Below are positions 1 to 49,235 of a DNA stretch of 49,235 bases, piece by piece. Every line of letters begins with the position of its first letter. Within the stretch, counting starts at the first letter, position 1. Location of the stretch: positions 1-49,235 of the forward strand of contig JADHNP010000011.1 of the NCBI GenBank assembly GCA_016779445.1. Reading direction: 5' to 3'. This DNA is from Luminiphilus sp. GTDB lineage: Bacteria; Pseudomonadota; Gammaproteobacteria; Pseudomonadales; Halieaceae. The notes under the pieces are model-generated. The model was given only the letters and a program-made list of their open reading frames with translations. It was not told where the DNA came from and did no database searches. The translations under genes were made by a program, and so were the position numbers.

Positions 1-359
1 TTAAATTCCAGTTCGTTGGGGAGTCGAGCGATAAAGTCGGTGCCGTCACTCAAGCTGTGGGTTTGCCATGCAAAACGCGCCATGAGCTTATCTCCGGGCG
101 AGTACTCGACATGCTTCGATTCTATGACTTCGGCCAAGACCAATCCCATGACCGGCTCATTAAGCGCCATTGCGGGCAGCACCTCATCGCCTGAGTCCTC
201 ATTCATCCAGTTGCGAAAACCCGCATCGAGTGAAATGAAGTCGTTGCGCGTGAGGAAGTACCCCTTCTCCACCTCGGGTAGCGGTGTCACTTCAATGGCA
301 AAGTCAGCTTCAACCGGATTACCTTTTGGCCGACGTGCCAGAATCACGGATTGCATCAT
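1..359 (-). CDS. NADP-dependent oxidoreductase, CurA/MDR family (5' part, runs off the window)
   Basis: Only the first 119 codons are in the window; the gene continues past base 1. The protein begins MMQSVILARRPKGNP and continues with a segment ending VEKGYFLTRNDFISLDAG. This resembles the N-terminus of zinc-independent medium-chain reductases of the CurA/prostaglandin-reductase/2-alkenal-reductase group, which reduce alpha,beta-unsaturated carbonyls with NADPH. The NADPH-binding Rossmann domain would lie outside the window and cannot be checked. A GGAC ribosome-binding site precedes the ATG at 359; the second ATG at 356 is an alternative start. The gene lies downstream of the TonB receptor on the same strand, behind an intrinsic terminator, so it is probably expressed by read-through or from a weak local promoter. 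The family call is from sequence style and is fairly secure; the substrate is unknown. Confidence 0.75.
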   Translation of the reverse strand, partial: MMQSVILARRPKGNPVEADFAIEVTPLPEVEKGYFLTRNDFISLDAGFRNWMNEDSGDEVLPAMALNEPVMGLVLAEVIESKHVEYSPGDKLMARFAWQTHSLSDGTDFIARLPNELEF

Positions 360-413
360 TTCGAGGTCCTTTTTTATTTTTGCTTTCCTGAGAAAGACTG
401 TCTTATCAGACAG

Positions 414-436
414 AAAAAAGCCACCCGAAGGTGGCT
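414..436 (-). terminator. Intrinsic terminator of the TonB-dependent receptor gene
   Basis: Read on the minus strand, a 7-bp stem (AGCCACC/GGTGGCT) with a TTCG tetraloop is followed directly by a run of T. It starts about 20 bases after the receptor stop codon. A second small hairpin (CTGTCT/AGACAG, 398-413) follows it in the leader of the CurA-like gene. Confidence 0.85.
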
Positions 437-457
437 ATTTGAGTGAGTGCAGGATGC

Positions 458-2680
458 TCAGAACTCGTAACCAATGGTTACGCCGAACTGTTGTCTGGGC
501 GCAAGCTCGGTCCATGTGAAAGAGCCAGTGGTAAATCTTCGTTGCTCACGATTCCCATCCTCCAGCACATCTGTTCCATAAACGATAAATTTGAATGTGC
601 CATTTTCAGTGTCGCGTAAGTAGGTAGCTGAAATATCAAGGGCTTCCCAACTGGGTATTGTGACCCTTGGGAACGTCGCTGGGTCGTAAATTGCCCAAGG
701 GGTTTGAGTATACACCTCGTCTTGAAAGCTGAAGTTAGCGGCAAAAATAACTTCGCCGCCTAACATCTGTGTCCTTTGCTCGCCACTGATGCTGTATGTT
801 AGCTCGGGCGCGTATAACATATTAGCGTTCCCCGATACGTCCACACCATTGTAGTCGTAGGTGTCAAAACTGGTGTCGAGGGTCCCCAAGGATAGTCTCA
901 GGGTAGTTGCCGCCGAAGGCATCCAAACAGCCTCAATTTCAACCCCATCTTGGCTAGTTTCACCAACATTCTTGATATAAGAGCATGTTATCCCAGCCGC
1001 ATCCTCCTCGGCACCACCTTTGCCGCACTCTGGAAAGCTAGCAGGCGTAACTACATTGAGCTGCATGTCGGTGTAGTCGGCGTTGAAGTAAGTAATGTTG
1101 AATTGAGTATTCTCGGTTGGGTTCGTTCTTAAACCGATCTCTATACTTTCTACGTCTTCAGACTGGTAGGGTGCAACCTCTGACGGGGTTGTGCCTCGGT
1201 TGAAGAAGCCGCCGCTACGGAAGCCAGTCGAGTAGGAAACGTAACCCATACCCTTTGAGAACTCTTTCTGTAGAACGGCTCGATAGGTAATGTTGTCGTC
1301 AGAAAAAGAGGGTGTTGCATACATTTGAAGCACGCTGGGATCTGTATTGTTAGCAATTCGATCCGCGTCTCCGACTACTGGGGGCCACGAATATGACTCC
1401 ATTTTTTTATCTTCATCCGTATAACGTGCTCCAAGGGTAACCGACCAGTCGTTGGCAAAATCGTAGGTTAATTCGCCATACAAGGCCTGAGCCTCTGCCT
1501 CATGGTTTACTGTAAATGGTTGAATCGGCCCTGAAGTAATGAAGGAATCTGCCTCCAGATAGTAGAGTCCAGCCACGTAGCTAAGCGGGCCATCGGAAGT
1601 AGAGCTTAGTTGCAGCTCGTGAGAGGTTTGCTTGAAATCTTGGAATCTATTTACTGGAAAGAAAATAGTGCTGGATCCCCATGAAGATTCATGCACCTCT
1701 TCCTCATAATCCATGATCCCCATAGTATATTTAAGCTGATGGGCACTAAGATTATGGGTAATGACTAAGGTTGTATTGTTCCCCCACATGTAGGCCTCTA
1801 ATGGGTTCAATTGAGGCGATGTTTTCCAGTCGTTGGACTGTGATGTCTCGTAACCAGTTAAAGCCTCTGGAAAAGGTCCTACCATTAAGTTATCCGGAGC
1901 GATTGTATCGTGATCGTAATCGTCATAAGTTAGCAATACTGACGTGTCATCAGAGATATCAAATCTTACGCTGGCGGATATTGTGGTGGAGTCTCGGAAA
2001 TCACGCCGATCCTGCAAGGTTGTGTTGTAAACATGAGAGTCTGACTGAATGTTTTTAAATGCTAGTTTCAGTCCTCCTCGGTCTCCAAGTGGCATGTTCA
2101 CGACCCCTTTGATGTCCGTCATGTCCTGATCACCGAAAGTACCTTGTAGTTTTGCACCCCATTCTCCAGTGGGTTTAGTTCTAGTTACATTAATTACACC
2201 ACCGATAGTGTTCCTGCCGAATAGCGTTCCCTGAGGACCTCGCAGTACTTCAACTGACTCAACGTCAAACATGTCGAACACGGCGCCAGAATTGCTCGCC
2301 ATGAAAACGCCATCAACAGCAACGCCGACAGTAGGCTCTAGAGACTTCTCGATATCATCGAAACCGATCCCTCTAATGGTGGCGCTGAGAGATTCTGACC
2401 CTATGTAGGTCTCATGCAGTTCGACATTTGGCACCATCTTGTCGATGTCAGTGGTGCGTTGAATAGAGCCACGCTCAAGCTGATTAGGCGTTAGTGCAGT
2501 AACGGCCACGGGCACGTCCTGAAGTGATTCCTGTCGCTTACGCGCTGTTACCACGACCTCCTCAATCAGGCTTTCCTGCGCTTGAGCATTGGGGGCGATA
2601 GTCACTGAACAGACAGTTCCTGTCGCAGCGATGGTGATCGCTAAGGCAATAGGGGATTTACATGACAAAATGTCTCTCAT
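458..2680 (-). CDS. TonB-dependent outer-membrane receptor
   Basis: A 740-residue outer-membrane transporter expected to import a scarce ligand using TonB-ExbBD energy. A signal peptide (about residues 1-34, ending ANAQA) is followed by the segment EEVVVTARKRQESLQDVPVA. This is typical of the large receptor families of sphingomonads and marine gammaproteobacteria. The plug domain shows VEVLRGPQGTLFGRNTIGG at about residues 145-165. The rest is a beta-barrel rich in Tyr/Trp/Asp with a terminal aromatic (YEF at the C-terminus), as expected for BAM insertion. The start is supported by a GGAG site 6 bases upstream and a sigma70-like promoter at 2772-2800. Length is normal for the family. The ligand cannot be read from the sequence; no siderophore or B12 gene is adjacent. 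The neighbouring CurA-like reductase is the only hint of a shared pathway. Confidence 0.92.
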   Translation of the reverse strand: MRDILSCKSPIALAITIAATGTVCSVTIAPNAQAQESLIEEVVVTARKRQESLQDVPVAVTALTPNQLERGSIQRTTDIDKMVPNVELHETYIGSESLSATIRGIGFDDIEKSLEPTVGVAVDGVFMASNSGAVFDMFDVESVEVLRGPQGTLFGRNTIGGVINVTRTKPTGEWGAKLQGTFGDQDMTDIKGVVNMPLGDRGGLKLAFKNIQSDSHVYNTTLQDRRDFRDSTTISASVRFDISDDTSVLLTYDDYDHDTIAPDNLMVGPFPEALTGYETSQSNDWKTSPQLNPLEAYMWGNNTTLVITHNLSAHQLKYTMGIMDYEEEVHESSWGSSTIFFPVNRFQDFKQTSHELQLSSTSDGPLSYVAGLYYLEADSFITSGPIQPFTVNHEAEAQALYGELTYDFANDWSVTLGARYTDEDKKMESYSWPPVVGDADRIANNTDPSVLQMYATPSFSDDNITYRAVLQKEFSKGMGYVSYSTGFRSGGFFNRGTTPSEVAPYQSEDVESIEIGLRTNPTENTQFNITYFNADYTDMQLNVVTPASFPECGKGGAEEDAAGITCSYIKNVGETSQDGVEIEAVWMPSAATTLRLSLGTLDTSFDTYDYNGVDVSGNANMLYAPELTYSISGEQRTQMLGGEVIFAANFSFQDEVYTQTPWAIYDPATFPRVTIPSWEALDISATYLRDTENGTFKFIVYGTDVLEDGNREQRRFTTGSFTWTELAPRQQFGVTIGYEF

Positions 2681-2730
2681 GGGAACTCCAGATTTTAATA
2701 ATTATGATTAACGCAAGGATTCGCTAACTT

Positions 2731-2753
2731 CCCCTGTTGCATTTATGCAGGGG
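2731..2753 (-). promoter_or_regulatory. Hairpin in the TonB receptor leader
   Basis: A perfect 6-bp inverted repeat (CCCCTG/CAGGGG) encloses an 11-base loop. It lies between the predicted transcription start (about 2765) and the receptor start codon at 2680. There is no T-run after it on the minus strand, so it is not a terminator. It could affect messenger stability or bind a regulator; this is inference. Confidence 0.35.
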
Positions 2754-2771
2754 AGTGGTGCAATTCCGTTA

Positions 2772-2800
2772 ATGCTAACACTGCGGCTAAAAAGATGCAA
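2772..2800 (-). promoter_or_regulatory. Predicted sigma70 promoter of the TonB receptor gene
   Basis: On the minus strand a -35 element TTGCAT (2800-2795) and a -10 element TAGCAT (2777-2772) are separated by 17 bases. The predicted start at about 2765 leaves a leader of about 85 bases before the ATG at 2680. Confidence 0.45.
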
Positions 2801-2920
2801 ACAGCGCTGATTGTTTTTTTTGCTCGCGTTTAAGGTAGGTCTACCAGACACTTTATTAACAGCGTTTTCGCTGGCTTAACAGCTACAAAGTGGGCCAATA
2901 GGGGCCTTGGTTTGGGTTGT

Positions 2921-3328
2921 TTAGACCCCCGGGTTCAGCTCAAAACAAGCAGTCTCAGAATCTGCGGGGAGCCAGTCACGGGCTGTGCTCGTCCAGCAAG
3001 TGGTTCCTACAGATAACCAACTGGTGTCCTCCATGCCACCCGCTTTGATAAAGATCTGCCCCGGTAGTTCGTCAACAAACGTGAACATCTGGCTACCGCA
3101 CTTGGGACAGAACCCGCGGTTGACATGTGAACCCTCAAAACCCAGTGACGCAAAGGTCTTGTACTCGCCCGAGATGGAGACCGCGTCCAAAGGAAACAAG
3201 ATGACAGTTGCTTTGCCTGACCCCGTCACTCTTTGGCAGTCTTTGCAGTGACAATGCAATCCGAAGCCGACTTGGGTCTCGTCAAACTCATACTGTACAT
3301 CGCCGCATAAGCAGTGGCCTTTTTGCAT
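2921..3328 (-). CDS. GFA-family zinc protein (glutathione-dependent formaldehyde-activating enzyme-like)
   Basis: A 135-residue protein of the GFA/CENP-V fold. Its zinc-binding cysteines are clear: C6-x-C8 (HCLCGD), a C26-x-C28-x2-C31 cluster (HCHCKDC), and FCPKC near residues 93-97. GFA proteins bind zinc. Some add formaldehyde to glutathione, but many small bacterial members have no known substrate, so the enzymatic role here is not certain. The ATG at 3328 is preceded by a strong GAGGAG site. It is transcribed in the same direction as the alpha/beta hydrolase upstream, with about 110 bases between them. A weak hairpin (CAGCG/CGCTG, 2860-2873) lies after the stop but lacks a T-run. Confidence 0.82.
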   Translation of the reverse strand: MQKGHCLCGDVQYEFDETQVGFGLHCHCKDCQRVTGSGKATVILFPLDAVSISGEYKTFASLGFEGSHVNRGFCPKCGSQMFTFVDELPGQIFIKAGGMEDTSWLSVGTTCWTSTARDWLPADSETACFELNPGV

Positions 3329-3437
3329 TATTTGTCTCCTCTTTTAGTCTTTTTATTGATCTAACTTTATCAGGCTTTATTGTTGATCGAGCAGACGGTC
3401 ACGGCCTTTTGTGTTCCTCAATGGGAGACCTGAGCGT

Positions 3438-4391
3438 TTACTCAACTAGCCCGGCCATACGCCTAATGGCTTGGTAGCGGGTGGCCCAGATCCGCTGACT
3501 GAGGCGCGCCTTCGGGGCAAAGAGCTCTGAGGCGTGGTATGCACCTGTCCAGAGATGAAACTCCACCGGGACGCCGGCCGCAGAGAGTCGCTGCACAAGG
3601 GTAATGTCCTCATCGCGAAATAAGTCGAGGTCGCCCACGTCGATATAAGTGGGAGGCAAATTGCTAAGATCATCTGCACGCGCTGGCGCGGCATAGGCGT
3701 CAGCCTCCACCCCCCCTAGATACCAGTTCCACGCCTCGATCGAACCCGCTCGATCCCAAATGCCAATATTCAGCACCTCGTGAGAAGAGCGCGTGTTGTG
3801 CCGATCGTCAATCATGGGATAAATCGGCAAAAGATATGCTAGCGCAGGACCACCACGATCCCGCAGCATTAGGGCGGTCGCGAGTGCGAGGCCGCCGCCT
3901 GCGGAGGCGCCCATCAGCCCAATATTGGTGGGATCCATGCCTAATGCTTCGGCATTTGCGAATACCCAAGTCACGCCTGCATAGCAATCCTCGGGAGCCG
4001 CGGGGTAGGGACACTCTGGCGCCTTTCGGTAGTCGATAGAGGCAATGGGGATATTGAGCTCAGTGGCCGCTTCGCGCAGGTTCTCGTCTTGGCTCTCGAG
4101 GTCTCCCATGATCATGCCGCCTCCATGAATATAAATAAGCCCGGGCGCTGTGGCGGCCGCTGTTTTCGGCCGATAAAGTCTCAGTGTCAATTCACCATCT
4201 GGACCCACGTACCGATGCTCAGAAGTCTGCAGCTGAGGGAAGTTGCCTTTCGGTGCTCCTGCGCGCGCTGCCGACATGGCGGTACGGCGAGCGACAATAT
4301 CAGGGATAACGTTAAACCCGCCGGGAAGTGCCTCCCAGAGGGCTTCTAGAGGGGGTCTGCTCTCGGTATCAATGCGGTCCCAAAGTGACAT
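3438..4391 (-). CDS. Alpha/beta hydrolase, hormone-sensitive-lipase-like (family IV esterase)
   Basis: A 317-residue carboxylesterase of the HSL/lipase-3 family. The oxyanion-hole motif HGGG is at residues 89-92 (YIHGGGMIMG). The nucleophile elbow GASAG places Ser163. An Asp in DVGDLDLF and a His in TGAYHASELF complete the expected triad near the C-terminus. No signal peptide is seen, so the enzyme should be cytoplasmic and act on short acyl esters. The open frame extends upstream to 4460, but the ATG at 4391 has an AGGAG site 7 bases away, gives the normal family length and is preferred. The gene stands alone between the GFA protein and nrdB, and the substrate is unknown. Confidence 0.85.
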   Translation of the reverse strand: MSLWDRIDTESRPPLEALWEALPGGFNVIPDIVARRTAMSAARAGAPKGNFPQLQTSEHRYVGPDGELTLRLYRPKTAAATAPGLIYIHGGGMIMGDLESQDENLREAATELNIPIASIDYRKAPECPYPAAPEDCYAGVTWVFANAEALGMDPTNIGLMGASAGGGLALATALMLRDRGGPALAYLLPIYPMIDDRHNTRSSHEVLNIGIWDRAGSIEAWNWYLGGVEADAYAAPARADDLSNLPPTYIDVGDLDLFRDEDITLVQRLSAAGVPVEFHLWTGAYHASELFAPKARLSQRIWATRYQAIRRMAGLVE

Positions 4392-4492
4392 TGCTTTGCT
4401 CCTTTTCCGTTGGGGAGCGAGTGTAGCGTCCTGTGACCAGAAAAATGAACACTTTGACAATGTGAAAGAAAAGAGGAGGGCGCTGTGCCTAC

Positions 4493-4514
4493 AAAAAAGG
4501 GCGCCGAAGCGCCC
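4493..4514 (-). terminator. Intrinsic terminator of the nrdAB operon
   Basis: On the minus strand GGGCGC-TTCG-GCGCCC forms a 6-bp GC-only stem with a TTCG tetraloop. It is followed by six T residues, starting about 18 bases after the nrdB stop codon. Confidence 0.88.
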
Positions 4515-4532
4515 TTGTATGAAGTTAAACGG

Positions 4533-5777
4533 TTAATCCCAACTAAGTGCACCACCGGTTTGGTATTCAATGACGCGTGTCTCGAAAAAGTTCTTCTCCT
4601 TGCGTAAATCCATGATTTCTGACATCCAGGGGAAAGGGTTCTGCACGCCCGGGAACTGCTCGGTCAGGCCCAATTGGGATAGCCTACGATTGGCGATAAA
4701 GTGCAGGTATTCTTCCATCATTGCGGCGTTCATCCCTAGTACGCCTCGAGGCATCGTGTCTCGTGCGTACTCGATTTCGATTGCCGTGCCCTCGAGTATC
4801 ATTTGTGTCACCTCTTCTTTGAACTCAGGCGTCCACAGTCTGGGATTCTCAAGCTTAATCTGATTGATGACGTCTATGCCAAAATTCAGGTGCATCGACT
4901 CATCACGCAAAATGTACTGGAACTGCTCTGCAACACCGGTCATTTTGTTACGCCGGCCCATAGAGAGTATCTGGGTAAACCCACAGTAGAAGAAAATGCC
5001 TTCAGTAACCGCATAAAAACCGATCAGGTTTCGCAGTAGCTGCTGATCTGACTCCAAAGTGCCAGTATTGAAATTTGGATCTGATAAAATGTGCGTATGG
5101 CTAATAGACCAAGCGGCTTTCTTGGCGACCGACGGTACCTCGCGATACATATTAAATACTTCGCCTTCATCCATCCCGAGCGACTCAATACAGTACTGGT
5201 AGGCGTGCGTGTGGATCGCTTCCTCAAAGGCCTGGCGCAACAGATATTGGCGGCATTCAGGATTGGTCACCAAGCGGTAAATACCCAACACCAGATTGTT
5301 GGCCACTAGCGAATCAGCAGTAGAGAAGTATCCCAGAGAGCGCATAATAATGCGGCGCTCGTCCTCGCTCAGCCCCTCTTTGCTCCTCCAGGTGGCGACA
5401 TCCGCTGTCATATTAATTTCCTGTGGCATCCAATGATTGGCGCAGCCATCGAGATATTTTTGCCAAGCCCAGTCGTATTTGAACGGAACCAACTGATTAA
5501 GGTCAGCGCGACAATTGATCATGGCTTTTTCGTCTACCGACACGCGCGACGCGCCTATCTCCAACTCTTCTAAAGCTGCAGCGGTATCTATGTTGGCGAT
5601 AGCAGCTTCGGCTGCGTGCATCGCGTCAAGATCCGGTTCTGCTTCCGTTGCCTCTGCTGCGGGCGCTGAAGGTTCTTCAATCACGCTTTGTGCTGCTGCT
5701 GCTGCGGCGGCAACGACCGCAGGCTCCGGAGCCGATGCTGCGGTGTCGTCCTGGTTGTAATCTTCCCAAGTTAGCAT
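4533..5777 (-). CDS. nrdB: Ribonucleoside-diphosphate reductase, class Ia, beta subunit
   Basis: The 414-residue radical-generating subunit that pairs with NrdA to reduce ribonucleotides to deoxyribonucleotides under aerobic conditions. Di-iron ligands can be placed by spacing against E. coli NrdB: D155, E186, H189, E259, E293 and H296. Y193 stands at the tyrosyl-radical position, seven residues after E186 as Y122 follows E115 in E. coli, which supports class Ia. Residues about 12-75 form an Ala/Glu/Pro-rich extension with a run of seven alanines. It is not an ATP-cone. Pseudomonas-type NrdB proteins of similar length also have an N-terminal extension. The start at 5777 has an AGGAG site. It lies 29 bases after nrdA and is surely co-transcribed with it. 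Confidence 0.96.
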
Positions 5778-5806
5778 TTTGCTTTGTCTCCTTTTACAGC
5801 GCGCCT

Positions 5807-8692
5807 TTATTGACAGGCTTCACAATCTGGGTCGTCCAGCGAGCAGGCCTGTGGCACTGGCGCAGGCTGTGGTGCTTCTGTAGTACTGGACACAGCGTTC
5901 AAATTGCCCGTGCTCACGGTTGATTTCTCGGTGCCGGTAGCGGCGAGTGATCGTAGATAGTAGGTGGTTTTCAAGCCGCTATACCAAGCCATACGGTAAG
6001 TCACGTCGAGCTTTTTCCCGCTTGCGTTATTAATGTAGAGATTGAGTGACTGGGCTTGATCAATCCACTTCTGTCGACGGCTGGCGCTGTCTACTAGCCA
6101 CCGTGGCTCGACCTCAAATGCAGTTGCGTATTTGGCTTTGAGGTCTGCTGGAATACGATCGATGCTTTGCACGCTACCGTCGTAGTACTTTAGGTCATTG
6201 ACCATTACTTTGTCCCACAGATCGCGGCTCTTCAGATCGTTGACCAAGTAGGGGTTAACCACTGTGAATTCCCCCGACAGGTTCGACTTCACGTAGAGGT
6301 TTTGATACGTCGGTTCAATCGACTGTGACACACCCGTTATATTGGCAATGGTCGCAGTGGGTGCGATCGCCATTACGTTCGAGTTGCGCATGCCCGCCGA
6401 GGCAACTTTGGCTTTGAGAGTGTCCCAATCAAGCGTCTTGTCTCGATTGACATTGATGTACTTCTCACCGCGCTGCTCGATCAGGATATCAAGTGAGTCC
6501 AGCGGGAAGATGCCTCTGCTCCAGAGCGAGCCGTCGTAGGAGGAGTAACTGCCACGCTCACTCGCCAGCTCACTTGAGGCCTCAATGGCATAGTAACTGA
6601 TCGCTTCCATAGATTTATCGGCGAAGTTGACCGCATCATCGGATCCATAAGGGGCATCCATACGATACAGAGCGTCTTGAAAACCCATCAAGCCCAGACC
6701 AATCGGGCGATGGCGGAAGTTCGATGTCTCTGCTTGCGGCACTGAGTAGTAATTGATGTCGATGACATTATCCAACATGCGGATAGCAGTGCGGACTGTG
6801 CTGCGGAGTTTGTCCAAATTCAGCTCTCCGTTTTCAATATGCTGAGGCAGATTGACCGAGCCAAGATTGCAGACAGCGATTTCTTCTGAGTTGGTATTGA
6901 GTGTTATTTCCGTACACAGGTTTGACGAATGCACCACTCCGCAATGCTGTTGGGGAGAGCGGAGATTGCAGGGGTCCTTGAAAGTCATCCAAGGGTGACC
7001 GGTCTCAAAGATCATTCCAAGCATCTTGCGCCAGAGATTTTGTGCTTTGAGCGTTTTGTACAATTTGATCTCGCCGCTTCGGGCCATCTGTTCATAGTGC
7101 TCGTAGCGCTCTTCAAATGCGGTGCCATACAGGTCATGAAGGTCGGGCGCATCATTTGGGGAAAACAGCGTCCATTCGCCGTCCTCAAATACCCGCTTCA
7201 TAAACAGGTCAGGGATCCAGTTTGCGGTATTCATGTCGTGGGTGCGGCGCCGGTCATCGCCCGTGTTCTTGCGCAGATCGAGGAATTCCTCGATGTCCAT
7301 ATGCCACGTTTCGAGATATGCACACACGGCCCCTTTGCGTTTGCCGCCCTGATTGACGGCGACGGCGGTGTCATTCACTACCTTTAAAAACGGAACAATG
7401 CCTTGGCTCTTGCCATTGGTGCCTTTAATGTAAGCGCCCAACGCCCTGACCGGCGTCCAGTCATTACCCAGACCCCCGGCGAATTTAGACAACATGGCAT
7501 TGTCTTGGATAGCGCCGTAAATCCCGAATAAATCATCCGGCACCGTGGTGAGGTAACAAGAACTAAGCTGGGGTCGCAACGTGCCGGAATTGAACAGCGT
7601 CGGCGTTGAGCTCATGTAATCAAATGACGACAGCAGCCGATAAAACTCAACAGCGCGAGCATTGGGGTCGTCTTCTCTCGTTGCCAATCCCATGGCTACC
7701 CGCATAAAGAAAATCTGAGGTAACTCGAAACGGATTTCGTCGCTGTGAATGAAGTAGCGGTCATAAAGTGTCTGCAAGCCAAGGTAAGTGAATTTCAGAT
7801 CGCGTTCAGCCTGCAATGCCTCTCCGAGCATATCTAGATCGAATTCCGCAAGATTAGGTGCCAGCAGCTCCAGTTCTATGCCACGGGAAATGTATGCTTT
7901 GAGTGCCTGCGGGTAGTAGGTTTCCATTTCCGCCTGCGTGGCACTCTCCGCCAAGCCGAGGAAGCTAAGGCCCTCAGCGCGAAGGTCATCCAGCAACAAC
8001 CGCGCGGCGGCATAGCTATAGTTGGGCTCCTGTTCGATCAGGGTACGCGCTGTGATGACTAGAGAAGTACTGCATTCTCTCGCTGTCACACCGTCGTAGA
8101 GGTTGCGCAGCGCCTCATCGATAATCGCCGATTCGCTCACGTCCTGCAGGCCTGCACAGGCTTCTCCCACGATGGTACCGACCCGTTCGATATCGAGTGG
8201 CTGCCTACTGCCATCAGCTTGCACGATATGTATCGCTTTTGCTGCCGCTTGCGATTCCGGCGACAGCGCTACGCGTGCGTCGCGCTCTTGACGTCTTGCC
8301 TCTCTATAGATGACATAGTCTCGAGCGATCTTGTGTTCCCCGCCGCGCATCAGCTCCAGTTCAACTTGATCCTGAATATCCTCTATGTGCAGTGTTCCGC
8401 CCGAGGGCATGCGTCGTTTAAAGGTGGCGACGACCTGAGCGGTCAGCTGAGCAACCGTTTCATGGATGCGGCTGCTCGCCGCAGCGGTACCGCCTTCCAC
8501 GGCCAGAAACGCTTTGGTGATCGCTACGGTGATTTTGCTGTCCTCAAACGGCACCACTGTGCCATTGCGTTTAATGACTCGGAGTTGTCCTGGGGCCGTC
8601 GCGGAAAGGCGAGTGGGGTTAGGATTTTCTGTGGTCGCTGCCGGTTTGGATGCGATGTTTTGTTGTTCTACTGACTCACTGCCTATTTGCAT
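5807..8692 (-). CDS. nrdA: Ribonucleoside-diphosphate reductase, class Ia, alpha subunit with two ATP-cones
   Basis: The 961-residue catalytic subunit. Two ATP-cone regulatory domains lie at about residues 37-128 (starting [15 protein letters not shown]) and 153-240 (starting [14 protein letters not shown]). The catalytic ten-stranded barrel follows. Active-site motifs include SSCYLTTV (redox Cys), NLCTEI (radical Cys with Asn and Glu) and CNLGSVNL (redox partner Cys). The C-terminal tail ends [12 protein letters not shown] and carries the CxxC that passes electrons from thioredoxin or glutaredoxin. Length and domain order match the Pseudomonas type. The ATG at 8692 has only a weak ribosome-binding site but gives the family's usual N-terminus. 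Upstream lies a promoter with likely NrdR boxes. Confidence 0.96.
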
Positions 8693-8790
8693 AAGTTGGG
8701 CTGCCTCTGAAACGCCATCTTGTCGAGTAATATCGCGCTATTTTCAGGGCGATACCGGGTTGTTGAGCTGTTCGTGTTTTTCTGGCTCAA

Positions 8791-8838
8791 CACCTATATA
8801 TAGGGGGTCTTGCTCTCGGAAACCCCAAGATAGGCGGG
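8791..8838 (-). promoter_or_regulatory. Probable pair of NrdR boxes at the nrdAB promoter
   Basis: Box 1 is centred on the perfect palindrome CCTATATATAGG (8793-8804), which matches the inner part of the NrdR consensus ACACWATATATWGTGT. Box 2 is CCCCAAGATAGGCGGG (8823-8838), a weaker match. The centres are 32 bases apart, three helical turns, which is the usual spacing of paired NrdR sites. Box 2 overlaps the predicted -10 element. The nrdR gene itself is not in this window. Confidence 0.55.
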
Positions 8839-8855
8839 TATGGGCCACAATGCAA
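8827..8855 (-). promoter_or_regulatory. Predicted sigma70 promoter of nrdAB
   Basis: On the minus strand TTGCAT (8855-8850) and TATCTT (8832-8827) are separated by exactly 17 bases. The -10 element lies inside the second NrdR-like box, so bound repressor would block RNA polymerase. Confidence 0.5.
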
Positions 8856-9065
8856 GCAGAGGATGCTGGGATTTTTTTGTGGGCAAACTGTGCGTAACTT
8901 TTCTTATGGGCCCTCAGTTCACGCCTAACTTATTGAGTTGCCAAGCGAAAAAAAAAGCATCCCTGTGAACGATCGAAGCTTCAATCAAAACTGCACCCCT
9001 TAAGCGAATAAGTAAATATTTTTGAAGTTCCCTGCCCCGGGGTATTTTTTCGTACTCGGCTTAAT

Positions 9066-9974
9066 TCACTGGTGAAGGAGAAACTCCATTAGCGCTTTTT
9101 GGGCATGCAGCCGATTTTCTGCTTCCTGCCAGATCACGGTATCGGGGGAGTCCATCAGATCTGCGGTGATCTCTTCATCGCGGTATGCTGGCAAGCAATG
9201 CATATATAACGCTCCGGATGCAGCCTGATCGAGGAGTTGCCGGTTGAGCTGATAGGGCCCAAGCGATGTAGCGCGCGCTTGTTGTTCAGCTTCTTGCCCC
9301 ATGGATGCCCACACATCAGTAACCAGAAGATGCGCGTCTTGGACGGCTTGCTCAGGGGCTCTCTCAATCCGGGCTTTTGGTCCACACGCCGCGAGAAGCG
9401 TGTTGTCAGGCTCGTAACCTTCAGGGCAGGAAATCACCAACTCGAAATCCAGCAAGCGCGCTGCATTCATCCAGGAATGGCAGACATTATTACCGTCTCC
9501 TAACCAGCAAACTTTTCGCCCGCTGATGTCGCCGCGTAGCTCAAAAAATGTTTGCAGGTCAGCCAGGATCTGACAAGGATGAAAATCGTCGGTGAGGCCA
9601 TTAATGACCGGCACAGTTGAATGGGTTGCAAAACGCTCAACGTCGCTATGAGCATAAGTTCGAATCATTACGGCGTCGACCATTGACGAAATGACTCGGG
9701 CCGCATCTTCGATTGGCTCCCCGCGACCCAGCTGCGTATCCTGTCCGGAAAGGAAAAGGGCTGACCCGCCTAGTTGCGTTATTCCTGCCTCAAAAGAGAC
9801 TCGGGTTCGCGTTGATGCCTTGGTGAAAATCATAGCTAATAATTTTCCGCTCAGGCTCTGGGGCTCTGTGCCCGCATACCGCAGTGCTTTAAGTTCGGTC
9901 GCTCGATCGATCAGGTCGCGCAACTCTGCAGAAGAGAGATCCATCAGCGTGAGAAAGTGTCGTTTTTCTGCCAT
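9066..9974 (-). CDS. argF: Ornithine carbamoyltransferase
   Basis: A 302-residue cytoplasmic enzyme that joins carbamoyl phosphate and ornithine to give citrulline in arginine synthesis. The carbamoyl-phosphate-binding motif STRTR is at residues 54-58. HPCQ at about residue 133 and the ornithine-side motif HCLPAYR near residue 258 are both present. Length is normal for the family. The start overlaps the argD stop by one base (TAATG), so the two genes are translationally coupled and argF follows argD in one operon. No terminator was found after the gene. Confidence 0.96.
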
Positions 9975-11167
9975 TACAGTGGTTCCTGTTCCGCGATTTC
10001 GTTGAGGACATCTGCGATCCCGGATCCCAGCTCTCCGGCCTGTTCCCGACTCATTATCAGCGGAGGCAGCACCCGGATAGTATCGCCGCCCGCAATATTG
10101 AGGAGTAAGCCCCGCTCCAAACCGCGCTTAACGATGCTGTCGGTAGATGTGCTGGGCTGAATGCCTATCATCAGCCCGCGGCCGCGAATATCAGCGATCA
10201 GGGTGGGGTCGGTAATCCGTTGCTTGAGGCTTTCGATCAGGTGATGCCGCAAAATCTCCGCTTGTGGCATTAAATTATCCTCTTTCAGCGCGGTCAGAAC
10301 TGCCACAGCCGCGGCGCAACACAGGGGATTGCCGCCATAAGTTGATCCGTGGTCGCCAGGTCCGAGTTGTTGGGCAGCAGCGCCTCTCGCCATACAAACG
10401 CCGATTGGGAGCCCATTCCCTAGTCCTTTGGCGGTTAACAGTACATCCGGTACTACCGCGAGTTGTTCGAATAAGTAGGTGCTCCCACAGCGCCCGTTGC
10501 CCGTCTGCACTTCGTCGAAGATCAGAAGCCAGTCATTTGCGGTGCACATATCCCGGAGGCTTTTCAGGTAATCGGCCGCCAGTGGTTTGATGCCCCCTTC
10601 TCCTTGAATGGGTTCGACCATGACGGCTACGACATCTGCAAGCGGTTCACCGAGTTGCTCAATCGCGGGCAGGTCGTTGGCCGGCACTCTGACAAAACCC
10701 TCAAGGAGTGGGCCAAATCCCTGACGTATCTTTTCGTTGCCGGTGGCCGACAGCGCCCCGATAGTCCTGCCATGGAATGCCCCATCGAGTACTATCATCT
10801 TAGGTTGCGCTATTCCTTTGCGATCACCATATCGTCGTGCAAGTTTAATAGCTGCTTCGTTGGCTTCTGCTCCGGAATTACAAAAGAACATATTATCCAT
10901 ACCGGTCGCTTCGCTGAGCATCTCGGCAACGCGCTCCTGCAGGCGAATGTGAAACAGGTTTGAAGTGTGAACCAGACGCGATGCCTGCTCGGTGACAGCG
11001 GCAGTAACGCCGGGGTGATTGTGCCCAAGGTTAGTGACCGCGATGCCCGAAACGCCGTCCAGATAGGCACGCCCGTCGGTATCGTAAAGTACTGCGCCTT
11101 CCCCATGAGAAAACGTCACGGGCAGGCGACCATAGGTTGGCATAATGGCGTGGTTTGAGTCAGGCAT
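9974..11167 (-). CDS. argD: Acetylornithine aminotransferase
   Basis: A 397-residue class III PLP aminotransferase that converts N-acetylglutamate semialdehyde to N-acetylornithine. It may also act on succinyl-diaminopimelate in lysine synthesis. The catalytic lysine is K247 ([10 protein letters not shown]) and the PLP-pyridine aspartate is D218 (IFDEVQTG). The phosphate-binding loop is [10 protein letters not shown] at about residues 97-106. The direct linkage to argF supports the arginine role over other class III members. The ATG at 11167 lacks a strong ribosome-binding site; the next in-frame ATG (residue 9) is no better. A sigma70-like promoter sits about 35 bases upstream. Confidence 0.94.
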
Positions 11168-11201
11168 TGAAAAAGGCGACCGGTCAGCTTGAAGGATGCC
11201 A

Positions 11202-11229
11202 AGATTAGCGGAGCGGCGTCCCGAGTCAA
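11202..11229 (-). promoter_or_regulatory. Predicted sigma70 promoter of argDF
   Basis: On the minus strand TTGACT (11229-11224) and TAATCT (11207-11202) are separated by 16 bases. The predicted transcription start is about 28 bases before the argD ATG. No clear pair of ARG boxes is visible around it. Confidence 0.5.
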
Positions 11230-11334
11230 ATGCGACTTACAATCAGGCTCCGCCTTACCCGCTCGTCGTATTACAATAGAGGCGGCCCAGATTCACCCAA
11301 AAGACCAACACGCAGCCATATTACGGAGCAAGCT

Positions 11335-11661
11335 ATGGACATCATGGAAACGATTCGCGAACAGATAGAAGGTAATCGCATTATTCTTTATATGAAAGGC
11401 TCACCTAACCAGCCGCAATGCGGATTCTCCGCCCGGACAGTTCAGGCACTCATGTCCTGTGGAGAGCGGTTTGCCTACGTGGATATATTGAGCAGTCCAG
11501 AGATCCGCGCCAACCTCCCCACTTATGCCAATTGGCCGACATTTCCCCAGCTGTGGGTGCAGGGAGAGCTGATTGGTGGCTGTGACATTGTTTGTGATAT
11601 GGAGGCCTCTGGCGAGTTGAAGGAGCTGGTGAGCGCCGATAGCGGTGAGACAGAGGCCTAA
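11335..11661 (+). CDS. grxD: Monothiol glutaredoxin, Grx4/GrxD type
   Basis: A 108-residue protein with the monothiol glutaredoxin active site CGFS at residues 29-32. Family members bind a [2Fe-2S] cluster with glutathione and deliver Fe-S clusters rather than act as general thiol reductants. The motifs WPTFPQLWV (cis-Pro) and GGCDI (glutathione binding) are present. The open frame extends back to 11230, but the ATG at 11335 has a CGGAG site and gives the standard N-terminus (MDIMETIREQIEGN). The gene is divergent from argD and lies 25 bases before proA in the same direction, so it probably leads the proA-to-lipB operon. Confidence 0.95.
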   Translation: MDIMETIREQIEGNRIILYMKGSPNQPQCGFSARTVQALMSCGERFAYVDILSSPEIRANLPTYANWPTFPQLWVQGELIGGCDIVCDMEASGELKELVSADSGETEA

Positions 11662-11686
11662 ATCATGGGTCCGGGAAGCGTGATCG

Positions 11687-12943
11687 ATGCAGGTTAAGCA
11701 ACTCATCACAGACATGGCGCGGGCCGCCCGTGAGGCGTCCCGAATCGTCGCGAGCGCGCCTTTGGACCAGCGTAACGACGCCTTGCTATCTATTCGAGAC
11801 GAGATCAAGAGGGGCCGCGACAGTATATTGGCGTCGAATGAATCTGATCTTGAGGCGGCTCGGCGTCTTGATTTAGATGAAGCGTTTATCGATCGATTGG
11901 CACTGAATGCGCCGCGTCTCGACTCATTGGAGGAGGGGCTGCAACAGGTGGCAATGCTGCCTGATCCTATCGGTGCCATAGAAAACCTTCGCAAAATGCC
12001 CTCGGGTATCGAAGTCGGCACTATGCGAGTTCCCTTGGGTGTCATCGGCATCATTTTTGAATCGCGCCCCAATGTGACCGTGGAGGCGGCCGCGCTCTGC
12101 CTGAAAGCGGGGAACGCGGTCATTCTGCGCGGTGGCTCGGAGGCGATTCACTCCAATAAGGCGCTGGGAGAATTGATCGCGCGTGGGCTTGCCAATGTCG
12201 GATTGCCAGCGGCATCGGCACAGGTTGTTCCTGTTGTTGACCGGGAGGCAGTGGGTGCCATGCTCACCTTACCCCAATACATTGATATGGTGGTGCCACG
12301 TGGCGGCAAAGCCCTGATTGAAAGGGTTTCAGAGGAGAGTCGTGTCCCGGTGTTGAAACATCTCGATGGGATTTGCCATGTGTTTATTGATCGAGATGCC
12401 GATCCCGAGAAAGCCATGGCGATTGCGATTAATGCTAAGACCCAACGCTTTGGCACCTGCAATACGATGGAGACATTGTTGGTCGCGCGAGAACAGGTCG
12501 CTATGTTGCCTCGATTGGTAGCGGCCTTTCATGAGCACGGAGTTGAGGTGCGAGGGTGTCCCGAATCCCGTCATTGTGCCCCTGAAATCGTCATCAGTGC
12601 GGAGGAGTCAGACTGGTCAACAGAATATTTAGCACCGGTGTTATCGGTGCGAGTGGTAGCGGATGTGGGAGATGCAATGGCGCACATCGCGCGTTATGGC
12701 TCAGATCACACTGAGAGCATTGTCACGGAAAACATCCAGACTGCGGAGCGGTTCTTACGAGAAGTTGATTCCAGTTCCGTGATGCACAATGCGTCGACCC
12801 GTTTCGCAGACGGTTTTGAGTACGGGCTGGGTGCAGAGATAGGTATCTCGACTGACAAGTTGCATGCGCGGGGCCCCGTTGGTCTAGAGGGGCTGACCTC
12901 ACGAAAATATATCGTTAAAGGTGACGGACATATTCGTCAATGA
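11687..12943 (+). CDS. proA: Gamma-glutamyl phosphate reductase
   Basis: A 418-residue NADPH-dependent dehydrogenase for the second step of proline synthesis: gamma-glutamyl phosphate to glutamate semialdehyde. The active-site cysteine lies in [12 protein letters not shown], near residue 260. [13 protein letters not shown] and ILRGGSEA near residues 126-156 are conserved family segments. The C-terminus has the family motif [20 protein letters not shown]. Length equals that of E. coli ProA. Its partner proB is not adjacent. The stop codon overlaps the nadD start by four bases (ATGA). Confidence 0.97.
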
Positions 12944-13605
12944 GGTCGCAAGCGGTGACTGAAGGTCACCAAGCGCGTGGATTGCTGGGTGGCGCCTTCG
13001 ATCCTGTTCATATCGGGCACTTATGCGGCGCGATGGCAGTACGCGACGCGCTAGGTTTAGATCGTGTTGACCTCATACCCGCGGCACAGTCTCCTCTTAA
13101 AGACCATAGTGCGGTCAGTGCTGCGCATCGCCACGAGATGTTGCGCTTGGCAATAACGGATGTACCTGGGCTGGGCATCGACGCTCGAGAGCTCGATCGC
13201 TCAGGACCCTCTTTTTCAGTCGACACGCTGGTCGCCATTCGGCGTGAGGCCGGCGCCAACTGTCCGCTGCTGTGGATTATGGGCACCGACATACTGCCGA
13301 CCTTACCCCGATGGTCCCGGTGGGATCAGATTCTTGATTTGGCGCACGTCGTTTTATTGGATCGGCCGGGTGCCGAGGCTCCAGCCGAGCCCGTCAGTAC
13401 GTGGCTTGAGCGGCACCTAGTGTCGCCAGAATGGGCGCTGAGGCACCCCGCCGGGGGGATAGTCAGGTTGCACCAGCCACTATTGGATATTTCCTCGTCC
13501 CGCATTCGCCACCTTTTTGAAACAGGTCGTGACCCTCGTTTTCTGATCCCCACTCCCGTTATGGAGTATATTGCCACTCATGGTCTGTTTACCCCTGCCT
13601 TATGA
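12940..13605 (+). CDS. nadD: Nicotinate-nucleotide adenylyltransferase
   Basis: A 221-residue enzyme that adenylates nicotinic acid mononucleotide to deamido-NAD in NAD synthesis. The nucleotidyltransferase motif [11 protein letters not shown] is near residues 17-27. The C-terminal ISSSRIR motif is present near residue 187. The ATG overlaps the proA stop by four bases, and the stop overlaps the rsfS start by four. The adjacency nadD-rsfS-rlmH is a well-known bacterial arrangement and supports the call. Confidence 0.96.
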
Positions 13606-13970
13606 ATACTGAAAGTAAAGTCGATGACACCGTCACCCAACTACTGGCTACAACCCAGGAAGCACTGGATGACTTAAAAGCGCTTGAGCCGGTTTTTCTG
13701 GATGTTAGAGCCCTCACTTCAGTGATGGACTGGCTGGTGGTGGCCAGCGGAACATCCAGCCGTCACGTGAAGTCCCTCGCGGATAACGTGCTGATGAAAG
13801 CCAAGGAGCAAGGTATTAGACCCTTGGGTGTAGAGGGAGAACGCGTTGGAGAGTGGGTGCTTGTCGATTTTGGTGATGTGGTTGTTCACGTCATGCAGCC
13901 CGCTACGAGGAGCTTTTATGATCTTGAGCGCCTGTGGTCAGTGCAGGTCTCTCAACCGCAGGAGCTCTAG
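13602..13970 (+). CDS. rsfS: Ribosome silencing factor RsfS (YbeB/Iojap family)
   Basis: A 122-residue protein. RsfS binds ribosomal protein uL14 and blocks subunit joining when nutrients are low. Family landmarks are [20 protein letters not shown] near residues 44-63 and the segment [16 protein letters not shown] before the C-terminus. It overlaps nadD by four bases and rlmH by one, so the three are translationally coupled. Confidence 0.95.
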
Positions 13971-14440
13971 TGCGACTCCGCGTGCTGGCGGTGGGCAGCA
14001 AAATGCCGGAATGGGTAGAGCAGGGAGTGGCCGATTACACCCGGCGCATGCCGAGAGAATTCAGCGTGGAGTGGTTGGACGTGTCTTTGGCAAAGCGAGG
14101 CACGGGTTCGGCCGACAGCTATCGGCGGCAGGAGGCTGAATCCATACAGTCCAAATTGAATCATGATGAAGACCTGATTGTTTTGGACGTACAGGGCATG
14201 GAAATCAGCACCGAGAAAATTGCTGATCGATTTGCTGAATGGCAGATGGAGGGGCGTCGGGTTTGCGTTGTGATCGGCGGACCTGATGGGCTGCACCAGA
14301 GCGTGCTCAGCAGGGCCGCGGAGCAATGGTCTTTTGGACGCATTACGCTACCGCACACTCTGGTTCGCGTGATTTTAGCTGAGCAACTCTATCGGGCCTG
14401 GTCTCTTCAAAGAGGCCATCCCTATCACCGAGCTAACTGA
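13970..14440 (+). CDS. rlmH: 23S rRNA pseudouridine-1915 N3-methyltransferase
   Basis: A 156-residue SPOUT-class methyltransferase that modifies pseudouridine 1915 in helix 69 of 23S rRNA. The N-terminus MRLRVLAVGSKMPEWV, the AdoMet-binding stretch VVIGGPDG near residue 104, and the C-terminal LPHTLVRVILAEQLYRAW and GHPYH motifs are diagnostic. The start is a GTG at 13970 that shares its G with the rsfS stop (TAGTG), preceded by CAGGAG. The longer frame from 13934 would add residues that are not in the family. The final A of its TGA is the first base of the mrdA ATG. Confidence 0.95.
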   Translation: MRLRVLAVGSKMPEWVEQGVADYTRRMPREFSVEWLDVSLAKRGTGSADSYRRQEAESIQSKLNHDEDLIVLDVQGMEISTEKIADRFAEWQMEGRRVCVVIGGPDGLHQSVLSRAAEQWSFGRITLPHTLVRVILAEQLYRAWSLQRGHPYHRAN

Positions 14441-16287
14441 TGGCGGGACCATTGGACGCCATGCGCGATACGCGCCGGGAGTGGTCAATCAATCGCGCCC
14501 GATTGATTGCATGCTTGATCGGCATTTTGATGTTGATGGCAGTCTTGGTTTATCGATATTACTCCTTGCAAATCATCCAGCATGACGCATTTCTCACTCA
14601 GTCTGATCGTAATCGAATCCGCGTGGAGGTCATTCCTCCAACGAGAGGGCAAATCGTTGATCGAAAAGGGCGATTATTGGCTACCAACCAGCCGACTTAT
14701 GTGGTGGGTGTTATCGCCGAGCGTGCGACCGACCTGCCATCATTACTGGAGGATCTACAGCAGCGATTGGCGCTGACCGAGGACGAGCTAGAGGCCTTCA
14801 GGGAGGGGATAGCACAGCGGAGACCCTTCGAGACGGTCCCTATTAAAGTCGGGCTAAATGAGCAGGCGGTGGCGACGGTGGCGGTTGATTTGCATCAGCT
14901 GCCCGGTGTGGTGGTCGAGGCTCAACTGACTCGACATTATCCTTTTGCTGATGTGTTAAGCCACGTTCTTGGTTATGTTGGTCGGATCAGCCTCGAAGAT
15001 CTTCAGGCGTTGGAGGCTGACCATTATCGAGGGACGCTGCACACGGGAAAAGTAGGTCTGGAGAAGCGATACGAATCCGTGTTGCACGGCCGGCCCGGCT
15101 ACCAACACGTCGAGACTAACGCGCACGGGCGACTGCTCAGGGTGCTTGAAAAGCAGCCGCCGCAGCCGGGGCAAGATTTGCGGCTCCATCTCGACCTGGA
15201 TTTGCAGCAAATCGCGGCTGAGGCGCTGGGGACACAACGCGGGGCTGTCGTGGCGTTGGATCCGCTCAATGGAGGGGTGCTGGCGATGGTGTCGAACCCC
15301 AGTTACGACGCCAACTTGTTTGTCGAGGGTATCAGCTACCGTGCCTACGCTACGCTGAGAAATTCCATGGACACGCCGCTGTTAAACCGTGCAGTGCAGG
15401 GGCAGTATCCGCCAGGATCCACTGTAAAACCGCTGTTGGCGTTGGGCGGTCTTTCGCGAGATTTCATTACCACTGAGACGACAGTCAGGGACCCCGGCTG
15501 GTATCGCATTCCAGGAGATGATCGTCGCTACCGAGACTGGACCTTGAGAGTCAGGGGTGGGGGACATGCCGAGAGAGTCGACATGCGGATGGCCATTGCC
15601 GAGTCTTGTGATACCTATTACTACGATCTCGCGTACCGAATGGGCATCGACACCATGGCGGACGTCTTGGAACCTTTTGGCTTGGGTCGGCCCACGGGCG
15701 TTGATACAACAGCTGAACAAGGTGGGATATTGCCGAGTACTCGATGGAAGCGAGAAGCGATGGGCGAAGCATGGTTTCCGGGAGAGACCCTCAGTGCCGG
15801 TATCGGCCAGGGTTATATGTTGGCGACGCCGATGCAGCTTGCACAGGCAACAATGGTGTTGGCAAACCGTGGAACTAGCTTCGTGCCGTCGATCGTTCAT
15901 CGTGTTGGCGACATGACGGTGGGAGGGGTACCGCGCGAACCTCTCAAAATGCATGAAGAGGATTGGCGGGCGGTCATCGAGGGTATGGTCGATGTGGTGC
16001 ACGGGCAACGGGGGACGGCGGCAAGCATCTCCAAGGGCATTACCTACCAAATGGCCGGCAAGACGGGAACGTCTCAGGTGATTGGTATAGCACAAGATGC
16101 CATTTACGAAGAGGAGAAGGTGAGTGAGCGCAACCGTAATCATGGCCTCTTCATTGCTTTTGCCCCCGAGACTAAGCCTCGTATTGTGGTAGTGGTCTTA
16201 GCGGAGAATGGGGGAGGTAGCAGCGCTGCAACACCGGTTGCGCGCCGCGTGATCGATGCCTGGTTAAACGAGCTCAGCGATGTCTGA
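14440..16287 (+). CDS. mrdA: Penicillin-binding protein 2 (peptidoglycan transpeptidase of the elongasome)
   Basis: A 615-residue inner-membrane transpeptidase that cross-links peptidoglycan during rod elongation together with RodA. It has one membrane anchor at about residues 21-44 and a pedestal domain. Its transpeptidase motifs are S327-T-V-K330, S389-C-D391 and K541-T-G. SxD in place of SxN is normal for PBP2. It starts within the rlmH stop codon and overlaps rodA by eight bases. Length is close to the 633 residues of E. coli PBP2. All catalytic residues are present. Confidence 0.97.
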   Translation: MAGPLDAMRDTRREWSINRARLIACLIGILMLMAVLVYRYYSLQIIQHDAFLTQSDRNRIRVEVIPPTRGQIVDRKGRLLATNQPTYVVGVIAERATDLPSLLEDLQQRLALTEDELEAFREGIAQRRPFETVPIKVGLNEQAVATVAVDLHQLPGVVVEAQLTRHYPFADVLSHVLGYVGRISLEDLQALEADHYRGTLHTGKVGLEKRYESVLHGRPGYQHVETNAHGRLLRVLEKQPPQPGQDLRLHLDLDLQQIAAEALGTQRGAVVALDPLNGGVLAMVSNPSYDANLFVEGISYRAYATLRNSMDTPLLNRAVQGQYPPGSTVKPLLALGGLSRDFITTETTVRDPGWYRIPGDDRRYRDWTLRVRGGGHAERVDMRMAIAESCDTYYYDLAYRMGIDTMADVLEPFGLGRPTGVDTTAEQGGILPSTRWKREAMGEAWFPGETLSAGIGQGYMLATPMQLAQATMVLANRGTSFVPSIVHRVGDMTVGGVPREPLKMHEEDWRAVIEGMVDVVHGQRGTAASISKGITYQMAGKTGTSQVIGIAQDAIYEEEKVSERNRNHGLFIAFAPETKPRIVVVVLAENGGGSSAATPVARRVIDAWLNELSDV

Positions 16288-17419
16288 ATACGCCCGCTAC
16301 CTCGATGATTCGCAGCGCTCTTTTGCGCGACCCAGGACACTGGCTCAGTGGTTACACCTTGATCTGGTGCTGTTACTGCCACTGTGTCTCATTATGGTGC
16401 TGGGCCTGTTCGTATTGTTCAGCGCCTCTGATGGCGACTGGAGCACCGTAAGTCGGCAACTTCGCAACTTTGTGGTGGGTTGGGGCGTGTTGCTGGTCGT
16501 CGCTCAGGTTCGGATCGATACGATTCAGCGCTGGAGTCCTGCCCTGTATTTTTTTGCCTTAGGGCTATTGCTTATGGTGCTCATGTTCGGAGTTGGTGCC
16601 AAAGGCGCTCAGCGCTGGCTGAGCCTCGGGATCATCCGATTCCAGCCCTCCGAGGTGATGAAGGTTGCAATGCCACTGGCTGTCGCTTACTGGGTAGTGC
16701 GCTACGGGTTGCCACCGCGGTTAGGTGTCACTGTAGTGAGTTTGCTCATTATTGGTCTACCCGCTGTCGTTATTGGCCTGCAACCCGATCTCGGCACTGC
16801 GCTGCTGGTGGCGGCCAGTGGGGTCTCTGTTATTTTTATGGCGGGCATCAGCTGGTGGCAGATCATGGCGGGTATGCTCACGGCGTTGGCGGCACTTTGG
16901 CCCGCTTGGCTGTTCATCTTGAGGGACTACCAGAAGCAACGAATCTTGACCTTGTTTGATCCTGAAGCCGACAAGCTGGGTGCGGGCTGGAATATCATTC
17001 AGTCAAAAACCGCCATTGGGTCGGGGGGGTGGTCAGGAAAGGGTTGGTTACAAGGCACTCAGTCTCACCTCGATTTTTTACCCGAGAGTCAAACGGATTT
17101 CATTATCGCCGTATTGGCTGAGGAGTGGGGTTTCCGCGGGGTGCTCTGCCTGCTCGCGCTTTATGGTTTGGTCGTTGCGCGAGGATTCTGGATAAGTCTG
17201 ACGGCACAGAGTACTTATGGCCGACTGCTTGCCAGCGCGATTACCTTGACCTTTTGTGTGTATGTCGTGGTCAATATGGGTATGGTCGCAGGGTTGTTAC
17301 CTGTTGTGGGCGTCCCGCTGCCATTTGTCAGCTTTGGCGGCACGGCCATCGTTACACTGATGTTGGGTTTCGGTATCCTGACAGCGATCAGTACAGAGAA
17401 AAGGATTATTTCTCAATGA
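16280..17419 (+). CDS. rodA: Peptidoglycan glycosyltransferase RodA (SEDS family)
   Basis: A 379-residue multi-pass membrane protein that polymerises glycan strands from lipid II in complex with PBP2. The sequence has about ten hydrophobic segments. It carries the SEDS motifs GAKGAQRWLSLG, FQPSEVMK and QPDLGTALL, and the C-terminal segment NMGMVAGLLPVVGVPLPFVSFGG. The first 25 or so residues are polar and cytoplasmic. It overlaps mrdA by eight bases and mltB by four (ATGA), so the elongasome pair and the hydrolase are coupled. Confidence 0.97.
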   Translation: MSEYARYLDDSQRSFARPRTLAQWLHLDLVLLLPLCLIMVLGLFVLFSASDGDWSTVSRQLRNFVVGWGVLLVVAQVRIDTIQRWSPALYFFALGLLLMVLMFGVGAKGAQRWLSLGIIRFQPSEVMKVAMPLAVAYWVVRYGLPPRLGVTVVSLLIIGLPAVVIGLQPDLGTALLVAASGVSVIFMAGISWWQIMAGMLTALAALWPAWLFILRDYQKQRILTLFDPEADKLGAGWNIIQSKTAIGSGGWSGKGWLQGTQSHLDFLPESQTDFIIAVLAEEWGFRGVLCLLALYGLVVARGFWISLTAQSTYGRLLASAITLTFCVYVVVNMGMVAGLLPVVGVPLPFVSFGGTAIVTLMLGFGILTAISTEKRIISQ

Positions 17420-18447
17420 GGTTACTTTTCAGCACCCGGTGCGCGCGACGCCGGGGCGTCCGGGCGGCGCCTATCTTTCTTTGGGCGGCGTTGAGTAGCC
17501 TGATTGCTGTTGAGGTGGCTGCCGGAGAGTATGCCGAGCGCGCAGCTGCTCTCGAGGTGATTAAGTCAGCAGAGCTTGCTGGCGTTGATGCCAAGTGGTC
17601 GACCGACTTGGTCAGTGCTGCGGAGCGTCAACAATCGATACTTGATGCGATTGCCAGACCTGCTGAAAAAACCAAGCCATGGTATGAGTATCGACAAATT
17701 TTTCTGACCCCTCGTCGCACCCGCGAAGGCGTCGTTTTTTGGGACCAACACGCGCTCGTCCTGGACGCCGTGTCGGCCGTTACCGGTGTGCCGCCGGAAG
17801 TGATCGTCGCCATTATCGGCGTGGAGACTTTTTACGGCAGGATTACTGGCAACTATCGGGTGATTGATGCTTTGGCCACGCTGGCATTTGATTATCCCCG
17901 AAGATCGGTGTTTTTCACCAAGGAACTCGAGGCCTTCCTGCTGCTGGCTTGGGAGTCCGGTAAGGATCCGCTCATGCTGAAAGGCTCTTATGCGGGGGCA
18001 ATGGGTTATGGTCAGTTCATGCCTTCAAGTTATCGAGCATACGCTACCCGTTTTGAGGGCGAAGGCGCACCCGACATTTGGGATAACCCAGCGGATGCAA
18101 TCAGCAGTGTTGGCAACTACTTGCTGGAGCACGGTTGGCACGCTGATGAGGATGTGGTGGTTTCGGCGACAGTGAATGATCCCGAACCAGGGCTTTTCGA
18201 GGGGGGGCTGAAACCGACCCACAGCGTGGCCCAACTGGTCGCCCGGGGGGTGATGCCATCACAACCCATCAACTCGGACGCAATGGCAACGCCTATCGGT
18301 CTGGAGGAACAGGACGGCATGGCATATTGGCTGGGGTTGGAAAATTTCTATGTCATCACGCGCTACAACCATAGCGCTATGTACGCCATGGCAGTTTGGG
18401 ACCTGAGTCAGTCAATAGCGAAGGCTCGGAAGGAGAAAGACCTTTAA
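17416..18447 (+). CDS. mltB: Lytic murein transglycosylase B (MltB/SltB1 type)
   Basis: A 343-residue periplasmic lytic transglycosylase that cuts the MurNAc-GlcNAc bond and leaves a 1,6-anhydro end. The catalytic glutamate is in AIIGVETFYG, at about residue 137. The conserved GAMGYGQFMPSSYRAYA follows near residues 195-211. The signal peptide (about residues 1-36) has no lipobox cysteine at its end, unlike E. coli MltB. The enzyme should therefore be soluble, as is Pseudomonas SltB1, which occupies the same operon position. The ATG at 17416 overlaps the rodA stop; a longer upstream frame from 17125 runs inside rodA and is not used. Confidence 0.93.
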   Translation: MRLLFSTRCARRRGVRAAPIFLWAALSSLIAVEVAAGEYAERAAALEVIKSAELAGVDAKWSTDLVSAAERQQSILDAIARPAEKTKPWYEYRQIFLTPRRTREGVVFWDQHALVLDAVSAVTGVPPEVIVAIIGVETFYGRITGNYRVIDALATLAFDYPRRSVFFTKELEAFLLLAWESGKDPLMLKGSYAGAMGYGQFMPSSYRAYATRFEGEGAPDIWDNPADAISSVGNYLLEHGWHADEDVVVSATVNDPEPGLFEGGLKPTHSVAQLVARGVMPSQPINSDAMATPIGLEEQDGMAYWLGLENFYVITRYNHSAMYAMAVWDLSQSIAKARKEKDL

Positions 18448-19211
18448 TGGGTTTGTGGTTGATACTTTTCGCGTTGATTGCAAGCACGGTTCAGGAAGCA
18501 ACTGCCGCTAGCGCCGATTACCCACCGCCGGCGCCTGCTTCGTTACCATGGGTGGATGCGGTGCCGCGGGCAGAACCGATACTGCGCTACGGAAATAAAA
18601 GTCCTTATGAGGTTCATGGTGCCCGGTATACAGTACTGGGTACAAATGAGGGATACCGAGAAGAGGGCCTCGCCTCCTGGTATGGCATGAAGTTTCAAGG
18701 GCGTTCGACATCCAACGGTGAAATCTACGATGTTTACGGCGCCACTGCAGCCCATCGCTCCTTGCCTATCCCCAGTTATGTCCGAGTGAAAAATCTTAAG
18801 AATCAACGCACTGTTGTATTGCGCGTTAATGACCGAGGCCCCTTTGCTCCCGATCGCATTATTGATGTTTCGTATCAGGCGGCTGTTGCCCTGGGGTTTT
18901 CGGAGCAGGGGACAGCGGAAGTGGAGGTCGAGGCGCTCCCGCAAGAGGGCATTGAAGATCGCCGTAACCAGCCTTCAGCCGTTCACCGTTATTTGCAGAT
19001 CGGGGCGTTCTCCTCATGGCAGTCGGCGCTTGATTTGGCTCGAACTTTACAGCGGCAATGGGGTCAGAACTGGTACGTATCGCCAGTTGACGTCGACGGA
19101 AAAAGATTGCATCGCGTGAGGCTGGGCCCATTCGAAGGACAAAGCGCTTTGGAGTGGATGCGTGATCAGCTGCTGGATCAGGGCTTCCCAGAGCCTTTAC
19201 GTCTGCCCTAA
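18447..19211 (+). CDS. rlpA: RlpA-like septal lytic transglycosylase with SPOR domain
   Basis: A 254-residue protein. The double-psi beta-barrel RlpA domain spans about residues 70-160 and shows EGLASWYGMKFQGRSTSNGE, with later AAHRSLP and VNDRGPF. RlpA enzymes cleave glycan strands lacking stem peptides at the division site. A C-terminal SPOR domain (about residues 182-254), which binds such denuded glycan, is present. The N-terminus (about residues 1-22) is a plain signal peptide with no cysteine, so the lipid anchor of classical 'rare lipoprotein A' is absent. The start shares a base with the mltB stop (TAATG). Confidence 0.92.
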   Translation: MGLWLILFALIASTVQEATAASADYPPPAPASLPWVDAVPRAEPILRYGNKSPYEVHGARYTVLGTNEGYREEGLASWYGMKFQGRSTSNGEIYDVYGATAAHRSLPIPSYVRVKNLKNQRTVVLRVNDRGPFAPDRIIDVSYQAAVALGFSEQGTAEVEVEALPQEGIEDRRNQPSAVHRYLQIGAFSSWQSALDLARTLQRQWGQNWYVSPVDVDGKRLHRVRLGPFEGQSALEWMRDQLLDQGFPEPLRLP

Positions 19212-19296
19212 AAATTTACGTCCTCTGGATTCGTCGCTGCTTGTTACACTGCCGGGCGACCGCGAAATTGATGTTATTAGCTTGAAGAGGTTAGTT

Positions 19297-20469
19297 GTGC
19301 AGAATGTGAGATGCTGGTTATTCAGTTTTGCTGTGGCGAACCTGCTACTTACTACTACCGTAAGTGCTGGCGCCGGCCTGGTACCGGCGCCCCCCACCAT
19401 CAATGCGGATTCTTACATTTTGGTGGATTTTGATACGGGTGAAGTGTTGGTGGAGCACAACCCCGATTTAAAACTGCCGCCGGCCAGCCTTACCAAACTG
19501 ATGACCGCCTATATCCTTGCGCAGGAAGTTGAGCTGGGGCGATTGGGTCTGAATGATGTCGTCTCCGTGAGCAGAAATGCCTGGTCTCAGAACCCGGTTT
19601 TTAACGGATCTTCGCTAATGTGGATTGAACCCGGGAAGGTCGTGACGGTGGCCGAACTGGAGCGAGGCATTGTGATTTCGTCGGGCAATGATGCCACGGT
19701 AGCGATTGCCGAGCACATTGCGGGGAGCGAGAAGGCATTTGTCGATTTGATGAATCAATATGCGAGTGAGATGAATCTCGTTAGCACCCACTTTGAAAAT
19801 AGCCACGGGTTGCCGCATCCAGACCACTCGTCTACAGCCAGAGATCTTGCAGCGTTGGCGATTGCAGCGATTCGCGACCACCCGGATCGCTACGCAGTCT
19901 ATAAAGAGCGAAGTTATACCTATAACGACATTACACAATACAACCGCAACCACCTTTTACGTGAGGACGATACGGTGGACGGTCTGAAGACAGGGTATAC
20001 ACGCGAGGCGGGATATGGCCTTGTGGCGTCAGCAAAGCGCAAAGGAATGCGATTGATTTCGGTCGTAATGGGAAGCAGCTCTACCGGCAGCCGCAAGGCT
20101 GAAACACGCAGTTTGCTGAACTACGGTTTTAGATTTTATGAGACGGTCCGCCCTCTCACGCCGGAGCAAGTGCTGGTTGAAAATCGCGTTTGGAAGGGGC
20201 TCAGTGAGCAAGTTTCTCTCGGTGTCAGTAGGGATGTTGTATTGACCTTGCCGCGTGCCAGTGTCGAGATCACGCAGTCTGTCGAGGTGGACACGCCGCT
20301 GATCGCGCCGCTGCTAGTGGGCGACGTCGTTGGAAGAGTATTGCTGAGCCGAAATGGCAAGGCAGTGGCTGAGATCCCCCTCGAAGTACTCAACGATGTT
20401 GAGGCCGCAGGTTTTTTTGCGCGGTTATGGGATAGTATCGTGCTGTGGTTTCAGGGCTTGGCGGGCTAA
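19297..20469 (+). CDS. dacA: D-alanyl-D-alanine carboxypeptidase (PBP5/6 type)
   Basis: A 390-residue low-molecular-weight penicillin-binding protein that trims the terminal D-Ala from stem peptides. Active-site motifs are S64-L-T-K67, S129-G-N131 and K231-T-G. A signal peptide covers about residues 1-28. The C-terminus (FFARLWDSIVLWFQGLAG) is an amphipathic membrane-anchoring helix as in E. coli PBP5. No ATG lies near the expected N-terminus. The GTG at 19297 follows a GAAGAGG site at a good distance and is preferred. The longer frame from 19162 overlaps rlpA and lacks signal-peptide features. An 85-base gap separates it from rlpA, the widest in this operon. Confidence 0.93.
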   Translation: MQNVRCWLFSFAVANLLLTTTVSAGAGLVPAPPTINADSYILVDFDTGEVLVEHNPDLKLPPASLTKLMTAYILAQEVELGRLGLNDVVSVSRNAWSQNPVFNGSSLMWIEPGKVVTVAELERGIVISSGNDATVAIAEHIAGSEKAFVDLMNQYASEMNLVSTHFENSHGLPHPDHSSTARDLAALAIAAIRDHPDRYAVYKERSYTYNDITQYNRNHLLREDDTVDGLKTGYTREAGYGLVASAKRKGMRLISVVMGSSSTGSRKAETRSLLNYGFRFYETVRPLTPEQVLVENRVWKGLSEQVSLGVSRDVVLTLPRASVEITQSVEVDTPLIAPLLVGDVVGRVLLSRNGKAVAEIPLEVLNDVEAAGFFARLWDSIVLWFQGLAG

Positions 20470-20475
20470 ATACCT

Positions 20476-20742
20476 GTGAGCGTCGATCCTCCAAAGATCG
20501 TATTTCCATGCGCTTACCCGATCAAAGTGCTCGGCCGAGCCGGTGATACTTTTAGCGCTCAGGTTTTGAGTATTTTTGATCGCCATGCTCCGGGTTTCAG
20601 TCGGGATGACGTGGTGATAAAGGACTCGAAAAAAGGCACTTTTCAGTCTATTACCGTCACCATCGAAGCTCAGAGCGAGACACAGTTGCGCCTAATACAT
20701 CAAGATTTGATGGACACCGGCTTGGTGTCTATGGTGATTTAA
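20476..20742 (+). CDS. ybeD: YbeD/DUF493 family small protein
   Basis: An 88-residue protein of the YbeD family, which has a ferredoxin-like fold resembling the ACT-like regulatory domain of some enzymes. The family's beginning (PKIVFPCAYPIKVLG) and the SITVTIEAQSETQL segment are recognisable. The precise role is unknown; its constant place between dacA and lipB suggests a link to lipoate or wall metabolism but proves nothing. The start is GTG, as no ATG is near, and the length matches E. coli YbeD (87 residues). Confidence 0.88.
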   Translation: MSVDPPKIVFPCAYPIKVLGRAGDTFSAQVLSIFDRHAPGFSRDDVVIKDSKKGTFQSITVTIEAQSETQLRLIHQDLMDTGLVSMVI

Positions 20743-20746
20743 GGTT

Positions 20747-21364
20747 ATGCAATTCCGGCGACTGGGATTGGTGGATTTCCCCCCCACCTTTGAGGCGATG
20801 AAGGTTTTCACCGCGGCCCGAACGGGGGCTACCGACGATGAAATATGGTTACTACAGCACCCGCCGGTTTACACCCAGGGACTGTCTGGTCAGGCCGAGC
20901 ATGTTCTGGACGCGGGCGCTATTCCAGTTGTTCATATCGATCGGGGTGGTCAGGTAACGTATCACGGCCCCGGCCAATTGATCGCCTATGTCCTCTACGA
21001 TCTCCGGCGCGCGGGCATGAATGTGCGTGAGTTGGTGGAATGCCTCGAGAGGGCAGTCATAAACGTATTGGCCGATCACGGTATCACTGCTCAGGGCGAC
21101 CCGGCGGCAAGGGGCGTTTATGTGCGGGGGAGAAAGATAGCAGCTCTCGGCTTAAAAGTTAGCCGAGGGCGCAGTTATCACGGATTATCGCTTAATGTTG
21201 ATATGGATCTGTCTCCGTTCGCAGGTATCAATCCTTGTGGGCATAAGGGACTGGAGGTGACCTCGGTTCAGCAAGAGCTGGAGTCAGATCAACCGATAAA
21301 CTTTTCGGATATCGGTGAGCGGCTACTGCATCACCTTGGGCAGGTATTACCCTCTCAGACCTGA
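20747..21364 (+). CDS. lipB: Octanoyl-[ACP]:protein octanoyltransferase
   Basis: A 205-residue enzyme that moves octanoate from acyl carrier protein to lipoyl domains, the first step of lipoate synthesis. Visible motifs are RGGQVTYHGPGQLIAYVLYD near residues 66-85 and GLKVSRGRSYHGLSLNVDMDL near residues 143-163. The acyl-enzyme cysteine lies in INPCGHKGLEVTS near residue 164-176. It follows ybeD by four bases. In many relatives lipA is the next gene; here prfC follows instead and lipA is not in the window. Confidence 0.95.
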   Translation: MQFRRLGLVDFPPTFEAMKVFTAARTGATDDEIWLLQHPPVYTQGLSGQAEHVLDAGAIPVVHIDRGGQVTYHGPGQLIAYVLYDLRRAGMNVRELVECLERAVINVLADHGITAQGDPAARGVYVRGRKIAALGLKVSRGRSYHGLSLNVDMDLSPFAGINPCGHKGLEVTSVQQELESDQPINFSDIGERLLHHLGQVLPSQT

Positions 21365-21389
21365 CGCTACCCTAATTGGCTGGCATAAT
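21361..21389 (+). promoter_or_regulatory. Possible sigma70 promoter of prfC
   Basis: CTGACG (21361-21366) and CATAAT (21384-21389) are separated by 17 bases, and the predicted start falls about 17 bases before the prfC ATG. The -35 element is poor, so this is tentative. Confidence 0.3.
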
Positions 21390-21412
21390 CCTTCGTCCTC
21401 GTAGGAGCCACC

Positions 21413-22990
21413 ATGTCTGATTTACAGCGCGACATCGATTCTCGGCGCACTTTTGCCATTATTTCCCATCCAGATGCGGGAAAAACCACGATGACAGAGA
21501 AACTGCTGTTATTGGGTCAGGCTATTCAGGTAGCCGGATCGGTAAAAGGTAAGAGAGGGCCTCACGCGACTTCCGATTGGATGACGCTGGAGCAGGAACG
21601 CGGTATCTCGGTCACATCATCTGTTATGCAGTTTCCGTATCGTGACCGCTGGGTTAACTTGCTGGATACACCCGGACACGAGGATTTCTCGGAGGACACA
21701 TATCGCACGCTGACTGCGGTGGATTCAGCGCTGATGGTGATAGACGGTGCCAAAGGTGTCGAGGATCGCACCATCAAGCTAATGAACGTATGTCGCTTGC
21801 GGGACACGCCAATCCTGACTTTCATCAATAAACTCGACCGCGATATTCGTGATCCCGTCGAGCTGGTGGACGAGGTTGAGGAGGTATTAGGTATTGCTGG
21901 TGCCCCAATCAACTGGCCCATCGGCATGGGGCGAGATTTTAAGGGTGTGTATAACCTCTACACGGATACGATTCATTGTTTCAGCCCCGGAGACGGCGGG
22001 GTACTGGCCGAGGAAAAAGTGATTGCCGGCCTCGATTCAGGTCCCGCTCGCGACCTATTGGCTGATGACTATGAGGCGTTTTTCGAGGAGATCGAATTGG
22101 TTCGTGGTGCGTCACATGAATTTGATTTGGACGCCTTTTTAGCGGGACAGTTAACCCCGGTATTTTTTGGTACCGCACTGGGTAACTTCGGTGTGCGCGA
22201 GATGCTGAACGATTTTGTCAACTGGGCACCCGCGCCCCAACCCCGAGTATCGACCGAGCGAGTGGTCGAGGCATCCCAACCCGACTTCACTGGCTTTGTA
22301 TTCAAGATTCAGGCGAACATGGACCCCAAGCACCGAGATCGTATAGCCTTCATGCGCATTTGTTCAGGAAGATACGAAAAAGGCATGAAGATGCGGCACG
22401 TCCGGATTGAAAAAAACGTGCGCATTGCCGATGCAGTGACCTTTCGTGCAGGCGATCGCACCCTTGTAGAGTCGGCAGTGGCGGGGGATATTATCGGTCT
22501 CCATAATCATGGGACGATCCAGATTGGCGACACCTTCACGACCGGCGAAGCTATCCGCTTTGCCGGTATTCCTCATTTCGCACCGGAGCTATTTCGTCGT
22601 ATTCGGCTGAAAGACCCCATGAAAGCCAAGGCGCTACAGAAGGGGTTGCAGCAATTGTCCGAGGAGGGTTCAACGCAGGTGTTTTCGCCGCTAAACAACA
22701 GTGATCTTATTGTGGGCGCTGTGGGGCAACTGCAGTTCGACGTTGTCGCCTACCGGCTGGCCGATGAATACAAGGTCGAAGCGCTTTATGAGCCAATCAA
22801 TGTATACACCGCCCGTTGGGTAGAAGCAGCGGACGATCGCAAGCTTGAGGAGTTTCGTAAAAAAGCCGCGGAGCACCTGTCTGAAGACGGCGGTGGCTAC
22901 CTCACCTATTTAGCGCCGACCAGAGTGAATCTCTCATTGATGGAAGAACGCTGGCCGGATATTCGTTTCCGCGAGACGCGTGAGCACTGA
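21413..22990 (+). CDS. prfC: Peptide chain release factor 3 (GTPase)
   Basis: A 525-residue translational GTPase that recycles RF1 and RF2 from the ribosome after termination. The G1 loop HPDAGKTT is near residues 18-25, G3 is [10 protein letters not shown] near 82-91, and G4 is INKLD near 140. The effector region contains [17 protein letters not shown], typical of RF3 rather than EF-G. A GGAG site lies 6 bases before the ATG. It ends only six bases from the convergent glutathione peroxidase stop, with no terminator visible between them. Confidence 0.96.
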
Positions 22991-22996
22991 CCGCTG

Positions 22997-23476
22997 TCAA
23001 AGAAGTGCTTCGATGTCCGCAGCAATAGCCTTGGGGTCGGTAGACGGTGCGTAGCGCTTGACGACCTCACCCTGTTGGTTGACCAGAAACTTGGTGAAAT
23101 TCCATTTGATCTGCTTGCTTCCCAAGATGCCGGGCGCTTGATCCTTGAGGTGGGTGAACAGGGGGTGACTTGCTGCTCCATTGACCTCGATTTTACTGAA
23201 CAGCGGAAAAGTCGTCTGGTAATTCATCTCACAGAAAGACTGAATTTCTGTCGCTGTTCCTGGTTCTTGCGCGCCAAATTGGTTGCATGGGAAAGCGAGT
23301 ACCGAAAACCCTCGTGTCTCATAGCGCTGCTGCAGTGACTCAAGGCCCTTGTATTGTGGGGTAAATCCGCACTTTGAGGCGGTATTCACAATCAATAAAA
23401 CCTGCCCTTGGAACCGAGACAATGACGTTTCCTCGCCGTTGGCAAGTTCTGCTGAGAAATCGTGGGCGGTACTCAT
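22997..23476 (-). CDS. Glutathione peroxidase family protein (Cys type)
   Basis: A 159-residue thiol peroxidase. The peroxidatic cysteine is C36 in NTASKCGFTPQ, where animal enzymes carry selenocysteine. The catalytic Gln lies in FPCNQFGAQEPGT near residue 70-82, and the Trp/Asn pair in IKWNFTKFLV near residue 124. FPCNQF also contains a second Cys. Bacterial members of this class often use thioredoxin rather than glutathione as reductant, so the name should not be taken as proof of substrate. It has a GGAG site 6 bases before the ATG. No signal peptide is seen. Confidence 0.93.
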   Translation of the reverse strand: MSTAHDFSAELANGEETSLSRFQGQVLLIVNTASKCGFTPQYKGLESLQQRYETRGFSVLAFPCNQFGAQEPGTATEIQSFCEMNYQTTFPLFSKIEVNGAASHPLFTHLKDQAPGILGSKQIKWNFTKFLVNQQGEVVKRYAPSTDPKAIAADIEALL

Positions 23477-23535
23477 GTATTACTCCATTGATGGATGACA
23501 GAAAAAAGTTTTGGACCGCTGGATTCCGCTGATGC

Positions 23536-24879
23536 CTAAGCTGAAAGGTAGGTTTCCAATTCGAAATGGGTCACCCGTCGCTCGAACTCCATCAGCTCTT
23601 GTTGTTTCAGTTCTGTGAAGGCTCTTTGAAACGGCTCGCTCAAATATGCTTCAACAGTTGGAGAGCGCGAGAAGCGATGAATCGCGTCAGCCATGTGACT
23701 GGGCAAGAAATCGTTGTCCATGTCGTCCGTCCAGGCATTACCAGAAATGGGATCAGGCGCTGTCAGGCCTTTTTCCAGCCCCATCAGAATGCCCGCCAAC
23801 AGCGCTGCAATGGCCAGGTAAGGGTTGCTGTCGGCGCCGGCTACTCGGTGTTCTATTCGCGTTGCGGCGCTAGGGCTGGCCGGAATCCGCAGAGCAGTTG
23901 TGCGGTTATCGTAACCCCAATTCGGTTGCGTGGGAGCGTGATTGCCCGGCTGGAATCGCCGATAGGCGTTGTAGCTCGGTGCGAAAATGAGTTGCGTGTC
24001 GGGCATCAGTGCTATGCAGCCAGCGACCGCTTGATGCAGCAGTGTCGTGCCTTCGCTGGTTCCGCTGTCAAAGACATTTCGACCTGAGCTGTCCAGCAGG
24101 CTGCAATGCAAGTGCATGCCATTTCCTGCTTGATTTTCCATAGGCTTGGGCATGAAGCTCGCGAGGACACCGAAGCGCGCCGCGACGGCACTGATTCCGC
24201 GCTGCATCCTTACGATTTGATCGCAATAGGTGAGCGCGTCGTCGGAATAAGCGACATTGATTTCATATTGCGTCGGTGCGGCTTCTTTCAATACGCCCTC
24301 GTAGGGTAAGTGCTGAACCGCGAAGGTCTCTCTCAAGACTTCGAGTAACCCAGCATGCTCATCCAGAGCGCTCAGTCCGTACAGATTACCGCCGGTGCGT
24401 GATTCGTCTGGTAGCGCTTCTCTCAGTGACTGCCCGTCGGTTGGACGATCGAACAGGTTGAACTCCAGCTCGATCGCCACGCGCGGGTGAAGGCCACGGT
24501 CTGCCAAGGCGGTCACCACTTTGCTCAATACTTGACGCGGGTCCCAGAAGGAGGGCGCGCCATCCTCCCGAAACATAGTCAGCACGACCTGTGCTTGATC
24601 GATTCCGCTGGCGGTGAGCGACGGGGCAAGTGAGCCGTTAATCACGCGGCACCATCCATCGATGTCGCCGTTTTCAAGACAAATGCTGGACACATCTCTT
24701 CCCCATATATCTTGTGCGACCGCGGACTCGGGCAACTTAATACCTTCAGTGAGCAGCGAAGACAGTTTGTCTACTGGCAGCCATTTTCCCCGCGCTGCGC
24801 CGTTACAGTCTGTGATCAGCGCCTCTACCATTTCGATATTGGGGTACTCGGCCAGTAGCTTTTTTGCTTCCGGGTGCAT
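23536..24879 (-). CDS. Glutamine synthetase family ligase (possibly gamma-glutamylpolyamine synthetase, PuuA-like)
   Basis: A 447-residue GS-fold enzyme. The ATP/metal-site motif NQAGNGMHLHCSL and the later NWGYDNRTTALRIP are clear. GS family members join an amine to glutamate using ATP. The protein lacks the adenylylation tyrosine region typical of GlnA-I as far as I can read, and the DCNGAARGKWLP start resembles PuuA/GlnT-type ligases that act on polyamines or other amines. The frame is open to 24993. The ATG at 24879 (MHPEAKKLL) gives the family N-terminus, although its ribosome-binding site is weak. No PuuBCD partner genes are adjacent, so the substrate is undetermined. Confidence 0.85.
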   Translation of the reverse strand: MHPEAKKLLAEYPNIEMVEALITDCNGAARGKWLPVDKLSSLLTEGIKLPESAVAQDIWGRDVSSICLENGDIDGWCRVINGSLAPSLTASGIDQAQVVLTMFREDGAPSFWDPRQVLSKVVTALADRGLHPRVAIELEFNLFDRPTDGQSLREALPDESRTGGNLYGLSALDEHAGLLEVLRETFAVQHLPYEGVLKEAAPTQYEINVAYSDDALTYCDQIVRMQRGISAVAARFGVLASFMPKPMENQAGNGMHLHCSLLDSSGRNVFDSGTSEGTTLLHQAVAGCIALMPDTQLIFAPSYNAYRRFQPGNHAPTQPNWGYDNRTTALRIPASPSAATRIEHRVAGADSNPYLAIAALLAGILMGLEKGLTAPDPISGNAWTDDMDNDFLPSHMADAIHRFSRSPTVEAYLSEPFQRAFTELKQQELMEFERRVTHFELETYLSA

Positions 24880-25126
24880 GATGTATCTCTTATTTAAGGC
24901 GCCCAATCTTACCGGCGGAATGGGCGACTCACCAGTCGGGAGGTGCGATATGACCCCGATTTTGCCGCACTGTGTGGACTTTTCCCGGCGCATGCCGACC
25001 GTCGTATGGCCCGCTATCGGGCGCTCAGCCGCAAATTGTGCGTATGATTAAACCGATCAACGGCCCTTGTGATAGCGCTAAATGGCGATGCGACTGATCA
25101 CTAAATGGCAGTGCATTGGTAAGATT

Positions 25127-26845
25127 TCATCTGTCGTTCAGGAACTGGCGAATCTGATCCACGGCGGCTTCGGCAGTGACCATCTCCGTTTGGCCGTCTG
25201 AGCGTCGCGTGATCTCAAGATGGCCCTCGGCGAGAGATCGTTCGCCAATGGTAACGCGCACAGGCATGCCGAGTAATTCCATTTCCGCGAACTTGACTCC
25301 TGGCCGCTCGGATCGATCATCCATAAATACTGACAAGCCCGCGGCGTTGCAGGCCGCATAGAGTGCCTCTGTCGCATCTCGGACGGCATCAGACTTATCT
25401 TTACCCAGGGGCACTATGGCGATATCAAAAGGCGCCATAGCGGCTGGCCAAATAATGCCCTTGTCGTCATGGTTTTGCTCAATAGCGGCGGCGACGATGC
25501 GCGTGACACCAATGCCATAACAGCCCATTACCATCGGCTGTTGGCGACCCTGATTATCAAGCACGGTTGCATTCATCGCCTCCGAGTATTTGGTCCCCAG
25601 TTGAAAAATATGCCCAACTTCGATGCCCCGGCGAATTTCCAAAGTGCCACTGCCACAGGGGCTGGGATCGCCGCTGGCGATTTCTCGGATGTCCGCCACC
25701 TCGAAGTCAGGAACATCGCGATGCCATATGGCACCTTTAAAGTGATGGCCATCCGCATTGGCACCGCAGACAAAGTCGGGCATGGAGGCGGCGGTCTGAT
25801 CAACAATTATGCGCACTGGAAGATCTACCGGACCCAATGATCCAAAGCCAGCACCGAGTCGCGCCTTGACTTCATTTCCATCTGCTAGCGTCAGGGGCGA
25901 CTGCAAACCCGTCAGTTTCGACGCTTTTGTCGCGTTCAGCCGATGATCACCTCTTATCACCAGAGCAATCAGCTCATCTTGGTCTCCTTTGGCGAGCAGT
26001 GTTTTGACTGACCGGTCGGCGGGAATATCAAAATGGACCGCGAGGTCATCAATAGTGGTCACCCCGGGCGTGGCAAACTTTTCCCGCTCCGGCGTGGCCG
26101 CATCTTCCACCGCGATCCTCCCATCGGGTAGCGCAGGCGCTAATTCAACATTTGCGGCGTAGTCGCTACCTGTGGAAAAGGCGATTGCGTCCTCACCCGA
26201 TTCAGCCAGGACATGAAATTCGTGGGAGTGATTGCCCCCGATGGCACCGGTGTCAGCTTCGACCGCACGAAAATCAAGTCCCAGCCGCGAAAAGATCGCT
26301 GAGTAGGCTTCATGCATACGCCAGTAGGTTTGTTCCTGAGAAGCTTGATCGATATGAAAAGAGTAGGCGTCCTTCATGATGAATTCGCGTGATCGCATGA
26401 TGCCAAATCGGGGCCTTATTTCGTCTCGGAATTTGGTCTGAATCTGAAACAGATTAACGGGGAGTTGCTTGTAACTCTTGATTTCCGATCGAGCAATGTG
26501 CGTAACAATCTCCTCGTGAGTCGGTCCCAGGCAAAAAGGCCGCTCATGCCTGTCTTTAAGGCGACATAGCTCTGGGCCATACAGTTCCCATCGACCCGAT
26601 TCCTCCCACAGTTCTCCGGGTTGGACAACTGGCATGGATAGTTCGAGTGCGCCGGCACGCTCCATCTCCTCGCGAATGATTCGTTCTACATTCCGCAAGA
26701 CCCTGAGGCCCAGCGGCATCCAGTTGTAAATGCCGGCGGCGACGCGTCTGATCAGCCCCGCGCGCAGCATGAGTTGATGACTGATTACCTCTGCGTCTGA
26801 GGGTGTTTCCTTGAGCGTGGAAAGTAAGAACTCGCTGGCGCGCAT
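25127..26845 (-). CDS. proS: Prolyl-tRNA synthetase (bacterial type with editing insertion)
   Basis: A 572-residue class II synthetase that charges tRNA-Pro. The order is class II motif 1 at about residues 50-80, motif 2 region with [11 protein letters not shown] near residues 104-114, the INS editing domain at about 220-405 (containing the K279-type loop region), motif 3 ([14 protein letters not shown] near residue 440) and an anticodon-binding domain at the C-terminus. The start at 26845 ([15 protein letters not shown]) has a GGAG site 6 bases upstream; the frame extends four codons further without one. It faces the HU-like gene divergently across 241 bases. Confidence 0.96.
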
Positions 26846-27086
26846 GACAGACTCCAATTACCGGGATGCCATTCTAATGTTCGAAGATAGGCCAGTACAG
26901 ACAATAGCCGTTATCAGTGCTTGAGAGTGGGCTATTGGGTGCGTATCGGGGTCGGGCTAGAGAGATATCGATAAAAACAGTGCGGGAGAGGGTTGTGTCA
27001 GGGGTCGGAGTGGTGTTGAATCTCGGCGACTGCGGGTACCCGCTTGTCTCTTACGAAACCTAACCATTCAAAGAGGTGTTAACTTA

Positions 27087-27440
27087 ATGGCTAAGAAAGC
27101 TACCCCGAAAGCGCCATCAAAAATGAAGGCGGTAAAGGAAAAAATGACAAAGTCGCAAATGATCGAAGCGCTGTCAGGTGACAGTGGTCTCTCCAAGAAG
27201 GAGGTGTCGTCTGTGCTGGGCTCTCTGGAGCGACTCATTGAGGCGAGTATTGGAAAGCGTGCGGCAGGCGAGTTTACCTTGCCAGGCTTGATGAAAATCA
27301 CCACGGTCCGCAAGCCCGCGGTAAAGGCACGCAAGGGTATCAACCCCTTCACCGGGGAAGAGACTATGTTTAAGGCCAAGCCCGCGAGTACTGCGGTCAA
27401 GGTGCGTCCGCTAAAGAAGATGAAAGAGTTCGCTAACTGA
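27087..27440 (+). CDS. HU-like DNA-binding protein with basic N-terminal tail
   Basis: A 117-residue protein. After a Lys/Ala/Pro-rich tail (about residues 1-20, starting MAKKATPKAPSKMK) comes an HU/IHF fold, with MTKSQMIEAL, the FTLPGLMKI segment and the DNA-wrapping arm around KARKGINPFTGEE. This places it in the HU superfamily of dimeric nucleoid proteins. It differs from standard 90-residue HupA/HupB in both tail and arm sequence, so I do not assign a symbol. It has an AGAGGTG ribosome-binding site, is monocistronic, and is followed by a strong terminator, which suits an abundant protein. Confidence 0.85.
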   Translation: MAKKATPKAPSKMKAVKEKMTKSQMIEALSGDSGLSKKEVSSVLGSLERLIEASIGKRAAGEFTLPGLMKITTVRKPAVKARKGINPFTGEETMFKAKPASTAVKVRPLKKMKEFAN

Positions 27441-27455
27441 GCGAAGGTTTTTCGG

Positions 27456-27480
27456 GCTCTTCCCCGGAGGAGCCTTTTTC
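27456..27480 (+). terminator. Intrinsic terminator of the HU-like gene
   Basis: GGCTCTTCC pairs with GGAGGAGCC (one G-T wobble) in a tight hairpin followed by TTTTT, starting 15 bases after the stop codon. Confidence 0.85.
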
Positions 27481-27641
27481 TTGTCACCGGCCATCGTCGC
27501 CGGACCGCTAAATCCTCACACCCCTCCCATCTTTTACTGCAACAGCGTTTACGGTACGCTCCGCGCCCTTGTAAAACTTTCCTAATGACCTCATGTGTTG
27601 GACTGAGTCGATATCGACCATCACTATGAGGAGGGTTTGCC

Positions 27642-27977
27642 ATGCCAATATATGAATACTGTTGTCAGGATTGTGGTCATCGTTTGGAAGCGATTCAGCG
27701 GCTTGCGGACGCCCCCCTATCCGATTGCCCGGATTGCGGACAATCAAGCCTGAAAAAACAAGTCAGCGCTCCCTCTTTTCGGCTATCTGGGGGAGGTTGG
27801 TATGAGACGGATTTTAAAACCGGCGATAAGAAGAACATTGCTGGTGAGCGCAGTGGTGGGGAGAGTAATGATTCCTCGACCAAAGATGCTGGTAAGAGCG
27901 GGTCGACTGAGACCGCCAAGAAACCTTCTGAAAAGTCAGCCGCACCTGCCAAGAATGATGTGAGCAAGGCGACCTGA
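27642..27977 (+). CDS. FmdB-family zinc-ribbon protein
   Basis: A 111-residue protein. The N-terminal half is the CxxC-CxxC zinc ribbon of the FmdB/regulatory family (MPIYEYCCQDCGHRLE and later DCPDCG). The C-terminal half, about residues 66-111, is a Ser/Lys/Ala-rich disordered tail. The function of the family is not established; the name comes from a gene near an amidase cluster. The gene starts after a GAGGAGGG-like site and is 31 bases before aspS in the same direction, a common arrangement in this class of bacteria. Confidence 0.88.
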   Translation: MPIYEYCCQDCGHRLEAIQRLADAPLSDCPDCGQSSLKKQVSAPSFRLSGGGWYETDFKTGDKKNIAGERSGGESNDSSTKDAGKSGSTETAKKPSEKSAAPAKNDVSKAT

Positions 27978-28008
27978 GCGCGGATACTGAAGAGAAATGG
28001 AGAGGCAC

Positions 28009-29787
28009 ATGCGCAGTCATTATTGCGGCTTGGTCGATGAGAAACTGATAGATGAAACCGTGACTTTGTGTGGTTGGGTAGACCGACGCCGCGATCACGG
28101 TGGCGTGATCTTCCTTGACATGCGAGATCGTGAGGGAGTGGTGCAGGTTGTTTTCGATCCCGATACCGAAGAGCATTTTCAGAAAGCGGATAGTGTCCGC
28201 AGTGAGTTCGTGTTGTGCATTACCGGTCGGGTGCGGGCGCGGACTGAAGCAACTGTTAACCCCGGTATGGCCTCAGGCCGCATAGAGGTGCTTGGGAAAA
28301 CATTGCAAATCCTTAACAGCGCACAAACCCCACCTTTCCCCCTTGATGCCCACCATACTGTGGGAGAAGACGTTCGCCTGAAATATCGTTACATGGATTT
28401 GCGGCGGCCGGACATGCAGCGAAATCTCATCGCGCGCGCCCGTATCACCTCAGCGATCAGACGCTATCTTGATGAACATGGATTTCTCGATATCGAGACA
28501 CCCATCCTTACTCGCGCCACTCCCGAGGGAGCGCGGGACTATCTTGTCCCCAGTCGCACTCAACAAGGCGCTTTTTTTGCGCTTCCCCAGTCACCTCAGC
28601 TGTTTAAACAGCTTTTGATGGTGTCGGGTTTCGATCGTTATTACCAAATTGCGCGTTGCTTCCGCGATGAGGATTTGCGCGCAGACCGGCAGCCAGAATT
28701 CACGCAAATCGATATCGAGACTTCTTTCCTCGACGCTGAAGCAGTTATGTCTATTACCGAGGGACTGGTTTGTCATCTATTTCAGGAGCAACTCAGTGTC
28801 GACCTGGGGGAATTCCCGCGTATGAGTTGGGCCGATGCTATGGAGCGTTACGGCTCTGATAAGCCTGATCTGCGGGTTGAGTGGGAGTTGGTCTCGATTG
28901 ACGATTTAATGACCGAGGTGGATTTTAAGGTTTTTAGCGGCCCAGCGCAGGATCCCGACAGTCGGGTTGCCGCGTTGAGAGTGCCTGGGGGAGCGACGCT
29001 CTCCAGAAAGGAAATTGATGACTACACCCACTTTGTGGGTGTATACGGAGCGCGGGGGCTGGCCTGGATTAAAGTGAATGATCTGACCTCTGGAATAGAA
29101 GGTCTGCAGTCACCGATTATCAAGTTTATGCCCGAGGCGACGGTTTTGCTGCTTCTGGAGCGTCTTGGCGCGCAAGAGGGTGACATTCTATTTTTCGGGG
29201 CTGATAAACGCTCCATCGTAAATGAATCTTTGGGCGCCTTGCGATTAAGAGTCGCAGCTGACCTCGATCAGGTACGAGAAGGATGGGCGCCGCTATGGGT
29301 GGTTGACTTTCCGATGTTCGAACGAGACGACCGAGGTGGGTTAACTGCCTTGCATCACCCCTTCACCGCCCCCTCTTGTTCGATTGAAGCGCTGAAAACC
29401 GATCCGGAATCGGCGCTCTCTCAGGCTTACGATATGGTGTTGAATGGCAGCGAAATTGGTGGCGGCTCTGTGCGGATTCATGATCAGTCAATGCAAACAG
29501 TCGTTTTCGATTTATTGGGCATTGACGAAGAGGAGGCCGAGTCCAAATTTGGTTTTCTGCTCGGAGCCCTGCGACACGGTGCGCCGCCCCACGCGGGACT
29601 CGCATTCGGCCTGGATCGTCTGGTGATGTTGATGGTTGGCGGTCACACCATCAGGGACGTAATTGCATTCCCAAAGACGCAGAGTGCGCAGTGTGTGCTG
29701 ACCGAAGCGCCGGGTATGGTGTCTGATCAGCAGTTGAGGGATCTATCACTCAAGCCGCGGCGACCAGAGCCACAGTCGGGAGCGTAA
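28009..29787 (+). CDS. aspS: Aspartyl-tRNA synthetase
   Basis: A 592-residue class II synthetase. It has an N-terminal OB-fold anticodon-binding domain ([10 protein letters not shown], then [14 protein letters not shown]), a catalytic core with [11 protein letters not shown] and [19 protein letters not shown], a GAD insertion at about residues 285-420, and motif 3 ([13 protein letters not shown]) near the C-terminus. The ATG at 28009 fits the E. coli N-terminus and has a GGAGAGG site; four codons further upstream is another ATG that I reject. Whether the enzyme is discriminating or also charges tRNA-Asn cannot be told from this window, since gatCAB genes are not visible. Confidence 0.96.
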
Positions 29788-29794
29788 GGGAGCG

Positions 29795-30538
29795 ATGGCT
29801 GGCCATAGCAAATGGGCAAATATCAAGCACCGTAAAGCGGCGCAAGATGCCAAGCGTGGAAAGCTTTTTACCAAATTGATTCGTGAGCTCGTTGTGTCGG
29901 CCAGAGCCGGTGGCCCGGTTGCAGAGGATAATCCTCGCCTTCGCGCTGCGGTGGATAAAGCCCTAGGTGCCAACATGAAGCGCGATACGATCGATAACGC
30001 GATCGCACGCGGAGCAGGGACCAATGACGCCGACAACATGGAAGAGCTCACATATGAGGGTTATGCGCCGGGTGGGGTGGCCGTTCTGGTTGAAGTAATG
30101 ACGGATAATCGGAATCGGTCGGTCGCAGAGGTTCGTCACGCTTTCACTAAGCGCGGCGGAAATTTGGGCACCGACGGATCGGTTGCTTACTTGTTCTCAA
30201 GGACAGGACTCATTCAGTTTGCCCCCGGAGCTGATGAAGACGCGATCATGGAGATTGCCCTCGAATCGGGGGCAGAAGACGTTGTCACGGACTCCGATGG
30301 AGCGGTCGATGTGCTGACTCAGTGGGAGAGCGTTACGGATATCCGCGACGCGCTCCTTGGCGCCGGACTTACGCCATTGCAGGCCGAGGTGACGATGCTG
30401 CCCAGTACGGCGGTTACGTTGGATGAGGAAAACGCGCCGGCGGTGATGGAGTTGATCGATATGTTGGAAGATCTGGATGATGTGCAAAATGTCTATTCCA
30501 ACGCTGATATTCCGGAATCTGTGTTGACCAGCCTATAA
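29795..30538 (+). CDS. yebC: YebC/PmpR family transcription/translation factor
   Basis: A 247-residue cytoplasmic protein that begins with the family signature [22 protein letters not shown] (first 20 residues diagnostic). YebC proteins were described as DNA-binding regulators, and more recent work on the family links them to translation of proline-rich stretches. It lies 7 bases after aspS and precedes ruvC, the usual gammaproteobacterial order. Length is standard. Confidence 0.95.
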
Positions 30539-30594
30539 ATGACGTTTGTCACGTAATCGTTCACACTAATCGCTCTTTTTGGCCGGTTGCCAGC

Positions 30595-31113
30595 ATGACA
30601 ACTATTCTCGGGGTTGACCCCGGATCCCGCAAAACGGGCTTCGGCATTGTTCGTGTCGAGGAAGGACGTTCTATTTATGTCGCCAGTGGCACGATTCGGC
30701 TTCCGGTAAAGGAGACGCTGGCCGCACGTTTGAGTGTGTTGTTCGACTCATTGATAGAGATCATTGATACCTACAACCCAACAGAAGGGGTGATAGAGCA
30801 GGTATTTATGGCAAAAAGTGCCGACTCTGCGCTCAAATTAGGTCACGCGAGAGGCGCGGCAATGGTGGCCTGTGTGACCAAGGGGTTACTTGTGCACGAA
30901 TATGCCGCGCGTCAGATCAAACAATCCGTTGTCGGTACGGGTGCCGCCACAAAGCAGCAGGTGCAGCACATGGTGACAGCTCTGTTGGGATTATCTGAGG
31001 CGCCTGCAGAGGATGCCGCTGATGGTCTGGCTGCAGCACTGTGTCACTGTCATACGGCGGGCCTGTCAGCCGCGCTCTCCGCGAGCGGCTTCAGGGCGGG
31101 CCGGTTGAGGTAG
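30595..31113 (+). CDS. ruvC: Holliday junction resolvase RuvC
   Basis: A 172-residue endonuclease that cuts Holliday junctions together with RuvAB. The acidic catalytic residues are visible in ILGVDPGS (D7), GVIEQVFM (Glu near residue 66) and EDAADGLAAAL (two Asp near residues 139-142). The gene is intact and follows yebC with a 56-base gap, in which I see no clear terminator or promoter. RuvA starts nine bases after its stop. Confidence 0.96.
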   Translation: MTTILGVDPGSRKTGFGIVRVEEGRSIYVASGTIRLPVKETLAARLSVLFDSLIEIIDTYNPTEGVIEQVFMAKSADSALKLGHARGAAMVACVTKGLLVHEYAARQIKQSVVGTGAATKQQVQHMVTALLGLSEAPAEDAADGLAAALCHCHTAGLSAALSASGFRAGRLR

Positions 31114-31122
31114 AGTGGTGTC

Positions 31123-31749
31123 ATGATTGGACAAATTCGCGGCAAGCTTATCGGAAAGCAGGCGCCAGATATTTTGGTCGAGGTGGGCGGTATCGGCTAT
31201 GAGATCCAGGTGCCCATGACAACCTTGTACCTACTTCCTGAGCTTGGTCAGGAAGTAGTGCTGCTAACCCATTTTGTAGTGCGAGAGGATGCACAGCTGC
31301 TCTATGGTTTTATAGAGCCGGTTGACCGTCGACTTTTTCGTGAGTTGATCAAAGTGAGCGGTGTGGGTCCCCGGCTTGCGCTGACATTACTTTCGGGCAT
31401 GGATGCAGCCGATTTCGCGCGCTGTTTGCAGCGCGATGATGTTGCTGCGCTGGTAGCATTGCCCGGTGTTGGACGGAAAACCGCAGAGCGTTTACTGGTA
31501 GAGATGCGAGATAAGGCAGGTGACTGGCTTGATGAATTGTCACCGGGAGTCAAGGTTGCTGCAGCGCCAGTTCATCAGGATGTCGCGGGAGTTGATCAGC
31601 GTTTAGAGGCAGAACACGCATTGGTTTCTCTGGGGTTTAAGCTTACTGAGGCAGCAAAGTTGATTGCCAGCGTTGACGCGCCAGACGAGGCTTCTACCGA
31701 GGAGTTGATCCGCCTGGCTCTGCGTCTGGCGGGCGGCAACAAGGGGTGA
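31123..31749 (+). CDS. ruvA: Holliday junction branch migration protein RuvA
   Basis: A 208-residue protein that binds the four-way junction as a tetramer and loads RuvB. It has an N-terminal OB domain (MIGQIRGKLIGKQAP), two helix-hairpin-helix motifs (VSGVGPRLALTLLS and LPGVGRKTAERLLVEM) and a C-terminal RuvB-contacting domain ending in a helical segment rich in Leu/Ala. It precedes ruvB by 22 bases. Confidence 0.96.
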   Translation: MIGQIRGKLIGKQAPDILVEVGGIGYEIQVPMTTLYLLPELGQEVVLLTHFVVREDAQLLYGFIEPVDRRLFRELIKVSGVGPRLALTLLSGMDAADFARCLQRDDVAALVALPGVGRKTAERLLVEMRDKAGDWLDELSPGVKVAAAPVHQDVAGVDQRLEAEHALVSLGFKLTEAAKLIASVDAPDEASTEELIRLALRLAGGNKG

Positions 31750-31771
31750 AGTGTCGGGTTGAGGACGTGGC

Positions 31772-32824
31772 ATGGTGATTGAAACGGATCGGTTGGTAGC
31801 GACCAGTGCACCCGAGAGGGGTGATGAGGTGATGGATCGCGCAATACGACCGCGTCGGTTGGCTGACTATATCGGTCAGCGTGTCGTTCGGGAGCAGATG
31901 GAGATTTTTCTTTCCGCCGCTCGCGGGCGCGGGGAGCCACTTGACCACACTTTAATTTTTGGGCCGCCCGGGTTGGGCAAAACGACATTGGCGAGCATTG
32001 TTGCAGAAGAGATGGGTGTGCAACTGAGGGCCACGAGTGGTCCAGTGTTAGAAAAAGCGGGCGACGTTGCCGCGTTGATGACGAATCTTGAACCCGGTGA
32101 TGTCTTATTTATTGATGAGATCCACCGTTTGAGTCCGTATGTCGAGGAAATTCTCTACCCCGCTATGGAGGACTTTCAGCTCGACATCATGATTGGTGAA
32201 GGCCCGGCAGCAAGATCTATCAAACTTGATTTACCTCCTTTTACACTGGTGGGAGCTACCACGCGTGCGGGGTTGCTCACATCCCCTCTACGAGACCGCT
32301 TCGGGATTGTTCAGCGATTGGAGTTTTACGACGCGTCTGAGCTCGGTGAAATTGTAAAACGCGCGGCAGGCATTCTGAAAATCCCGATCGAGAATTCGGG
32401 GTCAGCAGCCATAGCTCGTCGCTCTAGAGGTACGCCTCGCATTGCTAACAGGTTACTGCGGCGCGTACGAGATTATGCTGAGGTAAAAGCGGACGGTGCA
32501 GTCACAGGCCCGGTGGCTGAGGCTGCATTGGATATGTTGAGTGTCGACGCGCAAGGTTTTGACCACTTGGATCGCCGCTTGCTGCTAATGATGATTGAAA
32601 AGTTTGATGGCGGGCCAGTGGGTGTAGATAGTTTGGCGGCAGCACTATCGGAGGAGCGAGGTACGATCGAGGATGTGCTGGAGCCCTTTCTAATCCAGCA
32701 AGGATTCATCCTCCGGACACCAAGGGGCCGCATAGCGACTCGCCATGCTTACGCGCATTTTGGCATACCCTTTCAGGGTTCGGCCGCAGAAACCCTCACC
32801 CTCGATCTGGAAGAGCCGACATGA
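31772..32824 (+). CDS. ruvB: Holliday junction branch migration ATPase RuvB
   Basis: A 350-residue AAA+ motor. Walker A is GPPGLGKT at residues 64-71, Walker B is FIDEIHRL near residue 115, and the sensor/arginine-finger region contains [20 protein letters not shown]-terminal winged helix contacts DNA. A GAGGA site precedes the ATG. The stop overlaps the ybgC start by four bases, so the ruv genes and the tol cluster form one transcriptional run. Confidence 0.97.
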
Positions 32825-33246
32825 CTGGGGAATTTTCCCTGCCAATTCGGGTCTATATTGAGGATACCGACGCAGGGGGCATTGTTTATTACGTCAACTA
32901 TTTAAAATTTCTCGAGCGCGCCCGGACGGAGTTTATGCGTTCTCTGGGTGTTCATCGTGCCGCGTTAACTGATGATGGCCGGATATTTGTTGTGTCCCAG
33001 TTGTCTGTCAGTTATCTGCTGCCAGCGAAATTAGATGACGAAATTGTGGTAACTGCACTCGCCCATAAAGTAGGGGGCGCGACCATCGATTTTACCCAGA
33101 CGGTTCGCCGCACCGACCAATTACTACTGAAGGCCGAAGTCAAAGTCGCGTGTGTTGATCAGGCTTCGGGCCGGCCGCGTCGACTTGGGAGTAGCATCAG
33201 AGAGCGGTTGCTGGCCGCAACAAAAATCGAAAAGGATGAGGTATGA
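32821..33246 (+). CDS. ybgC: Acyl-CoA thioesterase of the Tol-Pal cluster
   Basis: A 141-residue hotdog-fold thioesterase. The active-site motif [20 protein letters not shown] near residues 13-32 contains the catalytic Asp. YbgC is always found beside tol genes and has been linked to phospholipid metabolism in E. coli; its exact substrate is not settled. It overlaps ruvB and tolQ by four bases each. Confidence 0.95.
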
Positions 33247-33953
33247 CGCAGGAGCTCGGTTTGTTGGAACTGGTTCTGGGAGCCAGTGTATTGGTACAGA
33301 TTGTCATGCTGATCTTAGTGGTGGCTTCGACTGCCTCTTGGTTTCTGATCATTCAGCAGACCATGTTGATGCGCCGGACGGACGATGAGCTTCTCTCGTT
33401 TGAGGAACGATTCTGGTCGGGGATCGACCTCGCGCAGCTGTATCGAGAGGGGAATCAGGCTGTTGCAGATGGCCAATTACCGACGGGAGTGGAAAGTCTT
33501 TTTCGCGCCGGGTTCAAGGAGTTTTCGCGGCTATCGCAACAGTCCGATATTGATGCCGACGCTATGTTGGAAGGATCGCGACGTGCAATGAAAGTTGCGT
33601 TGATGCGAGAGACAGACCGCATTGAGCAGCACTTGCCGTTCTTGGCGTCAGTGGGTTCTACCAGCCCCTATATCGGTCTTTTTGGGACTGTCTGGGGCAT
33701 TATGCACTCATTCAGAGGGTTGGCGAACGCGACACAGGCCACGCTGGCAACGGTTGCCCCAGGAATCTCGGAGGCGCTGATCGCTACTGCCATGGGCCTT
33801 TTTGCTGCGATTCCCGCGGTACTGGCGTACAACAAACTTGCTGCGCGCAGCGACGTGCTATTGAATCGTTATGAGACCTTTGTGGACGAATTTTCGGGCA
33901 TTCTTCAGCGGCAAGCCTACGCCTTGAGAGCACAACAGGGGCAGAGGCGGTGA
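33243..33953 (+). CDS. tolQ: Tol-Pal system proton-channel subunit TolQ
   Basis: A 236-residue inner-membrane protein of the ExbB/MotA family. Three membrane segments are visible at about residues 17-38, 130-150 and 168-190, with the SVGSTSPYIGLFGTVWGIMHSF segment entering the second. With TolR it forms the proton-motive motor that energises TolA during cell constriction. It overlaps ybgC and tolR by four bases each. Confidence 0.96.
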   Translation: MTQELGLLELVLGASVLVQIVMLILVVASTASWFLIIQQTMLMRRTDDELLSFEERFWSGIDLAQLYREGNQAVADGQLPTGVESLFRAGFKEFSRLSQQSDIDADAMLEGSRRAMKVALMRETDRIEQHLPFLASVGSTSPYIGLFGTVWGIMHSFRGLANATQATLATVAPGISEALIATAMGLFAAIPAVLAYNKLAARSDVLLNRYETFVDEFSGILQRQAYALRAQQGQRR

Positions 33954-34375
33954 GCGTGCGAAGGCGGCGCATGTTGGCAGAGATCAATGTTGTGCCATAC
34001 ATCGACGTGATGTTGGTGCTGCTGGTGATTTTTATGGTGACTGCCCCCATGTTGATGCAGGGGGTAGAAGTGAATTTACCCGAGGCGCAAGCAGCACCTG
34101 TCGCAAATCAGGACGCCGAACCCCTCATCGTTTCAATCAATGACCGCGGACAACTCTTTTTAAACCTTGGGGTCGACGACAAGCAGTCGCTGGAGCTTGC
34201 GACTATTCGTCGCCGCGTCGCCGCGGTATTGAGGCGGACGCCGGATAAACCCGTACTGGTCTGGGGAGATAAGCAGGTGGCTTATGGCGATGTGGTCTTG
34301 TTGATGACGGCGCTGCAGGAGGCAGGGGCGCCCTCAGTGGGTCTAGTGACTGAAAACCCCGCAGATAACGGATGA
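33950..34375 (+). CDS. tolR: Tol-Pal system proton-channel subunit TolR
   Basis: A 141-residue single-pass membrane protein of the ExbD/TolR family. The proton-pathway aspartate is in the membrane segment starting VPYIDVMLVLLVIFM. The start is GTG at 33950, overlapping the tolQ stop as GTGA. A later ATG (residue 8) would shorten the cytoplasmic tail by seven residues and cannot be excluded. The periplasmic domain (about residues 40-141) is of normal size. Confidence 0.94.
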   Translation: MSVRRRRMLAEINVVPYIDVMLVLLVIFMVTAPMLMQGVEVNLPEAQAAPVANQDAEPLIVSINDRGQLFLNLGVDDKQSLELATIRRRVAAVLRRTPDKPVLVWGDKQVAYGDVVLLMTALQEAGAPSVGLVTENPADNG

Positions 34376-35091
34376 CAGCAGACCGGCTACTTTTCGTTGG
34401 GTTTCCAACACTATTGTCGTTGTTACTCCACATCGTAGTGGCGTCGCTTTTGTTTTTGCGGTGGTCTGGGCCGACGGAGGTCGTGGCATCGGTGCCCGTC
34501 GCGCTTCCGATTCAGGCGACGATTGTGAGAACAGAAACTGCAAAGGCAACCAGTAAACCTAAGCCAAAAGCCAAACCAAAACCGAAACCAAAACCGAAAC
34601 CCGCGGAGATTCCGACGACCAAGCCAGAACCACCGCCGATAGCCGACACTCCGCAACCGAAGGCCGCCGAACCGACTCCCGCAGAGGAAATTGCGTTGCA
34701 AATGGATGCGGAACAGCTGGCTGCGGTAACCCGTGAGGAATTGACGTCCCTCATTGATGCGGAACAAGCCGCGTCTGGAGCGCTAGAACCCTCTCTCCGC
34801 GACGTGGTGGCAGCGACTATTCAGGCGGCAGTGATCAGTCGATGGACCCGGCCCCCTAGTGCCCGTAACGGCATGGTTTCAATATTGTCGATACAATTGG
34901 TGCCTACGGGAGAAGTAGTCGGTGTTGGGGTCATTCAATCCAGTGGTAACACGGCGTTTGATCGCAGTGCAATGACAGCGGTCGAGCGTGCCGGACGTTT
35001 CCCCGAAATCGCAAAGGTGGACAATCGGACCTTTGAGGCGAACTTTCGTCGGTTTCAATTGATATTCAAGCCCGAGGATTTGAGGTACTAA
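34372..35091 (+). CDS. tolA: TolA, short form with Lys-Pro repeat
   Basis: A 239-residue protein. An N-terminal membrane anchor (about residues 10-30) is followed by a Lys-Pro repeat region (about residues 62-85) and a C-terminal TolA/TonB-C-like domain (about residues 145-239). Position between tolR and tolB identifies it as TolA, which links the inner-membrane motor to Pal. E. coli TolA is 421 residues and has a long alanine-rich helix as domain II; here that helix is replaced by a short Lys-Pro and acidic linker that resembles TonB. The TolA-like C-terminal domain includes [16 protein letters not shown]. It overlaps tolR by four bases. Confidence 0.9.
34561..34601 (+). repeat. 12-base tandem repeat encoding Lys-Pro repeats in tolA
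   Basis: Two perfect copies of AAACCAAAACCG (34573-34596) are followed by a partial third and preceded by a diverged copy. Each unit is four codons of Lys-Pro-Lys-Pro. Being in whole codons, copy-number change would lengthen or shorten the linker without a frameshift. Confidence 0.8.
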
Positions 35092-35093
35092 AA

Positions 35094-36383
35094 ATGCTCA
35101 TGAGAAATTTCTTGGCCCTCCTGCTGGGGGTATATGTATCGTCCGTTTCAGCAGAGCTGCAGATTGAAATTAATCAGGGTGTGGAGAATCCGACTCCCGT
35201 GGCAATTGTCCCGTTTGCCTGGCAAGGCGTAGGAGCGGCGCCGGAGGATGTTGCTCAGATTGTCGACTCGGACCTGGCGCGCAGTGGTCAGTTTTCGCCG
35301 GTCAGTCGGCGAGATATGCTTGGCTTCCCAAGCCGTGAATCAGAACTGTATTACCGGGATTGGCGCGCGATTTCTGCAGAGTATGTGCTTATTGGCAGAG
35401 TTAGTGTTGGGGCCCAGGCCAGAATCGACTTTCAGCTGTTCGATGTTACCCGGCAGGCAGCGGTGGAGTCGGGCACGGTGACAGGCCCGGTGAGTGAGTT
35501 ACGCATGTTGGCGCATCGCGTGTCCGATCAGGTCTATGAAACGCTCTCGGGTATACCCGGAGCGTTTGCCACTCGTCTGCTTTATGTGTCCGTAACCCGC
35601 AATCCTGAAGGCAAAGACTTTTATCGTCTCACGCTCGCCGATGCCGATGGCAGGCGTCCGATCGTCTTACTGGAGGGGCGTGATCCCATTCTCTCCCCGA
35701 CGTGGTCTCCAGACGGTCGCGAGATCGCTTATGTCTCTTTTGAGACCTCTCGGCCGGCCATTTACAGACAAAATCTCCTGACTGGCCGGCGAGAGCAGCT
35801 CACCAATTTCAAGGGCTTAAACAATTCACCGGCATGGTCACCGGATGGCAACAGTATGGCTTTGGTGCTCTCAAAGGATGGAAACCCAGACATCTATATT
35901 CTCAATCTGTCCAGCCGTTCGCTGACTCGATTAACACGTCATTTTGCGATTGATACCGAACCCACCTGGATGCCTGATGGGAAGTCTCTGTTGTTTACCT
36001 CTGATCGTGGAGGGCGACCACAGATTTATCGTTATGACTTAAGAACAAAAAAAATAGTTCGAGTGACGTTTGAGGGGCCTTACAACGCGAGAGCCAGAGT
36101 TGCTCAGGACGGCCGAAATGTTGCGATGGTGCATCAGCGGGACGGGCGATACCACATTGCGGTGTTCGACTTGGTGACCGACCGGTTGACAGTGCTGACT
36201 GAGACAAGCCTAGATGAAAGCCCGAGTATTGCCCCAAATGGGTCAATCGTCCTTTACGCTACCAAGCGCGGCGAAGAAAGCATTCTGGGTGCCGTTGCTG
36301 TGGATGGCGGCGTCAGATTCAGCTTGCCCTCGCGCGAGGGGAGTGTGCAGGAGCCTGCTTGGTCTCCATATGTGACACCTTGA
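35094..36383 (+). CDS. tolB: Tol-Pal system beta-propeller protein TolB
   Basis: A 429-residue periplasmic protein. A signal peptide (about residues 1-21, ending VSSVSA) is followed by an N-terminal alpha/beta domain and a six-bladed propeller with repeated PxWSPDG motifs ([40 protein letters not shown]). TolB binds Pal and is released when TolA engages. A GAGG site precedes the ATG at 35094; a second in-frame ATG is two codons later. Two bases separate it from tolA. A gap of about 100 bases follows before pal. Confidence 0.96.
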
Positions 36384-36485
36384 GTTTTGGCGTAATTTTT
36401 TTACTCAGGGCAGAGGAAAATAAAGTAGTTATGCGCTACATTAGACGCATCTTAGTTTCCAAACACTGGGGAAAGGGTAAGGACC

Positions 36486-37031
36486 ATGAAAAACGCAACG
36501 CTTTACACAAAGTGGTTAGGGCTGGTTTTCGCATCACTGATTCTGGCAGCTTGTTCCGGTAACGACACCAAGGAGCAAGAGGCGGCGGCTGCAGCTGCCG
36601 CAGCTTCCGCTGAGCAGGCAGCTCAGGAGGCTGCCGCACAGGAGGCGGCGCAACAGCAAGCAGAGGCTGAGGCAGCCGCAGGCCAGAGAGAAACCGAAGC
36701 TGCGGCGGCTGCGGCGGGGACCGTTTTTTACTTTAATTTTGACAGCTCGTCTTTGACTGACGAAGCGCGTGCTCAGGTTGATGCTCACGTAGCAGCAATG
36801 CAGGGAAATAACGACAGTATCCGTTTAGAGGGCCACACTGACGAGCGAGGCACGCGGGAATATAACTTGGCTCTGGGCGAACGTCGCGCCAATGCAGTCA
36901 GAGACTATATGGTAGCCAACGGCGTACCAAGCTACCGAATAGAGACGGTGAGTTACGGCGAGGAAAACCCAGTGGCTTATGGCTCGGGGGAGAGTAATTG
37001 GCAGCAGAACCGTCGCGTTGAGCTCAAATAA
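36486..37031 (+). CDS. pal: Peptidoglycan-associated lipoprotein Pal with long Ala/Gln/Glu linker
   Basis: A 181-residue outer-membrane lipoprotein. The lipobox LILAACSG places the lipidated cysteine at C23. Residues about 31-77 form an Ala/Glu/Gln-rich stretch likely to be a helical or coiled linker. The OmpA-like peptidoglycan-binding domain follows, with FYFNFDSSSL and the TDERGTREYN region that holds the diaminopimelate-binding Asp and Arg. Pal tethers the outer membrane to the wall and is moved by Tol to the division site. E. coli Pal has a shorter, less biased linker. An AAGGACC site precedes the ATG. Confidence 0.96.
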   Translation: MKNATLYTKWLGLVFASLILAACSGNDTKEQEAAAAAAAASAEQAAQEAAAQEAAQQQAEAEAAAGQRETEAAAAAAGTVFYFNFDSSSLTDEARAQVDAHVAAMQGNNDSIRLEGHTDERGTREYNLALGERRANAVRDYMVANGVPSYRIETVSYGEENPVAYGSGESNWQQNRRVELK

Positions 37032-37045
37032 CTGAGGAAAAGACT

Positions 37046-37942
37046 GTGACAGTGTTACCCATGAAGCCGGCACTTTGTGCCGGCTTTTTGTTGCTGGGCA
37101 CAAATTTGCCCTTATTTGCTCAGGATTATATCGACGTGGAAGCGGAGCGCCGGGCCGACGCCGAAAATCTTAATGCGCCGGCAGTAAGCGCCACTGTCGA
37201 CAATGATGCCGCCAGCTATTCTGGTATACGACCTTATTCCGGTTCAACGACGATGGCTTCTCCGCCTTCTGATAGTGATGATGAAGGTATGACAGGTAGC
37301 GACTCCGGTAGCCTGATGTTGCGAGTGCAGCAGCTTGAAGCCGATGTTAGGCGCTTAAACGGGCTCCTAGAAGAGGCCAATCAAGCCTTGGTGCGATTGG
37401 AGGCTCAAAGTCTGGAGCGATATGTTGATCTGGATCGTCGCGTCGCTGCCAGTGTGGTGGCCGACACAGCAGCAGGCACAGACGAGGTGATGACTTCACC
37501 GGTGACCACCTCGATTGGAGATACCGATGGCGGCGTGCGTGTGGGTTCTGCTGATCCACAAGTGGGTGAAGAGGCCGCCTATCGGGCAGCCTATGAACTG
37601 GTTCGGGAAAAGTTATTTGATGACGCAGTGGCCGCTTTCCTTGCTTTTCTCACCGATTTTCCGTTTGGTCGTTACGCCCCGAATGCACACTACTGGCTGG
37701 GTGAGTTATACCTCGTTCTCGATCCGCCTGACCCAGAATTGGCGCGTCAGAGTTTTAAAATTCTGTTGGATCAATATCCAGCTGACCCAAAAATCCCAGA
37801 CGCGCTATACAAGCTGGGTCGGGTACAGTTTATCAAGGGCAACCGACAGCGTTCACAGGAGTACCTTGACGAAGTCATTCGTGAATACCCCTCTCATCCA
37901 GCAGCACAGTTGGCGCGGCAGTTTCTACTGGAGAACTTTTAG
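37046..37942 (+). CDS. cpoB: Cell division coordinator CpoB (YbgF)
   Basis: A 298-residue periplasmic protein. A signal peptide (about residues 6-26, ending LPLFAQ) is followed by a low-complexity segment, a coiled coil at about residues 92-132 (LRVQQLEADVRRLNGLLEEA) that trimerises in E. coli, a Thr/Asp-rich linker and TPR repeats from about residue 172 to the end. CpoB couples Tol movement with PBP1B activity in septal wall synthesis. The GTG at 37046 follows a GAGGAAA site and is preferred to the ATG five codons later. Confidence 0.93.
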   Translation: MTVLPMKPALCAGFLLLGTNLPLFAQDYIDVEAERRADAENLNAPAVSATVDNDAASYSGIRPYSGSTTMASPPSDSDDEGMTGSDSGSLMLRVQQLEADVRRLNGLLEEANQALVRLEAQSLERYVDLDRRVAASVVADTAAGTDEVMTSPVTTSIGDTDGGVRVGSADPQVGEEAAYRAAYELVREKLFDDAVAAFLAFLTDFPFGRYAPNAHYWLGELYLVLDPPDPELARQSFKILLDQYPADPKIPDALYKLGRVQFIKGNRQRSQEYLDEVIREYPSHPAAQLARQFLLENF

Positions 37943-37954
37943 CCATTTCGGGGC

Positions 37955-37982
37955 TTGAATTTTCACCTAGTAGGGTTAGCAT
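37955..37982 (+). promoter_or_regulatory. Predicted sigma70 promoter of tRNA-Lys
   Basis: TTGAAT (37955-37960) and TAGCAT (37977-37982) are separated by 16 bases. A GC-rich discriminator (ACGCGCC) follows, as is usual for stable-RNA promoters under stringent control. Confidence 0.45.
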
Positions 37983-38000
37983 ACGCGCCTTCCCTTCATT

Positions 38001-38076
38001 GGGCCGTTAGCTCAGTCGGTAGAGCAGTTGGCTTTTAACCAATTGGTCGCTGGTTCGAACCCAGCACGGCCCACCA
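38001..38076 (+). tRNA. tRNA-Lys (anticodon UUU)
   Basis: A full cloverleaf is readable. The acceptor stem is GGGCCGT/ACGGCCC, the D-loop contains AGCTCAGTCGGTAGAGC, the anticodon stem GTTGG/CCAAT encloses the loop CTTTTAA with anticodon TTT at 38034-38036, and the T-arm contains GGTTCGAACCC-type sequence. The 3' CCA is encoded (38074-38076). In Pseudomonas a tRNA-Lys gene also follows the tol-pal-cpoB-queEC run; here queE and queC are missing between cpoB and the tRNA. Confidence 0.97.
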
Positions 38077-38084
38077 TTACACCA

Positions 38085-38105
38085 ACCACCCGTGGGTGGT
38101 GTTTT
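38085..38105 (+). terminator. Intrinsic terminator after tRNA-Lys
   Basis: ACCACCC and GGGTGGT form a 7-bp stem with a very small GT loop (fewer pairs in practice), followed by GTTTT. It lies nine bases after the tRNA CCA end. Confidence 0.75.
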
Positions 38106-38186
38106 CATTTGAGTAGCGTGAGCCAACCGGTTTAACCGGCAGGGCTCTGGTATCCGGCAACCACTACCTCTAAGACGGAACTTTTT

Positions 38187-39305
38187 GTGTCATCACCCTT
38201 TTATCCCCCTTTGCGCACCCTAATGGGCCCCGGCCCTTCTGACGTTTCCCCGAGAGTGCTGGCTGCTGCGGCCAGGCCAACGATAGGGCACCTAGATCCT
38301 TTATTTGTGCATCTTATGGACGACGTTAAGCGATTACTGCAATTCGCGTTTCAAACGACGAACGAGCTGACTATCCCCCTCTCTGCGCCTGGTTCCGCCG
38401 GCATGGAAGCGGCCTTCGTCAATCTCCTAGAGCCAGGTGATAAGGCTATTGTCTGCCAGAACGGTGTCTTTGGCGGGAGAATGAAAGAAAATGTCGAGCG
38501 CTGCGGCGGTACTGCGGTAATGGTGCAGGATAGGTGGGGTGATCCGGTCGACCCCGAGAAGGTAGCGGAGGCGATCGAGACGCATTCCGATGCCAAAGTT
38601 CTCGCCTTTGTTCATGCAGAAACCTCGACTGGTGTGCGCAGCGACGCTGAAAGGCTATGTGGCATGGCGAAATCCGCGGGTATGCTCAGTATTGTTGACG
38701 CAGTGACGTCACTGGCGGGAATCGATCTGCAGGTGGATGCCTGGGGTGCTGATGTTGTGTACTCGGGCACGCAAAAATGCCTTTCCAGTTTGCCAGGTAT
38801 CGCACCCATTACCTTTAGTGCCGATGCAGTGGAGATGATCGCCACGAGAAAGCGTAAGGTGCAGAGTTGGTTCCTGGATATGAATCTGATCATGGGCTAT
38901 TGGGGTGAAGGCGCCAAGCGTGCCTATCATCACACGGCGCCGGTAAATGCCATTTATGCGCTTCATGAAGCACTGCTGATGCTAGAGGAAGAGGGCCTTC
39001 AGGCCAGCTTTGCTCGCCACAAAGCAAATCATCTGGTTTTGACTAAGGGCCTTTCGGAGCTCGGCCTCAAACTCGCAGTCTCAGAACCGTGGCGACTGCC
39101 GCAACTCAACGCCGTCCTGATTCCTGATGGTCAGGATGACGCCGCAATTCGTAACGCCTTATTAAGGGAGTTCGATCTGGAGGTGGGCGCTGGTCTCGGG
39201 GAGTTGGCGGGTAAGCAATGGCGCATTGGGCTGATGGGTAGCAGTTGCAACACAACCAATATCAATCGATGTCTCACGGCTTTGGAGGCAGTATTGCGTC
39301 AGTGA
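38187..39305 (+). CDS. Class V aminotransferase, alanine-glyoxylate/serine-pyruvate type
   Basis: A 372-residue PLP enzyme. The N-terminus MSSPFYPPLRTLMGPGPSDV and the GHLDPLF segment are typical of alanine:glyoxylate and serine:pyruvate aminotransferases. SAPGSAGMEA near residues 66-75 binds the cofactor phosphate. The catalytic lysine is K197 in YSGTQKCLSS. It probably moves amino groups between small donors and glyoxylate or pyruvate, but members of this family are also known to act on other omega-amino compounds, so the substrate is open. The start is GTG at 38187 with an ACGGA site. It is monocistronic, downstream of the tRNA-Lys terminator, and converges with the aldolase gene. Confidence 0.88.
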   Translation: MSSPFYPPLRTLMGPGPSDVSPRVLAAAARPTIGHLDPLFVHLMDDVKRLLQFAFQTTNELTIPLSAPGSAGMEAAFVNLLEPGDKAIVCQNGVFGGRMKENVERCGGTAVMVQDRWGDPVDPEKVAEAIETHSDAKVLAFVHAETSTGVRSDAERLCGMAKSAGMLSIVDAVTSLAGIDLQVDAWGADVVYSGTQKCLSSLPGIAPITFSADAVEMIATRKRKVQSWFLDMNLIMGYWGEGAKRAYHHTAPVNAIYALHEALLMLEEEGLQASFARHKANHLVLTKGLSELGLKLAVSEPWRLPQLNAVLIPDGQDDAAIRNALLREFDLEVGAGLGELAGKQWRIGLMGSSCNTTNINRCLTALEAVLRQ

Positions 39306-39356
39306 TAGACGCGAGGGTTACGCTTGGTGGGTCGCTGTCAAAACACTGCCGCTACT

Positions 39357-40151
39357 TCAGCTGGCGTAGTCTGGCTCCTCATCATCTAGTATGGCTTTGA
39401 GTTCCGCAAAGTGTCGCTCGGCCTGTCCCGGGTAATTCTCCAACTCCACCGCTGCTTTTTCGGCAACGGTATCTGGCAATACCTTGAGCGGTAAACCGGT
39501 CCACAGCGCTTTAACATAGGTTTCCGCTGCGCGCTCGAAATAGAATAGTCGATTGAACGCATCCGCCACATTGTCACCAATGACCGTCACACCGTGGTTG
39601 CACATGATGAGCACTTTTTTCGATGCGTCCGCGAGGTGTTGGCAGCAGCGCTCGGCCTCCTCTTCGAAGGCCAGCCCACCGTAATCGCGGTCAACCGCAT
39701 AGCGATTGAAAAACATCGCACAATTCTGGTCGATTGGTGGGAGACCGGGATCTTCCAGCGTTGCGAGTATGGTGGCGTGAATAGAATGTACGTGCAGCGC
39801 CACTCTGGCGTGAGGGCACTTGCGGTGCAGTGCGCCATGTAACCCCCAAGCCGTAGGGTCTGGCGCACCCGGCCTCTCCATGGTGTCGGGGTCATTAGCA
39901 TCTACCAAAAGTAGATCGGATGCGCGGATGCGCGAAAAGTGCGATTGGTTAGGGTTCATTAAAAATTGCGTGCCATTGGCGCTCACCGAGACTGAAAAAT
40001 GATTGGCTACGCCCTCATGGAAATTAAGGCGAGCTGCCCACCGAAACGCCGCTGCGAGATCCACTCGCTCCGCCCAGTGGGCATCGCATACAGCCGCTGG
40101 TCGTGGTGAATTGCCCCGTGCGTCTTGAGTCATCTCGATTTTTTCCAACAT
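39357..40151 (-). CDS. Class II aldolase/adducin family protein
   Basis: A 264-residue protein of the AraD/FucA/adducin fold. The metal-binding His pair is in VALHVHSIHATI near residues 125-136, and a third His in MCNHGVTV near residue 190. The region WAARLNFHEGVANHFSV near residue 36-52 is typical. Enzymatic members cleave sugar phosphates or decarboxylate related compounds; many marine homologues have no assigned substrate. The start is uncertain. ATG 40151 is taken; GTG 40160 and ATG 40133 are in frame and each has only a weak ribosome-binding site. The gene lies between two transcripts of the opposite strand and is convergent with the aminotransferase. Confidence 0.82.
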   Translation of the reverse strand: MLEKIEMTQDARGNSPRPAAVCDAHWAERVDLAAAFRWAARLNFHEGVANHFSVSVSANGTQFLMNPNQSHFSRIRASDLLLVDANDPDTMERPGAPDPTAWGLHGALHRKCPHARVALHVHSIHATILATLEDPGLPPIDQNCAMFFNRYAVDRDYGGLAFEEEAERCCQHLADASKKVLIMCNHGVTVIGDNVADAFNRLFYFERAAETYVKALWTGLPLKVLPDTVAEKAAVELENYPGQAERHFAELKAILDDEEPDYAS

Positions 40152-40324
40152 CACAGTCACTTACCATAACATCGCTCTCTCGCTCGGGGGAGAGTACGGG
40201 GTTGGTGCAAGCCGTTGAGGGTGTATCCGAGACGGGAAGGGGCGGGTTACTTGGGCCGATATCGGGATTTCGCAGGCTATACTCAGTACCCTAGGCTCAG
40301 ACATTTATACAGGAGTAGAGCGGC

Positions 40325-41119
40325 ATGACACTTCCTCGCTATGGGGTGCACGACGATATTGAGGATGTTGTGACAGCCCTTACGACGACCGGGGCCGTAG
40401 TGATAGAGAACCTATTACCTGAGAAGATTGTATCTGGGCTCATCACTGACCTTCGGCCGCAGTTTGACCGGGAGGGCCACCTTTACCAAAACGGTTTTAA
40501 CGGTCATCAAACCTTGCGTGTGGGAGGTGTAACAAAATATTCGGCCTATTTTGCCGATTTCCTGCTGAATCCCACTGTGCTTGCTGTGGCAGATGCAGTG
40601 TTGAAACCTTACTGCGACGTGTATCAGGTGGGGAGTACGACCGCTATTGAAATATTGCCGGGGGAGGGTGCGCAGGTGCTTCACGCTGATGACACCTGCT
40701 ACCCGAGTCACTTATTGCCGTTTGAAGTTCAAATTTCGGCTCTATGGGCCCTGGACGATTTTACGGAGGAGAATGGCGCGACGCGGATAGTGCGAAAGGA
40801 GGCCGGTATAAAGGATTCTGCGCAGGTTTGTGAAAAGGACGTAATTCAGGCAGTGATGCCCAAGGGTTCTGTAGTGTTGTATTTAGGTTCTACGTTACAT
40901 GGCGGTGGCGAGAACCAAAGCGATGCGGCCAGAAAAGCAGTCGTCAATACCTACTGTTTGGGTTGGTTACGGCAGGAGGAGAACCAATATCTTACGTTAA
41001 CACGCGACGAAGTGGCCTCGCAGTCTGAAGCGATGAGAAGGATGCTTGGGTTTCAAGCGCACGGCCCCTACCTCGGTGTTTGGCCAGATGATCCCGATGG
41101 GCTCTGGTATGAGACGTGA
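40325..41119 (+). CDS. Phytanoyl-CoA dioxygenase (PhyH) family iron/2-oxoglutarate oxygenase
   Basis: A 264-residue protein. The iron-binding facial triad is visible: H120 and D122 in LHADDTCY, and H192 in STLHGGGENQSD. R203 (AARKAVV) is placed to bind 2-oxoglutarate. PhyH family enzymes hydroxylate acyl chains, small natural products or amino-acid derivatives such as ectoine; the substrate here is unknown. An AGGAG site lies 8 bases before the ATG. It is divergent from the aldolase gene and convergent with the class III aminotransferase (31-base gap). Confidence 0.85.
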   Translation: MTLPRYGVHDDIEDVVTALTTTGAVVIENLLPEKIVSGLITDLRPQFDREGHLYQNGFNGHQTLRVGGVTKYSAYFADFLLNPTVLAVADAVLKPYCDVYQVGSTTAIEILPGEGAQVLHADDTCYPSHLLPFEVQISALWALDDFTEENGATRIVRKEAGIKDSAQVCEKDVIQAVMPKGSVVLYLGSTLHGGGENQSDAARKAVVNTYCLGWLRQEENQYLTLTRDEVASQSEAMRRMLGFQAHGPYLGVWPDDPDGLWYET

Positions 41120-41150
41120 GCTTTTACGGGCAATGTTTTATATGAATTAA

Positions 41151-42557
41151 TCAGAAGCCTGCGACGCCAGTGGGATAGGCGGCGCTGTCTCCCTCGATAT
41201 CCGCGCCACTTGAAACCGACTGAATTGCCTCCTCCATAATGTGGAGGCCTGCTCGCAGGGTGTCTTCATTCATATTCAGCGCTGGATACAGGCGAATCGT
41301 ATCCTCATGGTCCGAGATAGCCCACACCCCTCGCTCAAGCATCTCGCCTCTCACAGCGCGTGCTATCCACCAGTTCTCTCCTTCGCTGCCAGTCTGGCTA
41401 GCTCTCTCAAAACTAACCCCGATCAGTAGTCCATTCCCTCTAACCTGCCTAACAATGTCGTAGCTTTCCCAGTCTCGGGTGACGTCCTCAACAATCTGAC
41501 CAAGCTTTGCCGCTTGAGCGACGATGCCATCTCTTTCGAATATCTGGAGGGTTTTTATCGCTGCGGCACACCCTGCGGGAGAACCTGCAAAGGTTGATCC
41601 AGAATTGAAGTGACCGTTATCACCGAGGATGTCATCGCGGGCGGAAATGCCCGATAGCGGTGCGATACCGCCTGACAGGTTTTTGCCATAAACCAAGATA
41701 TCTGGGGTCACGTTGTAGTGCTCTATCGCCCACATTTTTCCGGTTCTTCCCAATCCGGTGAGCACTTCGTCACTGATCAGTAGCCAGTCGTTTCGGTCGC
41801 AAATGTCCCGAACTCCTCGCACAAATGCTTGAGTTGGAATCCAGTTGCCCCCTTCTGCCAGGCCAGGTTCTAGCATTACTCCTGCAATATTGTCGCGACT
41901 CACCATTGTCTCGTGGATGTGGTGTTCCAGGTACCACAAGCAGAAATCTACATATTGATCCTGTGAGAGATTAGCCGGGATATTGTCGCTAAAGGGATAG
42001 GGAGCGCGGACCACGCCGCCTGACCAGGCTTCTAGGTAAATGCTTGAGTCGCCCCCCAGTCCGCTTAGTAATTTTCCAGCAATGGAATTGCCGTGATAGG
42101 ACGCGCCGAAGGTAACAATATACTGCCGCTGAGTATGGGTCAGCGCAAGGTGTACCGCTGCCTCCGCCGCCTCAGTGCCCGAGACTTCAAAGTTGGTCCG
42201 CGGTAGGGCCTTACTAGGCATAATTTCCGCCAACATCTCCGCCAGCTCATAGCGAAGTGGGTGATCAAAGTGAAATCCATAGCGCCGGTTAGCGGCTTCC
42301 ACCGCTTCGAGTATTTCGGGGTGGCAATTACCTAATGGGTTGGTCGCCCAGCCGTTTTGGAAATCGATATAGCGCTGATCGTCGAGATCCCATACGAAAT
42401 CCCCCTCAGCTCTGGCGACCACGATTTGACGCACTGATCTGAATCCACGGGATCCCGCCTGCTGCATGGCCTCACTGAAGCGCAACCCATTTTTAAAAAG
42501 CGGTATGCCGCGCTCAAGCGCGCGTAGTGTTTTGGGCCCGGGAAAAGGTTTGTTCAT
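41151..42557 (-). CDS. Class III aminotransferase (glutamate-1-semialdehyde-mutase-like)
   Basis: A 468-residue PLP enzyme. The phosphate-binding site is VSGTEAAEAAVHLA at about residues 125-138, D263 in ISDEVLTG binds the pyridine nitrogen, and the Schiff-base lysine is K292 in LVYGKNLSGG. Overall layout resembles glutamate-1-semialdehyde aminomutases and omega-amino-acid transaminases. An ordinary hemL would be about 427 residues and usually stands apart from oxygenase genes. Its place downstream of the permease and Rieske oxygenase suggests a catabolic transaminase acting on an omega-amino intermediate; this is inference. A gap of 115 bases separates it from the permease gene. Confidence 0.85.
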   Translation of the reverse strand: MNKPFPGPKTLRALERGIPLFKNGLRFSEAMQQAGSRGFRSVRQIVVARAEGDFVWDLDDQRYIDFQNGWATNPLGNCHPEILEAVEAANRRYGFHFDHPLRYELAEMLAEIMPSKALPRTNFEVSGTEAAEAAVHLALTHTQRQYIVTFGASYHGNSIAGKLLSGLGGDSSIYLEAWSGGVVRAPYPFSDNIPANLSQDQYVDFCLWYLEHHIHETMVSRDNIAGVMLEPGLAEGGNWIPTQAFVRGVRDICDRNDWLLISDEVLTGLGRTGKMWAIEHYNVTPDILVYGKNLSGGIAPLSGISARDDILGDNGHFNSGSTFAGSPAGCAAAIKTLQIFERDGIVAQAAKLGQIVEDVTRDWESYDIVRQVRGNGLLIGVSFERASQTGSEGENWWIARAVRGEMLERGVWAISDHEDTIRLYPALNMNEDTLRAGLHIMEEAIQSVSSGADIEGDSAAYPTGVAGF

Positions 42558-42672
42558 AATAGGTTACCTAATCAGCTAGACGAGCGCCTTGGATGCGATG
42601 AGCAAACAGTTCTCCGCAGATCTGGCGCATTCCTTTTCAGGCTGGGCTAAATATTCCCCACCAAATGCTAGC

Positions 42673-44091
42673 TTACAACGGCTGTTGTCGATTATGTGCT
42701 CGTAACCAGGGATAGAGCAGCGGTCCAGAGAGAATGGCAATCAGTCCGGCTACCCCATACCACCCGATTTCTATTCCTAAAAATCCAAAACGGTCGCGGC
42801 CCCAGAGTGTCAGGCTATGATCCCCCAGCGTGATGAATATCATGAAAGCAATCAGGGCGATCGGGGGTGTAATCAACAGGCCCATAATAATCCTGCCGCC
42901 GGGGATCTTAAAAGGGCGATGTAGGTCGGGCTCGACGACGCGCAGTCTTGCGGCAGCGATAAAGATAAGCGCATAGGAAGCCACCATCAGGAGCACGTCA
43001 ATGATGACCAGGCTCTGAAAAGGCCCGATGACCAACACGGCATTGACGCCTGCTATGAGAAGAATGGCCACAATGGGGGTGCCGAATTGCGAGCTGGTGC
43101 CGGTTAATATCGAGGGCAGTAATCCGTCTCTGGCCAGGCTTTGAATCGGTCGAGCACCTGAAGCCATATAATCGAGGTAGAGCGCGAGATTCCCGAGCAC
43201 TGCAGACGCAAGCAAGGCGTGACCAAGCGCAGTGCCGCCTAGTTGTCGTCCAATGTCCACGAAGGAAATTTTTCCGTCGCCGCTATCGACAGAAAAGAGC
43301 TCCCACTCACCGATCGCGGCAATACTGGCTGCGGTGGGGAGCAAATACATGAGTGCGACAAAAGGGAGCGCCAGCATCAGCGCTCGTGGAATGATGCGCT
43401 GTGGTTCCTCAATCTCTCCGGCTAGGGTCGACATGGATTCATAACCTGAGTACATCCACAGGCCGACACTGAGCCCCAAAATCAATGCGCCATCGGTGCC
43501 TAACAGGTCAGTTCCCGGTGGTGTGATCGGCGTGAAGGGATTGAACTGCCAGTTGGCAATACCCACTGCGGCTAAAATGACAATGGGTGAAATAATCAGA
43601 ATGGCAAACAGGCTGGATCCGATAGCCACCACTTGGATGCCCATAATATTGACGAGCGTAAAGATCCCTATCACAGACCAGCAGATCAGGTAGTACACCG
43701 AGTCACTAAAGCCAATCTGGTTTTGCAGATAGGTGGCACTCAGGACGATGTATAACGACGTGTCGACCAGGAGTGCGAGGGACCACCACCACGCAGCTTG
43801 AAACCCCCAAAATTCGCCGAGGCCTCGTCGCGTCCACACGTAGAAACCGCCACTCTCTGGGATAGCAGAGCCCAGTTCGCTGGCGATGAGTGCCATTGGC
43901 AGCGCCCAGGCAATGGGTAAAAAGAGCAATAATAGAAGCGTGAGGCCCGGTCCAGACGACGACACCATCTCCTCGATGCCAAAAGAGCCCCCTGAGACAA
44001 AGATGTAGATCATGAAAAAGGCGCTGAAGAGCGGTATACGGGTGCGCTTTGCACCCAAGTCGGGGCCATCAGTCGCGGTGTTTTGTTGCAA
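42673..44091 (-). CDS. APC-superfamily amino acid/amine permease
   Basis: A 472-residue transporter with about twelve hydrophobic segments. The first membrane segment (FFMIYIFVSGGSFGIEEMV) carries the Gly-rich unwound helix typical of APC proteins, and PESGGFYVWTRRGLGEFWGF is the conserved loop after segment 2. These carriers import amino acids, polyamines or related cations. The only suitable start is TTG at 44091, preceded by AAGGGG at good distance; the next ATG would cut into the first membrane helix. It lies about 100 bases after the Rieske gene on the same strand, which suggests it imports the substrate of that cluster. Confidence 0.88.
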   Translation of the reverse strand: MQQNTATDGPDLGAKRTRIPLFSAFFMIYIFVSGGSFGIEEMVSSSGPGLTLLLLLFLPIAWALPMALIASELGSAIPESGGFYVWTRRGLGEFWGFQAAWWWSLALLVDTSLYIVLSATYLQNQIGFSDSVYYLICWSVIGIFTLVNIMGIQVVAIGSSLFAILIISPIVILAAVGIANWQFNPFTPITPPGTDLLGTDGALILGLSVGLWMYSGYESMSTLAGEIEEPQRIIPRALMLALPFVALMYLLPTAASIAAIGEWELFSVDSGDGKISFVDIGRQLGGTALGHALLASAVLGNLALYLDYMASGARPIQSLARDGLLPSILTGTSSQFGTPIVAILLIAGVNAVLVIGPFQSLVIIDVLLMVASYALIFIAAARLRVVEPDLHRPFKIPGGRIIMGLLITPPIALIAFMIFITLGDHSLTLWGRDRFGFLGIEIGWYGVAGLIAILSGPLLYPWLRAHNRQQPL

Positions 44092-44194
44092 AGTCTGCCC
44101 CTTTTGTCATAGTAGATCGATGACAATATCGCTCTGGGCAAGCAAGCCCCTTGGCCATTACTTCACCGTGAGGGCAGTATAGTACGGGACGCCC

Positions 44195-45472
44195 TCAGCG
44201 TGGCCCTGTCTCACAATTCAAGCTGGCTTCTAACGAATGCAGGTACCAGTGCACGAACTGCTGTAATGTAAATTCGAATTCTGAATGATACGGCCCAGGC
44301 TCGAAAAACCGCGAATTCACGCCTGCTGCATTGCGCGTAATAATGTACTCGTCTTCAAGGGTTGTGTGATGCCAGAGCCAGGTCAAGTTTTCGACCTCGT
44401 AGTCTTTACCCTCTACGGCGTCTTCGCGCACGAGCCATACCAGTTCCATATCCGTCTCGGTGCGCGAGCGGGGCACAAAGCGGTATAGCACGCAGTGGTC
44501 AGGGTAGTTGAGCATGAAAGTCATAGGGCCCATTTGGAAGTCACCCGCACCGCCATCGTAGTCCCGTATATCACCCATCAGTGGTGCAACGGGCTGCCCA
44601 TCCTTGCTACCCGTCACAAACCCGTCGAATAGACCGTATCGCATTGCATGCGCGCAGGCGCCAAAACTGGGTGCATCAAGATAGATCTCGGTGTGCTCTT
44701 TTGAAATGCCGGGAATGCCCGTCACTTCGTCGGCGCGCTCGAGCATTTTAGCCACTACTGGCGCTGATTTTTCTTCCAGGTCTTTCAGGGTATGCAGACG
44801 AGCATAGGCTCTGTGTGAGGTAGCGCAGTGGTAGCACTCAAGATAATTCTCGATAGCCAACTTCCAATTCGCCTCAACGCGATAGGTCTGCCGATGCGCG
44901 ACCTTGGCGTGCTCAAGGTCATAGGCACCCAGGGGTTCACGGATATTCTCCAGCGAAGCCAGGAGGTCGCCGGCCTCGAGATCGCAGTTAATAAAGACCA
45001 AACCCATATAGGTTACGCAGTTGACCGGCTTCAGGCCATGCGAAGCACTATCAAAATCCGACATGATGTGGGTTTCGCGAGCGACTTTGAGTGAGCCATC
45101 GATGTTGTAGACCCAGCCATGATACGGGCAGACATAGGTTTTACGGTTACCGCGGGTCTCTTCGCAAACCCGGGCGCCTCGGTGGCGACAAATATTGTGC
45201 ATTGCGCGGATTTCGCCGGTTTCTGTCCGTGCGACGATGATCGAGTCTTCGCCGATCTCAATGAGCTGATAATCACCGGGAGAGGGGATCTCGCTGGTAT
45301 GAAGCGCATAAATCCAGCTTTTGAAAATCAGGTGTTCAAGCTCCTGCTCATGGACTAAATGCGAGCGATAAAAATAGGAGTCCATCGCGTGGTGGGGCCG
45401 AGCCTTCTCTGCCTCCAGCTTCTGGCGCATGCGCTGAAAAGAATCGTCTACGGAAGTCGCAATGGTCTGCAT
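44195..45472 (-). CDS. Rieske non-heme iron oxygenase, alpha subunit (quaternary-ammonium-type motif)
   Basis: A 425-residue oxygenase. The Rieske [2Fe-2S] ligands are C95-x-H97 and, 17 residues on, C115-x2-H118. The mononuclear iron site is NYLECYHCATSH, giving H215 and H220, with D374 (TLEDEYI) as the likely third ligand. The bridging residue is E212 rather than the usual Asp. Carnitine monooxygenase CntA also has Glu here, and glycine-betaine and choline monooxygenases share the ECYH pattern. Length matches GbcA. I infer oxidative demethylation or C-N cleavage of a quaternary ammonium compound. The ATG at 45472 has a GAGAG site and starts 25 bases after the GcvT-like gene; the frame extends further upstream into that gene. 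A reductase partner is not in the window. Confidence 0.88.
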   Translation of the reverse strand: MQTIATSVDDSFQRMRQKLEAEKARPHHAMDSYFYRSHLVHEQELEHLIFKSWIYALHTSEIPSPGDYQLIEIGEDSIIVARTETGEIRAMHNICRHRGARVCEETRGNRKTYVCPYHGWVYNIDGSLKVARETHIMSDFDSASHGLKPVNCVTYMGLVFINCDLEAGDLLASLENIREPLGAYDLEHAKVAHRQTYRVEANWKLAIENYLECYHCATSHRAYARLHTLKDLEEKSAPVVAKMLERADEVTGIPGISKEHTEIYLDAPSFGACAHAMRYGLFDGFVTGSKDGQPVAPLMGDIRDYDGGAGDFQMGPMTFMLNYPDHCVLYRFVPRSRTETDMELVWLVREDAVEGKDYEVENLTWLWHHTTLEDEYIITRNAAGVNSRFFEPGPYHSEFEFTLQQFVHWYLHSLEASLNCETGPR

Positions 45473-45497
45473 GGCGTCTCTCAGTAAAAGCGGTGGA

Positions 45498-46682
45498 TCA
45501 ATGAGGCGGTGCTGGTGTTTGCCAGCGCTTGGGAGATTTGAAGATGGGCGCGTCAATTACCTTGCATGGCGCGAGCAGGCGCGTCCAATGCAATTCACGC
45601 TGATAATAAATTTCCGCAACCAGTTCGTCTCCCGCGGCGCCATAGGGCATCTCGATTTGAGCGTAGGCAATGTTGGCCTTGGCTGTCGGGCACCAGGCTG
45701 CGGAGGTCACGGTGCCCACTTGTTTGTCTCCCTTGAGAATAAAGGAGTGCTCGGCAGGTTTATTTCCCTCTACATCGAGCATGGCAAAGCGATAGCGAGA
45801 TCCATTGGCTTGCTCTTTGAGCAGCGCTGAGCGGCCGTTAAAGAGTGGTTTTGAGAAATCGACCAGCCAGCTTAATCCCAGTTCGAACGGGCTGCGTGTT
45901 CGACCCACACGGACGACTTCCTCGGCGGGCATAAAATCAACATTGGCTTGTAAAAAACCCGCTTCAATGCGCGCAAGTTCAAGCGCATAGGAGCCGATCG
46001 GCTTGATGAGGTAGTCATGGCCGACCTCAAAAAGCTGATCCCAGAGCGCTTCTGCGCTTTCGGGGGGGATCCAGACTTCGTAACCCAGATCTCCAGTAAA
46101 GCCTGTTCGACTCACCATCAGGGGCTGGCCTTCAAAAGTGTAGTGCGCAATGCCGAATGGCTTCAGTTGATTTAGGTCATGGCACCCAAGCAGTGTTAGG
46201 ACCGTGCAAGAGGTGGGTCCCTGAACAGCCAGTCCCACAACCGCTTCGGATTCATTTTCAATCGTGACGTCGAAGCCTAATTTGTTCCAAGCAAGCCAGT
46301 CGTCCGCACGCTGGTAAGAGCAGATACGGTAGTCCTGCTCCCCGAGCCGAAAGATGGTGCCATCGTCCATGACTTGGCCATTGTCATCACACCAAATGGC
46401 GTACCCCACTCGATTGACACCGATCTTGCTGACATCCCGTGTGATGAGCCGGTCAAGATAGCGTTGAGCATCTGGTCCGGTGACCCGGTACTTATTCATG
46501 GGCGAGAGATCCAATACCCCGGTAGTGCTTCGCAGTGCGAAATACTCGAGTTCTACATCGAAATAGGCATTGGGGGTGGTGTATCCCATCCAGTTGCCCC
46601 AGTCGTTTAAATCGCACATCGCTTCCACTCGGGAGTGGAACGGCGTGGTGAGCAGCATAGTGTCTCGGCTGACGTCGCTCAT
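45498..46682 (-). CDS. GcvT-like aminomethyltransferase family protein (folate-dependent)
   Basis: A 394-residue stand-alone protein of the T-protein family, with the folate-binding domain first (YFALRSTTGVLDLSPMNKYRV, DAQRYLDRLITRDV) and the GcvT C-terminal barrel near residues 285-375. The conserved acidic site is VMDDGTIF near residues 105-112. Family members accept a one-carbon unit on tetrahydrofolate from glycine, dimethylglycine, sarcosine or DMSP. No glycine-cleavage genes (gcvH, gcvP) are adjacent, so this is unlikely to be ordinary GcvT. The ATG at 46682 overlaps the upstream FAD gene stop (TGATG) and has a GAGGAG site; a GTG one codon earlier is also possible. Confidence 0.87.
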   Translation of the reverse strand: MSDVSRDTMLLTTPFHSRVEAMCDLNDWGNWMGYTTPNAYFDVELEYFALRSTTGVLDLSPMNKYRVTGPDAQRYLDRLITRDVSKIGVNRVGYAIWCDDNGQVMDDGTIFRLGEQDYRICSYQRADDWLAWNKLGFDVTIENESEAVVGLAVQGPTSCTVLTLLGCHDLNQLKPFGIAHYTFEGQPLMVSRTGFTGDLGYEVWIPPESAEALWDQLFEVGHDYLIKPIGSYALELARIEAGFLQANVDFMPAEEVVRVGRTRSPFELGLSWLVDFSKPLFNGRSALLKEQANGSRYRFAMLDVEGNKPAEHSFILKGDKQVGTVTSAAWCPTAKANIAYAQIEMPYGAAGDELVAEIYYQRELHWTRLLAPCKVIDAPIFKSPKRWQTPAPPH

Positions 46683-48238
46683 CACAGGGCTCCTCTTTTT
46701 AGAATTTCCTTGGCGGCATTTCGCCCGGGTAGCCCCTGAATGCCGCCACCGGGGTGCGCTCCGGCGCCGCAGAGGTAGAGTCCATCGACTGCAGTGGCGT
46801 ACTGGGTAGATCCGGGAAATGGCCGCATCATCAAGGCTTGATCAATCGACAACTCACCGTGGTGCCAGTTGCCGCCGGTCATACCATGCGACGCCTCAAA
46901 ATCCGAAGGCACCACCAGCTCACTCGCTTTTACCAAAGCGCCGATACCGGGCGCATAGGCCTCTAGTTCTTCCAGCAATTGGTTTAGCAGTCGCGGCTTA
47001 CCGGCCTCCCAGCCGATGTCGGGCGCGAAGGGCACATAATGGACGATCGCGGTCAGCATATGTTCTCCCACGGGCGCTAAGCCGGGATCCTCAACAGTGG
47101 GTATGCTGATATCAAAGATGTGCCTACTACTAAGCTCCCGGTATTTCATCGGGTTTAGCGCTGTCTCCATGCTGTCCATAGAGGGTGTAATGACGAGTCT
47201 CTCTGAGAGCTGCGCTTCCGTCAGGCCTGTAAAGGTGGGTAGTGCACTCAGCGCGAGGTGGAGTTTGGCGGTGCCGCTTCTGGATCGGTAGTGCTCAACC
47301 CGCTTCGCCATACCGGCTTCCATCTGATGATATCCAAGCAGATCGCGGAAAGTGGTGGTGGGATCAGCACTAGAAATGACAATCTTCGCCGATACGGTCT
47401 CTCCCGAAGCAAGCGTGACACCGGTCACTCGGTCACCGGTTTTGTCGATGGCGGATACTGCCGTACCCAATTTCAGTGTGGCGCCATGTTTCTCCGCCGC
47501 GGTGGCGAGGGCCTTACCCAGAGCGCCCATGCCGCCGATCACCTGCGTAGTGCCGGTCTGCCCGAGGTGCTCTCCGGTTGCCCTATGAAGATAGCTGTAT
47601 ACCGTATTAGGTGAACGCGGACCCATGTTGGTGCCGGTAACCGCGTCTAAAGCGATAGTGCTTTTCAATGCAGCGTGAGAAAAATGCTCATTCATCACGT
47701 CATAGATGTTGATCATCACAACGCGCATCAGATCCCGAAGTCTTTCGCGACTGAGCATCTTCAGTTTGAGGCCCAACTTCATTAGCGTGAATCGATCTGT
47801 CCAGTTTTGCTCAACCAATTTGGGTGGCCGGCTGCGATAGAGGGTTGTCATCAGTTTTGCAAAGCCACGCACCATTTCTCTGAAATCGCGATACGCAGCT
47901 TGATCAACGGGATCGACTCCAGCCCCGCTGACCTGGTCCCCATCCAATATCAGGTGGTCAGCGTCAGGTTGCAGTGAAATCGTTGCCTTGGCTTTACCTA
48001 AGGACAAACCAGCGCCTTTAAGATCAAGGTCTTTGGCAATGCTCTGGTCAAACTGGGACAGCCACTGCGCGCAATCGGAGACATTGAATCCGGGGGTGAA
48101 TTCGCGATTGCTCGCGCAACCGCCGGGCTCTGTGCGGCCATCAATCACCATGACGTGCTTGCCCGCTTTGGCGAGGTAGCTTGCGCAAACTAGTCCATTG
48201 TGACCGGCGCCAATGATTACCGCATCATAATCAGTCAT
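46682..48238 (-). CDS. FAD-dependent oxidoreductase, CrtI/COG1233 type (copy 1)
   Basis: A 518-residue flavoprotein. The FAD-binding dinucleotide fold is at residues about 5-35 (AVIIGAGHNGLVCASYLAKAG, ending in an acidic residue) and is followed by EPGGCASN. The C-terminal FAD motif GLYLCGAGAHPGGGIQGLPG near residues 488-507 is typical of phytoene-desaturase-like amine oxidase relatives. Many proteins with this annotation are not carotenoid enzymes. Here it is translationally coupled to the GcvT-like gene and overlaps the second copy by eight bases, so oxidation of an N-methyl amine or a C-C desaturation is more likely than carotenoid synthesis. GGGAGGG precedes its ATG. Confidence 0.86.
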   Translation of the reverse strand: MTDYDAVIIGAGHNGLVCASYLAKAGKHVMVIDGRTEPGGCASNREFTPGFNVSDCAQWLSQFDQSIAKDLDLKGAGLSLGKAKATISLQPDADHLILDGDQVSGAGVDPVDQAAYRDFREMVRGFAKLMTTLYRSRPPKLVEQNWTDRFTLMKLGLKLKMLSRERLRDLMRVVMINIYDVMNEHFSHAALKSTIALDAVTGTNMGPRSPNTVYSYLHRATGEHLGQTGTTQVIGGMGALGKALATAAEKHGATLKLGTAVSAIDKTGDRVTGVTLASGETVSAKIVISSADPTTTFRDLLGYHQMEAGMAKRVEHYRSRSGTAKLHLALSALPTFTGLTEAQLSERLVITPSMDSMETALNPMKYRELSSRHIFDISIPTVEDPGLAPVGEHMLTAIVHYVPFAPDIGWEAGKPRLLNQLLEELEAYAPGIGALVKASELVVPSDFEASHGMTGGNWHHGELSIDQALMMRPFPGSTQYATAVDGLYLCGAGAHPGGGIQGLPGRNAAKEILKRGAL

Positions 48239-49235
48239 CGGCGTACCCTCCCGGAACGGTATTGGGTTTTTTCAAATCGGCCAGAATTTCGCGCGCTGCA
48301 TTGGCGCCCGGTGCCGCCATTACGCCGCCACCAGGGTGCGTACCAGAACTACACATATACATGCCTTTGATAGGTGACCGGTACTGCGCATACCCCGGAA
48401 ATGGTCGATTGAATAGCAGTTGGTCAAACGTCAGCTCTCCCATAAAGATGTTGCCTTCAGTTAGCCCGACCTCTGCTTCGATTTCTCTGGGCGTTCTTGT
48501 TTCGCAGTGCAAAATAAGGTCTCTAAAGTTGGGGCTGTAGTTTGAGATTTGGTCTATGACAGACTTCTCGAATCCGTCTTTATCCTCATCAGTCCACTCG
48601 CGACCCTCTACCTTTGGCGGCGCGTACTGTACGAAAACCGACATCATGTGTTTGCCTGGAGGGGCCATAGTGGGATCGGTGAGTGACGGGATCATCATGT
48701 CGAGGTAGGGATCTTTAGACCACGTTCCCGCTTTCCAGTCGTCGTATGCCCGTTCCTGACGTTCCAGCGAGTCACTGAAGTGAAGGTCGCCCGCCATTAA
48801 TCGGTTTCGCGGGTCTAGGCCGTTAAACACAGGTAAGCCGTCAAGCGCGATATTGAGCTTCCCCGAAGATCCCCTGATCTTGAAATTGCGGGCCTTTTTG
48901 AGCACATCTTTAGGCAAGTCCGCGGGGTTGGTAATATCAAGGAAGGTGCGCTTCGGATCTAAATTGGACACTACGATCGGCGCTGTGTACTCGGTACCGT
49001 CCTTCAATGCGACACCGGCCGCCTGCCCGTTTTTAACGATGATTTCATCCACATTCGCGTCACAGATAATCTCGCCACCATAAGACTGAAACGCCTTTGA
49101 CAACGAGTCGGCAATGGCACCCATCCCGCCGCGGGCGAAGCCCCAGGCACCGACATTGCCATCGACATCACCCATGTAGTGGTGGAGCAATACATAGGCG
49201 GTACCGGGCGAGTAGACACCCAGTGCAGTACCAAT
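48231..49235 (-). CDS. FAD-dependent oxidoreductase, CrtI/COG1233 type (copy 2, N-terminus off the window)
   Basis: The last 334 residues are visible; the reading frame is open to the window end, so the FAD-binding N-terminus lies beyond base 49235. The C-terminal motif GMYMCSSGTHPGGGVMAAPGANAAREI parallels copy 1, and the segment LDPKRTFLDITNPADLP resembles SSADPTTTFRDLLGY of copy 1. The copies are clearly homologous but well diverged, so the duplication is old. Its stop overlaps the start of copy 1 by eight bases, which implies coupled expression and perhaps a heteromeric enzyme. The TTG at 49190 is not the start; coding sequence continues upstream. Confidence 0.85.
   Translation of the reverse strand: MGTALGVYSPGTAYVLLHHYMGDVDGNVGAWGFARGGMGAIADSLSKAFQSYGGEIICDANVDEIIVKNGQAAGVALKDGTEYTAPIVVSNLDPKRTFLDITNPADLPKDVLKKARNFKIRGSSGKLNIALDGLPVFNGLDPRNRLMAGDLHFSDSLERQERAYDDWKAGTWSKDPYLDMMIPSLTDPTMAPPGKHMMSVFVQYAPPKVEGREWTDEDKDGFEKSVIDQISNYSPNFRDLILHCETRTPREIEAEVGLTEGNIFMGELTFDQLLFNRPFPGYAQYRSPIKGMYMCSSGTHPGGGVMAAPGANAAREILADLKKPNTVPGGYADD

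Follow-up and report, generated by a model that had tools for sequence, protein, structure and literature searches.

A conserved set of four genes, encoding two CrtI/CrtO-like flavoproteins (FAD1 and FAD2), a stand-alone GcvT-like tetrahydrofolate protein and a Rieske oxygenase, lies at the heart of what is probably (we put it at roughly 0.6, from sequence comparison) an operon for the aerobic breakdown of a methylated, probably quaternary, amine by removal of its N-methyl groups, with an N-methylated diamine, polyamine or lysine-like amine as its most likely substrate. We infer the reactions, the enzyme complex and the substrate from gene content and order, co-occurrence, motifs and the families encoded in the neighborhoods of related loci.

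A tightly coupled operon at a contig end

The analyzed stretch of DNA (the window, 49,235 bases) is an entire contig (G000:C117) of a Luminiphilus-like (Halieaceae) draft genome with a completeness of 86.8%. The six genes lie on the minus strand in the order that the initial annotation had given, and Pfam and NCBIfam scans agree with its family assignments (Table 1). The reading frames of FAD1 and FAD2 overlap by 8 bases, and those of FAD2 and GcvT by 4 with a GTG start or by 1 with the ATG of the next codon, while gaps of 25, 103 and 115 bases separate GcvT from the Rieske gene, the Rieske gene from the permease and the permease from the aminotransferase. These overlaps and short gaps indicate tight coupling among the first four genes and looser coupling of the last two; the coupling had been proposed from overlaps of 8 and 1 and a gap of 25, values that our recomputed spacing reproduces when the ATG alternative is taken. 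The Rieske gene is listed from its ATG; its longest frame begins with a TTG at 45556.

Because the contig end cuts FAD1, only the C-terminal part of this protein is visible. A near-identical record (L071) carries the sequence past position 49235 and holds the complete FAD1 gene at 8730-10346, which shares 98% identity with the uncut gene of another locus (L034). Upstream of the operon and divergent to it, L071 also has a BetI-type regulator (BetI-like at 105 bits vs a cut-off of 201; Pfam TetR_C_6).

Table 1. Genes of the operon and its convergent neighbor, in window coordinates
Feature	Position	Strand	Remarks
FAD1, CrtI/CrtO-like flavoprotein	48231..49235	-	C-terminal 334 of ~538 aa; Pfam Amino_oxidase, NCBIfam CrtO-like
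FAD2, second CrtI/CrtO-like flavoprotein, 518 aa	46682..48238	-	NCBIfam CrtO-like
GcvT-like tetrahydrofolate protein, stand-alone, 395 aa	45498..46685	-	Pfam GCV_T + GCV_T_C
Rieske oxygenase alpha subunit, GbcA/Stc2-like, 425 aa from ATG	44195..45472	-	Pfam Rieske + Ring_hydroxyl_A
APC-family permease, candidate importer	42673..44091	-	Pfam AA_permease_2
Class III aminotransferase, GABA-transaminase-like	41151..42557	-	Pfam Aminotran_3
PhyH-family oxygenase, convergent neighbor, pathway membership uncertain	40325..41119	+	Pfam PhyH

Four of the six genes form a conserved core

Among 293 genomes of the order, the Rieske gene (E<=1e-100) occurs in 16 and FAD1 (E<=1e-180) in 16, with both in 13 (Fisher p 2e-17). 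Restricting FAD1 to the window type (at least 71% identity, a cut picked after seeing the list) splits the same 293 genomes 13/3/0/277 (p=4e-20). The two genes lie on the same contig within 25 kb in 11 of the 13 genomes that have both. Within the genus, 18 of 24 other genomes have the GcvT orthologue together with the Rieske gene, five have neither and one has a partial Rieske gene only. The order FAD1-FAD2-GcvT is kept in 69 of 71 loci and, where a Rieske gene of more than 50% identity is present, it is always on the same strand (55/55). The core was found in Haliea, SAR92/Porticoccaceae and alphaproteobacterial plasmids, and the cultured bacteria Shinella zoogloeoides and Parasedimentitalea marina carry the cluster too; among 10 genomes of other classes taken from a phylum-wide draw, the trio occurs in 10, a class III aminotransferase in 9, a Pot-type ABC transporter in 9 and a Rieske gene in 7, all within about 30 kb.

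The trio and the Rieske gene are separable modules, since 9 of 55 loci carry the trio without a Rieske gene in the locus, paralogous trios without one exist, two genomes (G204 and G285) have the Rieske gene but no FAD1 at the cut-off used, and a third (G303) has the two on different contigs.

The expectation that all six genes would travel together thus stands for the four-gene core, whose order is stable across families, and fails for the full set. The window-type aminotransferase occurs in 7 of 55 loci (at least 45% identity there) and in 5 of 25 genus genomes, its own included, and lies off the core's contig in 3 of those 5; its presence in so few genus genomes rules it out as an essential step. 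Among solved structures, this aminotransferase is related to 4-aminobutyrate aminotransferases and to one broad-specificity racemase. The APC permease (at least 50% identity), found in 8 of 55 loci, is likewise ruled out as a conserved part, and is replaced elsewhere by MFS (7/55 loci) or putrescine-type ABC transporters. The PhyH gene adjoins the operon in 12 of 55 loci.

Candidate demethylation chemistry of the core proteins

The Rieske protein has the sequence features expected of an N-demethylase of the GbcA/Stc2/CntA type. The E-x-Y-H-x4-H and CxH..CxxH motifs are present in 21 of 21 aligned sequences, including that of the window, where the site reads ECYH-x4-H as had been noted. The closest solved structures are 3n0q, 3vca (236 bits) and 4qup, the last labeled a demethylase, and carnitine monooxygenase CntA (6y8j) matches at 131 bits; the Glu of the ECYH site is common to the protein and the solved demethylases. 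We take 3vca and 4qup to be stachydrine demethylase Stc2. Stc2 and CntA both open quaternary amines.

Profile searches with PF00970 and PF14759 found no GbcB/CntB- or BphA4-type reductase in three of the genomes (G000, G006 and G017) beyond one PF00970 match each, with zero PF14759 matches, and no dedicated flavin/2Fe-2S reductase lies beside the operon. The single PF00970 protein in each of these genomes and in G004 has 407-419 aa, and that of the window's genome reads by eye as NqrF; G016 has two PF00970 matches and one PF14759 match. With no obvious reductase of these types in several genomes, the flavoproteins are a possible source of electrons for the Rieske protein.

The GcvT-like protein is a candidate C1 acceptor of the GcvT fold. 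It matches Pfam GCV_T and GCV_T_C at 188.5 and 37.9 bits, both above cut-offs, and retains the Asp pair and Glu of T-protein (D107, D108 and E203), among which the folate-binding residue presumably lies and which are unchanged in 24 of 24 aligned sequences. Among solved structures it comes closest to TMAO demethylase, in the C-terminal part of that enzyme (9q5a, 173 bits), with GcvT itself next.

FAD1 and FAD2, which we take to be COG1233-type flavoproteins, are about 32% identical to each other and form separate clades in a tree with support of 100. Of the four core proteins, FAD1 varies least and FAD2 varies most, each in 53 of 54 loci. On FAD2, Amino_oxidase matches across the length of the protein and CrtO and CrtI models score best, all the same under cut-off (209 bits of 1000 for CrtO and 137.5 of 238 for crtI_fam), while the scanned C-terminal part of FAD1 reaches 200 bits of the 1000 set for CrtO-like; these scores leave FAD2 short of the curated thresholds for CrtI/CrtO carotenoid enzymes. 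Carotenoid enzymes nevertheless rank first among the curated and solved relatives, some amine oxidases that match over the nucleotide-binding end come next, and the DAO model scores 53.5 bits on FAD2, above its cut-off of 27.9, with its best stretch at residues 5-45. A FAD1 profile matches three PDB sequences at E<=1e-10, PYROXD2 not among them. The trio also differs from the dimethylglycine dehydrogenase (DMGDH) or sarcosine oxidase type, in which a DAO flavoprotein is fused to GcvT or an alpha subunit is of the SoxA type, in that its GcvT is a separate protein. Comparative genomics supports the view that the flavin pair, which does not resemble the demethylating enzymes usually seen, would be the novel part of the pathway. 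The route first put forward, an oxygenative demethylation followed by flavin oxidation with folate C1 capture, gains support from the co-occurrence and order of the core.

Neighborhoods of relatives suggest probable polyamine-like substrates

Around the core, relatives carry varying neighbors: putrescine-type ABC transporters, other class III aminotransferases, a gamma-glutamyl-amine ligase-like gene and PurU. One SAR92/Porticoccaceae locus (L129) has a PotF/PotG/PotH-like transporter, a GS-like ligase, a DAO oxidase and a GATase near the core, together with an aminotransferase that is truncated where the locus ends; these polyamine-type proteins mostly score below curated equivalog cut-offs, although the ATP-binding protein passes a polyamine subfamily model. 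Another locus (L103) encodes a putrescine/polyamine-transaminase-like aminotransferase that passes PRK07036, a model naming no substrate. Among solved structures, ordinary glutamine synthetase is at least as close to the GS as amine ligases are. One orthologue of the GS (at least 48% identity) is present in five of six genomes, at most 4 kb from a FAD1 in four and about 14 kb away in the fifth. PurU, called in one copy above the curated cut-off and in the others by 75-83% identity, occurs in 4 of 55 loci and also beside the Rieske genes of G204 and G285. The window's own operon contains no Pot, GS or DAO genes, and in its genome GS and DAO sit at a paralogous trio on another contig, so the link to polyamines is one of association. 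The neighborhoods speak for methylated diamines, polyamines or lysine-like amines more than for the substrates first proposed (glycine betaine, carnitine, stachydrine, homarine and trigonelline), and the compound used is probably an N-methylated member of the former group and not glycine betaine.

A proposed pathway and its alternatives

In the pathway that we propose, the APC permease would import the amine, a role taken elsewhere by putrescine-type ABC or MFS transporters, and the divergent BetI-type repressor would probably act as an amine sensor. The Rieske protein would hydroxylate one N-methyl group of a quaternary (or tertiary) nitrogen, and the methyl would leave as formaldehyde. FAD1, FAD2 and GcvT would then work as one enzyme system: a remaining N-methyl group would be oxidized by flavin to an iminium, and its carbon captured by GcvT on tetrahydrofolate as methylene-THF, with disposal by PurU where that gene is linked. 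FAD1, slow to change, may be the common part of this system and the fast-changing FAD2 its substrate-adapted part. Last, the class III aminotransferase would remove the freed primary amine. In relatives, this step may run instead by gamma-glutamylation, oxidation and hydrolysis, the route of amine removal in the Spu, Pau and Puu polyamine pathways. The purpose is perhaps the use of an amine of algal or plant origin as food.

The most credible alternative, which we still consider unlikely, is a substrate of the proline-betaine, carnitine, gamma-butyrobetaine, beta-alanine-betaine or trimethyllysine type, processed by N-demethylation, transamination and, where a CoA ligase and an acyl-CoA dehydrogenase occur, CoA-linked beta-oxidation. 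The closeness of the Rieske protein to 3vca/4qup, the GABA-transaminase-like aminotransferase and the APC permease of the window fit such a compound, as do an ADP-forming acyl-CoA ligase in 15 of 55 loci and an acyl-CoA dehydrogenase in 15 of 55 (weak matches counted in both) and a CoA-acylating methylmalonate-semialdehyde dehydrogenase in a few loci. However, the APC family does not fix the substrate, and the Pot/Spu-type transporters and gamma-glutamyl-amine-type genes of many relatives suit an amine better.

It is less probable still that the operon is an alternative glycine betaine pathway, in which the Rieske protein would be GbcA and the trio would replace DMGDH and sarcosine oxidase in converting dimethylglycine and sarcosine to glycine. 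GbcA is indeed the top curated model for the Rieske protein, and the regulator resembles BetI, but the GbcA score of 291.7 bits lies well under the equivalog cut-off of 670, the solved neighbors are 3n0q, 3vca and 4qup instead, and the recurrent identified neighbors are Pot, GS, DAO and class III aminotransferases. The genome also offers other candidate genes for glycine betaine, which makes this substrate less likely. The usual dimethylglycine and sarcosine oxidases, initially described as absent, are absent from the window but not from the genome: contig C118 encodes an 814-aa DMGDH-type DAO+GcvT protein (by Pfam scan) with a neighbor of ~771 aa that reads as the same type, and contig C123 a SoxA-size protein of 986 aa beside a SoxB-like one of 411 aa, as judged from size and sequence. 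An MttB-family gene lies beside the DMGDH-type genes, and marine bacteria are described as having a glycine betaine route that uses an enzyme of this family (PMC12478193).

We give little credence to methylated small amines or dimethylarginine, where the trio would oxidize di- or monomethylamine released elsewhere, for instance by DDAH-like hydrolases: an arginine deiminase/DDAH-family gene adjoins the operon in only 3 of 55 loci, and the Rieske protein, the polyamine-type transporters and the aminotransferases would be left unexplained. Least plausible of all is a carotenoid or isoprenoid role for the flavin pair, with its adjacency to GcvT and Rieske meaning something else, as CrtO, CrtI and phytoene dehydrogenase are its top curated and solved matches but at scores far under cut-off, the trio order holds in nearly all loci, and the annotated part of the neighborhoods contains no carotenoid genes.

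Comparison with known systems

Marine dissolved organic nitrogen contains methylated amines as an important component (PMC13390433). As a conserved alternative present in OM60/NOR5, SAR92 and some plasmids of alphaproteobacteria, the core would extend the set of known aerobic demethylases for such amines by an enzyme class and probably also by a substrate class. To our knowledge, this set is small. Among the papers listed by searches of the openly licensed PMC literature, none describes this set of genes or a Rieske-dependent breakdown of N-methylated polyamines, which is weak evidence of novelty, and a search on homarine catabolism with Rieske proteins matched only work on glycine betaine in Vibrio natriegens.

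The GbcAB - DMGDH/DgcAB - SoxBDAG layout of the glycine betaine pathway shares with this operon a Rieske step first, then FAD and GcvT-fold folate chemistry for the other methyl groups, and C1 disposal of the PurU type; here, in contrast, the flavoproteins are a CrtI-like pair, GcvT is separate, the neighbors in relatives are of amine/polyamine type and no GbcB is adjacent. Stc2 (3vca, 4qup) and CntA (6y8j) align with our Rieske protein at the Glu of the ECYH site but belong to a different operon. The TMAO demethylase Tdm (9q5a) resembles the GcvT-like protein in its C-terminal part, but is one fused protein of 793 residues, which is not known to contain flavin, whereas the partner here is a flavoprotein pair. 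Dimethylglycine oxidase/dehydrogenase, gamma-N-methylaminobutyrate oxidase and heterotetrameric sarcosine oxidase couple FAD-dependent N-methyl oxidation to a GcvT fold that captures the C1 unit on THF; they do so with a DAO-kind flavoprotein fused to or complexed with GcvT rather than with two CrtI-like proteins and a stand-alone one. The transporter, GS-like ligase, DAO oxidase, GATase and class III aminotransferase of the SAR92/Porticoccaceae loci have possible counterparts in the polyamine catabolism loci SpuABC-SpuDEFGH/Pau of Pseudomonas and Puu of E. coli, although these pathways have no known N-demethylation module.

Human PYROXD2 presumably belongs to the same COG1233-type flavoprotein group as FAD1 and FAD2. 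Associations of its variants with N6-methyl-, dimethyl- and trimethyllysine, N-methylpipecolate, TMA and DMA are described (PMC3169529, PMC8109053), and a single missense variant accounts for roughly half the variance in blood N6-methyllysine in humans (PMC8109053). Tentatively, and with much less assurance than the pathway itself, we suggest that the trio may be an undescribed class of THF-coupled amine N-demethylase in which two CrtI-like flavoproteins do the oxidation, and thereby the bacterial equivalent of PYROXD2. Together with the Rieske protein, which its flavins may feed with electrons, the trio would demethylate polyamines or lysine derivatives, quaternary or N-methylated, that come from algae or plants. 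As such, the trio might give a bacterial model for PYROXD2.

A recurrent four-gene core

Gene calls and family matches recovered the six genes in the order first described. Co-occurrence, gene order and neighbourhoods support well one part of the pathway proposed for them in the initial annotation, a core of two flavoproteins (FAD1 and FAD2), a GcvT-like protein and a Rieske oxygenase; the full set of six, with the APC permease and the class III aminotransferase, is not a unit. The window is one whole contig (G000:C117, 49,235 bases) of a 2.47-Mb draft genome, 86.8% complete, whose closest named relatives are Luminiphilus/Halieaceae records (HTCC2080 belongs to the genus), and its FAD1 gene continues past the contig end. 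A locus of Halieaceae bacterium CPC75 (L071) carries the whole cluster, FAD1, FAD2, GcvT, Rieske, APC and class III aminotransferase, preceded by a divergent TetR gene with a BetI-type C-terminal domain. Its last five proteins are 95-99% identical to those of the window and its FAD1 is 98% identical to the full copy in locus L034. We infer that the operon would start with FAD1, the contig end costing the window only the 5' end of that gene and the regulator. Three genes adjoin the operon on its other side; they are kept there in the closest relatives, with PhyH in 12, the class II aldolase/adducin protein in 4 and the class V aminotransferase in 4 of 55 loci.

Positions of features in the window genome (G000)
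Feature	Locus	Contig	Positions
PhyH oxygenase, class II aldolase/adducin protein, class V aminotransferase		C117 (window)	38187-41119
Paralogous trio, order FAD2-FAD1-GcvT	L053	C122	8032-12414 (of L053)
MttB-family trimethylamine methyltransferase homologue adjoining two tandem DMGDH-type proteins	L162	C118	2500-9500 (extent of L162)

These 55 loci are the best 80 named loci of a longer FAD1 search list, less 25 with under 9.5 kb after FAD1. A gene on either side was counted if it matched a representative at E<=1e-10, even weakly; upstream flank length varies between loci, so that the figures for Pot and other upstream genes are minimum values.

Genes found around FAD1 in 55 loci
Gene	Loci
FAD2	55
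GcvT	54
Rieske (>=40% identity)	46 (one a 120-aa fragment)
TetR	42
Class III aminotransferase, non-window type	27
GS-like	24
PotF-like	18
DAO oxidase	17
Acyl-CoA ligase	15
Acyl-CoA dehydrogenase	15
GATase	13
APC (>=50%)	8
MFS	7
Window-type aminotransferase (>=45%)	7
PurU	4
Arginine deiminase/DDAH-like	3

FAD1, FAD2 and GcvT are consecutive, ordered and on a single strand in 69 of the 71 loci of sufficient length, the exceptions being an FAD2 split into two and a locus without a picked GcvT frame. No Rieske gene lies within nine loci (L097, L110, L113, L124, L132, L134, L136, L142 and L144); L144 matches contig C7 of genome G033, where the Rieske gene is ~16 kb from FAD1. One metagenome-assembled genome, NORP44, holds three copies of the trio (L109, L110 and L113), with no Rieske gene seen within these loci. 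L126, L130 and L142 have, next to the core, a distant APC permease and a gene of the arginine deiminase/DDAH family, which suggests a substrate variant.

Within the genus, 18 of the 24 other genomes have a GcvT orthologue (>=73% identity), and the same 18 have the Rieske gene; G024 (71% complete) has a partial Rieske only, and five, one of them 97% complete, have neither. Across 293 genomes of the order (Rieske at E<=1e-100, FAD1 at E<=1e-180), each gene was found in 16: 13 genomes carry both, 3 Rieske only, 3 FAD1 only and 274 neither (Fisher p=2e-17, a value that overstates the case because relatives are not independent). The FAD1-only genomes carry only a 59-62% identical paralogue class, without which the counts become 13/3/0/277, by a cut chosen after the list was seen. 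In G137, one of those with Rieske only, FAD2 and GcvT share the 7.3-kb contig (L160) of the Rieske gene, FAD1 presumably sitting beyond the contig end. G204 and G285 have no FAD1 at E<=1e-180; their Rieske orthologue (61-64%; L150, L151) adjoins PurU and a molybdopterin oxidoreductase, assigned by Pfam in G204 and by likeness at its start in G285, possibly forming a demethylation module with formate disposal. Both genes share a contig, <=25 kb apart, in 11 of the 13 genomes that have both; the exceptions are G188 (730 contigs) and G303.

Proteins of the core

FAD1 and FAD2 (~32% identity) form two separate clades of 46 and 44 sequences (SH-aLRT 100, in a quick tree with some long FAD2 branches), each spanning gammaproteobacterial loci, alphaproteobacterial plasmids and paralogous trios. 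Both keep the N-terminal GxGHN and C-terminal HPGG signatures; carotenoid enzymes predominate among their curated and solved matches, and the curated matches fall far short of cut-off. Among the four core proteins, FAD1 is the most conserved and FAD2 the least, each in 53 of 54 loci (mean identities: FAD1 84%, relative to L034; FAD2 59%, GcvT 73% and Rieske 69%, relative to the window), and we infer that FAD1 may be the shared part and FAD2 the substrate-adapted part.

The closest relatives of the GcvT protein are TMAO demethylase, in its C-terminal part, and GcvT proper; the DD and E residues aligning with T-protein do not vary among 24 aligned sequences. The Rieske protein aligns with 3n0q and 3vca/4qup, and more weakly with carnitine monooxygenase, its site reading E-C-Y-H-x4-H. 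No reductase gene adjoins it in the operon. The window genome, G006 and G017 each have one PF00970 protein, zero PF14759 and no GbcB/CntB- or BphA4-type reductase found; the PF00970 protein of the window genome looks like NqrF. G016 has two PF00970 proteins and one PF14759.

Candidate substrates of the proposed pathway

In SAR92/Porticoccaceae loci such as L129, the same core is surrounded by PotF/PotG/PotH-like transporter genes, with a GS-like ligase, a DAO oxidase, a class I GATase and, at L129, a class III aminotransferase truncated by the locus end. The best solved matches of the PotF-like protein are chains named polyamine transport protein, and PotF. The best curated model for the ligase is gamma-glutamylputrescine synthetase (212/650 bits, GlnA scoring 210), and its solved relatives are ordinary glutamine synthetases. 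An L129-type aminotransferase (L103) best matches 3i5t, an unnamed aminotransferase; the solved matches that follow include putrescine and polyamine:pyruvate transaminases. The GS orthologue (>=48%) is single-copy in five of six genomes, <=4 kb from an FAD1 gene in four and ~14 kb in G265; the sixth, G006, has none.

A draw of 398 genomes from the phylum (FAD1 at E<=1e-160) gave 10 further carriers, all outside the class. All 10 have the trio, the second flavoprotein of G322 matching FAD1 better than FAD2. Within ~30 kb, class III aminotransferase genes occur in 9, Pot-type ABC genes in 9 and Rieske genes in 7, the last mostly of another subfamily (that of L145 is 23% identical to the window's, the Glu kept); further flanks were read for 6 of the 10. 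G365 reaches a contig edge, and no Rieske gene was seen in G613 or G322 within ~30 kb. Among the seven best plasmid records, the five whose loci were read (Rhizobium, Ensifer, Shinella, Parasedimentitalea and Fuscovulum) have the same grouping. On contig C122 of the window genome, the surroundings of the paralogous trio include a GS-like ligase, a DAO oxidase and a regulator of the AraC family; the 20 kb read there contain no Rieske gene. Taken together, the Pot, GS, DAO and aminotransferase neighbours and the C122 trio favour an amine that bears a further amino or cationic group.

A betaine-type substrate is possible: the window permease and aminotransferase do not decide between substrate types, as many as 15 of the 55 loci hold acyl-CoA genes, and the regulator, being of BetI type, suggests that the ligand is a quaternary ammonium compound. 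For glycine betaine in particular the likelihood is lower, since elsewhere the window genome has an MttB-family gene, adjoined by DMGDH-type genes, as well as a SoxA-size protein. Transamination, proposed as the last step, is not fixed, because just 5 of the 25 genus genomes have the window-type aminotransferase, 3 of them on a contig other than that of the core.

Human PYROXD2 is, we presume, a member of the FAD1/FAD2 flavoprotein group. One paper reports associations of its variants with mono-, di- and trimethyllysine and N-methylpipecolate (PMC8109053), another with TMA in urine and DMA in plasma (PMC3169529). If the homology holds, the operon and the PYROXD2 evidence both indicate N-methyl amines. 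Algal biosilica is reported to contain N-methylated long-chain polyamines (PMC12206195), which makes an algal source of the substrate at most plausible. In its logic the window operon resembles known Rieske-plus-folate N-demethylation pathways, while its flavoproteins set it apart from the DMGDH/SOX kind.
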